Shown in pieces: positions 1 to 64,000 of a DNA stretch of 64,000 nt. Origin of the DNA: Promicromonospora umidemergens. Lineage in GTDB: Bacteria > Actinomycetota > Actinomycetes > Actinomycetales > Cellulomonadaceae. The stretch covers positions 1 through 64,000 of the forward strand of contig NZ_JAMTCT010000027.1 in assembly GCF_024171995.1 (NCBI RefSeq). The letters run 5' to 3'. The notes beneath the pieces are model-generated. The model searched no databases, had not been told where the DNA came from, and saw nothing but the letters and a program-made list of their open reading frames with translations. Positions within the stretch are counted from its first letter, which is position 1, and every line of letters begins with the position of its first letter. The position numbers and the translations under genes are program-made.

Positions 1-1826
1 ACCCGCGAAGCGCCGGCGAGAAGCTCCGGCAGACCACCCTTCAGCTCACCCGTCCCAGCAGCCAACGTCGCATTGCCGTCCGCGACCCGCGAAGCACCCG
101 CGGCCAGGACCGGAGTACCTTGCGCCAGCTGGGCACTGCCACCGGCGACGAGCCCCGAGCCTGCGACCAGGGTCGTGCTCCCGTCGTACGCCGAACCGAC
201 GCCGTTCACGTACTTCTGCACGCCCGGAGCAAACTGTCCGAAACCTGCACGGAGGTTCGCGCTGCCGTCCTTGATCTGCTCTGCGCCGACAGCCACACCG
301 CTCGCACCGGTCGAGAGCTGCCCCAGCCCGTCCGCGGTCTGGGTCACCCCGGCGGATACCTTCGCGGTGCCGGTCGCCACGGCGGAAGCACCGGTCGTAA
401 CTTCGGCGGCCCCGGCCGACAGCGTACCTAGCGAGGCGCCGAGACCGGAGGCCCCCGCCTGCGCCTGCTCGGCCCCGGCCTTGACCTGCCCCGCACCTGT
501 GGCGAGAGTGCCTGCCGAGTCGGCAAGTTCCTGAAGCTGTCCCTTGAGCGCCGGGTCGTCGGTGGCGTCGGCCAGCTGCGTCAGCTCGGCCGAGAGAGCT
601 TGGTTGCCACCCTGCACATCCTGTGCCCCGTTGACGAGGCCGCCGACGTTGGCGGCCAGAGTGTTCGCGCCATTCTGCGCAGCGCCGACACCGCCCGCCA
701 CACTGGCAGCACCCTCGGCCACCTTCTTGGCACCGGCCGCCGCAGCGTCCGCACCCGCGGCAAGCTGGGGCGTATTGGCGTTGAGGTGCTGCAGACCAAC
801 GGCGACTTGGTCGGCCCCCGCGTCCAGGGTCGCGGCACCAGCGGCGAGGTCGCCTGCACCCGTCTGGAGCGAGGAGATCCCGCCCAGGATGGCGCCGTTG
901 CTCGCGGCCAGCTGCGACAGCCCGGTGTTCAGTGTCTGGCTGCCGGCGAAGACCTGCGACGAACCGTCAGCGAGCTTCGCGGCGGCGCCGTCGACCTGCC
1001 TGATCCCTGTCGCCAGACCCTTCGATCCGGTGACCAGCTGGCGTGCACCAGCATCAATCGGAGTCACACCTTCACTGACCCGCACCACGCCCGCCCGCAC
1101 CAACGCAGACCCAGGCGCAAGCCGCTGAGCACCAGCATCAAGCGGAGTCACACCATCGCTGACCTTCGCCACGCCAGCCCGAACCTCGCCAGACCCACCC
1201 GCCAGCCGCTGAGCACCAGCATCAATCGGAGTCACACCATCGCTGACCTTCGCCACGCCCCCCTGGAGGCGTGCCGATCCGTCCGCAAGCCGCTCGGCAC
1301 CGTCGGCCAGCGCGGGCGCCGCGGCGTTCAGCTCGCCGAGGCCGTCGTTCAGCTGCATCGATCCATCATTCAGCTTCGTGGACCCGGCGGTGAGCAGCAG
1401 CGACGCATCCGCGAGGTCGGAGACGTCCTCAGCGGTCTCGGCGGTGCCGTCCGCGATCTTCTTCGACCCGTCGTGCAGCTTGATCACGCCCGCACGGAGC
1501 TCACCGGCTCCGGAGTCGAGCTGCCCGGCACCGTCCGCGAGCTTCTCGACTCCCGGCACCACGCTGTCGTGGACGCCGCTGTTCAGCTCCGTGGCGCCGG
1601 CACTGAGGTCGCCGACGCCCGAGACCAGGTCGGCCTGGACGCCGTCGTTCAGCTCGCCTGCGCCGTCGGCCAGCCGGTCCGCGCCGGATGCGACCTCGCC
1701 CTGGAACAGGAGCATGAAGGCCGTGGCCACGATCGCGCCGGTGAGCAGGAGGGTGACGCCTACTGCCATCAGGATCGTTGGTGCTGGACCTGGTTGCGCT
1801 GCTCGGGATGCGTGCAACTGCGTCAT
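1..1826 (-). CDS. Heptad-repeat (xxxLxxG) membrane protein, 3' end beyond the window
   Basis: The reading frame is open from an ATG at 1826 to the window edge, at least 608 codons. The start has a GAGAGG ribosome binding site. A short cytoplasmic tail is followed by one membrane segment (about residues 17-41), and then an almost unbroken run of seven-residue units of the form xxxLxxG with small residues between (for example LADGAGELNDGV). This is the X-X-X-Leu-X-X-Gly heptad family, often found in YhgE/Pip-type or exporter-associated surface proteins. It is predicted to be anchored in the membrane with a long extracytoplasmic repeat stalk. The C-terminal membrane part expected for YhgE/Pip proteins would lie outside the window, so the exact family is not settled. 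The substrate or partner is unknown. Confidence 0.8.
   Translation of the reverse strand, partial: MTQLHASRAAQPGPAPTILMAVGVTLLLTGAIVATAFMLLFQGEVASGADRLADGAGELNDGVQADLVSGVGDLSAGATELNSGVHDSVVPGVEKLADGAGQLDSGAGELRAGVIKLHDGSKKIADGTAETAEDVSDLADASLLLTAGSTKLNDGSMQLNDGLGELNAAAPALADGAERLADGSARLQGGVAKVSDGVTPIDAGAQRLAGGSGEVRAGVAKVSDGVTPLDAGAQRLAPGSALVRAGVVRVSEGVTPIDAGARQLVTGSKGLATGIRQVDGAAAKLADGSSQVFAGSQTLNTGLSQLAASNGAILGGISSLQTGAGDLAAGAATLDAGADQVAVGLQHLNANTPQLAAGADAAAAGAKKVAEGAASVAGGVGAAQNGANTLAANVGGLVNGAQDVQGGNQALSAELTQLADATDDPALKGQLQELADSAGTLATGAGQVKAGAEQAQAGASGLGASLGTLSAGAAEVTTGASAVATGTAKVSAGVTQTADGLGQLSTGASGVAVGAEQIKDGSANLRAGFGQFAPGVQKYVNGVGSAYDGSTTLVAGSGLVAGGSAQLAQGTPVLAAGASRVADGNATLAAGTGELKGGLPELLAGASR
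1043..1294 (-). repeat. Three 84-bp tandem repeats inside the heptad protein gene
   Basis: Copies begin near 1043, 1127 and 1211 with a period of exactly 84 bp, i.e. 28 residues or four heptads. The unit encodes VAKVSDGVTPIDAGAQRL plus flanking residues. Copies two and three are nearly identical in DNA and copy one is diverged. It looks like recent in-frame duplication within the stalk. Confidence 0.8.
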
Positions 1827-1983
1827 CGGTTCGCCTCTCGTCCCGCGGGCGTCGTTGCCCCGCGAAAAGTTGTCCGACCGGCGCCACTGTCCGCCGGGCT
1901 CGCCGCCGTTGGCGAGCACGAAGCCCGACATCGCGGGCATCTGCGCTGAACGTACCGGCGGTCGGGCCCTTGCGGAACGCTTC

Positions 1984-2002
1984 TACTGATCACAACTCAG
2001 TA
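1984..2002. promoter_or_regulatory. Inverted repeat upstream of the heptad protein, possible operator
   Basis: TACTGA and TCAGTA are separated by 7 bases, about 160 bases upstream of the start at 1826. A second perfect palindrome, CCACAGCTGTGG, lies at 2019-2030. The first has the size and spacing of TetR-type operators, which is inference only. Apart from these two elements I see nothing in 1827-2074. Confidence 0.35.
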
Positions 2003-2074
2003 AAGCGGAGAAGATCACCCACAGCTGTGGAACGGTGGAAATCGTCAGCCAACCGGGTGTCGCCCCTGCGCTCG

Positions 2075-2941
2075 CTAACCCTTGTCGGCCCCGGCGGTCA
2101 GCCCCTCGGTGAGGGCTCGCTCGGCCACCCCGTACAGGATCACGATCGGCACCGTGAGGAGGACGCTGCCCGCCATGAGGACCGTCTTCGACACCTCCTG
2201 GCCGTCGGCGAGCCGGGTCAGCCCGAGCGACACCGTCCACAGGTCCTGCTTGGCGGAGAGGAACAGGAGCGCGAACAGGAACTCGTTCCAGGCGATCATG
2301 AACGAGTACAGGGCGGTCGACATGATGGTCGGCAGCGCGAGCGGCACCGTGATGCGAGTCAGGATCTGGAAGCGCGAGGCGCCGTCGATCACCGCCGCCT
2401 CGTCGATCGACTCCGGGAAGCCCGCGAGGTAGTTGCGCAGCATGTGCACCGAGACGGGCACCGTCAGGGCGATGTAGGCGATCACGAGGCCCACCAGGGA
2501 CGATCCGAGCCCCAGTACCTGGAACCCGACGAACACCGGCACCGCGATGATGATCGTCGGGAACAGGTACACGGCAAGGAACAGCCACGAGACCTGCGTA
2601 CGCCCGGCGAACCGCAGCCGTGTCATCGCGTACGACGCCGGGACCACGAGCGCCACGGTCAGGGCCGACGCCGACACCGCGACGATCGCGGAGTTGCGCA
2701 TGAACCGCGCGAACCCGTAGCCGCCGTCCTCCTCCGACCGGAGCACCTCGGCATACGTCTCGGTGGTGATCCGCTCGAGGGCGGGCAGCACGCGCAACGG
2801 CTCGCGCAGCAGGTCGTCGATGCGCACGAAGCTCAGCGACAACATGTAGAGGAACGGCACCACGGTCGCCACCACGAGCGCCACGATCACGACCACGCGC
2901 AGCACCCGCAGCACACTGGCCTGGGTGGAGACGGTACTCAT
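2075..2941 (-). CDS. Sugar ABC transporter permease (MalG/CUT1-like)
   Basis: This 288-residue inner-membrane permease has about six transmembrane segments and the binding-protein-dependent EAA loop (ESIDEAAVIDGASRFQIL), which docks the ATPase. It is the second permease of a carbohydrate importer of the CUT1 type. Its ATG at 2941 overlaps the TGA of the preceding permease by one base (TGATG), so translation is coupled. The C-terminus, ending in EGLTAGADKG, is typical of MalG-like proteins. The imported sugar cannot be read from sequence. No ATPase gene is next to it, so it probably shares an ATPase encoded elsewhere, as MsiK does in other actinobacteria. Confidence 0.92.
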   Translation of the reverse strand: MSTVSTQASVLRVLRVVVIVALVVATVVPFLYMLSLSFVRIDDLLREPLRVLPALERITTETYAEVLRSEEDGGYGFARFMRNSAIVAVSASALTVALVVPASYAMTRLRFAGRTQVSWLFLAVYLFPTIIIAVPVFVGFQVLGLGSSLVGLVIAYIALTVPVSVHMLRNYLAGFPESIDEAAVIDGASRFQILTRITVPLALPTIMSTALYSFMIAWNEFLFALLFLSAKQDLWTVSLGLTRLADGQEVSKTVLMAGSVLLTVPIVILYGVAERALTEGLTAGADKG

Positions 2942-3834
2942 CACGCCTCCCTCTGCTTGGCCGTGAGGCGTAGATAGATCGCGAGCGCGACGCCGAGGAA
3001 CACAGCCATCACAGCGGCGGTCGCGCTCGCGCCTCCGATGTCGCTCGACCCGGTGAGCTGCTCGAACACCCGCACCGACGCCACCTGCGTGCCGGCGGCG
3101 CCACCGGTGAGGAGGTAGACGTCCTCGAACTCGTTGAAGGACATCACCATGCGGAACAGCACGAGCAGCGCCACCGTGGGCAGCAGCTGGGGCAGCACCA
3201 CGAACCAGAACTTCTGCAGCGGTGTGGCGCCGTCGACCACCGCTGCCTCCTCGATCTCTCGGCTGAGCCCGGTCAGGGCCGCGCCGAGGAACATGAACGC
3301 GAACGGGAAGTAGCGCCAGATGTCGTAGACGATGACGGTGAGGAGCGCCGTCGGCGCGGAGCTGAGGAAGTTGACCGGGTGCTCCCACCCGAGCACCTGG
3401 GTGCCGAACGCGTTCACCACGCCGTACTGCGGGTTCAGCGCCACCTGCCACACGAACGTCGTGGCCACGACCGGCGCCACGTACGGGAGCAGCATCACCG
3501 CGCGCAGCGGAGCCCGGAACCGGAACCGGTCGCGAAACGCGAGCGCCGCCACCAGGCCCACCGTGATCGAGCCGACGGTGGTGGCGACCGAGTACTCGAC
3601 AGTGGTGAGCAGCGCCTGCCAGAACGCGGGCGCCGTGAGCACGTCCGTGTAGTTGTCGAGCGTGAGCTCGTTGAACAACCCGTTGCGCGCCACGTCCACG
3701 TACCGCGCGTCCTGGAAGGACAGCACCACTGTCCACACGATCGGGACCACGATGATCGCTGCCACCACCAGCACCACGGGCGTGACCAGCGTGATCCCGT
3801 CCCGGTTCTCCAACCGCCGCAGCGTCGACGCCAT
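2941..3834 (-). CDS. Sugar ABC transporter permease (MalF/CUT1-like)
   Basis: This 297-residue permease has six predicted membrane segments and an EAA loop near its C-terminal third (SREIEEAAVVDGATPLQKF). I start it at the ATG at 3834 because GGAGGAGG lies a few bases upstream; an in-frame codon 33 bases further upstream has no such site. It follows the binding protein gene by 45 bases and overlaps the next permease by one base. With the binding protein it forms the substrate-specific part of an ABC importer for a carbohydrate. Confidence 0.92.
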   Translation of the reverse strand: MASTLRRLENRDGITLVTPVVLVVAAIIVVPIVWTVVLSFQDARYVDVARNGLFNELTLDNYTDVLTAPAFWQALLTTVEYSVATTVGSITVGLVAALAFRDRFRFRAPLRAVMLLPYVAPVVATTFVWQVALNPQYGVVNAFGTQVLGWEHPVNFLSSAPTALLTVIVYDIWRYFPFAFMFLGAALTGLSREIEEAAVVDGATPLQKFWFVVLPQLLPTVALLVLFRMVMSFNEFEDVYLLTGGAAGTQVASVRVFEQLTGSSDIGGASATAAVMAVFLGVALAIYLRLTAKQREA

Positions 3835-3879
3835 ACCGACCCTCCTCCTCGTGTTGTGGGCGCTCACAACCGATGGGTT

Positions 3880-5283
3880 CTAGTCGCGGGTGGCTATGTC
3901 GGTGACGGCGTCCTGCATGGCCGTCTGTGCCTCGGCGGCGTCGACGCTGCCTGAACCGAGGTCCGCGGCAGCCTTGGCGAGCGGCAGCTCGCTCGTGATC
4001 GGGCCGAGGATCGCGCCCTGGCCCTGCGGCAGCGCCCAGCGGTCCGCCGACTCGGGTGCCGCAGCCAGGGTGTCGGTCACCTCGGCGGGCCAGACGTCGG
4101 AGAGGGGCTTCTTGGAGTCGACGCCGATCTGCAGCTCTGACCATGCGTCCATGTACTCGGTCGGGTTGTCTGTGGTGCCGGCACGTACGGGCACCTTGCC
4201 CTCCGGGGCCATGGCCAGCCAGTCCACGTACGCGTCGGACATCATGTACTCCACGAAGTCCGCGGTCTCCGGGTCGGCGCCGTCGGTGATGCCCCACGAC
4301 ACGAACTCGACGTACCCGGCAGCCTCCCCGCTCGCGGACGGCCCCTCCACCACCGGGACCACCCCGGTGTTCTCGGCGAGCCAGCCCGGGTCGTCGGCGC
4401 ACTCGTCGCACGACGGCGTGAACTCTTCGCGCAGCCCGGCCATCTCGTCCAGCAGGAACGAGGACCAGATGGTCATCGCCGCCTGTCCGGCGAAGTACGA
4501 CGACCGCGTGGACTCGACGCCCTGCGTCCCATCGGGTGAGAGCTCGCCGGCCAAATCGGCGTAGAGCTCGATCATCTCGGTGCACTCGGGGCTGTCGAGG
4601 GTCGCCTCGCCCGCGTCGTCCACCAGCTCACAGCCGTTGCCCTGCGCCAGGAACTCGAGGACCTGCTGGGTGAACGGGTCGGCCGCGTCCGTGGCGAGCG
4701 TGATCCCGTGCCGGCCCGTGGTCGTCAGCTGCTCAGCGGCCTTACGTAGGTCGTCGTAGGTGGCGGGTGGCTCCAGACCGGCCTCCTCGAAGAGGTCCGT
4801 GCGGTAGTAGACCATCATCGGCCAGGCATCCGACGGCACGGCGAGCAGCTCGTCGCCGTCGCTGGTCAGCTCAAGGGCCAGCGGCGCGAACGTGTCCTCG
4901 CCGAGAGCCGCGACGACCTGGGCGGCCGCGTCGTGATCGAGGTAGCCGTCCCGGTCGAAGGAACGGACCAGGCCTGGGCTGATCGCATTGACGACGTCCG
5001 GCATGTCGTCACCGGAGAGCGCCGCCGCGGACAGGAGCTGCGACACCTGGTCCTCCTCGACCGGCACCAGGTCGGTCTCGACGCCGGACTCCTCGGCCCA
5101 GGCGGCCATGGCCTCCTCCTGGATCGCGAGGCGTTCGGGCTGGGTCTCGACGGTCCAGACGGTGACCGTCCCGTCGGACTCGGGGGCGCCGCTACCACAG
5201 GCGCTGAGCGTGAGTGCCGCGGTGGCGGCCGTCGTCGCTGCGATCGTCAGGCGGACCGCGGCCGCCCCGTTGTGCCGGAACAT
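3880..5283 (-). CDS. Extracellular solute-binding lipoprotein, family 1
   Basis: This 467-residue lipoprotein captures the sugar for the two permeases downstream. The ATG at 5283 is preceded by AGGAGAT. The signal peptide ends in a lipobox, LSAC, followed by GSGAPES, so Cys is the expected lipid-anchored residue. The body has the family 1 features of maltose-type binding proteins, including YYRTDLFEEAGLEPP and the C-terminal WALPQGQGAILGPI region. Four extra cysteines (in NGCELV, SPECTE and SCDEC) could form surface disulfides. Upstream at 5284-5340 the minus strand is AT-rich (TTAGATATAAG) and probably holds the promoter. The rest of the gap up to the terminator at 5476 shows nothing I can name. 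Confidence 0.92.
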   Translation of the reverse strand: MFRHNGAAAVRLTIAATTAATAALTLSACGSGAPESDGTVTVWTVETQPERLAIQEEAMAAWAEESGVETDLVPVEEDQVSQLLSAAALSGDDMPDVVNAISPGLVRSFDRDGYLDHDAAAQVVAALGEDTFAPLALELTSDGDELLAVPSDAWPMMVYYRTDLFEEAGLEPPATYDDLRKAAEQLTTTGRHGITLATDAADPFTQQVLEFLAQGNGCELVDDAGEATLDSPECTEMIELYADLAGELSPDGTQGVESTRSSYFAGQAAMTIWSSFLLDEMAGLREEFTPSCDECADDPGWLAENTGVVPVVEGPSASGEAAGYVEFVSWGITDGADPETADFVEYMMSDAYVDWLAMAPEGKVPVRAGTTDNPTEYMDAWSELQIGVDSKKPLSDVWPAEVTDTLAAAPESADRWALPQGQGAILGPITSELPLAKAAADLGSGSVDAAEAQTAMQDAVTDIATRD

Positions 5284-5475
5284 GACATCTCCTCGCCATT
5301 GAGTGAGTGGTCTGGCACTTATATCTAACCTACTGCTGAAGGGGGCACAAGGACTTGGAGCAAGGTGCCGTCGATGCCGCCGCAGCCCAGCGATTGCGCC
5401 CGGAACGGCGTAGTGTCCGGGCCTGATCGCTGGGTACGCGCACCATGGACGGTGATGTCGAGCACCGAGCATGAA

Positions 5476-5513
5476 GAAGGCCCCGGCCTCCCCACAGGGA
5501 GGCCGGGGCCTTC
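5476..5513 (-). terminator. Intrinsic terminator of the rpsF-ssb-rpsR-rplI operon
   Basis: A perfect 17-bp GC-rich stem closed by a 4-base loop lies about 30 bases after the rplI stop and is followed on the minus strand by CTTCTTC. It separates the ribosomal operon from the sugar importer. Confidence 0.85.
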
Positions 5514-5543
5514 TCGCGATCAGGCGATCAACCGAGCGTCAGC

Positions 5544-5993
5544 TCAGTCGGCGACGACCTTCACGCCGATCTTGGCCGACACCTCAGGGTGCAGGCGGAT
5601 CGACACGGTGAAGTCACCGGTCGTCTTGATGGACTGACCGATCTCGATCTTGCGCTTGTCGACCGACGGGCCACCGGCAGCGGCGACCGCACCGGCGATG
5701 TCCGCCGTGGTCACCGCACCGAACAGACGGCCACCGGGGCCGGCGTTCGCCGCGACGACGACAGGCTTCGCGGACAGCGAGTCCGCCAGGGACTTCGCCT
5801 CGTCCAGCGATGCGACCTCGCGGCTCTTGCGAGCCTTGCGGATCGCGTTGATGTCGGACTCGGCGCCCTTGGTCCAGGGCGTCGCCAGCGAACGCGGGAT
5901 GAGGAAGTTACGGGCGTACCCGTCCTTGACCTCAACCACGTCGCCGGGCTCACCCAGGCCGGTCACCTCGTGGGTCAGGATCAGCTTTGCCAT
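5544..5993 (-). CDS. rplI: 50S ribosomal protein L9
   Basis: The 149 residues match full-length L9. The N-terminal rRNA-binding domain begins [20 protein letters not shown] and contains the signature [14 protein letters not shown] long connecting helix is followed by the C-terminal domain ([23 protein letters not shown]). L9 binds 23S rRNA at the base of the L1 stalk and helps reading-frame maintenance. It is the last gene of the operon, 17 bases after rpsR, and is followed by a strong terminator. Confidence 0.98.
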
Positions 5994-6010
5994 TGTTCTC
6001 GATCCCTTCC

Positions 6011-6247
6011 TCAGCGAGCCGTCGACGTGTACGGGAGCAGGGCCATCTCGCGGGCGTTCTTCACGGCCTTCGCGATCTGACGCTGCTCCTGCACGGAGAC
6101 GCCGGTGACACGACGAGCGCGGATCTTCCCGCGGTCGGAGATGAACTTGCGCAGGAGCGCCGTGTCCTTGTAGTCGATGTTGTGGATCTTCGCCGACTTG
6201 AGCGGGTTGATCTTCTTCTTGGGCTTGCGCACCACAGGCTTCGCCAT
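6011..6247 (-). CDS. rpsR: 30S ribosomal protein S18, zinc-independent type
   Basis: The 78-residue protein carries the S18 core ([25 protein letters not shown]) and ends [15 protein letters not shown]. It binds 16S rRNA with S6 in the platform of the small subunit. There is no cysteine, so the zinc-binding CPFC element of C+ S18 proteins is absent. This is the C- form, here in the main rpsF-ssb-rpsR-rplI operon rather than in a zinc-starvation locus. The gap of about 108 bases to ssb contains nothing obvious. Confidence 0.97.
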
Positions 6248-6355
6248 GGCGTTGCTCCTTTGTCAGGTGCTGCTCACTCGGCCTGGCGGGCCGGGCGAAC
6301 GAAAAAAGGTGAACAGGGGGTGCCGATCAGATCTTTTTGCTGATGCTCTGTCGCA

Positions 6356-6910
6356 TCAGAACGGCGGGTCGTCCGAGAACGAACCACCGGACGACGCCGG
6401 GCCTGCCGTGGCCCACGGGTCGTCATTGCTCTGACCGCCACCGGAAGAGCTGAATCCTCCGCCGGAGCCGCCGCCCTGCTGGGCGCCGCCTCCGCCGTTG
6501 AAGCCACCACCGCCGCCGCCACCGAAGCCGCCGCCACCACCGGACCGCTGGGCCCGGGTGACCTTGGCCGTGGCGTAGCGCAGGGACGGACCGATCTCGT
6601 CCACCTGCAGCTCGACAACGGTGCGCTTCTCGCCCTCGCGAGTCTCGTAGGACCGCTGGACCAGACGGCCCTGCGCGATGACGCGCGTGCCCTTGGTCAG
6701 CGATTCCGCGACGTTCTCCGCGGCCTCTCGCCAGATCGAGCAGCGCATGAACAGGGTTTCCCCGTCCTTCCACTCGTTGCTCTGGCGGTCGAAGGTGCGC
6801 GGGGTCGACGCCACCGTGAAGTTGGCAACCGCAGCACCTGAAGGGGTGAAGCGCAGCTCCGGGTCCCCGGTCAGGTTCCCGATCACTGTGATGACAGTTT
6901 CACCAGCCAT
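6356..6910 (-). CDS. ssb: Single-stranded DNA-binding protein
   Basis: This 184-residue SSB has an N-terminal OB fold ([20 protein letters not shown], then [19 protein letters not shown]), a flexible linker very rich in Gly, Gln and Ser, and the acidic tip DDPPF that recruits replication and repair partners. The ATG at 6910 follows GAGGAA. It coats single-stranded DNA during replication, and its place between rpsF and rpsR is conserved in bacteria. The GGGGGFGG-type linker is longer and more glycine-rich than in enterobacterial SSB, as is usual for actinobacteria. Confidence 0.98.
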
Positions 6911-7020
6911 GCCAATTCCTCGATTCAGTCGACGTTCCGTACGCGGTGTGCGGGCTCGCGGTGAATGCAACCACGAACCACTGACACTCGCGCGGGCGCA
7001 GGAGGTTCGGTTCCGACGAC

Positions 7021-7335
7021 CTACTTCTTGTCGGCGGTGCTCAGCTTCTTGTCGCCGGTGCGCAGGATCTTGGTACGCAGCACGACCTCGTTGAGGCCGA
7101 GCTGACGGTCCAGCTCCTTGGCGGTGGCAGACGTCGCGGTGAAGTCGACGACGGCGTAGATGCCCTCGGTCTTCTTCAGGATCTCGAAGGCCAGACGGCG
7201 GCGCCCCCAGATGTCCACCTTGTCGACGGAGCCACCCTCGGTCGTGATGACCGACAGGTACTTGTCGAGCGACGGGGCAACGGTGCGCTCCTCGACCTCC
7301 GGGTCCAGGATCACCATCATTTCGTACTGACGCAT
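7021..7335 (-). CDS. rpsF: 30S ribosomal protein S6
   Basis: This 104-residue S6 begins [18 protein letters not shown] and contains the conserved GRRRLAFEI segment. I start it at the ATG at 7335, with GGAGG upstream; a GTG 12 bases earlier overlaps that ribosome binding site and is unlikely. S6 pairs with S18, encoded two genes downstream, in the platform of the 30S subunit. First gene of the four-gene operon. Confidence 0.97.
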
Positions 7336-7364
7336 GTGTATACCCACCTCCTCTGGTCTCAGCG

Positions 7365-7383
7365 GTCACGGTCGTTCCGTGAC
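7365..7383 (-). promoter_or_regulatory. Hairpin in the rpsF leader
   Basis: GTCACGG and CCGTGAC pair perfectly around a 5-base loop, about 30 bases before the S6 start. Leaders of rpsF in many bacteria bind the S6:S18 complex for feedback control. I cannot confirm the conserved unpaired bases of that motif here, so this is only a candidate. Confidence 0.35.
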
Positions 7384-7490
7384 AGGAGGGTTCACAGCAA
7401 GGGCCAAGCGTACCTGCCATGTGCACGACGGCGGAATCGAGCGGGCGAGACCCCCCTCACACGCGAGAGTCCGCGGTTCCGGCAACGGCT

Positions 7491-7523
7491 GAGGGGCCGT
7501 CTCCACGCGGGAGACGACCCCTC
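7491..7523 (-). terminator. Terminator-like hairpin after the downstream PBP gene
   Basis: A 14-bp stem with a single mismatch (GAGGGGCCGTCTCC against GGAGACGACCCCTC) and a 5-base loop lies 26 bases after the stop at 7549. It would end transcription of the PBP genes before rpsF. Confidence 0.7.
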
Positions 7524-7548
7524 GACCACCGGCTCGGGGCGGGAGAGG

Positions 7549-10107
7549 CTACGGGGAGTCGTTCCCGTTGCCGTTGCCGTTCCCGTTCCCGTTGCCGTTC
7601 CCGCCCGTCGGGCCATCATCGGGCGGGAAGATGCCACCCGACCCGCTGGAGACGAGCACCCGCACCTGGCTACCGGGCTGCACCTCCGAGCCCTCGCCCG
7701 GGCTGATGTCCATGACCACGCCCTCGTCGTATTCCTCGGACGGCTGGCGCTCGACGACCGGCTCGAGCCCGGCACCTTGGATCATGCCCCTGGCATTGTT
7801 CTCGTCGCCGCCGATGAGACCGCCCGGCACCTGCACCGTCTCCGGCTGGGCCGGACCCTTCGAGACCTCGACCTGGATGTCCGAGCCCCGATCCACCTCC
7901 TGGCCCTCGTTCTGCACGGACAGCACGGTGCCTGGCGGCTGATCGTTGTCGACCTCGACCAGCACGGGATTCAGCCCGAGGTTGGCGAGCGCCGCCAGCA
8001 CACCCGCGACCGGCTGGCCACGAAGGTTCGCCGGGACCACGACCTTGTCCTCCGGCTCGATCGTCGGTGTCGCCTCCGGGGTCGGGGTGGGCGGCACCGG
8101 CGCCTCATACTCCGGGAACTTCTGGACGTCCATGCCCTCGGTCACCGTCTTCATGTACTCGGTCCACGCCCAGACGGGCCACGTACCACCGGTCAGGCTG
8201 CCGCCCGCCCACTGGCCGAAGGGCGTGATCGAGTCCTGGCCGCCCTTCGCCGTCTCCTGGTAGAGGCCGACGACCGTCGCGATCTGGGGCGTATAACCGG
8301 CGAACCAGGCCGACTTGTTGCCGTTGGTGGAGCCGGTCTTGCCGGCAACCGGACGCGGGTTGCCGTCAGGGGCGAGCAGCTCGAGCGCCGGTGTGCCGGA
8401 TCCCTTCTCGACCACCTGCTGCATCGCGTACGTGGCCTTGGCCATCACCTCCGGGTCGATGGCCCCCTTCTGAGGTACGCCCTCCCACTTGTACGGGACC
8501 TCCTCACCGTTCTGCACGGAAGTCACGATGTGCGTCTCGCTGCGTGTGCCCTGCGCGGCGAACGTGGCGTACGCGCCGGCGAGGTCGACGGCGCGTACCG
8601 TCGAGGTGCCGAGCACGTTGGACAGCTCGGCGTTCGTCGAATCCTCCGGGATACCGGCCCGGATCGCGACGTCCTGGGACTTCTCCGGCCCGATCTCCAC
8701 GTTGAGCTGCGCATAGACGGTATTCACCGAGTTCGCCGTCGCGTCGATCAGGTCGATGTCTCCGAACGACTCTCCACCCGACCCCTCTGGACCGAAGTTG
8801 GTCAGCTCCACCTCGGGGCCACCCGGAGTCTCGGTCCAGCCCGGAATCTGCATCGGGCTGTTGCCCGTGTAGTACTCGTTGAGCTCGTGCCCGTCCTCGA
8901 GCGCGCCGATCAGGGTGAACGGCTTGAACGTGGAGCCGCCCTGCGCCTTGCCGATGGTGGCGGCGTTGTACTGGTTCTCCTCGTAGTCCTTGCCCCCGTA
9001 GAGCGCCCGGATGGCACCGTCCTTGGGGTCGACGGAGACGATGGAGACACCGAGCCGCTTCGACGCGGCGCCCTCACCCTTGTACGGGATGGTGTTCGCC
9101 GCGGCGACCGCGGCCTTCTGCCACTTCGGGTTGATGGTGGTGTGGATCTCGTACCCGTTGTTCATGAGGTCCTCCTCGTCGAGGCCTGCCTCATCGGCCA
9201 GCTCCTTACGGACCTCTTCGAGCAGGTACCCCACCTGGCCGGCGCGGGACACCGGCTTGTACTCGACCAGCTCGGGGAAGGTGGCGGAGCTGCGCTCCTC
9301 CTGCGTGATGACGCCCTGCTCGGCCATGTTGCGCAGGACGCGCGCCCACTTCTGCTCGGCGACGGCCCGCGACTCCTCGCCGAACCGGGGATCCCAGTAC
9401 GAGGGCGACGGGATGATCCCCACCAGCATCGCGGTCTCGGAGACGGTCAGCTCGGCCGCCGGCTTGTCGAAGTACGCCTTCGCGGCGGCTTCGAAACCAT
9501 ACGCACCACGACCGAGGTAGATGCTGTTGACGTAGCCCTCAAGGATCTCGTCCTTCGTCTTGTCCTGGTCCACCTTGACGGCCAGGACGAGCTCGCGGAG
9601 CTTGTCCGTGTAGGACGTCTGGCCCGGCTCGAAGTAGGTGTTCTCCACGTACTGCTGCGTCAGGGTGGAACCGCCCTGCCGTGCGCCCCCGGTCACGTTG
9701 CTGACCAGTGCGCGGAGCATGCCCAGGGGGTCGACGCCGAGGTGGTTCCGGAAGTTCTGGTCCTCGGACGCGAGCACGGCCTGGCCCACGTACGGGGGCA
9801 TCTCGTCGAGGCTCCGGATCGTGCGGTCCACCGCCGCGAACCTACCCATCACCTGGTTGTTCGCGTAGTAGACGGTAGTGGCCTCCGAGCCGACCCCCTC
9901 ACGCTCGTCGGGTACGGACCAGCCGATCCACCCTGCCGTGAACACACCGACGACCAGCGACATCCCGGTCAGGATGGTGCCGACCACAACACGCCACGAC
10001 GGGACCCAGGCACGGAGTCCCGTGCGGTGCGGCCGCGGATAGTTCCAGATTCCCCGTCGGCGCCGGGGCGTCTGCGGCCAGATCGGAGAAGGACTCCAGT
10101 TCGCCAC
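7549..10107 (-). CDS. Class A penicillin-binding protein with PASTA domains (downstream copy)
   Basis: This 852-residue bifunctional peptidoglycan synthase starts at a GTG (10107). It has a cytoplasmic Trp/Pro/Arg-rich tail and one membrane anchor at about 41-63. The GT51 glycosyltransferase domain has Glu115 in ASEDQNFRNHLG and GGSTLTQQYVEN. The transpeptidase motifs are STFK (Ser392), SVN (460-462) and KTG (590-592). Two PASTA domains follow, and then an unusual Gly-Asn dipeptide tail (from about residue 833). It polymerises and cross-links glycan strands outside the membrane. It is a tandem paralogue of the next gene upstream, 144 bases away, and corresponds by position to ponA1 of Mycobacterium. 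Confidence 0.95.
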   Translation of the reverse strand: MANWSPSPIWPQTPRRRRGIWNYPRPHRTGLRAWVPSWRVVVGTILTGMSLVVGVFTAGWIGWSVPDEREGVGSEATTVYYANNQVMGRFAAVDRTIRSLDEMPPYVGQAVLASEDQNFRNHLGVDPLGMLRALVSNVTGGARQGGSTLTQQYVENTYFEPGQTSYTDKLRELVLAVKVDQDKTKDEILEGYVNSIYLGRGAYGFEAAAKAYFDKPAAELTVSETAMLVGIIPSPSYWDPRFGEESRAVAEQKWARVLRNMAEQGVITQEERSSATFPELVEYKPVSRAGQVGYLLEEVRKELADEAGLDEEDLMNNGYEIHTTINPKWQKAAVAAANTIPYKGEGAASKRLGVSIVSVDPKDGAIRALYGGKDYEENQYNAATIGKAQGGSTFKPFTLIGALEDGHELNEYYTGNSPMQIPGWTETPGGPEVELTNFGPEGSGGESFGDIDLIDATANSVNTVYAQLNVEIGPEKSQDVAIRAGIPEDSTNAELSNVLGTSTVRAVDLAGAYATFAAQGTRSETHIVTSVQNGEEVPYKWEGVPQKGAIDPEVMAKATYAMQQVVEKGSGTPALELLAPDGNPRPVAGKTGSTNGNKSAWFAGYTPQIATVVGLYQETAKGGQDSITPFGQWAGGSLTGGTWPVWAWTEYMKTVTEGMDVQKFPEYEAPVPPTPTPEATPTIEPEDKVVVPANLRGQPVAGVLAALANLGLNPVLVEVDNDQPPGTVLSVQNEGQEVDRGSDIQVEVSKGPAQPETVQVPGGLIGGDENNARGMIQGAGLEPVVERQPSEEYDEGVVMDISPGEGSEVQPGSQVRVLVSSGSGGIFPPDDGPTGGNGNGNGNGNGNGNDSP

Positions 10108-10251
10108 GTCTTCCTCGTTCCTCGTATCGATCCAGTGACAGCACCGGACCCGGAAACGATAGAGGATCGATGTTCACGGCAAGTAGCACAAACGCGGTTT
10201 CCGTGTGTACGCCCCGTGTTCGAGCAGTGGTCCTACCGGCCTTTCACCCGC

Positions 10252-12795
10252 CTATCCGAGGATGCCGCCGTCCTCGCCGTCCGGCGGACCATCGGTCGGA
10301 TCGTCCCCGCCCTCTCCGGGCCCGCTGGAGACGACGAGCGTCACCTGACTGCCCTCGGCCACCTCCGACCCCTCGCGCGGGTCGACCGAGATCACCCTTC
10401 CCTCGGGCACGGAGTCGGACGGCGCCTCCTGGACCACCGGCTCCAGCCCGGCGGCACTGACCTGCTCCTCGGCATAGCCCTGGTCCTGGTTGGTCAGGCC
10501 CCAGGGCACGGTCGTGGTCTCTTCCTCCACCTGGGAGCCGTTCGAGACCTCGACCCGGATGGTCTCGCCGCGATCGACCTCCTGGCCCTCACGGTCGACG
10601 GAGAGCACGGTGCCGGCCGGCTGGTCGCTGTCCACATCCACCTGCTGGGGGATGAGCCCGGCACCGGCGAGTGCCGATGCGGCGGCGGTGTACTGCTTAC
10701 CGACCAGGCCCGTGGGCACCGTGACCAGCTCTTCCTCCGGTTCCGTCGACGGGCTCGTCGTGGGGGACGGCGACTGCGTCGGCTCGGGTGGCGCAGGCGG
10801 TGTGTACACGGGGAACTCCTCGATCTCCATGCCCTCGGTGGCCTTGGCCATGTAGTCGGTCCACGCCGTGGCGGGCCAGGAGCCACCGGTCATCCACTCG
10901 TAGCCACCGAACGGCTGGACCTGCTCGTAGGTGTTCTCTTCGATGTCGTACTGGTACAGGCCCACCACCGTGGTGAGCTGCGGGACGAAGCCGGCGAACC
11001 ACGCGGACTCGGTCTGCTGGGACGAGCCCGTCTTCCCCGCCACCGGGCGGGGAGTCACCCCGTCGGGGCCCATGAGCTCCTGCGCTGCCGCGCCGGACCC
11101 GTCCTCGACCACCTTGGTCAGGGCGTACGTCGCGGCGGACATCACCTTTTCGTCGAACATCTGCTCACGGGCGGTCGGGCCCTCGTGATAGACGGTCTCG
11201 CCCTTCATCACCTTGGTCACCAGGTGTGGCGTCGTGCGGTAACCCTGTGCGGCGATGGTCGAGTAGGCGTGGGCGAGGTCGACGTTGGTCACGTAGTCGG
11301 TACCCAGCACGTTCGCCAGGTTGTTCCGGATGATGCAGCAGTCGTTCGTCTCTTCGTCGTCGTCCGGCCGCGGGATGCCGAGGTCGTAGGCGACCTGCGC
11401 GGTCTTCTCCGGGCCGATCTCCTTGTTGAGCTGGCCGTAGACGACGTTGACCGACTGTGCCGTGGCATAGGCGAGGTCGATCTGGCCGAACGATTCGTTG
11501 TCGAAGTTGCTCAGCGGAACGTCCGGGCCATCAGGATCCTGCTTCCAGCCCTCGATGATCGTCCCGTCGGTGCTGTCGTACTCCTCGGTGAGCGGTATGC
11601 CCTCCTTCAGCGCCCCGATCAGCGTGAACGGCTTGAACGTCGACGCGCCCTGTGCGCGGAAGGTCGCGGCGTTGGTCGGGTGCTTCGAGTAGTTCGGCCC
11701 CCCGTACATCGCCTTGATCTCGCCGGTCTGCGGATCGATCGAGGTCAGCGACGCACGCGTGTACTTGCCCGCGTCGTCCGGCAGGTCCATCGTCTCGTAC
11801 GCGGCGGCCTGCATCTTGCGGTCGATGGAGGTATGGATCTCGTAGCCGTTCTTCGTGAGCTGGTCGGCCGTGATGCCCGCCTGGTCGAGCTCGTTGGCCA
11901 CCTGCTCCATCAGGTAGGCCGTCCGGTTGTCACCGGACCCCTGCTGGTACTCGACGAGCTCGGGGTACTTCGCGGCGCTGCGATCCTCCTGGGTGATGGC
12001 ACCGGTCTCGACCATGAAGTCAAGGGTGCGGTTCCAGCGCGACTCCGCCTGCGCCGCGGCGGTCTCGCCCTGGCGCGGGTCCCAGTACGTGGGGTTCGGG
12101 ATGATCCCCGCCAGGAAGGCGGACTCGGAGATGGTCATCTCCGTGGCCGGGTGACCGAAGTACGCCTTCGACGCCGCGTCCACGCCGTACGCGCCACGCC
12201 CCAGGTAGATGGAGTTGAGGTAGCCCTCGAGCACCCGGTCCTTCGACTGCTCCTGCGTCACCTTGAGCGCCAGGATCGCCTCGCGGAACTCGTCCGCGTA
12301 CGTCGTGTCGCCGACACCGAAGTAGTAGTTCTCGACGTACTGCTGGGTCAGGGTGGAAGCACCCTGCTGGGCGCCGCCCGTCACGTTGTTGAGGACCGCT
12401 CGTGCGATCGCCCGCGGGTTGATGCCGGGGTGCGACCGGAAGCTCTGGTCCTCGGACGCGATGATGGCGTCGGGCACGTGAGACGGGAGATCTTTCAGGG
12501 ACACCAGTGTCCGGTCCTGCGCCGCGAACTTGCCCAGCGTCTTGCCGTCCGCGTAGTGCACCGTGGTGGTCTCGAAGTCGACGCTGTCCAGCTCCGGCGG
12601 CACGCCGACGTTGAACCAGGCGGCTATGACGACGCCGGCCACGAGCGACGTACCGCTCAGCAGCGTGCCCACGACAAACCGCCACGACGGGATCCACGCA
12701 CGAATCCCGGTGCGGTGAGGACGGGGGTAGTTCCAGATTCCCTGCCGTCGTCGGGGAGTTCGCGGCCAGATCGGAGGGGGACTCCAGTTCGACAC
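10252..12795 (-). CDS. Class A penicillin-binding protein with PASTA domains (upstream copy)
   Basis: This 847-residue paralogue of the following gene has the same layout: a cytoplasmic tail with IWNYPRPHRTG, a membrane anchor at about 41-62, GT51 with Glu115 in ASEDQSFRSHPG, transpeptidase motifs STFK (Ser385), SVN (448-450) and KTG (588-590), and two PASTA domains. I choose the GTG at 12795 because it has GAGGAAGAGG upstream and aligns exactly with the GTG start of its neighbour; an earlier in-frame codon would add 29 residues without a ribosome site. A Cys-Cys pair (ETNDCCIIRNN) is absent from the paralogue. The tail ends in GPPDGEDGGILG and lacks the Gly-Asn repeat. Confidence 0.95.
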   Translation of the reverse strand: MSNWSPPPIWPRTPRRRQGIWNYPRPHRTGIRAWIPSWRFVVGTLLSGTSLVAGVVIAAWFNVGVPPELDSVDFETTTVHYADGKTLGKFAAQDRTLVSLKDLPSHVPDAIIASEDQSFRSHPGINPRAIARAVLNNVTGGAQQGASTLTQQYVENYYFGVGDTTYADEFREAILALKVTQEQSKDRVLEGYLNSIYLGRGAYGVDAASKAYFGHPATEMTISESAFLAGIIPNPTYWDPRQGETAAAQAESRWNRTLDFMVETGAITQEDRSAAKYPELVEYQQGSGDNRTAYLMEQVANELDQAGITADQLTKNGYEIHTSIDRKMQAAAYETMDLPDDAGKYTRASLTSIDPQTGEIKAMYGGPNYSKHPTNAATFRAQGASTFKPFTLIGALKEGIPLTEEYDSTDGTIIEGWKQDPDGPDVPLSNFDNESFGQIDLAYATAQSVNVVYGQLNKEIGPEKTAQVAYDLGIPRPDDDEETNDCCIIRNNLANVLGTDYVTNVDLAHAYSTIAAQGYRTTPHLVTKVMKGETVYHEGPTAREQMFDEKVMSAATYALTKVVEDGSGAAAQELMGPDGVTPRPVAGKTGSSQQTESAWFAGFVPQLTTVVGLYQYDIEENTYEQVQPFGGYEWMTGGSWPATAWTDYMAKATEGMEIEEFPVYTPPAPPEPTQSPSPTTSPSTEPEEELVTVPTGLVGKQYTAAASALAGAGLIPQQVDVDSDQPAGTVLSVDREGQEVDRGETIRVEVSNGSQVEEETTTVPWGLTNQDQGYAEEQVSAAGLEPVVQEAPSDSVPEGRVISVDPREGSEVAEGSQVTLVVSSGPGEGGDDPTDGPPDGEDGGILG

Positions 12796-13017
12796 GTCAG
12801 CCTCTTCCTCGGTTCGACTTGCGCCTGCCGGTGCGGTCGACGCACTTGCCACGGCAGACAACCCGAAACCATAGGGGATCACCTACGGGCCCCAACAGCC
12901 CGGAACTGCTCCAGCACCCCGCCCTGGGCATTTACCCCAGGGTCAGCCCAGTCCGTCTGCTCTCGCTTCACATTTCGTCCACGTTCGGCCGATGGCGGCC
13001 GGTGCAGGAACTTCGGA

Positions 13018-13073
13018 TTGCATATCGGGATCCGGATGCCTATCCTCTCGATGTATCGAGACGATACATCGAG
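13018..13073 (+). promoter_or_regulatory. padR-ino1 promoter and 12+12 bp operator palindrome
   Basis: TTGCAT (13018-13023), a 17-base spacer and TATCCT (13041-13046) make a plausible housekeeping promoter. Directly after the -10 box comes a perfect inverted repeat, CTCGATGTATCG (13047-13058), a 3-base spacer, then CGATACATCGAG (13062-13073). The ATGT...ACAT ends are typical of PadR operators, so PadR bound here would block its own promoter. Otherwise 12796-13124 holds only upstream sequence of the PBP genes. Confidence 0.65.
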
Positions 13074-13124
13074 CAGAACTGATAAGCCTGGGCAACGCCT
13101 GACGGGCTCAGGAAGGAGGCCGCC

Positions 13125-13772
13125 GTGCGCAGCCGTTCCGACGTGCTCGAGACCGCCGTCCTCGGCCTGCTCAACGAGTCCCCGCTGCACGGGTACGAGC
13201 TCCGCAAGCGCCTCAACCTGGTGCTCGGCTCGTTCCGCGCCTTCTCCTACGGGACTCTCTACCCCGCCCTGAAGGCGCTGGTCATGCGTGGTCTGATCGC
13301 GACGACGGAGAACGACCCGCCGACACCCCCACCTCGCAAGGGGAAGACCGGGATCCCAGGTCGCACGGCCAAGCCAAAGCCCATCGGACGACGTCGCGTG
13401 GTCTACGAGCTGACCGCCGAGGGCAAGGAGCACCTCCAGACCGTCCTGGCCACCGCCGGCCCCGCCGCCTGGGAGGACGACAACTTCGACGTGCGGTTCG
13501 CGCTCTTCGCGCAGACCGACGCCGAGACCCGCCTCCGGGTCCTCGAAGGCCGGCGTACCCGGCTGACCGAGCGCCTGGAGACGTTCCGCCAGGCCGCGAC
13601 GCACCCGCGTTCGCGGCTCGACGAATACGCACTCGAGCTCCAGCGGTTCGGGCTCGAGAGAGCCGAGCGCGAAGTGCACTGGCTCGACAGCCTTATCTCC
13701 ACCGAGCGGGGACGCGCTGCGGCGCAGAACCGCCCATCGCAGCAGGAACAAACGAAGAAGGAGCGAGGATGA
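13125..13772 (+). CDS. PadR family transcriptional regulator
   Basis: This 215-residue regulator has an N-terminal PadR winged helix ([20 protein letters not shown], then [17 protein letters not shown]) with a charged insert around residues 64-85, and a C-terminal helical Vir-like dimerisation region. The GTG start has GGAAGGAGG upstream. It overlaps ino1 by four bases (ATGA), so the two are translationally coupled, an arrangement conserved across actinobacteria. It is expected to repress this operon from the palindrome just upstream. Its ligand is unknown. Confidence 0.93.
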
Positions 13773-14860
13773 CCTCCATCCGCGTGGGCATCGTCGGCGT
13801 AGGAAACTGCGCCTCGTCCCTGGTCCAGGGCGTGCACTACTACCGTGACGCCAACCCGGCGAGCACCGTACCGGGCCTCATGCACGTGCAGTTCGGCGAC
13901 TACCACGTGTCGGACCTCGAGTTCGTCGCGGCGTTCGACGTCGACGCGAAGAAGGTCGGCTTCGACCTGGCCGAGGCCATCACCGCGTCCGAGAACAACA
14001 CGATCAAGATCGCGGACGTGCCGCCGACGGGCGTGACCGTCCAGCGCGGGCCGACGCTCGACGGCCTGGGCGACTTCTACCGCGAGACGATCGACGAGTC
14101 CACGAAGGACGCCGTCGACGTCGTGGCGGCACTGCGCGAGGCCGAGGTCGACGTGCTGGTGTGCTACCTGCCGGTGGGCTCGGAGGAGGCCGCCAAGTTC
14201 TACGCGCAGTGCGCGATCGACGCGGGCGTCGCCTTCGTCAACGCCCTCCCGGTCTTCATCGCGTCCGACCCCGAGTGGGCCAGGAAGTTCGAGGACGCCG
14301 GCGTGCCGATCGTCGGTGACGACATCAAGTCGCAGGTCGGCGCCACCATCACGCACCGCGTGCTGGCCAAGCTGTTCGAGGACCGCGGCGTGGTCCTTGA
14401 CCGCACGTACCAGCTGAACGTCGGCGGCAACATGGACTTCAAGAACATGCTGCAGCGGGACCGCCTGGAGTCCAAGAAGCTCTCCAAGACGCAGGCCGTG
14501 ACGTCCAACCTGACGGGCGCCCTGGCCGGCAAGAAGGAGGACCGCAACGTGCACATCGGTCCGTCGGACTACGTAGCGTGGCTCGACGACCGCAAGTGGG
14601 CCTATGTACGCCTCGAGGGTCGCGCGTTCGGCGAGGTGCCGCTCAGCCTGGAGTACAAGCTCGAGGTGTGGGACTCCCCCAACTCCGCCGGCATCATCAT
14701 CGACGCGGTCCGGGCGGCGAAGATCGCCAAGGACCGCGGCGTCGGCGGCCCGCTGCACTCCGCGGCCACCTACTTCATGAAGTCCCCGCCCGTGCAGATG
14801 GAGGACACGGCAGGCCGCGCCCAGCTGGAGTCGTTCATCCGCGGCGACATCGAGCGCTGA
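13769..14860 (+). CDS. ino1: Inositol-3-phosphate synthase
   Basis: This 363-residue enzyme converts D-glucose 6-phosphate to 1D-myo-inositol 3-phosphate with NAD as internal redox cofactor. This is the entry step to mycothiol and phosphatidylinositol in actinobacteria. The N-terminus has a Rossmann NAD-binding motif, [16 protein letters not shown]. The catalytic region contains the conserved [15 protein letters not shown] and the NVGGNMDF segment. Length and sequence fit the short actinobacterial type. It is co-transcribed with padR, from which its start is overlapped by four bases. Confidence 0.97.
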
Positions 14861-14909
14861 GCGCCAAGCGCTGAAGCGCCAAGCGCTGAAGCGCTCAGCG
14901 CTCAGCGCA
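14854..14909. repeat. AGCGCT-rich short repeat array
   Basis: From the last codon of ino1, AGCGCT/GCGC words repeat in direct and inverted order, including two copies of AAGCGCTGAAGCGC. It looks like slippage expansion in the short 3' spacer. Confidence 0.6.
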
Positions 14910-14914
14910 GACAG

Positions 14915-14972
14915 TCGGTAGAAGGTCCGGTGATCGGCAGCTCGGGCTGCCGATCACCGGACCTTCTACCGA
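14915..14972. terminator. Strong bidirectional hairpin between ino1 and the subtilase gene
   Basis: A perfect 27-bp inverted repeat (14915-14941 against 14946-14972) with loop TCGG lies between the converging genes ino1 and the S8 peptidase. It can act as a terminator for both, although no long T tract follows. Confidence 0.75.
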
Positions 14973-15005
14973 ACTCACGACGGGGTCAGGCCCCGTCACC
15001 TCGAA

Positions 15006-18000
15006 CTACTTGATCGGGTCCAGCTCGAAGTCGGTCACGACGGTGGTGCGTGGCGCCACCTTCGCGGAGCCGACCTCCGGGACGTACCCGTTCGCCGTCG
15101 CGATGATCTGCGCCGTGCGCTCAGACCGGTCGAACCAGTACTCGTAGGTGCCGTCCGCCCCGGTGACCAGGGTGACCGCCGAGTACCTCGCGTTCACCTG
15201 GACCACCGCGTCCCCGAGCGAGACGACGCCGTCCGGGCTGAAGCCCGACACGGTGCCGGCGAGCTTGCCCCAGCTGCGCGGCGGGTTGACGGTCAGGCTG
15301 ACGTCGACGGCGGGTGCGTCGTACGGCGTCTCCGCGTCGGCCACCAGCGAGCCGGTGAAGGTGCCCGGCTGGGCCACCACACCGCTCATGGCCGCCGTGA
15401 TCGTCTTCGACTGTCCCGGCTCGAGCGTGAACTCGGTCGGGTCCATGGTCAGCCACTCCATGGCGCCGCCGCCGGAGGTGTCACCGGAGACGTTCATGAC
15501 GATGTGCATGTCGGGCCAGTTGATGGAGTCGGTGGTCACCGGCTCCGGGATCGCGCAGTCGGTGGCGGAGAGGTACGACGGCGCGGTCTGACCCGCGGCG
15601 TTCGACCCGATGTAGAAGACGCCACCGCTCGACTGCTGGTTGGGCGAGACGATCTCGACCACGAGCGTGGCGCCGGCAGGCACCTCACCCGTCACGGGCA
15701 CCGAGATCATCGTCAGGGTCGACGCCGGGATGTTCACTTCAGCCGTCCCGATCGACGTCAGGTTGGCGAAGGTCAGCTCGCCGTCCAGCGTGTGGAGATT
15801 GACGGTCAGCGTCTGAGCAGTGGCCTGCTCGACACCGAAGGACACCTCCGAGACGTCGAAGTCGCCGTCGATGCCGAAGTCGCTCAGCGTGAACGTCCGG
15901 AAGAAGTGGTTCTCCGTGGTTCCGGCCAGGCTGCCGCACGACGCCGAGTTGAGCTCCGCGATCTCCTGCGAGGCCGAGTGGGTGAGGTTCGTGGCGTCCG
16001 GCCGGACCGGGATGGACTCCGGCGTCACGGTCTTGCCCGTCGTGCCGTTGCCAGCGGCCTGGAGGTGTGAGTCCGAGCTACCGAACGAACCACCCAGCTT
16101 GGCCGACGGCTTCGTCGACTCGGCCACGGTGGCCTTGCCCTCGGGGTGCTGGATGACGGCGGCGCCGTCCGTGCCCAGCATCTCGAACCCGCCGCCGGTA
16201 CCCGTCATCTCGACATCGGCCGGCGCGGTGCCCTCGTTCGTCACGGTGAACCGCTTGGACGTGGAGCTGCCAAGGGGCAGGGTCGTGTCGATCGACTCGG
16301 TGCTGACCGCGAGCATGCCCGCAGCGAGCGCCGCGTCGAACGTGCTGGTGCCATCGGGCGCGAGGGTCACCTCTCCGGACTCGGCCGCGTAGTCGGGGGC
16401 CGTGATGTCGACCGTGTACTCGCCAGGCAGGGCGATGGCCGTGTAGGTGCCGTCCTCCTTCGATGTGGCGGTGCGGGTGACGCCGTCGGCCACCGCGGTC
16501 ACCGTCGCACCCTCGACGGGCTCACCGGTGTTGCGGTCGGTGACCGTGCCGTCGAGGAACGAGAGCACGGGCGCCGTGTAGGTGACCGTGAGCCCCTCGG
16601 TGACTGCTGGCGTGTTGGTCGAGTACTGGAGACCGACGGTGCCGGACTCGTTCTCGATGCCGATCGACGCGGAGCTGCCCTTGGCGGTCTCGGTGTCGGT
16701 GACCGCGCCGTACCCGAACAGCACCGTGCCGTCCGCGACGAGCGTGACCGAGAAGTTCAGGCGGTCGGTCGACGGCGAGTACTTGCGCACGTTGCGCCAC
16801 TCGACGACGAAGGCGTCCTCGCCGTCGACCGTGGTGGTCCCGGTGTAGAGGCCCGCTTCGGCGTCGAGGTTGAGGTCGTCCCAGAAGGGATACAGGGCGG
16901 CGTTGGGTACCGCGCTGTTCGGGATGGAGCCGTTCGTGTAGCTGGTGCTGCCGGCCAGGAAGTTCAGGTGGCCGTTGGAGGTGACGAACGCCGCGTCGTA
17001 GCCGGCGCCGTAGTAGGGGAACTCGAACGGAAGGTCGATCGGCGTCTGCACGTCGTCCCCGGTGAGGGGGAGCTCCGTGTCGCCCTGCAGGTAGTCACCG
17101 GTCGAGGTCGCACAGGAGTAGCCGAAGTCGTCGGTGACGGCCGTGATCTCGACCGGCACGTCCTTCGCGCCGTCGACCACGACGTCGCTCTCGTACGACG
17201 AGGCGCAGCCGCCCGTCGTCACGCTGAGCGAGTAGGTGCCCTCGGGGACGTCGGCGAAGGCGAAGGTGCCGTCCGCGCCGGTGGTGACGTCCTCGAAGTG
17301 GCTGCCGAGGCTGACCGGGGCACCCGCGACCGGGTCGCCCGACCCGGCGAAGGTCACCGTGCCCGTCACGGCGTGCGACGGGGCGGCCTCGAGCGTGATC
17401 GGCACGTCGACGGTGCCGTCCTCCGTGACGGTGGCGGCGGCCGGCTCGGAAGCCAGGTAACCGAAGGCGGACGCGGAGACCGCGTAGTCACCGGTGGCGA
17501 CGCGCGCGGTGAAGGTGCCGTCCCCGTCGGTGCTGACGGTGCGGTCCCGCTCGCCGTCGATGACGACGTCGGCGGACGCGATCGGGGTGCCGTCGGCGTC
17601 GGTCACGGTGCCGGCGACGTACCCGGTGGCGCCGATCGGGGCGGCGTCGATGAGGGCTGCGGCGTCGAGCTTGCCCTCGCCCCAGACATTGTTGTTGCCG
17701 GCGGTGCCACCGCAGGAGGTGTCGTCGGCGTCCACCGCGGTCTCGTTGAGCAGCGCCTGCGTGCCCTCGATGTCACCGACGAGTGCGGGTGCGGCACTCC
17801 ACAGCAGCGCGATGGCGCCCGCGAGGTGCGGGGCCGCCATGGACGTGCCGTCCAGAGCCGAGTAGCCGTCACCGGGGACGGACGAGCGCACGTCCACGCC
17901 GGGCGCCGCGATGTTGGGCTTGACCATGCCGTCCTGGCCGGGGCCACGCGACGAGAAGTCGGCGATGGCGCCGGACATGCCGAACGCGCCGACCGAGTAG

Positions 18001-19118
18001 GAGCCGGTGTTGGCGCCGGGGGACGACGTCGTCTGGCAGGACGGTCCCGAGTTGCCCGCGGACCACGTGCCGAAGATGCCCGAGGCCTCCCAGGCAGCCG
18101 TGGTCTCGGTGTACCAGTCGTCGATGGAGCCCGCCGCCCTGGCGCCCCACGAGTTGTTCACGACGTGCGGGCGCATCGAAGGGTCGGCTTCCGTGCCGTC
18201 GGTGCGGGTCGGGGCGAGGATCCACTGCCCGGACTCGAGCAGGTCCACGTCGGAGCAGGTGTCACAGCCGTTCGTGGCTACCCACTCCGCGCCGGGTGCG
18301 ACACCGATCTGGTTGCCCGCACCGTCGTCGCCGACCATCGTGCCGATGGTGTGCGTGCCGTGTCCGTTGTTGTCGAACGGCAGCTCGGCGGAGCCGGAGG
18401 TGTCCTGCCAGTTGTAGTCGTTGACCACCGTGCCGTCGGGCTGCATGCCGCGGTAGTGGTCGGCCAGCGCCGGGTGGTCGTACTGCGCACCGGTGTCGAT
18501 GTTCGACACCGTGATGCCCTCACCCGTGTAGCCCATGTCCCAGACCTCGGGGGCGTTGATGGCGTCCAGCCCCCACTCGACGGCCTGGGTCCCCTTGTCG
18601 CTGACCGGGGTGCGCTTGACCGGCTCGACCAGGTTCAGCTTGACCGTCTCGCTGATCTGCTGGACCTCGCTGCTCTTGGCGAGCTTGTCCGCCAGGGCGA
18701 GCGTGCCGTCCTCGACGAGGATCCGGTTGCTGATCCAGTAGCTCTCGTAGTCGGCGTCGGCGGCCTTGAGCTCCTTGATGAGGCTCGCCTGGGACGCCTT
18801 GGCGGTGCTGGTGAGGGCGTCGTAGACGTACTTGCCCCGCTCGTCCCAGCTGCTGATGCCGCGGGCGTCCGTCAGGTCGGCCTCGTCGGCGAGCTCGACC
18901 CAGAAGTCGGAGGTCTTGCGCTCGGTCAGCATCTCCCTGGCGAAGTCGGTGAACTTGTCTTCGGGGTCGGCCGCGACGGCCTTCGTCGTTGTCGCCGCCG
19001 TTGCCGGGGACGTTCCTGCGAACGCCGCCGGGGCGACGCTCAGCGCGGTTGTCGCAACGAGCGCGAGAACCGCTGTAGCGGTTGCCGAGCGTTGTGCGAG
19101 AGCAGTTCGACGGTGCAT
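15006..19118 (-). CDS. Secreted multidomain subtilisin-like serine protease (S8)
   Basis: This 1370-residue exoprotease starts at the ATG at 19118 with GGAGGG upstream. It has a signal peptide (cleavage likely after AAFA, residue 34) and an inhibitor-like prodomain to about residue 175. The S8 catalytic triad is Asp208 in SNIDTGAQYDHP, His253 in NGHGTHTIG and Ser426 in DGTSMAAPHLAG. After the protease domain come several carboxypeptidase-regulatory-like beta domains (GYVAGTVTDADGTPI, AVTGTVTFAGSGDPV, LDGTVTDRNTGEPV and a last one near the C-terminus). Between them lie a region with a cysteine pair and beta-rich segments. It is secreted and probably digests extracellular proteins; the accessory domains may bind substrate. 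It is transcribed away from a winged-helix regulator. Confidence 0.93.
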   Translation of the reverse strand: MHRRTALAQRSATATAVLALVATTALSVAPAAFAGTSPATAATTTKAVAADPEDKFTDFAREMLTERKTSDFWVELADEADLTDARGISSWDERGKYVYDALTSTAKASQASLIKELKAADADYESYWISNRILVEDGTLALADKLAKSSEVQQISETVKLNLVEPVKRTPVSDKGTQAVEWGLDAINAPEVWDMGYTGEGITVSNIDTGAQYDHPALADHYRGMQPDGTVVNDYNWQDTSGSAELPFDNNGHGTHTIGTMVGDDGAGNQIGVAPGAEWVATNGCDTCSDVDLLESGQWILAPTRTDGTEADPSMRPHVVNNSWGARAAGSIDDWYTETTAAWEASGIFGTWSAGNSGPSCQTTSSPGANTGSYSVGAFGMSGAIADFSSRGPGQDGMVKPNIAAPGVDVRSSVPGDGYSALDGTSMAAPHLAGAIALLWSAAPALVGDIEGTQALLNETAVDADDTSCGGTAGNNNVWGEGKLDAAALIDAAPIGATGYVAGTVTDADGTPIASADVVIDGERDRTVSTDGDGTFTARVATGDYAVSASAFGYLASEPAAATVTEDGTVDVPITLEAAPSHAVTGTVTFAGSGDPVAGAPVSLGSHFEDVTTGADGTFAFADVPEGTYSLSVTTGGCASSYESDVVVDGAKDVPVEITAVTDDFGYSCATSTGDYLQGDTELPLTGDDVQTPIDLPFEFPYYGAGYDAAFVTSNGHLNFLAGSTSYTNGSIPNSAVPNAALYPFWDDLNLDAEAGLYTGTTTVDGEDAFVVEWRNVRKYSPSTDRLNFSVTLVADGTVLFGYGAVTDTETAKGSSASIGIENESGTVGLQYSTNTPAVTEGLTVTYTAPVLSFLDGTVTDRNTGEPVEGATVTAVADGVTRTATSKEDGTYTAIALPGEYTVDITAPDYAAESGEVTLAPDGTSTFDAALAAGMLAVSTESIDTTLPLGSSTSKRFTVTNEGTAPADVEMTGTGGGFEMLGTDGAAVIQHPEGKATVAESTKPSAKLGGSFGSSDSHLQAAGNGTTGKTVTPESIPVRPDATNLTHSASQEIAELNSASCGSLAGTTENHFFRTFTLSDFGIDGDFDVSEVSFGVEQATAQTLTVNLHTLDGELTFANLTSIGTAEVNIPASTLTMISVPVTGEVPAGATLVVEIVSPNQQSSGGVFYIGSNAAGQTAPSYLSATDCAIPEPVTTDSINWPDMHIVMNVSGDTSGGGAMEWLTMDPTEFTLEPGQSKTITAAMSGVVAQPGTFTGSLVADAETPYDAPAVDVSLTVNPPRSWGKLAGTVSGFSPDGVVSLGDAVVQVNARYSAVTLVTGADGTYEYWFDRSERTAQIIATANGYVPEVGSAKVAPRTTVVTDFELDPIK

Positions 19119-19514
19119 GAACCCTCCATTACCCGGCGCATCCGCGACACCGGATGCGCTTGGACGGACCACGGTTGTGGGCCAGCCCTAACCGTTGTTT
19201 GCGTAGTTCGACCCGACAAGGTCGGTTCACGGTCAGACATGGGTCACTTCTCGGTCAGTCTGCGGTCGGACAACAGCAATTGCCCATGTCAATGGGTCGC
19301 CTCCTTTTTCACCCTGGCGACGGCGGAATTCACCCGGTACCGGCACCATTTGGCGTAAAGATGCCAACTGGGCGGGAATGCGTCATTTCCGGCACGCAAC
19401 GGGAAGGTAACCAAAAATTGACCTCGACGGTACGACTCGGGGGCAAACTGGCACGCGCTGCCCGGGTCCGACCCGGCACGCACCTGAACGGCCGACCCAT
19501 GGAGGGTGACGCAC
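19119..19514. other. Divergent intergenic region, promoter-bearing
   Basis: This 396-base gap is less GC-rich than its surroundings and must carry the promoters of the protease and of the regulator. GACATGGG (19236-19243) and CCCATGTC (19283-19290) form a spaced inverted repeat, and CGGTCAG/CGGTCGG words recur between 19229 and 19269. I cannot assign a -35/-10 pair with confidence. Confidence 0.4.
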
Positions 19515-20468
19515 GTGACGATCGACCCCGCACCAGGTTCCGCCCCCGGCCTCGTCGTCTGCGTTGGCCTCCCTCCGGACCAGATCATCGAGATCGCGCA
19601 CCTCCTCCGTGGCCGGGCAACGGTGCTCGCCACCCCCGACGCGGAGGGTGCGCGCGCCGTCCTCGACAACCAGGCCGCACCCCGGCCCGGTGGCACCGCT
19701 GCCTGGCGCGGTCTCGGCGCGCAGGCCGAGCGGTACGACAACCCCGGCCCTGGGGACGACCACGCCTACGGCCGGCACCTGCCCGAGCACCCCGTCGACC
19801 GCTATACCGAGCGCGTCCCCGAGCCCGACAACCTCACCGAGGCCGCCCGCGCAGCCGCCGCAGAGCCTCCGCCGACAGCGCTGTCCTCGGTCGCGCGTCG
19901 TCGATCACCCGGCATGCCCGACGCCGGAGCCGGCGGCCGCAGCGGCCGGTTCCGGCCGGCGTCGGGCAGCGTGCTGGCGCAGCCCGTGCTGCACGCGACC
20001 GTCTCCGCGCCGCCACGGCCTGGGGCAGGGACGGCCGGTACCGGTGCCCAAGACCCTCGCGCGGGACTCGGCCGCGGTCCCCGCGCCGTACGTGCGGACA
20101 CCGGTGCAGTGCCCACCGTCACGGGGCCGGTCCCGATGATCGCCCCGCCCATCCTGCAACCTCTCGTGGCGGGGCCGCTGCTCGTGGACCTGGCCGGCCG
20201 GGAGGTCACGGCGCTGGGCCGGCGCGTCTATCTGTCGGCGCGGGAGTTCGACCTGCTCGCGACGCTCGCCCTGGAGGCAGGGCGGGTGTGGTCGTTCGCC
20301 GAGCTCACGGCACGCGTGTGGCAGCTGCCCTACCTCGGCGACTCGGATCCCGTGACGTCGGCGGTCAAGCGGCTGCGCAAACGGCTGTCCCCTGTCCGCG
20401 ACGTGGAGGTCGCCTCCGTGCGCGGCGTGGGCTACCGGCTCAAGGTACGGATCCAGGCCGCTCCGTGA
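19515..20468 (+). CDS. Winged-helix (OmpR/PhoB-type) DNA-binding regulator
   Basis: This 317-residue protein starts at a GTG (19515) with GGAGGG at 19501-19506; a GTG nine bases earlier overlaps that site. The C-terminal domain (about 212-312) is an OmpR-type winged helix: VYLSAREFDLLATLALEAGR, VWSFAELTARVW and the wing SVRGVGYRLK. The first 40 or so residues (LVVCVGLPPDQIIEIAHLL) may be a remnant of a receiver fold but lack a phosphorylatable Asp pocket. A long Pro/Ala/Gly-rich linker separates the two. No sensor kinase is adjacent. By position it could control the divergent secreted protease, which is inference. Confidence 0.8.
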   Translation: MTIDPAPGSAPGLVVCVGLPPDQIIEIAHLLRGRATVLATPDAEGARAVLDNQAAPRPGGTAAWRGLGAQAERYDNPGPGDDHAYGRHLPEHPVDRYTERVPEPDNLTEAARAAAAEPPPTALSSVARRRSPGMPDAGAGGRSGRFRPASGSVLAQPVLHATVSAPPRPGAGTAGTGAQDPRAGLGRGPRAVRADTGAVPTVTGPVPMIAPPILQPLVAGPLLVDLAGREVTALGRRVYLSAREFDLLATLALEAGRVWSFAELTARVWQLPYLGDSDPVTSAVKRLRKRLSPVRDVEVASVRGVGYRLKVRIQAAP

Positions 20469-20475
20469 CGGTGCG

Positions 20476-21819
20476 TCATGCTCCCGTGACGAGCCAGTGG
20501 TCGCCTCGCGCACGCCATCCTGTCGTCACGGCGCGGGCGGCCATGAACACGCCCGCGAAGGCGAGCCAGAGCCAGACGAGCCCGTGCGCGCCGTCGGGCG
20601 CCCAGCGGGAGACGGCGAAGGCGAAGGGAAGATAGACCACCAGCGTCGCCATGCCGGCCCAGGCGAGGTAGCGGCCGTCGCCCGCACCGATCAGGACGCC
20701 GTCCAGCACGAAGACCCAGCCCGCCATGGGCATCAGCACGCCGCACACCGCTATGCCGAGAGCGACGGCGACGCGCACGTCGGGGTCGGGCGAGAAGAGG
20801 GGTGCGATCCACCAGCCCGCCGCCGCCAGGACCACGCCGATCACCGCGCCCGCCCCGATGCCCCACTGCAGGCAGCGGCGCAGGACCAGGCGGACGTGGC
20901 CGACGTCGCCCGCGCCGAGCCCGTGTCCCACCAGCGCCTGCGCCGCGATGGCGAGCGCGTCGAGCGCGAACGCCGCGAGGCCCCACAGCGAGCTGACCAC
21001 CTGGTGTCCCGCGAGCGCGACGGCACCGAGGTCGGTCGCGACGACGACGGTGAGCAGGATCGCTCCACGCAGGCTCAGGGTCCGGACCACCAGGGGCACT
21101 CCTGCGCGGGCTCCCGACAGGATGCCCGCCCGGTGCGGACGCAGGCTCGCGCCGCGGGCACGTGCTCCGCGGACCACGATCACCGCGAGCACGACCGCCA
21201 TGAGGAGCTGGGTGATGGCTGTCCCCAGGCCGGAACCCGCGATCCCCATCCCCGCCCCGTACACGAGCGCGAAGTTCAGCCCGGTGTTCAGCAGCGCCCC
21301 GGAAGCCGCGACGACCAGCGGCGTGCGCGTGTCACGCAGGCCGCGGAGCACACCGGTCGCGGCCTGGACCGCGAGCATCCCGGCGAGCCCGGGCGCTGAC
21401 CACCGCAGGTAGGTCACCGCGTGCCGCGCGACCTCTCCGTCGGCCCCCAGAGCAGCCACCGTCAGCGGGGCGGCGAGCAGCACCGTGACGACCAGGGCAG
21501 CACCGATCCCGAGCGCGAGCCAGATCCCGTCGATGCCCGACTGCAGCGCGTCCCGCTCCTTGCCCGCGCCCGTGAGCCGGGCCACCGACGCCGTGGTCGT
21601 GTACGCGAGGAAGATGCACAGGCCGACGAGGGTGAGCAGCACGTTGCTCGCGAGCGAGAGGCCGGCGAGCTGGGCGATGCCGAGGTGGCCCACCACAGCA
21701 CTGTCCACAAGCACGAAGACCGGTTCCGCGACGAGCGCCCCGAGTGCGGGTACCGCGAGGACGAGGATCTCCCGGTCGATCGACCGGCGAAATTCCGGGG
21801 TGTGGCGAGGCTCGCCCAA
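20476..21819 (-). CDS. MATE family efflux transporter (DinF-like)
   Basis: This 447-residue integral membrane protein has about twelve transmembrane segments and MATE motifs (AEPVFVLVDSAVVGHLG, GVLRGLRDTRTPL, ALVGHGLGAGD). It is expected to export organic cations or lipid-like substrates in exchange for H+ or Na+. I start it at a TTG (21819) because GGAGG lies 8 bases upstream; the GTG further upstream overlaps that site. It converges with the winged-helix regulator with only 7 bases between stops. It sits next to the replication genes as in related actinobacteria. Confidence 0.9.
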   Translation of the reverse strand: MGEPRHTPEFRRSIDREILVLAVPALGALVAEPVFVLVDSAVVGHLGIAQLAGLSLASNVLLTLVGLCIFLAYTTTASVARLTGAGKERDALQSGIDGIWLALGIGAALVVTVLLAAPLTVAALGADGEVARHAVTYLRWSAPGLAGMLAVQAATGVLRGLRDTRTPLVVAASGALLNTGLNFALVYGAGMGIAGSGLGTAITQLLMAVVLAVIVVRGARARGASLRPHRAGILSGARAGVPLVVRTLSLRGAILLTVVVATDLGAVALAGHQVVSSLWGLAAFALDALAIAAQALVGHGLGAGDVGHVRLVLRRCLQWGIGAGAVIGVVLAAAGWWIAPLFSPDPDVRVAVALGIAVCGVLMPMAGWVFVLDGVLIGAGDGRYLAWAGMATLVVYLPFAFAVSRWAPDGAHGLVWLWLAFAGVFMAARAVTTGWRARGDHWLVTGA

Positions 21820-21890
21820 CTTTCTTTCCTCCACAGGCTGGGGGTTACGTCGATGCAGGCCAGAGGCGATGGTGATGTTTTACACAGGGC

Positions 21891-21978
21891 TTATCCACAG
21901 CTGGGGACAGGGTTATCCACCCGCTGTGCACAGCCTGGGCCACCTTTCCACATGGATGTGCACAGGCTCGTCCACAGG
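21891..21978. promoter_or_regulatory. DnaA-box cluster upstream of dnaB
   Basis: A consensus DnaA box TTATCCACA lies at 21891-21899, and TTATCCACC 22 bases further on, at 21913-21921. Related words TGTGCACAG (21925), TTTCCACATGG (21945), TGTGCACAGG (21958) and GTCCACAGG (21970) follow. The 372-base gap 21820-22191 contains no gene I can support. The spacing of two helical turns puts the first two boxes on the same face of DNA. Function is inferred: DnaA-controlled dnaB expression or a DnaA-titrating site. Confidence 0.55.
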
Positions 21979-22191
21979 CCTCGTTGCGTTCGGCTCTGCA
22001 GGGGCTTAGCGTCAGCGGAGCCTCCTAGGCGATCCGGAGCTCGCGGGACCTGTCGCACACGACACAAAGGCGTGTCGTGGCCGACGTCCCGAGAGTGTCA
22101 GCGGCGAGGAGTAGAACAGGTGTAGGACGTCGATGGAGCGCGCGCGCAGCGTGCGCCGAGGCGTCATGAGAAGAGGAAGGTAGGGGGTGCG

Positions 22192-23982
22192 ATGTCGATC
22201 GAAGAGCTCGAGTCGAGCTATTCCGGCCGGAGCCCCGGCCTCGACCGCACGCCGCCGCAGGACATCGCCGCAGAGATGAGCGTGCTGGGCGGCATGCTGC
22301 TCTCCAAGGACGCGATCGCCGACGTGATCGAGCAGATCCGCGGCAACGACTTCTACCGGCCGGCGCACGAGGTCATCTACGACGCGATCATCGACCTCTA
22401 CGGCCGTGGCGAGCCTGCCGACGCGATCACGGTGCTCGCCGAGCTGCAGCGGCGTGGCGAGCACGCGCGCGTCGGCGGCGCCCCGTACCTGCATGACCTC
22501 ATGGCCGGAGTGCCGACAGCCGCGAACGCCGGCTACTACGCCAGGATCGTGCGCGAGCGCGCCATCATGCGCCGCCTCGTGGAGGCGGGCACGCGCATCG
22601 TCCAGATGGGCTACGCCACCGACGGCGGCGAGGTCGACGACGTCGTCAACAACGCGCAGGCCGAGGTCTACGCGGTGACCGAACGCCGGGCGTCGGAGGA
22701 CTACCTGCCGCTGGCCGACATCATCGGGCCGACGTTCGACGAGATCGACGCCGCGCAGGGCCGGGGCGAGGGGCTCACCGGCGTGCCGACCGGGTACTCG
22801 GACTTCGACCGCCTGACGAACGGCCTGCACCCGGGCCAGATGATCGTTGTGGCGGCCCGGCCTGCCGTCGGAAAGGCACTGGCACTCGACACACCGCTTC
22901 CGACGCCGACCGGGTGGACCACCATGGGCGAGGTCGCGGTCGGCGACCTGATCATGGCTGCCGACGGCAGCCCGACGCGAGTGGTCGGCGCAACCGAGGT
23001 AATGCACGGTCGCCCCACCTACGAGGTGGAGTTCGACGACGGATCCGTGATCGTCGCTGATGCTCAGCACCAGTGGGCCGTCGGCGCGGCGGTCGACGCT
23101 CAGATCCTGACGACCGAAGAGATTGCCGGAAAGCTCGGCCGTGGCGCCGATCTGGCCATCGGTCCGGGCCATACCGGCACGCACCAAGTCTTCGGGTTCA
23201 GGTCCGTCCGGCTGATCGAGTCGGTGCCCGTGCGTTGCGTCGAGGTGGAGCACCCGTCGCACCTATATCTGGCGAGCCGGTCGATGGTTCCGACCCACAA
23301 CTCGGTGCTGGGTATCAATGTCGCTGCTCATGCGGCGATTCATCACAACCAGGCCGCCGTCATCTTCTCCCTGGAGATGAGCCGCAACGAGATCGTCATG
23401 CGAATGCTCGCCGCCGAGGCACGCGTGCCGCTCACCAAGATGCGCAGCGGCAACATGGACGACGGCGACTGGCAGAAGCTGGCCGCGACCATGGGCAAGG
23501 TCTCCGACGCGCCGCTGTTCGTCGACGACTCGCCGAACATGTCGCTGATGGAGATCCGCGCCAAGTGCCGCCGGCTCAAGCAGAAGCACGACCTCAAGCT
23601 GGTCGTCATCGACTACCTCCAGCTGATGTCGTCCGGCAAGCGCGTCGAGTCGCGCCAGCAGGAGGTCTCCGAGTTCTCGCGTTCGCTCAAGCTGCTCGCG
23701 AAGGAGCTCGAGGTGCCCGTGATCGCGATCTCGCAGCTGAACCGTGGCGCTGAGCAGCGCAGCGACAAGAAGCCGCAGATGTCGGACCTGCGTGAGTCGG
23801 GCTCTATCGAGCAGGACGCCGACCTCGTGCTCCTGCTGCACCGCGAGGACGCCTACGAGAAGGAGTCGCCGCGCGCCGGCGAGGCCGACTTCATCGTGGC
23901 CAAGCACCGTAACGGCCCCACCGACGTGATCACGGTGGCCTTCCAGGGCCACTACCAACGGTTCGTCGACATGCAGGTGTGA
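22192..23982 (+). CDS. dnaB: Replicative DNA helicase DnaB, interrupted by an intein
   Basis: The 596-residue precursor contains a 454-residue DnaB (extein) and a 142-residue intein. The N-terminal helical domain begins at about residue 20 (PPQDIAAEMSVLGGMLLSKD). The RecA-like helicase domain has its P-loop ARPAVGK split after Lys228 and resumes at Ser371 (SVLGINVAAH). Walker B is LVVIDYLQLM; SQLNRGAEQR and DLRESGSIEQDAD follow. After splicing the P-loop reads AVGKSVLG, so the helicase is inactive until the intein leaves. DnaB unwinds DNA at the replication fork as a hexamer. It sits downstream of the rpsF operon region as in Mycobacterium. Confidence 0.97.
   Translation: MSIEELESSYSGRSPGLDRTPPQDIAAEMSVLGGMLLSKDAIADVIEQIRGNDFYRPAHEVIYDAIIDLYGRGEPADAITVLAELQRRGEHARVGGAPYLHDLMAGVPTAANAGYYARIVRERAIMRRLVEAGTRIVQMGYATDGGEVDDVVNNAQAEVYAVTERRASEDYLPLADIIGPTFDEIDAAQGRGEGLTGVPTGYSDFDRLTNGLHPGQMIVVAARPAVGKALALDTPLPTPTGWTTMGEVAVGDLIMAADGSPTRVVGATEVMHGRPTYEVEFDDGSVIVADAQHQWAVGAAVDAQILTTEEIAGKLGRGADLAIGPGHTGTHQVFGFRSVRLIESVPVRCVEVEHPSHLYLASRSMVPTHNSVLGINVAAHAAIHHNQAAVIFSLEMSRNEIVMRMLAAEARVPLTKMRSGNMDDGDWQKLAATMGKVSDAPLFVDDSPNMSLMEIRAKCRRLKQKHDLKLVVIDYLQLMSSGKRVESRQQEVSEFSRSLKLLAKELEVPVIAISQLNRGAEQRSDKKPQMSDLRESGSIEQDADLVLLLHREDAYEKESPRAGEADFIVAKHRNGPTDVITVAFQGHYQRFVDMQV
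22876..23301 (+). other. Mini-intein in the DnaB P-loop, class 3-like
   Basis: Residues 229-370 of the DnaB precursor form a 142-residue intein without homing endonuclease. Block A begins with Ala instead of Cys or Ser (ALALDTPLPTPTGW). Block B is ADAQHQWAVG with Trp two residues after His. Block F contains VRCVEVEH and block G ends VPTHN followed by Ser+1. Trp in block B, Cys in block F and Thr in block G are the WCT triad of class 3 inteins, in which the block F Cys replaces residue 1 as first nucleophile. Boundaries are set by the P-loop on the left and HN/S on the right. Confidence 0.9.
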
Positions 23983-23983
23983 C

Positions 23984-24014
23984 GGTCGCGCGCTTCTGAG
24001 GTCGCCGCGCGACC
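23984..24014 (+). terminator. Possible terminator hairpin after dnaB
   Basis: GGTCGCGC and GCGCGACC form an 8-bp stem around 15 bases just after the dnaB stop. No T tract follows, so this is tentative. Confidence 0.4.
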
Positions 24015-24080
24015 CGGGCCCGACCGCAATAGCGTCGGGGTGTCCGGCGTCCGCCGGGCCCAGCTCAAGGAGGACAGTCG

Positions 24081-25277
24081 ATGGGACTCTTCGGCCGCCG
24101 CAGACAGCCACCCGCCCACCAGAGCGGCACGGCCCTCGAGGTGCGGCCGCAGACCGAGCACGGGGCATCCGCCGCGCACGAGCCGCCCTCCGGTCGCGGG
24201 GCGTCCCGGCTGTGGTCGGACGGCTTCGGCCGCGTCGGTACCCGGTCGCTGCAGATCCTCGCGGTCGTCGCGGTCATCGCCCTCTTCGGGTTCGTGGGTA
24301 CGCGCCTGACCCTCGTCGTGGTCCCCGTCCTCATCGCGCTCGTGCTGGCGGCGGCGATCTCGCCGCTGGTCTCGTACCTGCGTGCCCATGGTCTGCCGTC
24401 GCTGCTCGCGACATGGATCGCGCTCCTGGCGCTGATCGCGCTGCTGTCAGCGATCGTGTGGCTCGTCGTGCTGGCCGTCGTCGACCAGTGGGACGAGCTG
24501 CGGACCCAGGCGTTCGACGGCTTCGACTCACTGCAGACCTATGTCCAGCGACTGCCCTTCGACATCACCGACGAGCAGATCGCGTCGGTGCGCGAGTCCG
24601 CCATGAGCCTGCTGCAGTCCGACGCCGTGGGCTCCGGTGCCATCGCGGGCGTGTCCCAGACCGCCGACTTCATCGCCGGCTTCTTCATCATGATCGTCGT
24701 CCTGTTCTTCTTCCTGAAGGACGGCCCGGCGATGTGGGAGTTCCTGCTGCGGCCCTTCGAGGGGCACCGGTACGAGCGGGGGCAGCGCGTCGGCGCCGCG
24801 ACCATCCGCACGCTCGGCGGCTACGTGCGCGGGACGGCGATCGTGGCGATCGTCGACGCGGTCGGCATCGGGATCGGCCTCGCGATCGTCGGCGTGCCGC
24901 TCGTGATCCCGCTGTCCGTGCTCGTCTTCCTGCTCGCCTTCATCCCCCTGGTCGGCGCCACCCTGGCCGGCATCCTCGCTGCCCTCGTCGCGCTCGTCGC
25001 CGTCGGACCGGTCGAGGCGCTCATCGTCGTCGCCATCGTCGTCGTCGTGAACCAGCTCGAGGGCGACTTCCTCCAGCCGATCGTCATGGGCCGCACCCTG
25101 CGCCTGCACCCGCTCGTCATCCTGTTCGCCCTGACTGCTGGGACAGTGCTCGTCGGCATCACCGGCGCAGTGCTCGCCGTGCCTATCGCAGCTTCGATCT
25201 GGCGTGCGATCCAGGTGTGGGACGGGCCCGACCTGCCGGCACGGTTCGCCCGCAAGAAGCGCTCCGAGACCGTCTGA
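24081..25277 (+). CDS. AI-2E family transporter (PerM-like)
   Basis: This 398-residue membrane protein has a polar N-terminal tail of about 55 residues and then roughly eight transmembrane segments in the AI-2E/PerM pattern. The central extracytoplasmic loop is followed by FFIMIVVLFFFLKDGPAMWE, and the C-terminal signature QLEGDFLQPIVMGRTLRLHP is typical of the family. AAGGAGG stands before the ATG. Members have been linked to autoinducer-2 or ion/solute export; the substrate here is unknown. It lies about 100 bases after dnaB and converges with the DUF1206 gene. Confidence 0.9.
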   Translation: MGLFGRRRQPPAHQSGTALEVRPQTEHGASAAHEPPSGRGASRLWSDGFGRVGTRSLQILAVVAVIALFGFVGTRLTLVVVPVLIALVLAAAISPLVSYLRAHGLPSLLATWIALLALIALLSAIVWLVVLAVVDQWDELRTQAFDGFDSLQTYVQRLPFDITDEQIASVRESAMSLLQSDAVGSGAIAGVSQTADFIAGFFIMIVVLFFFLKDGPAMWEFLLRPFEGHRYERGQRVGAATIRTLGGYVRGTAIVAIVDAVGIGIGLAIVGVPLVIPLSVLVFLLAFIPLVGATLAGILAALVALVAVGPVEALIVVAIVVVVNQLEGDFLQPIVMGRTLRLHPLVILFALTAGTVLVGITGAVLAVPIAASIWRAIQVWDGPDLPARFARKKRSETV

Positions 25278-25283
25278 GGGCGG

Positions 25284-25351
25284 GCCGGCTCTCGCTGGGG
25301 CGCGGCCGATCAGGTCCGCGCCACGCTCGCCCCGTTCCGGCGGGAGCCGGC
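25284..25351. terminator. Inverted repeat between convergent genes
   Basis: GCCGGCTC (25284-25291) and GAGCCGGC (25344-25351) flank an inner GGGG/CCCC pairing. The element fills the 74-base gap between two converging genes and probably terminates both. Confidence 0.5.
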
Positions 25352-26167
25352 TCAGAGCCGCGCGAACCGGGCGCGCGCGAAGGAGTAGCCGCCGAAGGCG
25401 GCGATCCCCAGCCCGATCACGAGGAGCAGCGCCGTGCCGTACGGCTGGTCGCGCATGGTGCGCAGGGCCTCGTCGAGCCCGCCGGCCTGCGAAGCGTCCG
25501 TCGTCACCGCGGCGCCCACGACCAGCCCACCGACGACACAGAGTGCTATCCCCTTGGCGACATATCCCGCCTGCCCGAGCCGCACCACCACCGGGCGGAC
25601 GGAGCTACCGCCCGTCCCCGTCAGGTCACGCAGGAACTTCTTCCGCACCCCCTTGACGACGTGGTAGGCGCCGACGGCAACGATGACCAGGCCCGCGACG
25701 CCCACCAGCCAGGGGCCACCCGGCATGCTCAGGACGCCGGCGGTCATGCTCTCCTCGCTGCTGCCCGATCCACCGGTACCCTGCGCGTTCTGGACGCCGG
25801 TCGCTGCCAGCACTCCGTAGAGCACGCTCTTGGCGACGCTCTTGGCCCGTGCCGCCGCCTGGTGCTTCGTGTTCGGCACGCCGACGACGGCCGTGGCGAG
25901 CTGCCACACCGCGAGCGCGGCGAAACCCACGGCGACCGCCCAGAGGACGACGGCGCCACCCGGCATCTGGGCGAGCATGCGGAAGGCACCGGACCCGTCG
26001 GCCTGGCCTGCGGGCTCGCCCAGCGCGAGCTGGACCGCCAGCCAGCCGACCAGCAGGTGCAGCACACCCGAGGCGACATAGCCCCCTCGGGCCAGGCTGC
26101 GCACGGCATCACTGTTCTGGGCCCGCCGGACGGCGTCGGGCGCATCCGGGAAGGATTTCTTGGACAT
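25352..26167 (-). CDS. DUF1206 membrane protein
   Basis: This 271-residue protein has six hydrophobic segments arranged as three repeated pairs, the DUF1206 layout (RGGYVASGVLHLLVGWLAVQ, KSVAKSVLYGVLAATG, GQAGYVAKGIALCVVGGL). I start it at the ATG at 26167, with GGAGGTG a few bases upstream; an earlier in-frame start is not supported. Function is unknown for the family; an envelope role is likely from topology alone. Confidence 0.85.
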   Translation of the reverse strand: MSKKSFPDAPDAVRRAQNSDAVRSLARGGYVASGVLHLLVGWLAVQLALGEPAGQADGSGAFRMLAQMPGGAVVLWAVAVGFAALAVWQLATAVVGVPNTKHQAAARAKSVAKSVLYGVLAATGVQNAQGTGGSGSSEESMTAGVLSMPGGPWLVGVAGLVIVAVGAYHVVKGVRKKFLRDLTGTGGSSVRPVVVRLGQAGYVAKGIALCVVGGLVVGAAVTTDASQAGGLDEALRTMRDQPYGTALLLVIGLGIAAFGGYSFARARFARL

Positions 26168-26318
26168 ACGCACACCTCCGTCAGGCCGCGGGGATCGCGA
26201 CGGAGTACACATTCGCCTATTTCAGCGCATTCCGCACCCCTGCCTCGTGCCGCGGTGCCAGCCCGTCGGGTGCTTCCCCCCCGGCGTAGCTCATCGCGCA
26301 CCCGTCACGTGGGGGTGG

Positions 26319-27077
26319 TCACCGGATCAGCCCCGACGTGGGCGGCCACTGGGCGGCGCCCAGCTCGCGGGAGATGTTCCGGGCGGTCTCTCGAAGATCG
26401 TTGAGCATCGTCGGTGCCGGCGGAAACTCGGTGGTCGGCATGACCACGGCCACCGCCGCGACGACCGCACCGGAATGGTCGACCACCGGCGCCGCGGCGG
26501 AGGACTCCCCCAGGATCGCCTCGTTCTTCTCCGTCGCCAGGGCCTCGTCGACGACCTTCTCCAGGTCGGCGCGAAACACCCCTGGATCGGTGATGGTGTC
26601 GCCGGTCAGGCTGCGCAGGGCGAGCGACGCCGCCTGCTCGTGCGGCTGGTAGGCGAGCAGGACCTTGCCCATGGCGGAAGCGTGCGCCGGGATCGCCAGG
26701 CCGGTCTCGGGCATCTGCTCGCTGCCGTCGGGCCTGCTGTCATGGTGGATGATGACGACCTCGTCCAGCAGCCGTACCCCCAGGCGCACCGCTAGGCCGG
26801 TGCGTCGCGCGAGCTCATGGGTCCACCGCATGCCACGGGCACGCACGTCCAGGGTGTCCAGGTAGACGTTGCTCAGCTTCAGCAACGCCGGCCCGAGCAT
26901 GTACCTGTTGCCCCCGGGCTCCTTGGCGACCAGGCCGTGCTGCTGGAGCGACTTGACGATGCCGTGCACCGTCGACGGCGGCAGGGAGAGTGCGGTCGAC
27001 AGCTCGGAGATCCCCAGTCGGCGCGCCCCCTGCAACGACGACAGGACCTTGGCGGCGCGGTCGATGGCCTGAATCAC
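26319..27077 (-). CDS. IclR family transcriptional regulator of the dha locus
   Basis: This 252-residue regulator starts at a GTG (27077) behind GAGGAGGG. The N-terminal IclR winged helix is AAKVLSSLQGARRLGISELS followed by PPSTVHGIVKSLQQHGLV. The C-terminal IclR effector domain contains GLAIPAHASAMGKVLLAY and the acidic/proline-rich end. It is transcribed away from the dihydroxyacetone-kinase genes. Two near-identical palindromes, one in this divergent gap and one before dhaK, are its probable binding sites. The effector is not known; a triose or its precursor is plausible. Confidence 0.92.
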   Translation of the reverse strand: MIQAIDRAAKVLSSLQGARRLGISELSTALSLPPSTVHGIVKSLQQHGLVAKEPGGNRYMLGPALLKLSNVYLDTLDVRARGMRWTHELARRTGLAVRLGVRLLDEVVIIHHDSRPDGSEQMPETGLAIPAHASAMGKVLLAYQPHEQAASLALRSLTGDTITDPGVFRADLEKVVDEALATEKNEAILGESSAAAPVVDHSGAVVAAVAVVMPTTEFPPAPTMLNDLRETARNISRELGAAQWPPTSGLIR

Positions 27078-27172
27078 GGGTCTGTCCCTCCTCGGATTCC
27101 ACCTCTGCGTGAGGAGCCCTGTGGGGCAACCGTACACAGGACCCTTGACACCCTCCCGCGAGAGCGGAGAGG

Positions 27173-27189
27173 CTTCGGCATTACCGAAT
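27173..27189. promoter_or_regulatory. Candidate IclR operator 1
   Basis: The bottom strand reads ATTCGGTAATGCCGAAG, a palindrome TTCG-N7-CGAA. It differs at only three positions from the site before dhaK. TTGACA lies at 27145-27150, 23 bases upstream of the palindrome, in nearly the same arrangement as at the second site. It stands between iclR and the first dhaL. The rest of 27078-27338 shows nothing more. Confidence 0.6.
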
Positions 27190-27338
27190 GAGGTTCCGAC
27201 GGCGGAGCCTGTGCCGACGCAGCCGGTCGCATCCGCAGGCCGGGGCAATCGCCGTATGGCACGCTCCGTACAGGGACCGGCGCGCACGGTGTCACCGATC
27301 CGGTGCCACCCATCCGGAGCTTCACGGGAGGACAGAGC

Positions 27339-27989
27339 ATGGCCACCGCAGTGACCAACGGGGTGATCATCGACTGGTTGGCCCGGTTTCACGACATCGT
27401 CGCCAAGCAGCGCGCCTACCTGACCGAGCTCGACTCGGCGATCGGGGACGCGGACCACGGCGTGAACATGGACCGTGGCCTGGCACAGGTGGTGGCGATG
27501 CTGGACCAGCCGGCCGACGGGTCCGACGCCTCGACCGGCGCGCTCCTCGAGCGCATCGGCAACGCTCTGCTCACCTCGCTCGGCGGTGCGCCCGGGCCTC
27601 TGTACAGCGCCCTTTTCCTGGGGGCCGGCGCCGCAGCCGGCGAACGCACCCGGCTGGATCCTGCCGAGCTGGCCGACAGCCTGCGGGCGGGGCTGGCCGA
27701 GCTGGTGCGGCGGGGCAGCGCCGAGAGCGGCGACAAGACCATGTTCGACGCGCTCGACCCCGCGGTCCAGGCCCTGCAGAAGGCGGCCGACGACGGCGCC
27801 GGGCTCGGCCCGGCGACCGCGGCTGCCGCGGCGGCGGCCGTCGCGGGGCGCGAGGCGACCGCACCGATGCTCGCCCGCAAGGGCCGGGCCAGCTACCTGG
27901 GCGAACGATCGATCGGCCACGTGGATCCCGGGGCCGCCTCGGCGACGATGCTGGTCATCGCCCTTGTCGAGGCCGTCGCACAGGGATAG
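27339..27989 (+). CDS. dhaL: Dihydroxyacetone kinase subunit L (first copy)
   Basis: This 216-residue DhaL-type nucleotide-binding subunit has the Mg/ADP-binding GDADHGVNMDRG motif (Asp residues at about 33-36), LGGAPGPLYSALFLGAG, SGDKTMFDALDPA and GRASYLGERSIGHVDPGA. DhaL carries the nucleotide that phosphorylates the dihydroxyacetone bound covalently to DhaK. The ATG at 27339 has GGGAGGA upstream. It precedes dhaK by 155 bases, while a second, divergent dhaL follows dhaK. No DhaM phosphotransferase subunit is present, so whether phosphate comes from PEP via an unlinked DhaM or from ATP is open. Confidence 0.92.
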   Translation: MATAVTNGVIIDWLARFHDIVAKQRAYLTELDSAIGDADHGVNMDRGLAQVVAMLDQPADGSDASTGALLERIGNALLTSLGGAPGPLYSALFLGAGAAAGERTRLDPAELADSLRAGLAELVRRGSAESGDKTMFDALDPAVQALQKAADDGAGLGPATAAAAAAAVAGREATAPMLARKGRASYLGERSIGHVDPGAASATMLVIALVEAVAQG

Positions 27990-28075
27990 GCCGCCGCCTC
28001 GGCCCGGTCGGGGCTCGACCACGGTCTCCAGCGCAGGCTCGACCCGTCTTGACAACATCTCCCTGCAGGGACAGC

Positions 28076-28092
28076 ATTCGATAATGTCGAAT
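28076..28092. promoter_or_regulatory. Candidate IclR operator 2, before dhaK
   Basis: ATTCGATAATGTCGAAT is a near-perfect palindrome matching the bottom strand of the site at 27173-27189 at 14 of 17 positions. TTGACA lies at 28049-28054, 21 bases upstream. It suggests that dhaK-dhaL has its own promoter under the same regulator. Confidence 0.6.
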
Positions 28093-28144
28093 AGGATTCG
28101 GTGAGACCGAAGCTGGTCGCACCGCGGTTCAAAGGAGAGCAGCC

Positions 28145-29149
28145 ATGTCAACGCCTACACGCCGCCAGTTCATCAATGCGCCGGACGACGTCATCGACGA
28201 GGCCCTCGAGGGTCTCGTGCTGGCGAACCCGCATCTGCTGAAGCTCGACCCCGCCGAGCGTCTCGTCTCACGGGTCACGCCCGCGACGAAGAAGGTGGGG
28301 CTGCTGTCCGGGGGTGGGTCCGGGCACGAGCCGCTGCACGCCGGCCTCGTCGGGACCGGGATGCTCGACGTCGCCGTGGCCGGAGCGGTGTTCGCCAGCC
28401 CGACCGCCAGCCAGGTCCGCGCCGGGACGCTCCTGGCCGACAGCGGCGCCGGTGTGCTGCACATCGTGAAGAACTACACCGGTGACGTGCTCAACTTTCA
28501 GATCGCTGCCGAGCTCGCCGAGGACGACGTCGTCGTCGAGTCGGTGCTCGTCGATGACGACCTCGCCACCACCAGCACGAACGGTGGACCTGGTCGACGC
28601 GGGACCGCGGCGACCGTGGTGGTCGAGAAGGTCTGTGGCGCCCTCGCCGAGGCCGGTGCAGACCTGTCGACGGTCGCCGCCCGCGGCCGTGACGTGGTGG
28701 CCCGTTCCCGCAGCCTCGCCGTCGCGCTGGACTCCTGCGCCCACCCGGGCCAGTCCCAGCCCGCCTTCGAGCTGCCCGACGACCTGGTCGAGTTCGGGGT
28801 CGGCATCCACGGCGAGCGCGGCACGGGCCGCATCCCGTTCGCATCGGCCGACGAGCTGGTCGAACAGCTGGTCGACCCCCTCGTCCAGGACCTGTCGCTG
28901 CGCAGCGGAGACGGCGTGATCGCCGTGATCAACGGGCTGGGCAGCACCTACCCGCTCGAGCTGGCCATCATCACCCGCCAGGTTCACCGGCTCCTGGCCG
29001 CGCGTGGCATCACCGTGGCCCGCACCCTGACCGGCTCGTACGTGACGTCACTGGACATGCACGGCGCCTCGGTCACCCTCACCGTCGCCGACGACGAGCT
29101 CGTCCGCGCCTGGGACGCCCCGGTCCGGACGCCGTCCCTCACCTGGTGA
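28145..29149 (+). CDS. dhaK: Dihydroxyacetone kinase subunit K
   Basis: This 334-residue DhaK binds dihydroxyacetone or a related ketose. It has the GGGSGHEPLHAGLVG motif, the NYTGDVLNF segment and the His of GIHGERG that forms the hemiaminal link to the substrate. GGAGAGC precedes the ATG. Its length fits single-domain DhaK of the split type rather than the fused ATP-dependent enzyme. Acting with a DhaL subunit it yields dihydroxyacetone phosphate for glycolysis. Related actinobacterial kinases act on tetruloses, so the substrate is uncertain. Confidence 0.94.
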   Translation: MSTPTRRQFINAPDDVIDEALEGLVLANPHLLKLDPAERLVSRVTPATKKVGLLSGGGSGHEPLHAGLVGTGMLDVAVAGAVFASPTASQVRAGTLLADSGAGVLHIVKNYTGDVLNFQIAAELAEDDVVVESVLVDDDLATTSTNGGPGRRGTAATVVVEKVCGALAEAGADLSTVAARGRDVVARSRSLAVALDSCAHPGQSQPAFELPDDLVEFGVGIHGERGTGRIPFASADELVEQLVDPLVQDLSLRSGDGVIAVINGLGSTYPLELAIITRQVHRLLAARGITVARTLTGSYVTSLDMHGASVTLTVADDELVRAWDAPVRTPSLTW

Positions 29150-29159
29150 CCCGCACGCA

Positions 29160-29205
29160 GCACCCGACACCGAGCACCCGACACCGAGCACCCGACACCG
29201 AGCAC
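29160..29205 (+). repeat. 14-bp tandem repeat between dhaK and the second dhaL
   Basis: GCACCCGACACCGA is repeated three times without change, plus four bases of a fourth copy, filling most of the gap between the two genes. The ribosome binding site of dhaL (AGGAGA) lies directly after it. Confidence 0.95.
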
Positions 29206-29216
29206 AGGAGACAGAC

Positions 29217-29849
29217 ATGACCGACCACATCGACGGCGCACTCGCCCTGCGCTGGATGAACAGGTTCACCGAGGACTTCCACGACGCCCAGCAGGCACTC
29301 ACCGACCTCGACCGCCAGGCCGGTGACGGCGACTTCGGCACGAACATCGCCTCGGCGCTGCGCAAGGTCGTCGCCGAGCTGCCCACCGCCGAGGACGCGA
29401 CCTTCGCGTCGGTGTTCACAGCGACCGCCAACGGGTTCCTCGCCACCGGCGGCACGAGCGGTCCCCTGTTCGGCATGTGGTTCCGCGCGATCTCGCGGTC
29501 GACCGCACCCGAGGGCCCGGACACCGGCCTGCTGGCGCAGGGCGTGGCGGCCGGGCTGGCCAAGGTCCAGCAGCTCGGTGGCGCGTCGGTCGGGGACAAC
29601 ACGATGATCGACGCGCTCGCCCCGGCCTCGCAGACCCTGCTCGACGCGTCCACCAGCGGCCTGACCATCGACAAGGCGCTCACCTCGGCCGCGGGGGCGG
29701 CGCGCGCGGGCGCCGCCTCGACGGCCGATCTCCTGGCGGCGCGCGGTCGCGCCAGCTACGTCGGCGACCTGGCGCTCGGTGTCGAGGACCCCGGTGCGGT
29801 CACGGTCGCCATGTTCTTCGAGGCGGGCGCGGCGGTCGTCAGCGGTTGA
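29217..29849 (+). CDS. dhaL: Dihydroxyacetone kinase subunit L (second copy)
   Basis: This 210-residue DhaL-type protein has GDGDFGTNIASAL in place of the GDADHGVNM motif of the first copy. The Asp residues for Mg are kept but His is replaced by Phe. GGTSGPLFGMWF, VGDNTMIDALAPA and GRASYVGDLALGVEDPGA follow. AGGAGA precedes the ATG. It is probably co-transcribed with dhaK and is its most likely direct partner. Its last codons overlap the convergent alpha/beta hydrolase gene by 11 bases. Confidence 0.92.
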   Translation: MTDHIDGALALRWMNRFTEDFHDAQQALTDLDRQAGDGDFGTNIASALRKVVAELPTAEDATFASVFTATANGFLATGGTSGPLFGMWFRAISRSTAPEGPDTGLLAQGVAAGLAKVQQLGGASVGDNTMIDALAPASQTLLDASTSGLTIDKALTSAAGAARAGAASTADLLAARGRASYVGDLALGVEDPGAVTVAMFFEAGAAVVSG

Positions 29850-30696
29850 GCCCGGCCGCCAGGCCGGCCAGCAGCTCGGCGGCCGGGCGCGGCCGCACCA
29901 GCCACAGCAGGTGGCTGGACGTCAGGGTGTGCACGTCGTACGGGTTGCCGGGGGTGAGCGCATCGCCCTCGCGGATCATCCGGTCCTGCACGGCCGGCGG
30001 CATGCTCGTGTCCGCACTGAGCCGCACGTAGGTCTTGGGGATCGTGCCCCACGTCGCCGCCTGCGCCCGGTCGGCCGATGTGCCCACGTCCAGGTTCTCG
30101 TCGGGCTGGAACGTGTTGAGGAACGTGAAGAACTCGTCGTCGGTGCCGTCGGCGAGGAACGCCTCCTTGAACCCGGCAAGCACCGCCGGGTCCGCGGTAC
30201 GGAAGTTGGACCGCAGCAGGCCGACGGCGGCCGGGTCGGCCGCCAGAGCGCCCGCGAGCGCCCCGGCGTCGACGGAGGCCATCTCGGGTTCTGCATAGTA
30301 GTCGCCGACGTCGAGGTCCACGGGCGCCCAGGCGGAGACGTAGACGATCCGGTCGATCAGGTCGGGGCGGGCGTTGCCGACGGCGGTGGTGGTGATGCCG
30401 CCTCGGCTGTGGCCGACCAGGATCACTGGTCCGTGCTGCTTCGCGCGCTCGAGTGCCTCGATGACGCGGGCTGCGTTGTCCGCCAGGGTGACGCCCTTGA
30501 TGCTGCCGGGCGTCGTCGCGAGACCGGCCAGGTCCTGCGGGGCCTGGTACGCGGCGGGGTAGGTCGCCTCGAACCCGTGCCCGGGCAGGTCGACGGCGGC
30601 GGAGCGGTGGCCCAGCAGCGCCAGCTCGGCCTGGAGCGGCGCGAACGAGAACGAGTTGGCGAAGGCCCCGTGGACCAGTACGAACGTGGGTGGCAT
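29839..30696 (-). CDS. Alpha/beta hydrolase
   Basis: This 285-residue hydrolase has the oxyanion-hole element FVLVHGAFAN near the N-terminus and the nucleophile elbow GHSRGG with Ser97. A late His in DVHTLTSSHLLW could complete the triad. It belongs to the esterase/salicylate-esterase-like alpha/beta family; the substrate is unknown. No signal peptide is seen, so it should be cytoplasmic. It follows the DinB-like gene by 9 bases and is likely in the same transcript. Confidence 0.85.
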   Translation of the reverse strand: MPPTFVLVHGAFANSFSFAPLQAELALLGHRSAAVDLPGHGFEATYPAAYQAPQDLAGLATTPGSIKGVTLADNAARVIEALERAKQHGPVILVGHSRGGITTTAVGNARPDLIDRIVYVSAWAPVDLDVGDYYAEPEMASVDAGALAGALAADPAAVGLLRSNFRTADPAVLAGFKEAFLADGTDDEFFTFLNTFQPDENLDVGTSADRAQAATWGTIPKTYVRLSADTSMPPAVQDRMIREGDALTPGNPYDVHTLTSSHLLWLVRPRPAAELLAGLAAGLNR

Positions 30697-30705
30697 GGGC
30701 AGATG

Positions 30706-31314
30706 TTACTGGCCGACGCGGCCGTCGATCCGTTCGCGCAGGATGTCCGCGTGCCCGCAGTGCCGCGCGTACTCGACGATCTGCGACAGGAGGCCGTCCC
30801 GGAGCTGGAGGTCGCCGCCGTCCGGCCCGAGGTCGGACGCGCCGGCGTTCCAGGTGCTGAGGTCGGTGACGCCGTCGAGGTACCGGTCGGTGGCTTCCAT
30901 CTCGAGGTGCCACTGTCTCCAGGCGTCCTCGGCGACGGCTGGTTCGGCGACCGCGCCGTTCCAGTCGCCGTCGCGGTCCTCGTCGGTCCGGTACAGGCGG
31001 GGTGCGTCCTCGCCGGCCATGACGCGGCGTAGGTGCCGTTCCTCCTCGGCCAGGTGTCGTACCAGGCCGAGGAGGGACATCGTGGACGGCGGTGCCGACC
31101 GGCGGGCGAGCTGCTCGGCGTCGAGCCCCGCGCACTTCAGCTCCAAGGTGAGCCGGTAGTAGCTGAGGTACTCGAGCAGCGTGCCGCGCTCGTCGCCGGG
31201 CGTGGTCTCGGTCTCACGTGGGTCGTCGTCCGGGTCGATCCACATGTCGGGGTAGACGGTCGACTGCGTCCATCGTGCCGTCTCTGGCTCGCCGGCCTGC
31301 TCTCGTGCGTCCAT
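30706..31314 (-). CDS. DinB-like / DUF664 protein
   Basis: This roughly 202-residue protein has the four-helix DinB/DUF664 pattern: TLLEYLSYYRLTLELKCAGL, SLLGLVRHLAEEERHLRRV and the C-terminal QIVEYARHCGHADILRERIDG. His residues in RHLAEEERH, EYARHCGHAD and a middle helix could bind a metal. Similar proteins include mycothiol-dependent enzymes, but no partner proves that here. The start is uncertain: the ATG at 31314 lacks a clear ribosome site and a GTG 27 bases upstream is also possible. Confidence 0.8.
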   Translation of the reverse strand: MDAREQAGEPETARWTQSTVYPDMWIDPDDDPRETETTPGDERGTLLEYLSYYRLTLELKCAGLDAEQLARRSAPPSTMSLLGLVRHLAEEERHLRRVMAGEDAPRLYRTDEDRDGDWNGAVAEPAVAEDAWRQWHLEMEATDRYLDGVTDLSTWNAGASDLGPDGGDLQLRDGLLSQIVEYARHCGHADILRERIDGRVGQ

Positions 31315-31388
31315 ACGAGCATCGTGGACCCGTGCCGGCACCGCTCGCCACGGTAGATCGGGGTCCGGTCACGCCTCGGCGGCGCGCC

Positions 31389-32513
31389 TCAGCCCTGCTG
31401 GTAGTGGAACGCGTCCCAGGCACCGAGGAGGTACTGGATGCCGAGCGCGCGGTCGTAGAGGCCGTAGCCGGGGCGAGGCTTGTTGGTGGTGTTCTCGTCC
31501 CACAGGTGCCTGCCGTGGTCGGGCCGGATGTAGCCCTGGTAGCCGGCCTCGGCGTAGGCCTTCATGATCCCGGTGGTGTCGACGCTGCCCTCGGACGCGC
31601 GGTGCGCCACCTCGGTGAAGTCGCCGTTCTCGAAGTGCTTGATGTTGCGCACGTGCGAGAAGTGGATGCGGTCCATGAAGGTGCGCACGGCGTCGACGGC
31701 GTCGTGCTCGGGATTGGCGGAGAAGCTGCCGAGGCACAGCGTGAGGCCGTGGTGCGGGCTCGGGTGCAGGTCGAGCACGCGGGCCAGGCCCTCCTTGCTC
31801 GAGACGACGCGCGGCCAGCCGAAGACGTCGAACGGCGGGTCGTCGGGGTGCACGCCCAGCTTGACGTCGTACTCCTCGCAGGTCGGGATCACGGCGTCGA
31901 GGAAGTACTTGTAGTTCGCGTACATGTCGTCGTGGGTGACGCCCACGTAGGCCTCGTTGAGCTCATGGAAGCTCGCCAGCCGCTCCGGCTCCCAGCCGGG
32001 CAGGGTGAGCCCGTGCGTGTTCGCCTCCATGTCGGCGATCAGGCTCTCGGGCGACATCTTGTCGACGACTGCCTTCTCGTAGTACAGCGCGGTCGAACCG
32101 TCGGGCAGCGGGTGCCACAGGTCGGTGCGCAGCCAGTCGAAGACGGGCATGAAGTTGTAGCAGACGACCTTCACCCCGGCCCGGCCGAGCCGCTCGATCG
32201 TCGTGATGTAGTTCGCGATCGCCTCGTCCCTGCTCATCCCGAGGACGGTCCGGCCGAGCTTGATCGACTCGTGCACGTTGACCGACTCGACGACCTCCGC
32301 GTCGAAGGTCCGTGTCACGCCCTGGGCGCGTGCATCGTCCGACAGGCCGGTGATCCGCGCGACCTCAGCGTCGATCTCCGCCTGCTCCCACACCTCACCG
32401 GCCTGCTTGTGGTGCAGGCTCCACACGATGGTCTCCACGCCAGGGATCTGCCGCACCTGGTCCAGGGTCACGGTGTCGTTGCCGTCGCCGTACCAGCGGA
32501 AGCCCATCTTCAC
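31389..32513 (-). CDS. uxuA: Mannonate dehydratase
   Basis: This 374-residue enzyme dehydrates D-mannonate to 2-keto-3-deoxygluconate in hexuronate breakdown. Motifs are MGFRWYGDGNDTVTL, VCYNFMPVFDWLRTDL, GVHPDDPPFDVFGWPRV, HFSHVRNIKH and GYIRPDHGRHLW, with the His/Asp/Cys metal-binding residues in place. The GTG start at 32513 has GAGGAG upstream. It lies 79 bases after the LacZ-type glycosidase gene, so the pair may degrade a uronate-containing glycoside. Upstream TTGTATA repeats suggest control by a GntR-type regulator. Confidence 0.95.
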   Translation of the reverse strand: MKMGFRWYGDGNDTVTLDQVRQIPGVETIVWSLHHKQAGEVWEQAEIDAEVARITGLSDDARAQGVTRTFDAEVVESVNVHESIKLGRTVLGMSRDEAIANYITTIERLGRAGVKVVCYNFMPVFDWLRTDLWHPLPDGSTALYYEKAVVDKMSPESLIADMEANTHGLTLPGWEPERLASFHELNEAYVGVTHDDMYANYKYFLDAVIPTCEEYDVKLGVHPDDPPFDVFGWPRVVSSKEGLARVLDLHPSPHHGLTLCLGSFSANPEHDAVDAVRTFMDRIHFSHVRNIKHFENGDFTEVAHRASEGSVDTTGIMKAYAEAGYQGYIRPDHGRHLWDENTTNKPRPGYGLYDRALGIQYLLGAWDAFHYQQG

Positions 32514-32534
32514 GGTGTACTCCTCGTCGTCGTC

Positions 32535-32557
32535 TTGTATAACCGCTCTTGTATACA
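32535..32557. promoter_or_regulatory. TTGTATA repeats before uxuA, possible GntR operator
   Basis: TTGTATAAC (32535-32543) and TTGTATACA (32549-32557) are repeated 14 bases apart in an otherwise GC-rich gap. The second contains the perfect palindrome TGTATACA. The words resemble GntR-family operators of uronate genes. The AT-rich stretch may also be the -10 region of a uxuA promoter. Confidence 0.5.
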
Positions 32558-32592
32558 TCATGCCGGACCCGCCGGGCGGGTCGGGCACGCGT

Positions 32593-35574
32593 TCACAGGC
32601 TGGTGAACCGCAGGCGCATCCGGACGGGTGCGGCGTGCAGCTGGGCGTTCGGCAGCACGCCGGGCCCGCAGGCAGCGCTCCCGACACCGTGCTGGGCGGC
32701 GTCGAGGTGCAGCCACAGCCTGCCGTCCGGTACGAGCTCGTGCGGGTGGGCGGCACGCTCGAGCGCGTCGTCGGACCACGGTCGCAGCGACAGCTCGATC
32801 CCGAGCTGTGACCGGGCACCGATCGTCACGTCGTCGGCGTCGATCCGCAGGCCGGAGCCGTCGGCGAAGGACAGGGCGGCACTCGTGACCCCGCGTCGTG
32901 CGCCGTTCTCCTGCGGGTGGGTGTACCGGGTCTGCCAGTCGGCCACCGTGTGCCGCCACGCGCCCCCGAGGGCCGCGTACCTCGAGTCCGCGTACGACTC
33001 GTCGGGGCCGAGCCCCGTCCAGCGCACGCCCGTCTCGGCGGCCTGCGGCTCGTCGAGCGCGAGCAGCAGCCCGAGGCGCGCGACGCTCTCGGGCCAGCGG
33101 CCTTCCGGCCGGATGTCGACGAGGAGGTCGACGGCGTCCGGTGCGTAGGTGACCGGCTGCCAGCGGTATGTCGTGGCGAATCCAGCCCGGGTCGCCGGTC
33201 CGGCGGTCCGGGCCTCGACCGCGAGTGCGCCGTCGGCCGTGACGGCCACGCCGTCCTTGCGCTCGGCGAGCAGGTGCAGCCCCGCGCCGCGCCACTTCTC
33301 CGCGTCGGCCGGCCCGCGCCACCTCGCCGGACGGCGGTCGTTGTCGGTCGGCGCCCGCCAGGCATCGACCCGGAGGTCGTGCACCGCGCGGCCGGCGAGC
33401 GAGCGCAGGCCGCCCCGGACGTCGAACACGGCCGGACCGGCACGGAAACCGCCGTCGGCCTCCGTGGTGACCCGACCCGCCGGAGCCGGGAGCCCCGCCG
33501 GCTCGACCAGGAGCAGCTGGCCCGCACCGAGCTCGAACCCCGGCTCGAGCCACGCCTCCTCGAGTGCTTCCGCCTTCTGCTGGACGGCACGCACCGTCCA
33601 CCAGACCGGTGCTTCACCGGGCTCCAGCAACGGCAGGCCGGACGGCGGCCGCACCACCGTCTCGGTGCCTGCGTCGAGCACCAGGTCGAGGGTGCCCGTG
33701 GCCAGCTCCTCCTCACCGCGGTGCAGCGTCCAGCGGAGCTCGGCGTGGCTCGTGTCCCGGAACGAGTAGCGGTTGCGGACCAGCAGCGCGCCGTCGGGCC
33801 GGGTGTCGATGCGGATCGGCGCGAACACCGCCGCCGTCTCGCGCAGCCCCGGCGAGGGCGTGCGATCGGGCAGCAGCAGGCCGTCGGCGATGAAGGTGCC
33901 GTCGTGGAACCGCTCGCCGAAGTCGCCGCCGTACGCCGAGAACAGGTTCCCGTCGGCATCGGCACGCGTCAGCCCGTGGTCGATCCACTCCCAGATGAAG
34001 CCGCCGAGGAGTCGCGGGTAGCGGTCGAAGATCGCGTCGTAGTCGGCGAGCCCACCCGGGCCGTTGCCCATCGCGTGCGCGTACTCGCACAGCACGAACG
34101 GCATGGCCCGACGACGGGCGTCGACGTCGGGACGCTCGAGCGGTGGCTCGATGCCCTGCCCGATCAGCTCGACCTCCTCGCTGTCTGCGTACATCCGCGA
34201 GTACACGTCCACGTGGTCGCTCGAGAAGTCGCCCTCGTAGTGGATCGGCCGGCTCGGATCAAGCTCCCGGACGGCGTCGACCATCACCGGGAGGTTGCAC
34301 CCGCCGCCCGCCTCGTTGCCCAGCGACCACATGACGATGCTCGCGTGGTGCGCGTCGCGGCGCACCGTCCGGGTGACACGGTCGACCAGCACCTCGGTCC
34401 AGGCAGGGTCGTCGACAGGGTTGCCGACCCAGCCGCCGGGCTGGAACCCGTGCGTCTCCAGGTCGTTCTCGTCGACGACGTACAGGCCGTACCGGTCGCA
34501 CAGGTCGAGGAAGTGGGGGTGCGGCGGGTAGTGGCTCGTGCGGACGGCGTTGATGTGGTGCCGCTTCATGAGCAGCACGTCCTCGAGCATCAGCTCCGGC
34601 GTGACGGCACGCCCGCGCAGCGGGTCGAACTCGTGCCGGTTGATGCCGCGCAGCTTGATCGGCCGGCCGTTGACGAGGAACACGCCGCCCTCGATCGACA
34701 CCGTCCGGAAGCCGACGGCGAGGGTCACCGTCTCGGTGTCCGTCGAGATCACGACGTCGTAGAGCCGCGGCTGCTCGGCGCTCCACGGCTCGACCGCGAT
34801 CTGCAGCTCCTCGCCGGTCACTCCCTCGATGCCGAGCTCCGGGACCGTCACCCGTGCGGCGACCGGGCCTGGCGTGGCCACGACCGTCGCCGTGTCCACC
34901 CGCAGCGTGCCCACGCCCGTCGTGTGGTCGTAGTCGGCATGCACGCGGACGTCGTCGAGCGCGCCGTCCGGCCGGTGCTCCAGCGTGACGCTGCGAAAGA
35001 TGCCCGAGAGCCACCACTGGTCCTGGTCCTCGACGTACGACATGGCCGACCACTTGGTGACGCGGACAGCGAGGAGGTGCTCGCCTCCCGCGTGCAGCCG
35101 GTCGGTCAGGTCCACCTCGGTGGGCAGGCGCGAGCCGTGCGACGTGGCGAGCACCTCGCCGTCGAGCGCCACCTGGAACCAGGAGTCCACGCCCTCGAAG
35201 CGCAGCACGGTGCGGCCGCCCTCCGGCCAGTCGGCAGGCAGCCGGAACGTCGTGCGGTACTCGCCCGTCGGGTTGTCGTCGGGCACGTGCGGCGGATCGA
35301 CCGGGAACGGGTAGAGCACGTTGTTGTACTCGGGCATCCCGTAGGGCCAGGCATGCGGGGCCTGCGCGAGCTGCCAGTGTCCCGGGACCACCAGCCGGTC
35401 CCAGTCGTCGCCCCGCTCACCACGGTCCACCCCCGTGTCGGGGTGCGGGAACAGCCGGAACCGCCACTCGCCGTCGAGCGTCATGGCCGAGGCGCTCGAG
35501 GCACCGGTCGGCGGGCGGAACCGCGGCGCGACGACGCCGTCCGGCGTGGCGACGGACTCGTAGGTGATGGTCAT
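32593..35574 (-). CDS. Glycoside hydrolase family 2, LacZ-type beta-galactosidase
   Basis: This 993-residue enzyme starts at the ATG at 35574 with GGAGGAG upstream. It has the GH2 sugar-binding jelly roll (GYLRTDF-like GEYRTTFRLPADW, WLSGIFRSV), an immunoglobulin-like domain, the TIM barrel and a C-terminal beta-galactosidase small-chain domain. The acid/base is Glu421 in SLGNEAGGG and the nucleophile Glu497 in VLCEYAHAMGN. Their spacing of 76 residues equals that in E. coli LacZ. No signal peptide is seen. Linkage to uxuA raises the possibility that the true substrate is a uronate-containing beta-glycoside. Confidence 0.93.
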   Translation of the reverse strand: MTITYESVATPDGVVAPRFRPPTGASSASAMTLDGEWRFRLFPHPDTGVDRGERGDDWDRLVVPGHWQLAQAPHAWPYGMPEYNNVLYPFPVDPPHVPDDNPTGEYRTTFRLPADWPEGGRTVLRFEGVDSWFQVALDGEVLATSHGSRLPTEVDLTDRLHAGGEHLLAVRVTKWSAMSYVEDQDQWWLSGIFRSVTLEHRPDGALDDVRVHADYDHTTGVGTLRVDTATVVATPGPVAARVTVPELGIEGVTGEELQIAVEPWSAEQPRLYDVVISTDTETVTLAVGFRTVSIEGGVFLVNGRPIKLRGINRHEFDPLRGRAVTPELMLEDVLLMKRHHINAVRTSHYPPHPHFLDLCDRYGLYVVDENDLETHGFQPGGWVGNPVDDPAWTEVLVDRVTRTVRRDAHHASIVMWSLGNEAGGGCNLPVMVDAVRELDPSRPIHYEGDFSSDHVDVYSRMYADSEEVELIGQGIEPPLERPDVDARRRAMPFVLCEYAHAMGNGPGGLADYDAIFDRYPRLLGGFIWEWIDHGLTRADADGNLFSAYGGDFGERFHDGTFIADGLLLPDRTPSPGLRETAAVFAPIRIDTRPDGALLVRNRYSFRDTSHAELRWTLHRGEEELATGTLDLVLDAGTETVVRPPSGLPLLEPGEAPVWWTVRAVQQKAEALEEAWLEPGFELGAGQLLLVEPAGLPAPAGRVTTEADGGFRAGPAVFDVRGGLRSLAGRAVHDLRVDAWRAPTDNDRRPARWRGPADAEKWRGAGLHLLAERKDGVAVTADGALAVEARTAGPATRAGFATTYRWQPVTYAPDAVDLLVDIRPEGRWPESVARLGLLLALDEPQAAETGVRWTGLGPDESYADSRYAALGGAWRHTVADWQTRYTHPQENGARRGVTSAALSFADGSGLRIDADDVTIGARSQLGIELSLRPWSDDALERAAHPHELVPDGRLWLHLDAAQHGVGSAACGPGVLPNAQLHAAPVRMRLRFTSL

Positions 35575-35788
35575 GACTCCTCCAGGTGGCGAGGTGGGAG
35601 ATCGAGACGGCGACAGCGCCGACCGTCCTGGCACCATCCTCGACCTTCCACCCCGGTACGTGCTCCGACGTCCGTGGCCGGATCACCGCGTCCAGATCAC
35701 CGTGTCCGGCCGAGCTCGTGGAGCGGTCCGAGCTCATGGAGCGCTGAGCCCAGAGGCCACCTGGGCCGTCCGGGCCCAGACTGGGCAG

Positions 35789-36286
35789 ATGGCCAGCCTC
35801 CTGCACGCCGTCCGCACCGTGGTCGCACCACTGACGCGCACGCGGGTGTTCCGTGCCGTCGGCCCCGTGCTGCTGCCGCCGGCCGAACGCCTGCTCGCAC
35901 GGTGCTCCGGCGGGCGGTTGCAGATCAGTGCGCTCCTGGTGCCGTCGCTCGTCCTCCACTCGACGGGGGCGAAGTCGGGAGAGCCGCGCGACACGTACCT
36001 CATGTACACGCCCGACGGGCAGGGCCGGGCGCTGGTGGCGGGTTCCGCGTTCGCCCAGGGACGGCACCCCGCCTGGACCTACAACCTGCTGGCCCACCCC
36101 GACGCCGGCATCAGCGTGCGGGGCCGTCGTGTGCCGGTCCGGGCGACGCTCATCGACGACGACGAGCGGGATGCCACCTGGGCTCGTCTGGAGACGCAGT
36201 GGCCCGGCTACCGTGCCTACGAACGCACGTCCGGCCGGGTCGTGCGCCTGTTCCGCCTGCAGCCCCTCGCCGAGCCACCCGCCTGA
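35789..36286 (+). CDS. Nitroreductase/deazaflavin-dependent oxidoreductase family protein (DUF385)
   Basis: This 165-residue protein has the split-beta-barrel DDN-like pattern: LVLHSTGAKSGEPRDTYLMY, then VAGSAFAQGRHPAWTYNLLA and a C-terminal WPGYRAYERTSGR. Such proteins use F420 or a flavin to reduce quinones or nitro compounds; cofactor use here is inferred from the family. The ATG at 35789 gives the usual family length; no strong ribosome site is visible. It is transcribed away from the LacZ-type gene, and 35575-35788 shows no recognisable operator. Confidence 0.82.
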   Translation: MASLLHAVRTVVAPLTRTRVFRAVGPVLLPPAERLLARCSGGRLQISALLVPSLVLHSTGAKSGEPRDTYLMYTPDGQGRALVAGSAFAQGRHPAWTYNLLAHPDAGISVRGRRVPVRATLIDDDERDATWARLETQWPGYRAYERTSGRVVRLFRLQPLAEPPA

Positions 36287-36354
36287 CCCTCGGAAACTGG
36301 TCCGAACACAGGGGTTGCTGCCCGCACGACGAGGGTTCAGTCTGTACGTGTTGG

Positions 36355-36393
36355 CTTCCTGCTCCGGGGTGATGACACCTCCGTCGCAGGAAG
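36355..36393 (+). terminator. Terminator-like stem-loop before the doe-like cluster
   Basis: CTTCCTGC and GCAGGAAG enclose a second small stem (GGTG/CACC), followed by TTTCGCATTTT. It probably ends the DUF385 transcript. It could instead be part of the leader of the next gene, which starts 83 bases later. The remainder of 36287-36475 shows nothing else. Confidence 0.5.
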
Positions 36394-36475
36394 TTTCGCA
36401 TTTTGCCATCCCGGCAAGCGCCGGCAACGAGGAGACCCACAAGAAACCCTTTGTACGACCCTGAAGAGGTGCCGC

Positions 36476-37735
36476 ATGGACATGACCCCGTTCGAGCAGT
36501 CCGAATCCAGCGTCCGCGGCTACTGCCGCGCTTATCCGACCGTGTTCGCCTCGGCGTCCAACGCACGGCAGACGGCCGAGGACGGCACGTCCTACATCGA
36601 CTTCTTCGCCGGGGCAGGGGTGCTGAACTTCGGGCACAACGATCCGCGGATGAAGGCGGCGATGATCGCCTTCCTCGAGAGCGACGGCGTCGCCCACAGC
36701 CTCGACACCTACACGACCACCAAGCGCGACTTCATCGAGAAGTTCCGGGACGTGGTCCTGCGGCCGCGGGACATGGACTACCGCATGCAGTTCACGGGGC
36801 CCACCGGAACGAACGCGGTGGAAGCCGCCCTCAAGCTGGCCCGGCTGACCACCGGACGACGCGAGGTCGTGGCGTTCAGCGGCGGGTTCCACGGCATGAC
36901 GCTGGGGGCTCTGGCCGCCACCGCCAACGACGCGTTCCGGCAGTGGGCCGGCGTGCCGCTGACCGACGTCGTGCGCCTGCCGTTCGAGACGTCGCCCGGT
37001 GGTGACACTGCTGTCGCCGACTACGGGGCCGCACTGCGCAACGCGTCGAGCGGCCTGACGCCGCCGGCCGCGTTCCTGGTCGAGGTGGTGCAGGCAGAGG
37101 GCGGTGTCAACCTCGCCACCGCCGCGTGGCTGCACCAGGTCCAGGACCTCGCCCGCGAGGTCGGTGCGCTGTTCATCATCGACGACATCCAGGCCGCCTG
37201 CGGCCGAACCGGCAGCTACTTCTCGTTCGACGGCATGGGGCTCGACCCCGACATCATCACCCTGGCCAAGGGCCTCGGCGGCTTCGGCACCCCGATCGCG
37301 ATGAACCTGAACAAGCCGTTCATCGACGACAGCTGGTCGCCCGGCGCGCACACCGGCACGTTCCGCGGCCAGGGCCTGTCGTTCGTCGCGGGCACGGTCG
37401 CGCTGGACTACTTCACCGACGACGTGCTGATGAGCGAGGTGGCGACCAAGGGCGCCGTCATACGGGACCGGCTGGAGGCCATCGCCGCCGCCCACCCGGA
37501 GCAGGACTGGGAGGTGCGCGGCCGCGGCATGATGCAGGCCCTGGACACCGGCGACGGCGCCTTCGCCAAGCGGGTGCAGCAGGCGGCCTTCGAGACGGGC
37601 CTGCTGATCGGGCCCTGTGGGACGGGTGGCCAGGTGATCAAGCTGATCCCGCCCCTGACCATCCCGGACGAGGACCTCGCAGAGGGCCTGGACATCCTCG
37701 ACAAGGCCATCACGACGGCGGCGGGGGTGGCGTGA
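36476..37735 (+). CDS. Diaminobutyrate--2-oxoglutarate transaminase-like (EctB/DoeD type)
   Basis: This 419-residue class III aminotransferase has the PLP Lys265 in ITLAKGLGGFG and the cofactor Asp in FIIDDIQAACGRTG. It begins SSVRGYCRAYPTVF, and YIDFFAGAGVLNFGHNDP is very similar to EctB, which interconverts aspartate semialdehyde and 2,4-diaminobutyrate. In this operon with an M24 hydrolase and an aldehyde dehydrogenase, the degradative direction (DoeD) is more likely than ectoine synthesis, because ectA and ectC are absent. AAGAGGTG precedes the ATG. Its stop overlaps the next start by one base. Confidence 0.88.
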   Translation: MDMTPFEQSESSVRGYCRAYPTVFASASNARQTAEDGTSYIDFFAGAGVLNFGHNDPRMKAAMIAFLESDGVAHSLDTYTTTKRDFIEKFRDVVLRPRDMDYRMQFTGPTGTNAVEAALKLARLTTGRREVVAFSGGFHGMTLGALAATANDAFRQWAGVPLTDVVRLPFETSPGGDTAVADYGAALRNASSGLTPPAAFLVEVVQAEGGVNLATAAWLHQVQDLAREVGALFIIDDIQAACGRTGSYFSFDGMGLDPDIITLAKGLGGFGTPIAMNLNKPFIDDSWSPGAHTGTFRGQGLSFVAGTVALDYFTDDVLMSEVATKGAVIRDRLEAIAAAHPEQDWEVRGRGMMQALDTGDGAFAKRVQQAAFETGLLIGPCGTGGQVIKLIPPLTIPDEDLAEGLDILDKAITTAAGVA

Positions 37736-39024
37736 TGCGCGCTCGCGACGACATGACCTTCCCGCCGGAGGAGTACGAGCGCCGGCTGCACGACCTGCGG
37801 GAACGGATGGCCAAGCGTCGGCTGGACGCCGTGGTCATCACCGACCCCGAGAACCTGATGTACCTGACCGACTACCAGACCACCGGGTACTCGTTCTTCC
37901 AGGCGCTGGTGGTTCCGCTCGACGGCGAACCCCTGATGATCACCCGGGCCATGGAGGAGTCCAACGTCATCGAGCGCACCTGGGTCGAGCACACCCGGCC
38001 GTACCCCGACACGGGCGATGCCATCCAGGAGCTCGTGCTGGCGCTGAACCAGTCCGGGCTCGGGCACAAGCGGGTCGGCTACGAACGCAACAGCTACTTC
38101 TTCCCCGCCTACCAGCAGGACCGGATCCACACCTCGTTCCAGCACGGCGTGCTCCTGGACTGCTTCGGCATCGTCGAGTCCGGACGGCTCCGCAAGTCGG
38201 AAGTCGAGATCGACGTGATGCGCAAGGCAGCCCGCGCCACCGAGGCGGGCATGGCCGCAGGCCTCGCGTCCGCCGTCCCGGGAGCCACGGAGAACGACGT
38301 CGCCGCCGCCATCTCGTCCGCCATGTTCCGGGCCGGCGGTGAGTTCCCGTCGGTGATGCCCTACGTGGCGTCCGGGCCCCGGTCGATGATCGGGCACGCC
38401 ACGTGGGAGGGACGCGTCATCCAGCCGAACGACCACGTGCTCCTCGAGATCGGCGGCTGCTACCGCAGGTACCACACGGCGATGATGCGCACGGCCGTCA
38501 CCGGTGAGCTGTCAAGATCGATGTACCGGTCGCAGGAGCGGATGAAGACGGCGCTGGCGGAGCTGAAGAGCCTGATGGGCCCTGGCATGACCGTCTCGGA
38601 CGCCGACTCGATAGTGCGGCGCATCATCTCCGACAACGACGTCGGCGCCCGGCTGGTGACCCGGTCCGGGTACTCGATCGGGATCGCCTTCCCACCCTCC
38701 TGGGACGAGGGATACATCCTGTCGCTGAACCCCGGCGACTTCTCCGTGCTCGAACCAGGCATGACCTTCCACGTGATCCCGTGGATGTGGGGGGTCGACG
38801 GCGACAAGACCGTCGGGATCTCCGACACCATCCGGATCACCGAGGACGGGTGCGAGTCGTTCTTCAGCCTGGACGAGGACTTCGTCGTGCACGCCACCGA
38901 CGCCGCGACGCTGACGTCGGTCGCCGACCTCGAGCCCGACACCGGCACGGGAGCGCCCGCCGGGGCCGTGACCTCCGCCGTCGAAGCCGCCACAGGAACA
39001 GCCGTAGGAACAGGAGAACGATGA
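37735..39024 (+). CDS. doeA: Ectoine hydrolase-like M24 family protein (DoeA-like)
   Basis: This 429-residue protein has the creatinase N-terminal domain (RMAKRRLDAVVITDPENLMY) and a C-terminal pita-bread M24 fold (IGHATWEGRVIQPNDHVLLE). The two M24 metal Asp residues are not kept: EIGG and YHTAMMRT stand where aminopeptidases have DLG and SDxTRT. It is therefore not an ordinary metallopeptidase. DoeA opens the ectoine ring to N-acetyl-diaminobutyrate, and similarity plus neighbours suggest that role. A low-complexity tail rich in Ala, Thr and Gly follows the domain. ATG is at TGATG with the transaminase and ATGA with the next gene. Confidence 0.82.
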   Translation: MRARDDMTFPPEEYERRLHDLRERMAKRRLDAVVITDPENLMYLTDYQTTGYSFFQALVVPLDGEPLMITRAMEESNVIERTWVEHTRPYPDTGDAIQELVLALNQSGLGHKRVGYERNSYFFPAYQQDRIHTSFQHGVLLDCFGIVESGRLRKSEVEIDVMRKAARATEAGMAAGLASAVPGATENDVAAAISSAMFRAGGEFPSVMPYVASGPRSMIGHATWEGRVIQPNDHVLLEIGGCYRRYHTAMMRTAVTGELSRSMYRSQERMKTALAELKSLMGPGMTVSDADSIVRRIISDNDVGARLVTRSGYSIGIAFPPSWDEGYILSLNPGDFSVLEPGMTFHVIPWMWGVDGDKTVGISDTIRITEDGCESFFSLDEDFVVHATDAATLTSVADLEPDTGTGAPAGAVTSAVEAATGTAVGTGER

Positions 39025-40397
39025 GCTTCCTCACCGCTACCGACCCCACGTCCGGTGCCGTCGTCCGCCGTGTTCCCGCCGCCACGCCGGAACAGATCAC
39101 GGCCACCATCGACCGCGCCCAGTCCGCCTTCGAGGGCTGGCGTACGACGTCGTTCGAGGAGCGCGGCGACGTGCTGCGCGCGGTGGCCGCGTACATGCGC
39201 GAGAACGTGGACAAGCTCGGCATGGTGATGACCGAGGAGATGGGCAAGCCCATGACCGAGTCGCGGGGCGAGGTCATCAAGGCGGCCTGGGCGGCGGAGT
39301 ACTACGCCGAGCACGCGGAGGCGCACCTGGCCCCTGATGTCCTCGAGTCGGACGCGACCTCCAGCTACGTCCAGTACCTGCCGCTCGGGCCGGTCCTCGG
39401 CGTGCTGCCGTGGAACGCCCCGTTCTGGCTGGCCTTCCGGTTCTGCGCACCGGCGCTGATGGCCGGCAACACCTGCGTCATGAAGCACGACCCGCACGTG
39501 CCCGGCTGCGCCGAGGCGATCGCCGGCGTCTTCGAGGCTGTCGGTGCCCCACCCGGCATCTTCCAGGCGGTGCTGGCCGAGACGCCCGACGTGGAGCAGG
39601 CGATCCGTGACCCGCGGATCCAGGCGGTGTCGTTCACCGGCTCCGAGCGCGGCGGGTCAGCGGTCGCCTCTATCGCGGCGAGCGAGGTCAAGCCCACCGT
39701 GCTGGAGCTCGGCGGATCGGACCCCTGCATAGTCCTGGCCGACGCCGACCTGGTCCAGGCCGCCGACGTCATCGCGCTGTCCCGCATCATCAACGCGGGC
39801 CAGTCCTGCATCGCCGCCAAGCGGATCATCGTCGAACGGCCGGTGCACGACGAGCTCGTCGAGCTGCTCGCCGAACGACTGAGCGCCTTGGTCGTCGGCG
39901 ACCCGCGGGACGACGCCACCCAGGTCGGGCCGATCGCCCGGCCCGACCTCCGCGACAACCTCCACCGTCAGGTCACCGAGAGCATCGCGGCCGGCGCCAC
40001 GTGCGTGCTCGGCGGCGAGCTGCCCGACGGCGACGGCTGGTTCTACCCGGTCACGCTGCTCACCGACGTGGTCCCCGGCATGGCGGCCTGCACGGAGGAG
40101 ACGTTCGGCCCGGTCGCCGTGGTCATGGCCGCCGACGATGCCGACGCGGCGCTCGCGCTGGCCAACGACACGCCGTACGGGCTTGCGGCGAGCGTCTGGA
40201 CCAGCGCAGCGCGGGGCGAGGCGATGGCCAGGCACATCTTCGCCGGGCAGGTGACGGTGAACGGGATCGTGAAGTCCGACCCCCGGCTGCCGAGCGGCGG
40301 CATCAGGCGCTCGGGCTACGGGCGGGAGCTGGGGCCGCACGGCATCCGGGAGTTCGTGAACGCCCAGCAGGTCTGGGTGGGGCCCAAGAAGGGGTGA
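39021..40397 (+). CDS. NAD(P)-dependent aldehyde dehydrogenase (semialdehyde type, DoeC-like)
   Basis: This 458-residue ALDH has catalytic Cys263 in NAGQSCIAAKRI, general-base Glu229 in LELGGSDP and the oxyanion Asn132 in LPWNAPFW. It begins FLTATDPTSGAVVRRVP like succinate-semialdehyde dehydrogenases. In ectoine degradation DoeC oxidises aspartate semialdehyde to aspartate, which fits as the step after the transaminase. Its ATG overlaps the stop of the M24 gene by four bases, and AGGAG lies upstream. A semialdehyde from another diamine pathway cannot be excluded. Confidence 0.88.
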   Translation: MSFLTATDPTSGAVVRRVPAATPEQITATIDRAQSAFEGWRTTSFEERGDVLRAVAAYMRENVDKLGMVMTEEMGKPMTESRGEVIKAAWAAEYYAEHAEAHLAPDVLESDATSSYVQYLPLGPVLGVLPWNAPFWLAFRFCAPALMAGNTCVMKHDPHVPGCAEAIAGVFEAVGAPPGIFQAVLAETPDVEQAIRDPRIQAVSFTGSERGGSAVASIAASEVKPTVLELGGSDPCIVLADADLVQAADVIALSRIINAGQSCIAAKRIIVERPVHDELVELLAERLSALVVGDPRDDATQVGPIARPDLRDNLHRQVTESIAAGATCVLGGELPDGDGWFYPVTLLTDVVPGMAACTEETFGPVAVVMAADDADAALALANDTPYGLAASVWTSAARGEAMARHIFAGQVTVNGIVKSDPRLPSGGIRRSGYGRELGPHGIREFVNAQQVWVGPKKG

Positions 40398-40486
40398 GGA
40401 TGACCAGCCTGTTGTACGCCCGATGGGCCGAACAGGACGAGCGCGCCGCCCGGAAGCGGTGAGGCGGCGGACGTAGCCTCGATGTC

Positions 40487-40819
40487 ATGTCATACGACCA
40501 GGCACTGGCCGACGAGATCCGGACCGTCCTGGACGGCGAGCCCCGGGTGACCGAGCGGCGCATGTTCGGTGGGCTGTCGTTCATGATCAACGGCAACCTC
40601 GCAGTGGCGGTCCGGGGATCGGCCGGGATCCTGGTGCGCGTCGGTGCCGACGCCGCGGAGGAGCTGGAGCGCGCCACTGCCGCGACGCGCGCGGTGATGG
40701 GCGCGCGGGTCATGAAGGTGTGGCTGCAGGTCGGCACCGACGCACTGGGCACCGAGGCGGAGCTCTCGGCGTGGGTACGGCGCGGTGTGGACCACGCTCA
40801 GTCGCTGCCGCCGAAGTAA
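40487..40819 (+). CDS. TfoX N-terminal domain protein
   Basis: This 110-residue single-domain protein has the TfoX/Sxy N-terminal pattern: EPRVTERRMFGGLSFMING followed by GILVRVGAD and a C-terminal WVRRGVDHAQSLPPK. Stand-alone TfoX_N proteins are common in actinobacteria; competence regulation is known only for the full TfoX of gamma-proteobacteria. The function here is unknown. It is not clearly linked to its neighbours. Confidence 0.85.
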   Translation: MSYDQALADEIRTVLDGEPRVTERRMFGGLSFMINGNLAVAVRGSAGILVRVGADAAEELERATAATRAVMGARVMKVWLQVGTDALGTEAELSAWVRRGVDHAQSLPPK

Positions 40820-40918
40820 GCCTCAGAGCAGTCCGCACCGGGCCGCTACTATCGCGTTCTCCACAGTTATTTCGTCGGACTTCGACCGTTCGGCTGGCAA
40901 TAGTGCAATCATGGCCCC

Positions 40919-42286
40919 ATGATCCTGCTACGTTTCCGGGTCGAGAACCATCGGAGCATCCGTGACGAGACCGAGCTGTCGCTCGTCCGACCGTCGCTGA
41001 CGACGGTTCGCCCCAAGGACGACGACTGGGTCGGGGCTACTACGCGAGTTTCCGGGATCTACGGCGCGAACGCGTCCGGGAAGTCAACCGTCGTGGAAGC
41101 GCTCAAATTCTTCCGTTCGATGGTCATCGAGTCAGCGACATCATGGAGCCTGCGCAAGAAGCTTCCGCAGGAACCATTCCTGCTCGATCCGGATGCCAAG
41201 AAATCTCCGTCCGGCTACTCAGTCGACTTCGTCCTCGCCGACGTGCGGTACCAGTACGGATTCGAGATCAACGAGAGTGCGGTTCGCCAAGAATGGCTCT
41301 ACGACTATCCGAGCGCCAAGCACAGGGTCCTTTTCGAACGAGACGACCGCGAGTTCAGGTTCGGTCGTGCACTGCTCGGCGCTCCCCGCAGGCACGCATC
41401 CGCAACCGGTGAGCGCGAGCTCTTTCTGTCAAAGGCGAAGTCCAACGGGCACGAACTGCTCGGCACGCTGTGGTCCGCGCTCACCGAAAGCTTGGTAGTC
41501 GCCGACTTCTCCGAGCAGGATCGACGCCTGCGCCTCGACCAGATCACCGAGGGAATTGCCGAGGGGGTCATCGACCTCGGTGACGTGACGACGCTCTTGC
41601 GGGTTGCCGACATCGGAATTGCTGACGTCGCCCTCGACGAGGAGGAAGGGGAGTACAGCGTCGCTGAGTACCTCGAGCGCCTGATCGCGCGCCACGAGGT
41701 CCGGTCTGCCGAGAGCCCCCTAACTCCCTGGTCCGACTCCAGGTGGATTCTGTACCGCGCCCGAGACACTGCTTCGCAAGAGCAGGAGCTGGTCCAGCGA
41801 GCCCTGATGTTCAAGCACATCGGCCACAACGGCACTTTCCCACTCCCTCTCGATGCCCAGAGCACGGGAACGCTCTCGTGGCTGAGCCTGGCTCTTCCAG
41901 CCCTCACGATCTTGCGCAGCGGGGGCGTCCTCGTCGTCGACGAGATAGATGCCAGCCTGCATCCGCAGCTCTCGCAGGTGATCCTCCGGATGTTCAAGGA
42001 CCCCGGTTACAACCACACCGGTGCCCAGCTGATCTTCACGACTCACGACACGTTCCTGCTGTCTACCCAGTCGGACTCCGCGCTAGCCCCTGAGGAGACG
42101 TGGTTCACGGAGAAGGACCGCGACGGCGCCACCTCGCTCTTCTCTCTTGCGGACTTCCCGACCCGTGCGGACCAGAACTTCTCGAAGCGCTACCTCGACG
42201 GTCGCTACGGCGCGATCCCACGGACTGCACGGTCGTTCCTTGCGACGCTTTTCGACACGGAGGCGAAGGATTCAGCGGATGCGTAA
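40919..42286 (+). CDS. AAA/OLD-like ATPase, RloA/AbiLi-type
   Basis: This 455-residue SMC/ABC-like ATPase has Walker A GIYGANASGKST (Lys55), a long central helical insertion, and a C-terminal block with GTLSWLSLALPAL, Walker B VLVVDEIDASLHP and the switch His in IFTTHDTFLL. It overlaps the RloB gene by eight bases, which is the layout of AbiL-type abortive infection systems. The ATPase probably senses phage and controls the partner nuclease. Codon use and GC are visibly lower than in neighbouring genes, a sign of acquisition. The 99-base gap upstream is AT-richer, with GGCAATAGTG as a possible -10 region. Confidence 0.85.
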   Translation: MILLRFRVENHRSIRDETELSLVRPSLTTVRPKDDDWVGATTRVSGIYGANASGKSTVVEALKFFRSMVIESATSWSLRKKLPQEPFLLDPDAKKSPSGYSVDFVLADVRYQYGFEINESAVRQEWLYDYPSAKHRVLFERDDREFRFGRALLGAPRRHASATGERELFLSKAKSNGHELLGTLWSALTESLVVADFSEQDRRLRLDQITEGIAEGVIDLGDVTTLLRVADIGIADVALDEEEGEYSVAEYLERLIARHEVRSAESPLTPWSDSRWILYRARDTASQEQELVQRALMFKHIGHNGTFPLPLDAQSTGTLSWLSLALPALTILRSGGVLVVDEIDASLHPQLSQVILRMFKDPGYNHTGAQLIFTTHDTFLLSTQSDSALAPEETWFTEKDRDGATSLFSLADFPTRADQNFSKRYLDGRYGAIPRTARSFLATLFDTEAKDSADA

Positions 42287-42863
42287 GGGCGGATCAGTCC
42301 GCCGGGATCGCCCTCGACGGCAGGAGAACAAGAAGTTCCTGATCGTGACAGAAGGCGAGATCACGGAGATCCAGTACCTGCAGGGTCTCGTCCAATACCT
42401 GCGGACGGCTGGTGTCACTGTTGTCCCGTGCACCGTTCAGGGCGGCGGCGGAGAGCCGTCTCGCGTACTGGCCAAGGCTCGCGACCTCGCGGCGAAGGGT
42501 GACTACGAAGCGGTGTGGATGGTCGTCGACGTCGACGACCACGCGTCGTTGGACGACGTTCTACGTCAGTGCGGCGCCAACGCTGAGACAGTCGTAGTGT
42601 CGAACCCACAGTTCGAGGTGTGGTTGCTGTGGCACTTCTCGAACACCGGAGCGGCTCAGACATCGCGCTCACTCAAGAACGAACTGAAGCGACACGGATT
42701 CACCGGCACATGCAAACACCTCCCAGCCGCGTTCCCGTTCGACCGTCTCGAACAGGCGGTCGCCACGGCTAGCAAAAACAATCGGACATCGGCCCTGAAC
42801 GCTCGCGGAGCGAACCCGTCGAGCGCCATGCCGCACCTGGTCGAAGCTCTGCGCGGCAGCTAG
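42279..42863 (+). CDS. RloB domain protein, TOPRIM-like effector (AbiLii-type)
   Basis: This 194-residue protein has a basic start (RRDRPRRQENKKFLIVTEGE) whose TEGE carries the TOPRIM Glu, and MVVDVDDHASLDD with the DxD motif. The C-terminal region SNPQFEVWLLWHFSN is the RloB signature. TOPRIM residues suggest an Mg-dependent nuclease. It starts inside the end of the ATPase gene (ATG 42279, stop of ATPase 42286), so the two are made together. Family knowledge ties RloB to restriction loci and AbiL systems; activity here is inferred. Confidence 0.85.
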   Translation: MRKGGSVRRDRPRRQENKKFLIVTEGEITEIQYLQGLVQYLRTAGVTVVPCTVQGGGGEPSRVLAKARDLAAKGDYEAVWMVVDVDDHASLDDVLRQCGANAETVVVSNPQFEVWLLWHFSNTGAAQTSRSLKNELKRHGFTGTCKHLPAAFPFDRLEQAVATASKNNRTSALNARGANPSSAMPHLVEALRGS

Positions 42864-42887
42864 CCGCGGCCGTTCTCAAGAGGCGCG

Positions 42888-43766
42888 TCACTGCAGGCCG
42901 AATCCGCCGTCGGTGGTGAGCACCTGGCCCACGACCCAGGAACCCGCCGGCCCGGCTAGCCAGCCGATGAGCCGCGCGGGGTCGGCGGGTTCACCCCAGC
43001 GTCCGAACGGTGTCGCGGCCTTCAACGCCTCGAGCTCCTCGAGCGGCCGGTCGGTGGGCTCAGGGTCGAGGTATCCGGTGTTGACCGGTCCCGGGTTCAC
43101 CGTGTTGAGAACGATCCCGAGATCAAGCAGCTCGGCGGCGACGGTCGCCGTCACACCGGCGAGAGCAGCCTTCGACGCGGCATATGCGACCTCACCACGC
43201 ATCGGCCCGTGCTGTTGTCCCGACGTCATCCAGAAGACCTTCGGAGCGGTCGTCGGGTTGGCCGGTGCGGTCCTCGGCTGCCGTTCGCCGGGGCGCGTCA
43301 CTGTCCCGGGCAGCACCGCCTGGAACTGCTGGGCGAACCGGCGGGTCAGCAGGATCGTGGACCTCGTATTGGTCTCCCAGAACGCGTCGAGCGCCGTGGG
43401 CGACATGTCGAGGATCGATCCGTCGCCGCCGGACCGGGCGTGGTTGCACACCAGCAGGTCAACAGATCCAGTCAGGGCACGTGCGTCATCGAACAGCTTG
43501 TCGACCTGGACCGGGTCCCTGAGGTCCGCACCAGCCGCGCCGGACACAGCATCGCCGCGCAGGACTGTACGTAGCCCAGCCAGGACGGCGTCGAGATCGT
43601 CAGCGCCCCAGGGCTGGTCGGCGTCGTGCGGGGAGTAGTGGTGGAGAAACACACTGGCACCCAGGTCGGCGAGCTCACGGGCGATCCCGTAGCCGATGCC
43701 CTTTCTCCGGGAGACTCCCGTCACGAGTGCGGTCCGGCCTGCGAGCGTCTGATCACGGATCGGCAT
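42888..43766 (-). CDS. SDR family oxidoreductase
   Basis: This 292-residue Rossmann-fold enzyme has the cofactor motif TGVSRRKGIGYGIA, CNHARSGG in place of the usual NNAG, and the catalytic YAASK. GPVNTGYLD follows. It resembles 3-oxoacyl-reductase-like SDRs; the substrate is unknown. An insert of about 25 residues (TVTRPGERQPRTAPANPTT) separates the NTRS and TSGQ segments. It converges with the RloB gene. Confidence 0.88.
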   Translation of the reverse strand: MPIRDQTLAGRTALVTGVSRRKGIGYGIARELADLGASVFLHHYSPHDADQPWGADDLDAVLAGLRTVLRGDAVSGAAGADLRDPVQVDKLFDDARALTGSVDLLVCNHARSGGDGSILDMSPTALDAFWETNTRSTILLTRRFAQQFQAVLPGTVTRPGERQPRTAPANPTTAPKVFWMTSGQQHGPMRGEVAYAASKAALAGVTATVAAELLDLGIVLNTVNPGPVNTGYLDPEPTDRPLEELEALKAATPFGRWGEPADPARLIGWLAGPAGSWVVGQVLTTDGGFGLQ

Positions 43767-43826
43767 GGCCGCAACGTAACCGCCTGATCGCCGGCCCAGC
43801 CAGCTGTTTCCGCCCTGCGCAGCGAG

Positions 43827-45236
43827 TCACCCCTGCCGTGCCAGCGCCTTCCCGATCACGCGCGCGCCCTCAGGAAACGCCCCCGGGTTCGGTCCGGAGT
43901 AGTTGAGCCGCAGGTAGGCGCCGGTCGGCTCGGCCGGGAACCACTCGTCGCCCGCCGCCACGATCACGCCGGCGGCCTCGCAGTCCCGCACCAGGCGGGC
44001 GACGTCGGTGGTGTCGGGGAACCGCAGCCACAGGTTGAGGCCACCCTGTGGAACGGCCTCGACGATAGCGTCCGGAACGTGCTCCCGGAGCGCACCCAGC
44101 AGCAGGTCGCGCCGGGCGGCGAGCTGCTGCCGCTGGCCGCGCAGGTGAGTACGCCAGGCGGGCTGGGTCACGACGTCGAGCGCGACGGCCTGCAGCATCC
44201 CGCTCACGTACAGCGACTCGGCCTGGGCACCGGCGAGGATCCGCTCACGAGCGGGACCCCGGGCGATCAGCCCGGACACGCGCACCGCCGGCGAGACGCT
44301 CTTGGTCAGCGAGCGCAGGTAGATCACGTGGCCGCCGTCGTCCCGGGCGGCGAGCGGGACGACGGCCTGGGTGATGCCGAAGTCGTGCGCCCAGTCGTCC
44401 TCGATGAGGTAGGCGCTGTGCTCTCGCACCAGGCGGAGCACCTCGTCGGCCAGGTCGGGCGACCAGCGGGCGCCGGTAGGGTTGGCGAAGCTCGGCTGCG
44501 CGTAGAAGGCGCGCGCCCCGGTCTGCGCGAAGGCGCGCGCCAGCACCTCCGGGTCGGGTCCGCGCGGACCGCTGGGCACGGGCACCACCTGCACGCCGAC
44601 CTGTTCCGCCGCGAGGATCGCGCCCCAGTAGGTCGGCGACTCGACCAGGAGCGGCCGTCCTACGCCGACCAGGGCGCGGAAGGCGGCGCTGAGACTGGTC
44701 TGACTGCCGGGAAAGACGACGACGTCGCTCGGGGCCGGCGGCGCGACACCCATCGGAGATCCCGCGCCGAGCTCGGCCGCGAACCACGCCTGCAGGTCAG
44801 GGAGACCTGCGGCGGGCGACCGGGTGACGGCGCTGTCGCTGCGCGCCGCACGGATGAACGCGGCTCGGACCAGCCGTTCGGGCAGCAGCTCCCGGTCCGG
44901 GTAACCCGAGTGCAGCGCTATCACGTCGTTCGGGTAGGTGTGCAGGCTGGTGGCGAGCTGCTGGACGGGTTTGGGCCGGGGGCCGAGCGCCGCCGTCTGC
45001 CATCCGTAGTCGTGGGAGCGGGCGACCCGCACCGCCCGGACGAATGTCCCGACGCCCGGCCGGGTCTCCACCGCTCCCTGGGACGCCAGCGTGCGCAGCG
45101 CTTTCTGCACGGTGACCGGGCTCGCTCCGTACTGCGCCACGAGCGCTCGGCTTGACGGCAGCCGGGAGCCAGGCGCTGCCGTCGTCATCCACTCGCGGAG
45201 ACCCGCGACGATTCGCGCGCTGCTATCGTCATGCAT
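43827..45236 (-). CDS. MocR-type GntR/aminotransferase transcriptional regulator
   Basis: This 469-residue regulator joins an N-terminal GntR winged helix (APGSRLPSSRALVAQYGASP, VTVQKALRTLASQGAV) to a class I aminotransferase domain. The PLP lysine is in RSLTKSVSPAVRVSG. MocR proteins bind PLP and usually regulate a divergently transcribed neighbour, here an EamA exporter. Its ATG (45236) overlaps the ATG of that gene on the other strand, so both transcripts are probably leaderless or nearly so. Confidence 0.92.
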   Translation of the reverse strand: MHDDSSARIVAGLREWMTTAAPGSRLPSSRALVAQYGASPVTVQKALRTLASQGAVETRPGVGTFVRAVRVARSHDYGWQTAALGPRPKPVQQLATSLHTYPNDVIALHSGYPDRELLPERLVRAAFIRAARSDSAVTRSPAAGLPDLQAWFAAELGAGSPMGVAPPAPSDVVVFPGSQTSLSAAFRALVGVGRPLLVESPTYWGAILAAEQVGVQVVPVPSGPRGPDPEVLARAFAQTGARAFYAQPSFANPTGARWSPDLADEVLRLVREHSAYLIEDDWAHDFGITQAVVPLAARDDGGHVIYLRSLTKSVSPAVRVSGLIARGPARERILAGAQAESLYVSGMLQAVALDVVTQPAWRTHLRGQRQQLAARRDLLLGALREHVPDAIVEAVPQGGLNLWLRFPDTTDVARLVRDCEAAGVIVAAGDEWFPAEPTGAYLRLNYSGPNPGAFPEGARVIGKALARQG

Positions 45237-46155
45237 GACAAGCAACAGTAGCGCTACTCTCCGCGCGACACCGCCGCTATCCGTCTCGCGCGCTGGCCTC
45301 TGGTGGGGCTTTCTCGGGGTGGTGGCCTTCTCGCTCACCCTCCCCTTCACCCGCATGGTGGTCGGCGACGGCGGCATGTCCCCGCTGTTCGTGTCCTGCG
45401 GCCGGGCGGTCGTCGCCGCGATGCTCGCGACCGTCGCCCTCGCGGCGACCCGGCAGCGCCTGCCCCACGGTTCCCAGTGGGCCCGGCTCGCGATCGTCGC
45501 GGGCGGTGTGGTCGTCGGCTTCCCGATGCTCACCTCTTTCGCGCTCGCTACCGCGTCGGCCGGTCACAGCGCCGTGGTGATCGCGCTGCTGCCCGCGGTG
45601 ACGGCAGTACTGGCGGTGCTCCGCGGACACGAGCGGCCGCGCACGTCGTTCTGGGTGATGGCGGCGCTGGGCGCCGTCGCGGCGGTCACCTTCGCCTCGA
45701 TCCAGGGCGGCGGACGCGGTGGGCTGCACGGGTCGGACCTGCTCCTGCTCGCCGCCGTGCTCGCCTGCGGCATCGGTTATGCGGAGGGCGGGCTGCTCGC
45801 CCGCGAGCTGGGCGCCTGGCAGACGATCTCCTGGGCGCTCGTGCTCGCCGGAATTCCGATGGCGGTCCTCACCGGCGTCTCGATCGCGCAGCACCCGCCG
45901 ACCGGCACCCCGCTCGACTGGACATTGTTCGGCTACCTCGGGGTGGTGAGCATGTTCCTCGGCTTCTTCGCCTGGTACCGCGGCCTCGCTATCGGCCCGA
46001 TGGCGCAGGTCAGCCAGGTGCAGCTGGTCCAGCCCGTGCTGACCATCTCCTGGGCCGCGCTGCTCCTGCACGAGCAGCTCACCTGGCCGACGGCGCTCGG
46101 CGGGGCGGCCGTGATCGCTTGCGCGGGTGTAGCGGTCCGCTCACGTCTGCGCTGA
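45235..46155 (+). CDS. EamA/DMT family transporter
   Basis: This 306-residue membrane protein has ten transmembrane segments in two EamA repeats (WWGFLGVVAFSLTLPFTRMV in the first, SMFLGFFAWYRGLAIGPMAQ in the second). It probably exports an amino acid or other metabolite. The start ATG shares the CATG at 45234-45237 with the divergent MocR regulator, which very likely controls it. TATCGT at 45224-45229 could be the -10 box of a leaderless transcript. Confidence 0.9.
   Translation: MTSNSSATLRATPPLSVSRAGLWWGFLGVVAFSLTLPFTRMVVGDGGMSPLFVSCGRAVVAAMLATVALAATRQRLPHGSQWARLAIVAGGVVVGFPMLTSFALATASAGHSAVVIALLPAVTAVLAVLRGHERPRTSFWVMAALGAVAAVTFASIQGGGRGGLHGSDLLLLAAVLACGIGYAEGGLLARELGAWQTISWALVLAGIPMAVLTGVSIAQHPPTGTPLDWTLFGYLGVVSMFLGFFAWYRGLAIGPMAQVSQVQLVQPVLTISWAALLLHEQLTWPTALGGAAVIACAGVAVRSRLR
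45247..45258. promoter_or_regulatory. Perfect 12-bp palindrome at the MocR/EamA start region
   Basis: AGTAGCGCTACT lies within codons 5-8 of the EamA gene and 11 bases upstream of the MocR start. It is a candidate operator for the regulator, on position and symmetry only. Confidence 0.4.
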
Positions 46156-46284
46156 CCGGGTTTGCCGATGGCCGGGTGTGACCGTTGGCCGGGTGTGACC
46201 GATCGCGCCCGCCGACGGCGCGGGGCACCGTCCGGCGTCGGGCAGACTGGGGCCTACGCCCGCCTCGCCTCCGGAAGGTTCCAC

Positions 46285-46644
46285 ATGCCCGCGATGTCTC
46301 GCTTCGGCCGCCTGTTCGCCATCGTCGCCTGGATCGAGGCGTTCACCTGGGCCGGACTGCTGGTCGGGATGTTCCTCAAGTACGTCACCGAGACCACCGA
46401 GGTCGGGGTGTGGCTGTTCGGCCGGCTTCACGGCGGGGCGTTCGTGCTGTTCGTCGCGGTCACGCTGTTCGTGGCGGTCAAGCTGCGCTGGGGCTGGTTC
46501 CGCACGCTCGTGGCGCTCGCTTCCTCGATCCCGCCGCTGACCACGCTGCTCGCCGAGTGGTGGCTGAAGCGCGCCGGCTACCTCGCCGACCCGGCCGACC
46601 GTCCGGCGGCGCAGACGCCGGCGGACCTGCAGACCACGCGATAG
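46285..46644 (+). CDS. DUF3817 membrane protein
   Basis: This 119-residue protein begins MPAMSRFGRLFAIVAWIEAF and has three hydrophobic segments, with LFGRLHGGAFVLFVAVTLFV in the middle and LLAEWWLKRAGYLAD near the end, matching DUF3817. GGAAGG lies 7 bases before the ATG at 46285. The family is an actinobacterial membrane protein of unknown role. Confidence 0.85.
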   Translation: MPAMSRFGRLFAIVAWIEAFTWAGLLVGMFLKYVTETTEVGVWLFGRLHGGAFVLFVAVTLFVAVKLRWGWFRTLVALASSIPPLTTLLAEWWLKRAGYLADPADRPAAQTPADLQTTR

Positions 46645-46695
46645 GTCACCGCCGGTACACGCTTGCTCCTCCGGGTCGCGGCCGGACGGCGCCGA

Positions 46696-47562
46696 TCACG
46701 ACGCGGACGTCACCGGCTGGCCGCCGACGACCCGCAGCAGATCCAGCCGTCCGGCGTCGGCGCTGCCCTCCGCGGCGGTGTAGGTCACGACACGGAGGTC
46801 GGCGTCGGGCACCAGCAGGACGTCGCAATCCAGGGTGACGTCGCCGATCTCCGGATGCCGGACGGTCTTGCGGTCCGCGAGATGCCTGACAGACTCTCCG
46901 GTCGCCCAGTACCGCTCGAAGTCCGCCGACTCACCGCGCAGACGGGCCACGAGCGCCCTCAGCTGCTCGTCCCCGGGATAGCGGGAGGCCGCTTCCCTGA
47001 GGTCGGCGACCACGGCCGCCGCGAACACGCCCTCGCCCGTCTCCGACCAGGACGGCCGCAGCGCGGCCCGCGCGGGGCCAGCTCCGAACACCGCACGGGC
47101 CAGATTCCGTTCGCTCACCGGGAGCTCACCCGGGTCGCCGTGCAGAGCGGTCCAGACCGGGTTCCACCACACCAGCGTCCAGTCCGCCGCGAACACCGCG
47201 ATCGGAAAGTCCCCGAGCCGGGCGGTCAGCCGCTGGACGCTGGGCGGGACGTGTCGGCTGACCAGGCCGTCTCTCGGCGGCAGGAGTCCGGCGGCCACAT
47301 ATAGCTGGTCCCGCTCGGCCCGGGAAAGCTGGAGCGCTCGCCCGATCGCCGCGACGACCTGGGCGGACGGGCGGTTCGCACGCCCTTGCTCCAGGCGCAG
47401 CACGTAGTCCACCGACAGGCCGACGAGCTGTGCGAGCTCCTCGCGACGCAGACCCGGCGCCCGACGGCGGGCCGAGCGGGGCAGGCCGGCGTCGACCGGG
47501 GACAGCCTGTCGCGCCACCGGTGCACCAGTGCGCCGAAGCTCAGTCCGGGTGTCGACGTCAT
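46696..47562 (-). CDS. XRE family regulator with MmyB-like ligand domain
   Basis: This 288-residue regulator has an N-terminal helix-turn-helix (RREELAQLVGLSVDYVLRLE, QGRANRPSAQVVAAIGRAL) and a C-terminal MmyB-like PAS-type domain (FPIAVFAADWTLVWWNPVWT). MmyB-like domains bind small hydrophobic ligands. It is divergent from an SDR gene with a 141-base gap, a common regulator-enzyme pairing, and probably controls that SDR. Confidence 0.9.
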   Translation of the reverse strand: MTSTPGLSFGALVHRWRDRLSPVDAGLPRSARRRAPGLRREELAQLVGLSVDYVLRLEQGRANRPSAQVVAAIGRALQLSRAERDQLYVAAGLLPPRDGLVSRHVPPSVQRLTARLGDFPIAVFAADWTLVWWNPVWTALHGDPGELPVSERNLARAVFGAGPARAALRPSWSETGEGVFAAAVVADLREAASRYPGDEQLRALVARLRGESADFERYWATGESVRHLADRKTVRHPEIGDVTLDCDVLLVPDADLRVVTYTAAEGSADAGRLDLLRVVGGQPVTSAS

Positions 47563-47703
47563 ACTCACCAGTGTGGCGGTCCGACGCCGCGCGAGCGTGG
47601 GTACCGCTGATCCACAGGCTGTGCGGGGCACTGGTGGACACCGGTCGCCGACGGCGAACGTGGTCGGTGTCAGCGGCACCCATCCCAGCACCCTGGAGCC
47701 ACC

Positions 47704-48666
47704 ATGCACACCATCGTCATGACCGGCGCGACCCGCGGCATCGGCCGCGTCGGCGCGGCACGCATCCTGCGGGACGACCCTGAGGCTTACCTCGTGGTGA
47801 TCGCCCGGGGTACGTCAGGCGAGCGGATTGCCGCCGAGCTCGCTGTCGGACTGGACGGAGGCGTGGCCGGCCGCTCGGGCGACGGCGCGAGCCGGGTCTC
47901 GCACGTCGCTGCCGACCTCGGATCCCTCGCGGAGGTCCGGGCCGCCGCGACCGAGATCGCCCGGCGGCTCGACCGCGGGGAGCTGCCGCCGTTGCGCGGG
48001 TTCGTCGGCAACGCGGGAATCCAGTACACGAACGCCCGCACGGAGGGCGCCGACGGGTACGAGGCCACGTTCACGGTGAACGTGCTGGCCAACCACGTGC
48101 TGCTGCGCACGCTGATGGACCGGTTCGTGGCACCGGCCCGCATCGTCATCACCACGAGCGACACCCACTTCGGGGACTTCGCACACACCGGAGGACTGGT
48201 GCCGGCGCCCCGGTGGCAGGCGCCGGAGGTGCTGGCCAGGACGGGCGCGTTCCCGGCGTCGGACCGGACGCGAGGCGGTCGGACCGCCTACTCGACGAGC
48301 AAGCTCGCCACCATCTACCTCGCGCACGAGTACGCGCGCCGGCTACCTGCCGGGGTCGACGTCGTCACGTTCAACCCGAGCCTGGTGCCAGGCACGGGGC
48401 TGGCCCGCGACGCCGACGCCCTGAGCCGCTTCGTCATGCGCTGGATCTTCCCCGTGCTGAACCTGACCCCGCTGACGAACAGCCCGTCCGCCGCCGGCCG
48501 GCAGCTAGCCGACGTCGCCCTCGGCAAGGTCGCGGCGCCCACCGGCTCCTACGTGAACCGGGACCGGGTGGAGCCGTCGTCGGACGAGTCGTACGACCCG
48601 GAGCGGGAGCGCGAGCTCTGGGCTGCGGCCGATCGGCTCGCAGCGCTTGAACCTCACGTGGCGTGA
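47704..48666 (+). CDS. SDR family oxidoreductase
   Basis: This 320-residue enzyme has TGATRGIG for NAD(P) binding, NAGIQYTNA, and catalytic YSTSK (in RTAYSTSKLATIYLAHEY). GGAGCCACC precedes the ATG. It is of the protochlorophyllide-reductase/retinol-dehydrogenase-like SDR type; the substrate is unknown. It is divergent from the XRE regulator and is followed closely by a VOC protein and a MerR regulator. Confidence 0.88.
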   Translation: MHTIVMTGATRGIGRVGAARILRDDPEAYLVVIARGTSGERIAAELAVGLDGGVAGRSGDGASRVSHVAADLGSLAEVRAAATEIARRLDRGELPPLRGFVGNAGIQYTNARTEGADGYEATFTVNVLANHVLLRTLMDRFVAPARIVITTSDTHFGDFAHTGGLVPAPRWQAPEVLARTGAFPASDRTRGGRTAYSTSKLATIYLAHEYARRLPAGVDVVTFNPSLVPGTGLARDADALSRFVMRWIFPVLNLTPLTNSPSAAGRQLADVALGKVAAPTGSYVNRDRVEPSSDESYDPERERELWAAADRLAALEPHVA

Positions 48667-48683
48667 GGGGCCAGGCTGGCGGC

Positions 48684-49190
48684 ATGGCAGACACCTACCC
48701 CGCATTCGACATCAGCCCCGTCCCCGTCCCGGCACTGGATGCCAAGGCCCCTGAGCTGTTCAGCGGCCTCTACGGCATGCCCATGTTCGTCACGGTGCCC
48801 ACGGCAGACCTGGCCGCCTCCGCGGACTTCTGGATCCGCGGTCTCGGCTTCTTCGAGCTCTTCTCCGCACCGGGCACGATCACCCACCTGCGCCGCTGGT
48901 CGTTCCAGGACGTCCTGCTGGTCCCGGCGGACCAGGCGGGCGCCCCGCCCGCCCTGACCGTGAGCTTCTCGTGCGTGCTGAGCCAGGTCGACGAGATCAC
49001 CGCGGCCTGCGAGAGGCTGCTGCCCGGCAGCACCACCGGCCCTCGGCAGACGCCGTGGAACTCGGTGGACCTGGAGGTGATCACGCCGGAGAACGCGCGG
49101 GTGATCATGACCGCGGCACGTCCCTGGGACCCGAGCAGCGTCGAGGCCCAGAACCTCCGGGACATCGGGATCGACGCGCCTGCGGAGTGA
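48684..49190 (+). CDS. VOC superfamily (glyoxalase/bleomycin-resistance-like) protein
   Basis: This 168-residue protein has a single VOC module: MFVTVPTADLAASADFWIRG, LGFFELFSAPGTITHLRRWS and VDLEVITPENARVIMTAA. The ligand or metal residues cannot be assigned. The ATG at 48684 is chosen; a GTG at 48663 that overlaps the SDR stop (GTGA) would add seven residues and couple translation. Likely co-transcribed with the SDR and the MerR gene that follows. Confidence 0.82.
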   Translation: MADTYPAFDISPVPVPALDAKAPELFSGLYGMPMFVTVPTADLAASADFWIRGLGFFELFSAPGTITHLRRWSFQDVLLVPADQAGAPPALTVSFSCVLSQVDEITAACERLLPGSTTGPRQTPWNSVDLEVITPENARVIMTAARPWDPSSVEAQNLRDIGIDAPAE

Positions 49191-49228
49191 GGCCGCGAAC
49201 CCTCGGTCCGGCTGCGAGACTGGCCGCG

Positions 49229-50047
49229 ATGGCGCGCGAGAGCACTGCGGACGCGGTGCCGCCGGACGGCCTCACCGTCGGCGGGGCCGCGTCCGCCGTG
49301 GGCGTCACCGTGCGGACCCTGCACCACTGGGACGAGCTGGGGCTGGCCAGCCCGTCCGAGCGCACCGGGGGCGGGCACCGGCTCTACGACGCCGCCGACG
49401 TCGCCCGGCTCCACCGCGTGCGCGTCTACCGGGAGCTCGGCGTGCCCCTCGCGGACATCGGGGGCCTGCTGGACGCGCCGAACGACGACGCGGAACAGTC
49501 CCTGCGGCGTCAGCTGGACCAGGTGCGCGAGCACATCCGGCACCTGGAGCAGTCGGCGGAGGCGCTCGATCGCCTGATCGAGGCCCGCAGGTCCGGCGTC
49601 CTGCTCTCCCCCGAGGAACAGGTGGCGATCTTCGGCGAGAGCTGGCAGCCGTCGTGGCAGCTCGGCGCCCGCGAGCGCTGGGGTGACACCACCCAGTGGG
49701 CCCAGTCCGCCGAGCGCGCGGCGGAGCGGACCCCCGAGGACTGGCGCCGGATCACGGCGGAGGTCGAGGCGCTGCACGCCGACCTGGCCGCGGCCCTGCG
49801 GGAGGGCGTGCGGCCGGGAGACGAACGAGCGAACGCCCTGGCCGAACGGCACCGGGCATCGATCAGCACCTACTTCGACTGCACCCACTCCATGCACGTC
49901 TGCCTGGGCCGGACCTACGTCGACGATCCCGGCTTCCGCACCTTCTTCGAGGGCCTCGAGCCCGGCCTGGCCGGTTGGCTCCAGGACGCCATCAACGCCA
50001 ACGCCCTGGGCCACGGCGTGGACCCCGAGACCGCTACCTGGACCTGA
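49229..50047 (+). CDS. MerR family regulator with TipAS antibiotic-recognition domain
   Basis: This 272-residue protein has a MerR winged helix (LTVGGAASAVGVTVRTLHHW, DELGLASPSERTGGGHRLY), a dimerisation coiled coil at about 85-115, and a C-terminal TipAS-like domain (ISTYFDCTHSMHVCLGRTYV). TipAL-type regulators bind thiopeptides or other drugs and activate resistance genes. The adjacent VOC gene could be its target. The recognised compound is unknown. Confidence 0.9.
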   Translation: MARESTADAVPPDGLTVGGAASAVGVTVRTLHHWDELGLASPSERTGGGHRLYDAADVARLHRVRVYRELGVPLADIGGLLDAPNDDAEQSLRRQLDQVREHIRHLEQSAEALDRLIEARRSGVLLSPEEQVAIFGESWQPSWQLGARERWGDTTQWAQSAERAAERTPEDWRRITAEVEALHADLAAALREGVRPGDERANALAERHRASISTYFDCTHSMHVCLGRTYVDDPGFRTFFEGLEPGLAGWLQDAINANALGHGVDPETATWT

Positions 50048-50194
50048 GGCCGCACCGCGCTGCGCTGTGCCGCGCTAGGCCGGCGCTGTGCCGCAAAACA
50101 CGTGTACCGCGCGGAGGTCCTGTCGTAGCATCGACGGGTCGGTCATCTGGCAAGACTGTCGACCGACCTACCGGACACACATGAGGAGCGAGAG

Positions 50195-50275
50195 ATGCGG
50201 GAGTTCACCGCGGGGTGCGGGGTGGCCGTCGTGGCCTGCTCGGGCAACCCCCGGACCCGCGTCACGACTCTCTGA
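50195..50275 (+). CDS. Putative 26-residue leader peptide before the FBP gene
   Basis: The ORF encodes MREFTAGCGVAVVACSGN followed by PRTRVTTL. GAGGAGCGAGAG stands just upstream, and a possible -10 box TAGCAT is at 50126. GGTCGGTC and GACCGACC (near 50138 and 50161) pair ahead of it. Two Cys codons and a Pro-Arg-Thr-Arg run, plus downstream hairpins, would suit translational attenuation. Neither conservation nor expression can be tested from this sequence alone. Confidence 0.35.
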   Translation: MREFTAGCGVAVVACSGNPRTRVTTL

Positions 50276-50298
50276 TCAGACCCGGCAGCACGCCGCCT

Positions 50299-50316
50299 CG
50301 ACCGCTTCAGCGGTCG
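50299..50316 (+). promoter_or_regulatory. Hairpin between the leader ORF and the FBP gene
   Basis: CGACCGC and GCGGTCG pair perfectly around TTCA, 23 bases after the leader stop. Further GC-rich pairings follow to about 50390. The remaining bases up to 50481 hold no other recognisable feature. Confidence 0.4.
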
Positions 50317-50481
50317 CGCGCGCTGCGGTCGGACGTCGGAGGGCGGGCGCGGCATCGTCCCCTGCCCTGCCGCCCGCCGGCCCGGTGACCTGAACGCACG
50401 GGTGACCGAGGCGCCGTCGTGCACGCGCACGACGTAGAAGCCGGCCGGTGGCATCCGAACGACCGGAAGCCGAAAACCCTC

Positions 50482-50988
50482 ATGAACTCTCTGACCGAGA
50501 AGCAGATCCGCGCGTCCCTCCGGAACGCGAGCAAGCGCGAGGCCGCACAGGCCACCCTGCCAGACCTCGACGCCCTCGACTGGGCGCAGCTCGACTACCT
50601 CGGGTGGCACGACCGCAAGGCGCCGCTGTCCTCGTACGTGGTGCTGGAGCTCGACGGCGTACCGACCGGCATCCTGCTGCGCTCGTCCGACGCCAAGACC
50701 GGCCGCGCGCGCACCAAGGGTGTGTGCGCCTGGTGCGAGGACGTCGTCGTCACCGACGACGTCTCCCTGTACGTCGCCCGCAGGGGCGGCGCCTCGGGGC
50801 GCAACGGAAACACGATCGGGACGCTGATCTGTACCGAGTTCGGCTGCTCACGGAACGTGCGGCGCAGGCCGACGTTCACGGAGGCGGGCAACGACCCCGC
50901 CATGCGTGAGCTGATCACCGACCGTCGCATCGCCGGTCTGCGCGAGCGGGCCGCACGGTTCGTCGCAGAGGTCGGCAAGACGCGTTGA
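50482..50988 (+). CDS. FBP-domain (FusB/FusC-like) EF-G-binding protein
   Basis: This 168-residue protein has an N-terminal helical part and a C-terminal treble-clef zinc finger, VCAWCED and ICTEFGCSRNVRRRP, the C-x2-C and C-x4-C pattern of FBP proteins. FusB-type proteins bind EF-G, release it from fusidic-acid-stalled ribosomes and can give resistance. Actinobacterial housekeeping homologues exist, so resistance is not certain. The ATG at 50482 lacks a clear ribosome site, and the upstream leader region may control translation. Confidence 0.85.
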   Translation: MNSLTEKQIRASLRNASKREAAQATLPDLDALDWAQLDYLGWHDRKAPLSSYVVLELDGVPTGILLRSSDAKTGRARTKGVCAWCEDVVVTDDVSLYVARRGGASGRNGNTIGTLICTEFGCSRNVRRRPTFTEAGNDPAMRELITDRRIAGLRERAARFVAEVGKTR

Positions 50989-51081
50989 CGAACGCGGCGG
51001 ACGCACAGGTCCCGTAGACCTGTGCGTCCGTCAGGCGCACGTGGGGCTCGACTGCCGGGGACGAGGCGCACCACCGCCGGT

Positions 51082-51339
51082 TCATGCCGGCGAACCGGCC
51101 CCGGCACGCAGGCGCGCGGCCGCCGCGATGGCGGCCTCGCACCACACGACGGCGGGCCGGTCGACGGCGCCGTGCACCACGATCTGGCGGCACAGCTCGC
51201 CCAGGCCCTCGGTCGCGGCACGCTCGGCATCGACTCCGGGGAACATCCGGCGCACGGAGAAGACGACGGCCCTGCGGTGGGCTGCCCACTCCGAGGGGTT
51301 CGAAGCGAGGCCGTAGGTCCTGCTCTTTGTCTGCGTCAT
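51082..51339 (-). CDS. Small conserved-type hypothetical protein
   Basis: This 85-residue frame begins MTQTKSRTYGLASNPSEWAA and contains RRAVVFSVRRMFPGVDAERA and CRQIVVHGAVDRPAVVWCEA. The mix of residues looks like a real small helical protein rather than an antisense shadow. No domain is recognised. No ribosome site is seen, so a leaderless transcript would be needed. It is divergent from the GH25 gene. Confidence 0.5.
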   Translation of the reverse strand: MTQTKSRTYGLASNPSEWAAHRRAVVFSVRRMFPGVDAERAATEGLGELCRQIVVHGAVDRPAVVWCEAAIAAAARLRAGAGSPA

Positions 51340-51433
51340 GCACTACAGACGCACCGGCGGCACGGATGTCACAGCACTTCGGCGACCGAGCTTGCCAGTG
51401 CGGATCCAGGCGGTACTCAAGTAGCCTCGGCCG

Positions 51434-52210
51434 ATGATCCACGCCCCTTCAGCTCGCCGGCCTGCTTCTCGCCGGCCGGTGCCGCGCACAGCCCTGTGGA
51501 CAGCGGCAGCAGGAGTCACGCTCGTTGCGCTGCTCGGCGTGCTGGTGGCGAACGGCGTCGTCTGGCCCAACCGGATCCTGTCCGCCCGGTACGACGTGCG
51601 GGGTGTGGACGTCGCGCACTACCAGGGTGCGATCGACTGGGACGTGCTGGCGGCGCAGGACCTCGACTTCGCGTGGATCAAGGCCACCGAGGGCTCGTCG
51701 CACACCGACCCGCGGTTCGCCGACAACTGGGCGGGCGCCGCGGGGACCGACCTGCTCGTGGGCGCGTACCACTTCATGAGCTTCGAGAGCTCAGGGGCCG
51801 ACCAGGCCGCGCACCTCGCGGACCAGGTGCCGGCGACCGCCGGCACCCTCCCGCCCGTCATCGACCTCGAGTTCTACGGCGCCTTCGCCGCGGACCCCCC
51901 GACGACGGACGAGGTCCACGCGATCCTCGACCCGCTCGTCGCCGGCATCACGAAGCACTACGGCGCCGCGCCGGTCGTGTACACGACCGAGGACGCGTAC
52001 GACCTGTATCTCGCCGACCGCTATCCGGACCTGCCCATCTGGATCCGTTCGGTGGCGTGGGCGCCGCAGCTGTCGGACGGCCGCGCATGGACGGTCTGGC
52101 AGTACTCGAACCGGGACCGGCTGCCCGGGTACGACGGCGTGGAGCCGCACATCGACATGAACGTGTTCGCGGGCACCCGCGAGGAGCTCGAGGCTCTCAC
52201 CCTCGACTGA
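51434..52210 (+). CDS. GH25 family lysozyme
   Basis: This 258-residue muramidase has one N-terminal membrane or signal segment (about 20-42) followed by a GH25 barrel. RGVDVAHYQGAIDW carries Asp59, FAWIKATEGSSHTDPRF follows, and PPVIDLEFYG holds Asp144 and the catalytic Glu146. The end WTVWQYSNRDRLPGYDG and HIDMNVFAG are typical. It cleaves the MurNAc-GlcNAc bond in peptidoglycan and acts outside the membrane, perhaps remaining anchored. Confidence 0.93.
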   Translation: MIHAPSARRPASRRPVPRTALWTAAAGVTLVALLGVLVANGVVWPNRILSARYDVRGVDVAHYQGAIDWDVLAAQDLDFAWIKATEGSSHTDPRFADNWAGAAGTDLLVGAYHFMSFESSGADQAAHLADQVPATAGTLPPVIDLEFYGAFAADPPTTDEVHAILDPLVAGITKHYGAAPVVYTTEDAYDLYLADRYPDLPIWIRSVAWAPQLSDGRAWTVWQYSNRDRLPGYDGVEPHIDMNVFAGTREELEALTLD

Positions 52211-52235
52211 GCTCAGCCGCCGACGACGCCGCGGC

Positions 52236-52742
52236 TCACGGCAGCGACATGGTGCCGACCAGGACGTCGCCGCTGTCGACCAGCTCGAAGCCGATCCGCT
52301 CCAGCGACCTGCGGGCCATGGGGTTGCTCGGCGTCGTGCGCGCGACCAGACGTCTGGCGCCCATGGTCTGTGCCGCGGCGATCGCCCAGTAGGCCACCTC
52401 GCCGGAGATGCCCTGCCCCCGGTACGACTCACCGAGCCAGAGACCGACCTCCCGGCCCTCCGGGTCGCCGTCGACCAGGGCGAGCCGCGCGGCACCCACG
52501 ATCCTGCCTCTGGCCTTGATCGCCCACGTCACCTCGGGTACCGGCGTGGACAGGTTCACCCGGCACCGGCGGTGGTACTCGCGGAACGCGCCCTTGCGCG
52601 GGCCGGTCCACGTGGTACGAGGCTCGGTGGCCGACTCCCCGGAGGTGGGCGGCATCACCTCGCCCGGCTGGGCCTCGGCGACAGCCAGGGCGAGCAGGTC
52701 TTCGAGCACCTCCTCGTCCACCGGAACCAGGTCGACCATCAT
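52236..52742 (-). CDS. GNAT family N-acetyltransferase
   Basis: This 168-residue RimJ/RimL-like GNAT protein has the acetyl-CoA-binding motif YRGQGISGEVAYWAIAAA, followed by RRLVARTTPSNPMARRSLER and IGFELVDSG. The ATG at 52742 has AGGTGA 8 bases upstream; a GTG at 52754 is possible but has no such site. The substrate is unknown. It converges with the lysozyme gene. Confidence 0.87.
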   Translation of the reverse strand: MMVDLVPVDEEVLEDLLALAVAEAQPGEVMPPTSGESATEPRTTWTGPRKGAFREYHRRCRVNLSTPVPEVTWAIKARGRIVGAARLALVDGDPEGREVGLWLGESYRGQGISGEVAYWAIAAAQTMGARRLVARTTPSNPMARRSLERIGFELVDSGDVLVGTMSLP

Positions 52743-52832
52743 CTGCGACGTCACCTGGCGGATGATAGTCGCATTTCGGACTGGTAGGGACTGATGAAAC
52801 TTTCAACCACCTGAGCGTGGGTCAGGAGTGGC

Positions 52833-53942
52833 CTACGCGTCTCTCGCGTAGTCGACCCGGCCCAGCCCCAGCCACGAGGCGAGGCGCTCGACCTCGTCGT
52901 GCACCGCGTCCATCGTGGCCCCGTCGAACGGCAGGTCCTCGTGCACCCCGAAGACGTTCAGCACGCCCGCCTTGCGGTCCGCCTTGGCGTCGAGCTTTCC
53001 CACGAACCGCTCCCCGCGCAGGATCGGCAGCGCGAAGTAGCCCCAGCGCCGCTTGCCCTTCGGCTTGTACATCTCGAGCAGGTACTCGTAGTCGAACAGG
53101 TCGAGGAGACGGGGCCGGTCCGCGGCTGTCGCGTCGAACGGGGACAACAGGGCGGTGCGGGGCTCGAACTCGTCGTCCGCCCGTTCCAGCAGCTCCGGAT
53201 CGACCCGCCACTCACCGTCGACCCCCTCCACCTGGACCACCTCGCCGGGCAGGTCCACCCACCAGCCGCCGTCGCCCGAACGGCCCTGTACCCGCTTACG
53301 GGCGATGCCCTCGGCCGCCAGGCGTCGCTCCACCCGTTCGCGGAGCGCCTCCTCCAGCGGCACCGCCTCGACCTGCGGATACACCCGCTCCGCCAGGTCC
53401 CACAGACGCTGCCTGCCCTTGCGCCCGACCATCGCGAGCTTGCCCTGCATGTTCAGCGCCTCGAGCAGCTCGGCCACGCTGCGGCGGCTGCTCCATCCCT
53501 CTGCGCCCCAGGTGTACGGCACGCGGGCGGTGTCGGGCACGTCCTTGGCGAGCACCGGCCCCTCCGCCTCCACCAGCGCCAGCACCTCGCGCTCGAACTC
53601 GGCGTTGTCGGCGAGCCACTGCCGCATGGTCTCGTTCTGCGGCCAGCGGGCCATCTGCTCCAGGTAGAGGGGCAGGTCGTCCATCGGCCGCACCGTGCCA
53701 CGCAGCTGGAACAGCATGCCGTCGGAGATCGCGTCGTCGACGGCACCCTGCCAGTACTCGTTGCCGAGCCGCGACCAGGCGACCAGGTCCACCGCGGGCG
53801 CCACCGCCGACGTCGGGTCCACCGAGAGGTACGTCAGGTCCTCGACCAGGTGCACCAGGTCCACCGGCCGGCGGGCGTCGAGCAGCTGGGCGCGCAGGGC
53901 GATGCGGCGCCCCTGCTGCACGGTGAGCCGATGGGTGGCCAT
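52833..53942 (-). CDS. YcaQ/AlkX-like winged-helix protein (HTH_42)
   Basis: This 369-residue protein matches the YcaQ family along its length: SRLGNEYWQGAVDDAISDG, then tandem winged helices (YTWGAEGWSSRRSVAELLEA), and the C-terminal block LLSPFDATAADRPR, LFDYEYLLEMYKPKGKRRWG and VGKLDAKADRKAGVLNV. YcaQ and AlkZ are DNA glycosylases that unhook interstrand crosslinks. The catalytic QxD/QxQ position near residue 33 reads SVD (YLSVDPTSAVAPAV), so the key Gln is missing and activity is doubtful. The ATG at 53942 gives the expected length. Confidence 0.88.
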   Translation of the reverse strand: MATHRLTVQQGRRIALRAQLLDARRPVDLVHLVEDLTYLSVDPTSAVAPAVDLVAWSRLGNEYWQGAVDDAISDGMLFQLRGTVRPMDDLPLYLEQMARWPQNETMRQWLADNAEFEREVLALVEAEGPVLAKDVPDTARVPYTWGAEGWSSRRSVAELLEALNMQGKLAMVGRKGRQRLWDLAERVYPQVEAVPLEEALRERVERRLAAEGIARKRVQGRSGDGGWWVDLPGEVVQVEGVDGEWRVDPELLERADDEFEPRTALLSPFDATAADRPRLLDLFDYEYLLEMYKPKGKRRWGYFALPILRGERFVGKLDAKADRKAGVLNVFGVHEDLPFDGATMDAVHDEVERLASWLGLGRVDYARDA

Positions 53943-54028
53943 GCAGCGAGGATACGGAAGGGCACCGACAATCTCTCGAGCGGCCCACTCAACCTTTCGT
54001 GGTGCTGGACCGTGAAGGAGGCATGAGC

Positions 54029-54646
54029 ATGCCAATGGTCGCGGGGCGTTCGAGCCCCGACAAGGTTCACGCGATCGACGTCGTGGTGGTAGGGGACAAG
54101 GAGGCCGAGTTCGCCAGCTTCATGGCGCGGTCGACCCCATCCCTTGCACGCACCGCCTGGCTGCTGTGCGGCGACACGCACGTCGCCGAGGAGCTGGTGC
54201 AGCAGGCCCTCATGAAGACGTATCTGGCCTGGCCGAAGGCACGGCGAGGCGAGCCGCTCGCCTATGCACGCCGGGTCCTGGCCAACACGCGGATAGACAC
54301 GTGGCGCAGGCATCGGCGGGAGGTCCTCATGGCCTCCGACACGCTGCCCGACCGGTCGAGCGGCGGCCCCAGCCCGGCCGACCAGCATGCCGAGCGCGAC
54401 CGCCTCAGCCGCGCCCTGCTGACGCTCTCCACCAAGCAGCGCCGGATCGTGGTCCTCCGCCACCTCGACGGCCTGACGGAGCGTGAGGTCGCCGACGCGA
54501 CGGGCGTCTCCGTAGGCACCGTGAAGTCCACCGCGTCACGCGGCCTCGCCCGCCTCCGGGAGTTCCTCCAGGCCGAAGACGCGGCAGACGCCGCGCGCAC
54601 TACAGCAGCACCCACGAGCACCACCGACGAGAGGAGCGGGTCATGA
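54029..54646 (+). CDS. SigE-family RNA polymerase sigma factor
   Basis: This 205-residue ECF-type sigma factor has region 2 at about 25-90 (ARTAWLLCGDTHVAEELVQQ, PLAYARRVLANTRIDTWRR) and region 4 at about 128-180 (LLTLSTKQRRIVVLRHLDGL, TEREVADATGVSVGTVKSTA). I choose the ATG at 54029, seven bases after AAGGAGG; the ATG at 54023 is too close to it. Its stop overlaps the next gene by four bases (ATGA), so sigma factor and membrane partner are made together. Confidence 0.92.
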   Translation: MPMVAGRSSPDKVHAIDVVVVGDKEAEFASFMARSTPSLARTAWLLCGDTHVAEELVQQALMKTYLAWPKARRGEPLAYARRVLANTRIDTWRRHRREVLMASDTLPDRSSGGPSPADQHAERDRLSRALLTLSTKQRRIVVLRHLDGLTEREVADATGVSVGTVKSTASRGLARLREFLQAEDAADAARTTAAPTSTTDERSGS

Positions 54647-55782
54647 ACGACGACGAGCGGTTCGCAGAGAACCTGCGCGCCCAGGTGAACCGGGTCGCGC
54701 CGAAGATCTCCGTCGACGCCACGCGGGTCGTCCCCGCTGCCCGACGGCGGCGGGCCGCCCAGATCGGCGGCGTCACCCTGGCCATGGGTCTGGTTCTCGG
54801 CGGCGGGGCCTGGGCGGCCACCACCATGGACGCTCCGGGAACCGCCCTGCCCGGCGGCTCGATGACGGTGGACGCAGAACCGTCTCCGAAGCCGAGCGGG
54901 CCGCCCATCACGTCGAGCGAGGGCGACCCCTTGACCGAGCTGCCCACCTACCCGGCCGTGGAACCGGTGGTACCGCCCGACGGTTGGCGGGACGCGACGT
55001 ACTTCCATGTCGTGACCCGGGGCCTACCGAGCCAGACCGGCGGGGAGTCAGGGCGCGAGGCGCCGCTGGGCAGCAGGCTGGGTAGCGAGAGCTGGTACGG
55101 CAACGGTGTGAGCTTCGAGCTCACCACGGACGGCCCCGCGCTGATGGCCATCGGCGACCACATCAACATCGAGGGGCACACCCTCACCTACACCTGGGCG
55201 GACATGGCAGCGCTGCCGACCGATCCGGAGCCCCTGCACGACGCCCTGCTCAGCCGTTACTTCCCCGGCGAACGCGAGGAGGCGGTGCGCGACGCCGCCG
55301 CCCGCCTGGCCACCCAGGCACCGGCCTCCCCGGAACTGCGGGCCGCGGCGTGGGAGCTGCTCACGAGCCTTGCCGACGTCGAGGTCAAGCAGGACGCCCG
55401 TGACTCGGAGAACCGCCAGGGCACCGCAGCGACGTACCAGTACGGCGACGACGACAGGGTGCGGACCGTGATCTATGACGAGGCCAGGAACCTGCCGCTC
55501 GAGACGCAGGACACGAAGCACGGCACGGACGTCTATCTGACGACCGAGTTCACCGACCTCCCCGACGAGGTCGCCGACAGTGCGATCGAGGTTCCCGAAT
55601 TCACCGCGATGACGGTGGAGGACGCCGGGGTCGCCTGCCAGCAGGCACACCTCACCTGCACGTTCGAGGACACCGAGTCGGACACTGTGCCGGAGGGGAC
55701 GGTCATCTCGTCCGACCCGGCGGCCGGCGCACTGGTCACCTGGGGCGCCGTGGTGACGCTCCAGCTGTCCACTGGTTCCTGA
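54643..55782 (+). CDS. Membrane protein with PASTA domain, partner of the sigma factor
   Basis: This 379-residue protein has an N-terminal cytoplasmic part of about 37 residues ending RRRRAAQ, one membrane helix (GGVTLAMGLVLGGGAWAAT), and an extracytoplasmic region with a CU044_5270-like central part. A C-terminal PASTA-like domain (VPEFTAMTVEDAGVACQQA to TLQLSTGS) contains two Cys. Genes of this type follow SigE-family sigma factors and are probable anti-sigma or sensor proteins; PASTA suggests cell-wall sensing. It starts within the sigma stop (ATGA). Confidence 0.8.
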   Translation: MNDDERFAENLRAQVNRVAPKISVDATRVVPAARRRRAAQIGGVTLAMGLVLGGGAWAATTMDAPGTALPGGSMTVDAEPSPKPSGPPITSSEGDPLTELPTYPAVEPVVPPDGWRDATYFHVVTRGLPSQTGGESGREAPLGSRLGSESWYGNGVSFELTTDGPALMAIGDHINIEGHTLTYTWADMAALPTDPEPLHDALLSRYFPGEREEAVRDAAARLATQAPASPELRAAAWELLTSLADVEVKQDARDSENRQGTAATYQYGDDDRVRTVIYDEARNLPLETQDTKHGTDVYLTTEFTDLPDEVADSAIEVPEFTAMTVEDAGVACQQAHLTCTFEDTESDTVPEGTVISSDPAAGALVTWGAVVTLQLSTGS

Positions 55783-55847
55783 CCTGGTTGTTCACCACGG
55801 GCCGCAGGCTACGCAGGCTGTTCTCCAGCCCGCGTAGCCTGGGGCCC

Positions 55848-56294
55848 GTGGCCCATGCCTACCGCACCAGCGCCCAGGTCGAGGCGCCCGCCGACGTCGT
55901 CTGGCAAATACTGTCCGACGTCGAGCGCATGCCCACCTGGACCACCTCCATGACGCACGTGACGCTCCTCGGTCCCGAGACGAGGATCGCCGTCGGTTCC
56001 CGCGTCGAGGTCCAGCAGCCTGGTCTGCCCGAGGCCACCTGGGAGGTGGACGGCCTCGTCGAGGGCCGCGGCTTCTCCTGGTCGAGCACCACCCCCGGCG
56101 TCCGCACGGGGGCGGCGCACCAGATCGCACCGGTGTCCGACGCCGCGTGCGAGGTGACGCTGGTGACGGCGCAGAGCGGGATGCTCGCCGGGCTGACCAA
56201 CCTGGTCCAGGGGTCCAAGGCGCGCGAGCTCGTGGACACGGAGCTGGCCGGCCTGAAGGCCGAGTCCGAGCTCCGCATGCGGGGCAAGGGCTGA
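55848..56294 (+). CDS. SRPBCC family protein
   Basis: This 148-residue START/Bet v1-like protein begins VAHAYRTSAQVEAPADVVWQ and has the helix-grip features LSDVERMPTWTTSMTHVTLL and the C-terminal long helix. Such proteins bind hydrophobic ligands in a cavity; the ligand is unknown. I prefer the GTG at 55848 with TAGCCT 7 bases upstream, as in leaderless actinobacterial transcripts; a TTG at 55788 would add 20 residues. Confidence 0.82.
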   Translation: MAHAYRTSAQVEAPADVVWQILSDVERMPTWTTSMTHVTLLGPETRIAVGSRVEVQQPGLPEATWEVDGLVEGRGFSWSSTTPGVRTGAAHQIAPVSDAACEVTLVTAQSGMLAGLTNLVQGSKARELVDTELAGLKAESELRMRGKG

Positions 56295-56499
56295 CACGCC
56301 GCCGTAGATCGGCGTGTCACATCATTTCCTTCGGTGTCTTCTCATGTCTGCTGAATGCCTGTCTCGTTCTCCAGAATGACCCTTACGCTGGCAAAAGGCA
56401 TCCGGTCGAAAAGTTACGCGCGTTTCGGACACCTCGATACTTCACAACAACTGTTATCTGATCGAGACAAGGCGGTTACCCGTATGTAGCGTCGGATCC

Positions 56500-56521
56500 G
56501 TTGTGCCACCGGAGGCACAAC
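56500..56521 (+). promoter_or_regulatory. Hairpin in the leader of the first NlpC/P60 gene
   Basis: GTTGTGCC and GGCACAAC pair perfectly around a 6-base loop, about 60 bases before the GTG at 56583. The rest of 56295-56582 is AT-rich around 56390-56470 and probably carries the promoter. It does not show the c-di-AMP riboswitch core found before the second NlpC/P60 gene. Confidence 0.4.
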
Positions 56522-56582
56522 CGCGGGCCTCATTCCCAGATTCGGTACGGGCACCGCGCAACCGGCGACTTGGAGAACTTCG

Positions 56583-57332
56583 GTGAGTACCACCGTCCGA
56601 CGCGGTCGACACCGCGCCGATCATGCTCCTAGCACTCCCCTGATGACCGTGACCCGCACTGCAGCCCGCTCGGGCGCAGTCATCGCGGCATCGTCCGGAC
56701 TTCTCGCGACGGCATTCGCACCCGGTGCGCACGCCGTCGCTGGAGACGGTTCGAACCGCTTGGCAAGCGTCGACATGTCGGCACTGACGCAGGCCGCCCG
56801 CAAGGAGCTCGCGGCGGCCCCGGCAGTACAGGTCGCAACGGACGCGAAGCTCAGCATCGAGAGCAAGGCCGTCACGGTCACCCCCGCTCCAGAGCCAGAG
56901 CCCGTCGTGAAGGCCGCCACCTATCCCGAGCCGGAGGTGGAGGCCCAGGCCTCGGTCGAAGAACCCGAGCCGGCCACCCCGGACTACGCGTCCGACGGTT
57001 CCATCGGCGCTCAGGCCGTGGCGATCGCCATGCAGTACCTCGGTATCGCCTACACGTACGGTGGCGAGTCCCCGGGCACGGGCTTCGACTGCTCCGGCCT
57101 GATCAAGTACGTGTACGCCCAGCTCGGTGTCCAGCTGCCGCACTCGTCGTCATCCATGGTGGCCTCCGGCTACCAGGTCACGACGCCGATCCCCGGCGAC
57201 ATCGTGTGGACCCAGGGCCACGTCTCCCTCTACGCGGGCGACGGCATGGTGGTCGAGGCGGCCAACTACGGTACGCCGGTCCGCCACACCGCCCAGTGGC
57301 AGGACTACGCGGTCTACATCCGCCCGTACTGA
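56583..57332 (+). CDS. Secreted NlpC/P60 peptidoglycan endopeptidase (first copy)
   Basis: This 249-residue protein has a signal sequence (to about residue 52, GAHAVAG), a Pro/Glu-rich spacer (PAPEPEPV, EEPEPATP) and a C-terminal NlpC/P60 domain from about 140. Catalytic Cys170 is in GFDCSGLIKYVYAQLG and His213 in WTQGHVSLYAGDG. It hydrolyses stem-peptide bonds in peptidoglycan outside the cell. The GTG start follows GGAG. It is a paralogue of the gene at 58720, with a different spacer. Confidence 0.92.
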   Translation: MSTTVRRGRHRADHAPSTPLMTVTRTAARSGAVIAASSGLLATAFAPGAHAVAGDGSNRLASVDMSALTQAARKELAAAPAVQVATDAKLSIESKAVTVTPAPEPEPVVKAATYPEPEVEAQASVEEPEPATPDYASDGSIGAQAVAIAMQYLGIAYTYGGESPGTGFDCSGLIKYVYAQLGVQLPHSSSSMVASGYQVTTPIPGDIVWTQGHVSLYAGDGMVVEAANYGTPVRHTAQWQDYAVYIRPY

Positions 57333-57346
57333 CAGGTACACCCTTT

Positions 57347-57411
57347 TGGTCGTGGGCCTGATCGTTGTGCCCGAGCGCCCGTCTCGAGCGCATCGATCAC
57401 GCCCACGACCA
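57347..57411. terminator. Bidirectional stem between convergent genes
   Basis: TGGTCGTGGGC (57347-57357) pairs with GCCCACGACCA (57401-57411), and the stem continues inward over TGATCG/CGATCA with one mismatch. It lies just after the NlpC/P60 stop and faces the converging membrane protein gene; TTTT precedes it on the plus strand. Confidence 0.65.
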
Positions 57412-57459
57412 GAAGGTCCGTAGGCGACCGCCGGGGCCGCGCGGACGGCTGCTGCCGCT

Positions 57460-58353
57460 TCAGGCCCAGGCCTCGGAGAGCTCGACCTCGTCCGAGGCTT
57501 CCCTGGAGAGCCGGAGCGCCGCGATCGTCGCTCCGAGCAAGAGGGCGACCACCCAGGCGCCGAGCTGGTGCCCGTCGGACACGACGGCCGCCGAGGCCAG
57601 CTCGTCCCAGACGATGCCGGCAGCGGTCAGCGCGTCCTCGGTGAGCGCCGAGCCGGCCGAGACGTCTCCTTGCACGGCCGCGAGGGCCGGACCTGCCGCC
57701 TGCAGGACCCAGACGAGCCCCGCGGCAGGCAGCCAGCCGAGGAGCTCGATGGGCTTCGTGTCCACGGCCAGACCGAACGCGATGCCGAGCGCCACCGCGA
57801 AGATCCACCACGTGCCGGTGGGGGACACCGAGTTCCCCGGGAGCAGCCCCCAGAGCCAGCCATCGAGGAGCACCACCGGCAGGGCGAGCGTCAGGCCGCG
57901 CAGGGCTGCCGGGCCGAGGGCCGTCAAGAGACCGGCCAATAGCCCGACGGACCCAGCGACACCGGTGATGACGAGCATCCCGAGCGGCGCGGCATCACCG
58001 GGCACGCTCGCCCGGATCGAGATCCACCAGGAGACGCCACCCGTGGCAGCCATCGCCACGAAGGTGCCCGTGATCGCGGCACCGGCACCGGCCCTCGACG
58101 ACGCCGGCAGACCCGCCGCGACACCGCCGAGGAGACCACCGAACAGGGCCATGACGGCCAGCCCGACCACCGCGTCGTCGGCGATGAACGGGAGGGGCAG
58201 AAAACTGTTGCCGCCCGCGGCCGAGGCGTCAGAAATGCCTGTGACCACGTACAACGCCTGAAGAAGCCAGGGCAAGAAGCCGCAGGCCCACCATGCGAAG
58301 GCACTGATGAGAAGCACCCACCAGGCGGAGGTGCGGTACGCGCTTACGGCCAT
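57460..58353 (-). CDS. Polytopic membrane protein of unknown function
   Basis: This 297-residue protein has about eight hydrophobic segments (for example WWVLLISAFAWWACGFLPWL, GLAVMALFGGLLGGVAAGLP and LGAWVVALLLGATIAALRLS). It begins MAVSAYRTSAWW at the ATG at 58353; there is only a weak GGCGG site. No family is recognised. It lies between the two NlpC/P60 genes on the opposite strand, but no functional link can be shown. Confidence 0.75.
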   Translation of the reverse strand: MAVSAYRTSAWWVLLISAFAWWACGFLPWLLQALYVVTGISDASAAGGNSFLPLPFIADDAVVGLAVMALFGGLLGGVAAGLPASSRAGAGAAITGTFVAMAATGGVSWWISIRASVPGDAAPLGMLVITGVAGSVGLLAGLLTALGPAALRGLTLALPVVLLDGWLWGLLPGNSVSPTGTWWIFAVALGIAFGLAVDTKPIELLGWLPAAGLVWVLQAAGPALAAVQGDVSAGSALTEDALTAAGIVWDELASAAVVSDGHQLGAWVVALLLGATIAALRLSREASDEVELSEAWA

Positions 58354-58537
58354 GCCGCCGAACGGTAGCGGATGAATGTGATGTCGGTCATAACCGCTGA
58401 AGACTAGAACGACGTAAAATCTGCGTCTTCGTGGGGTCAGACCGTAATGCGTAACCCGATCGTGACTTTTCCCATGAACGTGTGTACTTTGACTTCTGCT
58501 CCCCCGCAACGGTGGGAGTCGTGAGCTGGACGCCGAA

Positions 58538-58711
58538 TCCTGTCACCGGCTCATGACCAGACGTTCGAGACAGGAGCGGGGGACCCACTTCCCGGGCGAC
58601 AGCAGGATCGTCGTCCTCGGGGTGAAGCCGGACGGAAACCCCCCAGTAGCCGTGCGGCCGGGTGTGTACTCCTACCCGAACCCGACAGCTGACCTCGCAG
58701 GCGGTACAGGA
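58538..58711 (+). ncRNA. c-di-AMP riboswitch (ydaO-yuaA type)
   Basis: The leader of the second NlpC/P60 gene carries the ydaO core: GCGGGGGACCCA near 58576, GGGGTGAAGCC near 58619, GGAAACCCCC near 58634, and the hallmark CGAACCCGACAGCTGACCTC (58677-58696). P1 can form between TCCTGT-ACCG (58538-58548, one bulged C) and CGGTACAGGA (58702-58711). The gene's AGGAG ribosome site (58708-58712) overlaps the 3' strand of P1. High c-di-AMP should stabilise P1 and hide it, switching translation off. Upstream, 58354-58537 should hold the promoter, which I cannot place. Confidence 0.92.
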
Positions 58712-58719
58712 GACATTAG

Positions 58720-59466
58720 GTGACGAACTCCATCCGCGGCCGGCATCGTGACAGCCGGCCGGCCATGACACCGCTGACCATCCTCGCTCGTACCGCCACG
58801 GAGAACGCCGGCACCGTCGCCCGCCGTGGCGCCATCGCCGCAGCCGCAGGTGGCGTTCTGATCTCGACCATCGCGACGACGGCCCACGCGGCCCCGGCGA
58901 TGGACCTCAAGACCGATGTGAAGACCGCCAAGCTCAACTCGGTCGACCTCAACTCCCTCACCGCGGTAGCCAAGCAGGCAGTCGCCGCGGCCCCCACCGT
59001 GACCGTCCCGGCCGACGCAAAGATGCCGACCGAGATGGAAGCACTGGGCACCTCGTCAGACGCCGACGGCAAGAAGGGCGGCGAGGAGGGCGAAGGCCCT
59101 GCCGTCGTCTCGGTCGACGCACCGGACCCGGTCCCGGTCGGCCAGCAGGCCATCAACATCGCCTTCAACTACCTCGGCATCACGTACGTGCTGGGCGGTA
59201 ACTCGCCGGCCGAGGGCATGGACTGCTCGGGCCTGATCCAGTACGTGTACGCGCAGCTCGGCGTCGGCCTGCCGCACTCGTCCGGTGCGATGCTCAGCTC
59301 CGGCTACCAGGTCACGTACCCGGAGCCCGGCGACATCGTCTGGACACCCGGCCACGTGGCCCTCTATGCGGGCGACGGCATGATCATCGAAGCCTGGGCC
59401 GCCGGCATGCCGGTGCGCTATACCGAGATGTGGCAGAACAGCCCGACATTCATCCGCGTCGCGTAA
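58720..59466 (+). CDS. Secreted NlpC/P60 peptidoglycan endopeptidase (second copy, riboswitch-controlled)
   Basis: This 248-residue paralogue of the gene at 56583 has a signal region ending near ATTAHAAPA (about residue 60), a Lys/Glu/Gly-rich spacer (GKKGGEEGEGP) and a C-terminal NlpC/P60 domain with Cys169 in GMDCSGLIQYVYAQLG and His212 in WTPGHVALYAGDG. The GTG start at 58720 follows AGGAG by 7 bases, and that site is part of the riboswitch P1 stem. It should cleave peptidoglycan stem peptides when c-di-AMP is low. Confidence 0.94.
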   Translation: MTNSIRGRHRDSRPAMTPLTILARTATENAGTVARRGAIAAAAGGVLISTIATTAHAAPAMDLKTDVKTAKLNSVDLNSLTAVAKQAVAAAPTVTVPADAKMPTEMEALGTSSDADGKKGGEEGEGPAVVSVDAPDPVPVGQQAINIAFNYLGITYVLGGNSPAEGMDCSGLIQYVYAQLGVGLPHSSGAMLSSGYQVTYPEPGDIVWTPGHVALYAGDGMIIEAWAAGMPVRYTEMWQNSPTFIRVA

Positions 59467-59498
59467 GGCCTGAGCCGTAGGACCAACAGCTCACTGCG

Positions 59499-59547
59499 AG
59501 GCGTCGCCTCCGTGCCGGGTTTCCGCCCGACGCCGGAGGCGGCGCCT
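59499..59547 (+). terminator. Terminator after the second NlpC/P60 gene
   Basis: A 14-bp stem with one G-U-type mismatch (AGGCGTCGCCTCCG against CGGAGGCGGCGCCT) has an inner GGG/CCC pairing and is followed by TTTCG. It lies 33 bases after the stop. Confidence 0.75.
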
Positions 59548-59649
59548 TTCGCGTTGCGGCGTCGATGACGGGCTAACGTAGCCGCCGGGCGTCAGGTGGC
59601 GCCGGTACGCCACCGTGACGTACGACGAGCGAAAGCCGACGGTAGCCAG

Positions 59650-61017
59650 ATGCGTTTCAGCAGCCTCGCGGGTCGCGAGGGTGGGCGGGGTGCAGCGCTC
59701 CGGCGCCGACCTGGTCAGCTCGTGATTGCCGGTTTCGTCGCTGCCATAGCCGTGGGCACGCTGCTCCTGCTGCTCCCGATCGCGGCGTCCGGTGAACCGG
59801 CCACGTTCATGGAGGCGCTGTTCACCGCGACGTCGGCCGTGTGTGTCACGGGCTTGATCGTCACGGACACACCGGTGTTCTGGTCGGGGTTCGGCGAGGC
59901 GGTGATCCTGGTGCTCATCCAGATCGGCGGCCTCGGGGTCATGACCGTCGCCTCGCTGCTCGGCGTCCTGGTCTCACGGCGCCTGGACCTGAGCTCGCGA
60001 CTGGTCGCCGCGGCGTCGACCCGCACGGTGAGCCTTGGCGACGTACGCCGGACCCTCGTCCGCGTCGTCATCCTCGCGTTGGTCATCGAGGCCGCCGTCG
60101 CGACGGTGCTGGCGGTGCGCTTCGCCGTCGCCTACGACGAGACGCTCGGCCGAGCGCTCTGGCACGGCGTCTTCCACGCCGTCTCCGCGTACAACAACGC
60201 CGGCTTCGCCCTGTTCTCGCTGTCGCTCATCGACTTCGTGGCCGACCCGTGGATCGTCCTGCCGATCTGCCTCGCCACGATCGTGGGCGGGCTCGGCCTG
60301 CCGGTGGTCCTCGAGGTCCTGCGCGAACGCGTGCGGCCGGCGCGCTGGAGCGTCCACACCAAGATCACGCTGCTGATGACGACACTGCTGCTGGTGGGCG
60401 GCACCGTGTTCTTCCTCGTGGCCGAGTGGGACAACGCCGCGACCATGGGCGGGCTCGACAACGGCGGCCGGGTCCTGGCGTCGTTCACGCAGTCGGCGCA
60501 GGCGCGCACCGCCGGGTTCAACTCGGTGAACACCGGCGAGATGCACACGGAGACCTGGCTCGGGACGATCATCCTCATGTTCATCGGCGGCGGCTCCGGT
60601 GGAACGGCCGGCGGTATCAAGGTGACGACGTTCGCGGTGCTCGCCGTGGTGATCTGGTCCGAGCTACGCGGCGACCCGGACGCCACGGTCTTCGACCGCC
60701 GCATCTCGCCGGCCACCCAGCGCCAGGCCCTCACCCTGGCCCTGCTCGGGGTGGCGATAGTGGTTCTCCCCACCCTGTGGATGACGGCGCTCTCGCCGTT
60801 CACGGTGGACCAGATCCTGTTCGAGGTGACGTCCGCGTTCACCACCACCGGTCTGTCCACAGGGATCACCGCGCAGCTCGCCTGGTATCACCAGCTGGTG
60901 CTCGTCATGCTGATGTTCATCGGGCGGCTCGGACCGATCACCCTCGGTACCGCGCTCGCGCTGCGCGCCCGTGGCCGCCTGTACCGGCTGCCGGAGAGCG
61001 CCCCGATCATCGGCTGA
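59650..61017 (+). CDS. TrkH/KtrB family potassium uptake protein
   Basis: This 455-residue membrane protein has four M1-P-M2 repeats. The filter-like P-loops are TATSAVCVTGL, AVSAYNNAGFAL, SAQARTAGFNSV and TSAFTTTGLSTG, each with a central Gly. It forms the K+ translocating subunit and normally needs a KtrA/TrkA gating subunit, which is not in this window. The ATG at 59650 is preferred by homology; an in-frame start at 59596 is possible. It follows a c-di-AMP-controlled gene; c-di-AMP is known to inhibit KtrA-type gates, so both may belong to one osmotic response. Confidence 0.92.
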   Translation: MRFSSLAGREGGRGAALRRRPGQLVIAGFVAAIAVGTLLLLLPIAASGEPATFMEALFTATSAVCVTGLIVTDTPVFWSGFGEAVILVLIQIGGLGVMTVASLLGVLVSRRLDLSSRLVAAASTRTVSLGDVRRTLVRVVILALVIEAAVATVLAVRFAVAYDETLGRALWHGVFHAVSAYNNAGFALFSLSLIDFVADPWIVLPICLATIVGGLGLPVVLEVLRERVRPARWSVHTKITLLMTTLLLVGGTVFFLVAEWDNAATMGGLDNGGRVLASFTQSAQARTAGFNSVNTGEMHTETWLGTIILMFIGGGSGGTAGGIKVTTFAVLAVVIWSELRGDPDATVFDRRISPATQRQALTLALLGVAIVVLPTLWMTALSPFTVDQILFEVTSAFTTTGLSTGITAQLAWYHQLVLVMLMFIGRLGPITLGTALALRARGRLYRLPESAPIIG

Positions 61018-61046
61018 CGGCTACGCGCTACCCGCCGTACACGACG

Positions 61047-61102
61047 CCGCGGCCGCACCGATCATCGACGTCAGGAGGACGACGGTGACGGCGCGGCCGC
61101 GG
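61047..61102. terminator. Inverted repeat between trkH and the GlsB/YeaQ gene
   Basis: CCGCGGCCGC (61047-61056) and GCGGCCGCGG (61093-61102) are perfect inverted copies 36 bases apart in the convergent gap. They could form a long-loop terminator; each is itself nearly palindromic. Confidence 0.4.
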
Positions 61103-61112
61103 GATGCTGCGA

Positions 61113-61376
61113 TCAAGCCTTCTTGCGGCCGAAGATCGCCTGGACGATCAGGATCACGATGATCGCGCCGAGCACCGAGAAGAGCCAGCTCTGCCAGGAC
61201 CAGAAGGTGTCCATGCTGACGTTGAAGATGAGACCACCCAGCCAGCCGCCGAGCATGGCGCCCAGCACGCCCAGGAGCAGGGTGAGCCAGAAGCCGCCCG
61301 GCTGCTTGCCTGGGATGACGATGCGGGCGATCACGCCGGCGATCAGTCCGAGGATAAGAAAGGCCCAGAAGCCCAT
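61113..61376 (-). CDS. GlsB/YeaQ/YmgE family membrane protein
   Basis: This 87-residue protein has three glycine-rich membrane segments: MGFWAFLILGLIAGVIARIV, GGFWLTLLLGVLGAMLGGWL and the last SVLGAIIVILIVQAIFG, ending GRKKA. It belongs to the transglycosylase-associated/GlsB stress-response family. GGAGGAAG precedes the ATG. The function is poorly known; members are induced by envelope and general stress. Confidence 0.92.
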   Translation of the reverse strand: MGFWAFLILGLIAGVIARIVIPGKQPGGFWLTLLLGVLGAMLGGWLGGLIFNVSMDTFWSWQSWLFSVLGAIIVILIVQAIFGRKKA

Positions 61377-61582
61377 AGCGTCTTCCTCCAGAGTAGTTTG
61401 GCCTGCTTGCGCACTACCTCAGCACTGATTGGGCCGACGTGCCACCGGACCCGCCGAATCAGTCCCATATCGGGACATTGCACCCAGCCGATCCGCTGAC
61501 GGCGTCGCGCTACAGTTCGCCCGGGCAAGGGCCTGAGGCAGGACCGGAGCAAGGACTCCGGGCACGTGACAAGGGAGACCGC

Positions 61583-62452
61583 ATGAACCAGGCGATCGGT
61601 ACACCGGCCGAGCCACGACTCGAACCACGCACCTGGCGGGGGCGGCTCCGCACGTTCCTCGACCAGAGGTGGTTCGTCAACCTCGTTCTTGTCGTGATCC
61701 TGGCGAATGCCCTGATCCTGGGCGCCGAGACCATGGTGAGCGGCGCTGCGTACGAGATCCTGATGGACATCGACCACATCATGCTCGGCTTCTTCGTGGT
61801 CGAGCTGCTCCTGCGGATCGTCGCCAACGGTCGGCAGTTCTTCCGTGACCCGTGGAACCTGTTCGACCTCGCCGTCGTCGGCATCGCGTTGCTCCCGGCC
61901 AGCGAGTCCCTGTCCGCGCTGCGCGCTCTGCGCGTGCTCCGCGTGCTGCGCGTGATCACGGTGGTGCCGTCGCTGCGCCGCGTCGTCGACGGTCTGCTGC
62001 GGGCCGTGCCGGGCATGGGCGCCGTCGGCGCACTGCTGGTGCTCGTCATGTACGTGTCGGCGGTGATAGCGACCGGCCTGTTCGGCGAGTCCTCGGACGA
62101 GTACTTCGGCAACCTGGGGATCTCGCTGTTCACGCTCTTCCAGGCCATGACGGGCGAGGCCTGGCCCGACATCGCCCGCACGGTCATGGTGGCTCATCCG
62201 TGGGCCTGGATCTTCTTCGTGCTCTACATCCTGGTGGTCAGCTTCGCGGTGCTGAACCTGTTCATCGCCGTCATCGTCAACGGCATGGAGGAGATCTCCG
62301 AGGAGGAGCGCCTGGACGACGAGCAGAAGGACGAGCGGCTCGACGCCCTGGCCGCACAGAACCGGGAGATCCTCGTCGAGCTCCGCTCCCTGCGCGCGAA
62401 GCTCGACGATGAGGGCGGCGGCAGCACAGCCGGGGCCGGCGCCACGCCATAG
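61583..62452 (+). CDS. Bacterial voltage-gated cation channel (NaChBac-like)
   Basis: This 289-residue single-repeat channel has segments S1-S6. S4 carries Arg114, 117, 120 and 123 every third residue (ALRALRVLRVLRVITVV). The pore loop is FTLFQAMTGEAWPDIAR with filter residues T190-G-E-A-W-P-D196, and S6 ends FIAVIVNGMEEI. A C-terminal coiled coil (EEERLDDEQKDERLDALAAQ) should make the tetramer. The ATG follows AAGGGAG. The filter differs from the TLESW of sodium channels. Its stop codon abuts the stop of the convergent LeuRS-like gene with no base between. Confidence 0.92.
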   Translation: MNQAIGTPAEPRLEPRTWRGRLRTFLDQRWFVNLVLVVILANALILGAETMVSGAAYEILMDIDHIMLGFFVVELLLRIVANGRQFFRDPWNLFDLAVVGIALLPASESLSALRALRVLRVLRVITVVPSLRRVVDGLLRAVPGMGAVGALLVLVMYVSAVIATGLFGESSDEYFGNLGISLFTLFQAMTGEAWPDIARTVMVAHPWAWIFFVLYILVVSFAVLNLFIAVIVNGMEEISEEERLDDEQKDERLDALAAQNREILVELRSLRAKLDDEGGGSTAGAGATP

Positions 62453-64000
62453 CTAACCCAGCACCACGTTGACGAGGTGCGGCGGCCGCACCACGACCCG
62501 CCGCACCGCCCGGTGTCCCACGGCCCGGGTGACGGCCGGCCGCGCCAGGGCGGCCAGCTCCAGGTCCGCCGCCGCGACGTCGGCGGGCACCGAGAGGCGG
62601 TCCCGCACCCTGCCGTCGACCTGGACCACCGCCTCCACCTCCGTAGTCACCAGGAGCGCCGGGTCCACTGCCGGCCACGGCTGCGCCGCGACCGGCGTCG
62701 TGCGCCCCAGCCGCTGCCACAGCTCCTGGGCGGTCTGCGGCGCGAACAGGCTCAGCAGCACGGCTATGGCCGCGACGGCCTCTTCGTAGGCCGCAGCGTC
62801 CACGCTGCCGCCCGACGCCGCCCGACGCACCTCGCCCACCAGGCCCATCAGCCGCGCGACGGCGACGTTGAGGCGCCCGGCGTCGACCAGTCCGTCGACG
62901 TCGTGCACCGTGCGATGCACCGCGCGACGCAGGACGTCGGGACCGCCGTCGCCGTCGCCGTCGCCGTCGGTCGAGCCCGATGGGACCAGGCGCAGCACGC
63001 GAGCCAGGAACTTTCGCATCGCCTCGGGCGAGACGTCCGCCCAGTCGACGTCGTCCTCCGGCGGCCCGGAGAACAGGATCGCGAGCCGGACGGCGTCGAC
63101 CCCGTGCCGGTCCAGCTCGGCCGCCAGGTGGACGCCGTTGCCCAGGGACTTGCTCATCGCCCTGCCGTGGTTGACCACCTGCCCCTGGTTCAGCAGGCGG
63201 GCGTACGGCTCGGGCGAGGGCACCAGACCCATGTCGAACAGCACCTTGGTGACGAACCGCGCGTACAGCAGGTGCATGGTCGTGTGCTCGGCACCGCCCA
63301 CGTACAGCGCGGCCGGCATCCAGCGGGCGGCGTCCTCGGGGCGGAACGGGCCGCCGTCGTATCCCGGCGACAGATATCGCAGGAAATACCAGGACGAGTC
63401 CACGAACGTGTCCATCGTGTCCGTGTCCCGCTCGGCCGGGCCGCCGCACCGCGGGCAGGCGGTCGCCACCCAGTCCCGTGCGCCGGCCAGGGGCGAGACG
63501 TCGCCGGGCGTGAGCTGCTCGCCCTCCAGGTGCGGCAGCTCGACCGGCAGCTGGTCGTCCGGGACGACCACCTCGCCGCAGCCCGGACAGTGCACCACCG
63601 GGATCGGTGCGCCCCAGTAGCGCTGCCGGGAGACCAGCCAGTCGTGCAGGCGGTAGCTGGTGCCGTCCGGTCCATGCTGTCGGCCGATCCAGTTCCGCTG
63701 CATCGTCAGCACGTGCGCCGGCCAGCCCGGCTCCAGCAGCGACATGTCGTCCAGCAGCCGGTCCGCGTACGCGGTGATCCGGAAGAACCACTGCGTCAGG
63801 CTGCGGGCGACGACGGTGGCGCCGCAGCGCTCGCACGCGCCGTCGACCACCTGCTCGTTGGCCAGCACCGTCCGGTCGTCCGGGCACCAGTTCACCTCTG
63901 CCGCGGCGCGGTAGGCCAGACCTCGTTCGTGGAGCCGGGCGAACAGCCACTGGGTCCAGCGGTAGTACTCCGGCTCATGTGTGTGCACGCGCCGTGACCA
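62453..64000 (-). CDS. leuS: Leucyl-tRNA synthetase-like protein lacking the CP1 editing domain, 5' end beyond the window
   Basis: The frame stays open to the window edge, where it reads [18 protein letters not shown] as in LeuRS. Class I synthetase features follow: [71 protein letters not shown], and AMSKSLGN as the KMSKS loop. Between NWIGR and [11 protein letters not shown] only about 13 residues remain, where normal LeuRS has the CP1 editing domain of some 180 residues. The insertion before KMSKS is also short. A CxxC/CxxC zinc-like pair (HCPGCGE, ACPRCGG) is present. The HIGH motif is outside the window. It would charge leucine without post-transfer editing, or act as a specialised paralogue. 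Confidence 0.9.

Follow-up and report, generated by a model that had tools for sequence, protein, structure and literature searches.

A second, CP1-less leucyl-tRNA synthetase of Promicromonospora umidemergens encoded behind a likely leucine attenuator

The genome of Promicromonospora umidemergens (6.60 Mb, 65 contigs) encodes two leucyl-tRNA synthetases, and in one of them, named here LeuRS2, the CP1 editing domain is cleanly lost. By sequence, its catalytic core and tRNA-binding parts are intact, the gene is under purifying selection, and it is preceded by a conserved leader peptide, hairpin and terminator. We consider it fairly probable that LeuRS2 is a working leucyl-tRNA synthetase and an inducible, editing-free spare that would be made when charging of tRNA-Leu fails. 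The window analysed comprises 64,000 nt (C27:1-64000) and holds the 3′ part of leuS2 (window 62453..64000, minus strand), the reading frame of which stays open through the window edge.

The leuS2 gene starts with an ATG at C27:64351 (minus strand), 351 bp past the window edge, and comprises 632 codons and a stop; the protein used in the profile searches (P0001) is LeuRS2 with one extra leading codon. Over positions 60000-64000 the letters of the window, compared directly, were those of the contig. LeuRS2 belongs to the TIGR00396 family (668.5 bits vs. a curated cut-off of 548.4), with model positions 16-226 and 403-842 matched and nothing between them, so that approximately 176 positions, corresponding to CP1, are missing. 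A short linker replaces about 175 residues at window 63612..63691 (minus strand), as located by a sequence pattern and the TIGR00396 gap; the pattern had one match in the window and none in 100 shuffles. The first-pass annotation had described a clean deletion of CP1 with a junction near 63620-63690, and both statements were confirmed, there being no PF13603 match in LeuRS2. Replacement of CP1 by a short linker is also what defines the CP1-less LeuRS of the Mycoplasma mobile kind. The same junction was found in 12 of 12 LeuRS2 proteins of the genus, where the spacing from RNWIG to RQRYWG is 23-28 residues, as well as in LeuRS2 of G014, a genome from another genus. Because the deletion is shared by these 12 genus genomes and G014, the gap is not an assembly slip, and an assembly error was ruled out as its cause. 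The annotation had named two findings that would overturn it: LeuRS2 being the sole LeuRS together with a separate or displaced editing segment, or resequencing that brings the missing part back. Displacement of the editing domain was ruled out, since the only PF13603 match of the genome sits in LeuRS1, the second LeuRS.

Downstream of the junction LeuRS2 retains both tRNA-binding parts. The anticodon-binding domain (PF08264; P0001 residues 477-592, 42.0 bits vs. a cut-off of 25.1) is encoded at window 62579..62926 (minus strand), and the C-terminal tRNA-binding domain region at 62453..62578 (minus strand) is kept to its usual end: the TIGR00396 match extends to model position 842 of 843 and the alignment to 6q89 reaches chain residue 876 of 877. 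The catalytic core motifs, claimed to be intact, indeed agree with those of solved LeuRS structures. The HIGH signature reads HMGH just beyond the window edge, DTFVDSSWY is kept, and the KMSKS signature (window 63146..63160, minus strand, by motif reading) is AMSKS, with alanine for the first lysine and MSKS retained; the motifs were intact in the 11 genus genomes checked. The stretches that form the leucine pocket, DTFVDSSWY among them, are thereby retained. The leucine-specific insertion ahead of this signature is missing as the annotation had stated, but its absence is unremarkable: among CP1-bearing LeuRS2 proteins of the family it was absent in all 20 that were readable (21 tried), and 19 of these 20 carry AMSKS and one SMSKS. 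Both features were therefore dismissed as special traits of the CP1-less enzyme. AgnB2 and the LeuRS enzymes of B. subtilis and M. mobile lack the insertion too, according to the accessible part of the source (PMC5059758).

The leuS2 dN/dS ratios (Nei-Gojobori, own script) ranged from 0.212 to 0.318, with a median of 0.255, over 55 pairs from 11 genomes; G004, in which the gene is cut by a contig end, was omitted. For LeuRS1, compared from 60 residues before RNWIG onwards, the range was 0.064-0.225 and the median 0.176 (55 pairs, 11 genomes, G001 and G005 omitted, so that each set contains one genome absent from the other). As judged by these ratios, leuS2 is under purifying selection. The orthologue from Promicromonospora sp. 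AC04 (L212), modelled from an alignment of 27 CP1-less sequences with itself included, gave a pLDDT of 88.2. In a Foldseek search with this model AgnB2 came first, and two chains of the M. mobile LeuRS were found at target TM-scores of 0.81 and 0.85 and 34% identity.

LeuRS1 is encoded at C1:206397-209258, carries CP1, and is the only full-length LeuRS of the genome, in agreement with the earlier proposal that the CP1-less enzyme is a second paralogue; LeuRS2 is thus not the only LeuRS of the cell. The two proteins share 37-55% identity per aligned piece, and LeuRS2 is therefore not a recent copy of LeuRS1. The neighbouring genes had been expected to be telling, and ten open reading frames were scanned across the window edge with profiles. 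They comprise TrkH, an ion channel, a divergent sigma-like protein with zf-HC2, a frame with no match, a tRNA (U5)-methyltransferase-like protein, VanY, a mycothiol-S-transferase, DUF2306, an ABC permease and an ABC ATPase; no biosynthetic cluster was found among these ten. Further from leuS2, two open reading frames for secreted NlpC/P60-like hydrolases, judged by eye, lie at window 56583-57332 and 58720-59466 (plus strand).

Upstream of leuS2, beyond the window, we found a short open reading frame encoding the leader peptide MRNARSPLT (C27:64487-64458, minus strand), a hairpin, P1 (C27:64457-64417, minus strand), and an intrinsic terminator, GCCCCTCCCTGTGAGGGGCTTTTT (C27:64414-64391, minus strand), after which follows the leuS2 ATG. 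The hexamer TATCGT ends 6 nt ahead of the leader ATG and CTTTAC lies 19 nt further up; because of this spacing, the 5′ end of the leuS2 transcript probably lies at the leader ATG or close to it, which would make the leader leaderless. Within the genus the leader is present in 11 of 12 genomes with LeuRS2, ten of them with two Leu codons and our own with one, and elsewhere in the genus it mostly reads MxxARSLLx. At the remaining locus (L091) leader and promoter have been replaced by an insertion-sequence-like end, and hairpin and terminator remain. Across the family it was found at 34 of 36 LeuRS2 loci (absent from L091 and from L081, the latter not in the leader alignment set), for instance as MRSSLLLTPPR, MRHLRLLLRRPR and MHVVRLLLTRPR. 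A CTT codon occurs in every one of them, and CTT accounts for none of the 58 Leu codons of leuS2 and for a single one among the 72 of the LeuRS1 frame, which is approximate.

A T-run terminator follows the leader in the genus, in G014 and in genera g21 and g23 (one g23 copy with GCATTTTT). None was found at the 15 loci of the CP1-bearing genus g7, where leader and hairpin are present, and control in g7 must therefore differ. Hairpin P1 covaries: in a selection of 12 of the 34 sequences (several genera, none of g7) both partners are altered in five of its nine pairs, and the same holds for three of nine when the 11 leaders of the genus are compared together with that of G014. A candidate pseudoknot, GGGCAC/GTGCCC, would join the P1 loop to a stretch past the terminator; its five inner pairs are invariant.

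Folding of 19 leaders placed the terminator in the minimum-energy structure of all 19 with a ribosome on CTT and of 18 with the leader free. The exception is our own leader, in which the Pro-Leu codons GCCCCTTAC of the free RNA pair with the 3′ arm of the terminator (-42.0 vs. -41.7 kcal/mol when the fold begins further down). The paired sites lie approximately at C27:64465-64473 and 64396-64404, with Pro-Leu at the position of Leu-Leu in the relatives. A ribosome on these Pro-Leu codons would block the pairing, which departs from the classical logic and was counted against an attenuator switch. No mutually exclusive antiterminator favoured by the stalled ribosome was seen in the 19 stalled-ribosome folds. 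Rfam gave no match at our own leader, and in five relatives only a c-di-AMP riboswitch, which is not at leuS2, and one sub-threshold match. The riboswitch (RF00379, 63.6 bits) belongs to another Promicromonospora genome, where it lies at L089:9584-9780 (minus strand), roughly 3 kb distant from leuS2.

A short open reading frame with a Leu codon, a hairpin and an intrinsic terminator ahead of leuS2 together make up the layout of an attenuator, even with the single Leu codon of our own leader. The region is likely a leucine attenuator like those that have been predicted ahead of leuS in Streptomyces. As far as the accessible parts of these sources go, attenuators were predicted ahead of leuS in S. 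avermitilis and S. coelicolor in 2005 (PMC1262725), and the S. lividans leuS leader LeuL2, MRAVRLLLSEPR, is leaderless and comes with a hairpin and a U stretch (PMC8079986). Our leader resembles these in the short Leu-run peptide followed by hairpin and terminator before leuS, with leaderless translation in S. lividans (PMC8079986, PMC1262725). It differs in preceding an editing-free paralogue while the full-length leuS shows none, and the portions of those papers available to us mention no paralogue. Leucine attenuators are common on actinobacterial leuS. Our leader-plus-terminator scan was passed by 13 of 28 readable full-length leuS loci of the order and by a full-length locus of Chloroflexota (L207), and full-length leuS genes of Actinoplanes, Virgisporangium and Actinopolymorpha also have a Leu leader. 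We therefore dismissed an attenuator specific to CP1-less copies; such control is not tied to the loss of editing. Upstream of LeuRS1 in the window genome nothing passed the scan, although one 23-residue frame holds a Leu-Leu pair, and in the 390 bp upstream of LeuRS1 in G014 no Leu-Leu frame was found.

On the reading we favour, in which LeuRS2 would be an inducible spare, transcription would start at or near the ATG of the leader peptide, which would be translated at once, and by default most transcripts would end at the terminator ahead of leuS2. When charging of tRNA-Leu drops, either because LeuRS1 is inhibited or damaged or because leucine is scarce (the natural trigger being one or other of these, we presume), a ribosome would halt at the rare CTT codon beside the hairpin, and more transcripts would read through into leuS2. 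LeuRS2 would then charge tRNA-Leu without proofreading, and the norvaline or isoleucine errors might be tolerated briefly or cleared in trans by the CP1 domain of LeuRS1. We infer these steps, from stalling and read-through to leucylation and error tolerance, from the layout of the locus. LeuRS1, for which no attenuator was seen in the two genomes viewed most closely, fits a housekeeping role; if it has that role, LeuRS2 would be needed only when charging fails, and CP1 could have been dropped on the Promicromonospora branch. Against the proposed switch stand the persistence of the terminator in the stalled-ribosome folds, the single Leu codon of our own leader and the missing T-run terminator of g7. 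The Leu leaders of full-length leuS genes elsewhere and the dispensability of leuS2 likewise count against this reading.

LeuRS2 occurs in 12 of 13 Promicromonospora genomes at 79-88% identity per aligned piece, with frames that are open in all 12 (one cut by a contig end), and is missing from G005. The G014 protein, also CP1-less, is 75% identical. At E values of 1e-100 or better, 36 of 150 family genomes matched LeuRS2 (the 12 of the genus, G014 and 23 others), and CP1 is present in LeuRS2 of genera g7, g21, g22 and g23. Counted over 37 genomes, PF13603 occurs exactly once in G014 and in every one of the 13 genus genomes, once in G033 and in the incomplete G149, and at least twice in the 21 others. 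The editing motif TTRP(D/E)T was found at 22 of 23 CP1-bearing relative loci, the exception reading TSRPET. An apparent erosion of CP1 in g23 was rejected, as the search pattern had overlooked a variant motif and both printed sequences read ASG(I/V)V(M/A)GVPAHDERD. A tree of 89 LeuRS cores was built by a quick method (578 columns; CP1, the linker and one variable stretch excluded). In it the sampled genus members and G014 form a group with support 100, nested in a support-99 group that unites the family LeuRS2 proteins, except that of G033, with two sequences from a different family. From this nesting, CP1 was lost on the branch leading to the genus and G014. Since most family relatives keep CP1 together with such a leader, the loss probably took place after the second LeuRS was already present. 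LeuRS2 frames are broken in two of five g23 genes (L073, L074); given these and its absence from one of 13 genus genomes, leuS2 is dispensable.

A search of 84,980 genomes with the junction pattern returned at least 114 stretches, and at least 45 in-frame CP1-less LeuRS were recognised among 116 loci, two of which are viral stretches. Among the matches listed, these include at least seven from Promicromonospora, at least 14 from cyanobacteria (two on named plasmids), at least 11 from Patescibacteria, at least six from other Actinomycetota, at least three from Armatimonadota, at least two from Inquilinus, and at least one each from Bacillota and Chloroflexota; L201 (Chloroflexota) is one more by alignment. 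In a phylum sample of 396 genomes three matched the pattern and two of these were out of frame, leaving the window genome, so the CP1-less state is rare. Of the genomes behind 34 of the 45 loci, 20 also encode a CP1-bearing LeuRS, including all ten cyanobacteria, and a Sporichthyaceae draft holds a fragment of a second LeuRS. The CP1-less enzyme is the only LeuRS found in the remaining 13 (11 of 11 Patescibacteria, one Armatimonadota and one Anaerolineae draft), some of which are drafts that may be incomplete. The Patescibacteria loci concerned are L140, L143, L176, L187, L199, L205, L209, L221, L228, L233 and L241; two others of this group, L179 and L146, keep CP1. The tree implied 12 changes between CP1-less and full-length states, at least nine of them forced by well-supported branches, a rough estimate given the quick method and some long branches. 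Loss of the LeuRS editing domain is therefore not confined to reduced parasites. For Actinopolymorpha, it is the CP1-less copy that falls with LeuRS1, and the full-length one with LeuRS2.

A Leu-run leader with a terminator-like hairpin precedes the CP1-less genes of Actinopolymorpha, a Micromonosporaceae draft and one Anaerolineae draft and, judged by eye, those of the Sporichthyaceae draft and Virgisporangium. None was seen before the CP1-less genes displayed from Actinoplanes, an Acidimicrobiales draft, Inquilinus, Armatimonadota, Bacillota and cyanobacteria. Pfam analysis of the neighbours in Actinoplanes, Inquilinus and a cyanobacterial plasmid revealed a hut operon, transposases and a transporter, and no cluster; five of six neighbour picks in Virgisporangium had no match and may be frames wrongly chosen. 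Viral contigs gave one relative whose match spans a full-length gene and two pattern matches, neither of which matched LeuRS2. None of the titles and abstracts listed by our literature search describes a CP1-less second LeuRS in actinobacteria.

A bolder extension of these data, which we regard as rather doubtful, is that bacteria with two LeuRS repeatedly turn one of them editing-free, and that here leucine stress would lead to a programmed low-fidelity state, the loss of CP1 being selected rather than decay. Norvaline and isoleucine would then enter at Leu codons and the loss of CP1 would give faster or drug-proof charging; the excision would have taken place many times, including in cyanobacterial plasmid copies and in the seemingly sole LeuRS of some Patescibacteria.

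Among the alternatives to an inducible spare, a dedicated resistance gene deserves most attention, though we think it unlikely. LeuRS2 would then escape a natural LeuRS inhibitor that poisons LeuRS1, offering no editing-site target, and a block of LeuRS1 would be just the condition under which the attenuator turns it on, as with the indolmycin-resistant second TrpRS of Streptomyces. The second copy, the attenuator and the missing editing site all fit, and inhibitor resistance, which the annotation had also proposed, is plausible and compatible with the attenuator. Resistant second copies of SerRS, IleRS and TrpRS and their dedicated expression are reviewed in the accessible part of PMC9437257, and AgnB2 is described as a self-immunity LeuRS in that of PMC5059758. 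However, no biosynthetic cluster adjoins leuS2, the locus has no link to an inhibitor, and relatives with CP1 have retained a leader of this sort although they lack that immunity. The residues also argue against it: by motif spacing rather than alignment, the equivalent of AgnB2 T42 is the P in MFPYPSG and that of Q573 in KQSKS is the M in AMSKS, so that at both positions compared LeuRS2 keeps the sensitive-type residue. We know of no natural inhibitor of the LeuRS editing site.

If leuS2 were instead a relic in decay, in which an older leuS has become superfluous beside LeuRS1 and the CP1 deletion is one step of the loss, the gene would be expected to resemble what is seen in part: it is absent from one genus genome and broken in two g23 genes, its dN/dS is somewhat above that of LeuRS1, and one leader in the genus has been lost. 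Yet the frames are open in 12 genus genomes, with intact motifs in the 11 checked and ratios of 0.21-0.32; leader and terminator are kept, and similar clean excisions occur in unrelated lineages, which makes such decay improbable. Most improbable of all is supply of leucyl-tRNA or leucyl-adenylate to a pathway outside translation, such as a peptide ligase or the modification of lipids or proteins. The duplicated LeuRS-I of Sulfolobaceae makes adenylate and does not charge tRNA, according to what could be consulted of PMC9437257, but neither the ten window neighbours nor the scanned Actinoplanes, Inquilinus and cyanobacterial plasmid loci hold pathway genes, and control by a leucine leader suits translation. 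With no biosynthetic cluster, and with anticodon-binding and C-terminal tRNA-binding parts kept, the annotation's suggestion of an amino-acid-activating enzyme for another pathway, and a biosynthetic role generally, is unsupported.

Several characterised enzymes share parts of this arrangement. The M. mobile LeuRS (PDB 3ziu) likewise lacks CP1 and the leucine-specific insertion and aligns to LeuRS2 residues 28-622 in one stretch. It is the only LeuRS of a reduced parasite, whereas LeuRS2 belongs to a 6.6 Mb actinobacterium that also has a full LeuRS, and is encoded as a second copy downstream of an attenuator. AgnB2 of Agrobacterium radiobacter K84 (PDB 5ah5), the best fold match of the L212 model, is also a second LeuRS without that insertion, but keeps its editing domain, is plasmid-borne and confers agrocin 84 self-immunity, and its resistance residues are unshared at the two positions compared. 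LeuRS-I of Sulfolobaceae is a second LeuRS with a disrupted CP1, but is archaeal, with a divergent C-terminal domain and no aminoacylation, as far as the part of the review at hand describes it (PMC9437257). LeuRS being monomeric, mixed dimers are not expected. Among tested precedents, the ThrRS pair T1/T2 of Anabaena comes closest to the combination of an accurate, constitutive enzyme with a less accurate induced duplicate. There, according to the sections available, the induced copy is proofreading-impaired and edited in trans, but its induction is by low zinc and the editing domain is degenerate, not deleted (PMC4787780).

The leader peptide, covarying hairpin and terminator upstream of CP1-less leuS2 are newly recognised, as are CP1-intact versions in relatives. 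The genus offers a cultured group in which an editing-free LeuRS, behind a likely leucine sensor, occurs together with a full one, so that the cost or use of proofreading could be tested by a single deletion. If LeuRS2 escapes editing-site inhibitors, it would represent a natural route to insensitivity.

Further CP1-less genes vary in context and extent. Two lie on Cylindrospermum plasmids (L177, L188), with a full LeuRS elsewhere in the genome. In the CP1-less LeuRS of these and other filamentous cyanobacteria the HIGH signature is changed to HVGN, and transposases and a relaxase are found nearby on one plasmid. The CP1-less LeuRS of Actinoplanes (L213:2450-4157) and of the Acidimicrobiales draft (L154:922-2674) also ends before the C-terminal domain. 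An Armatimonadota draft (L165:2130-6721) carries full-length and CP1-less LeuRS genes in tandem.
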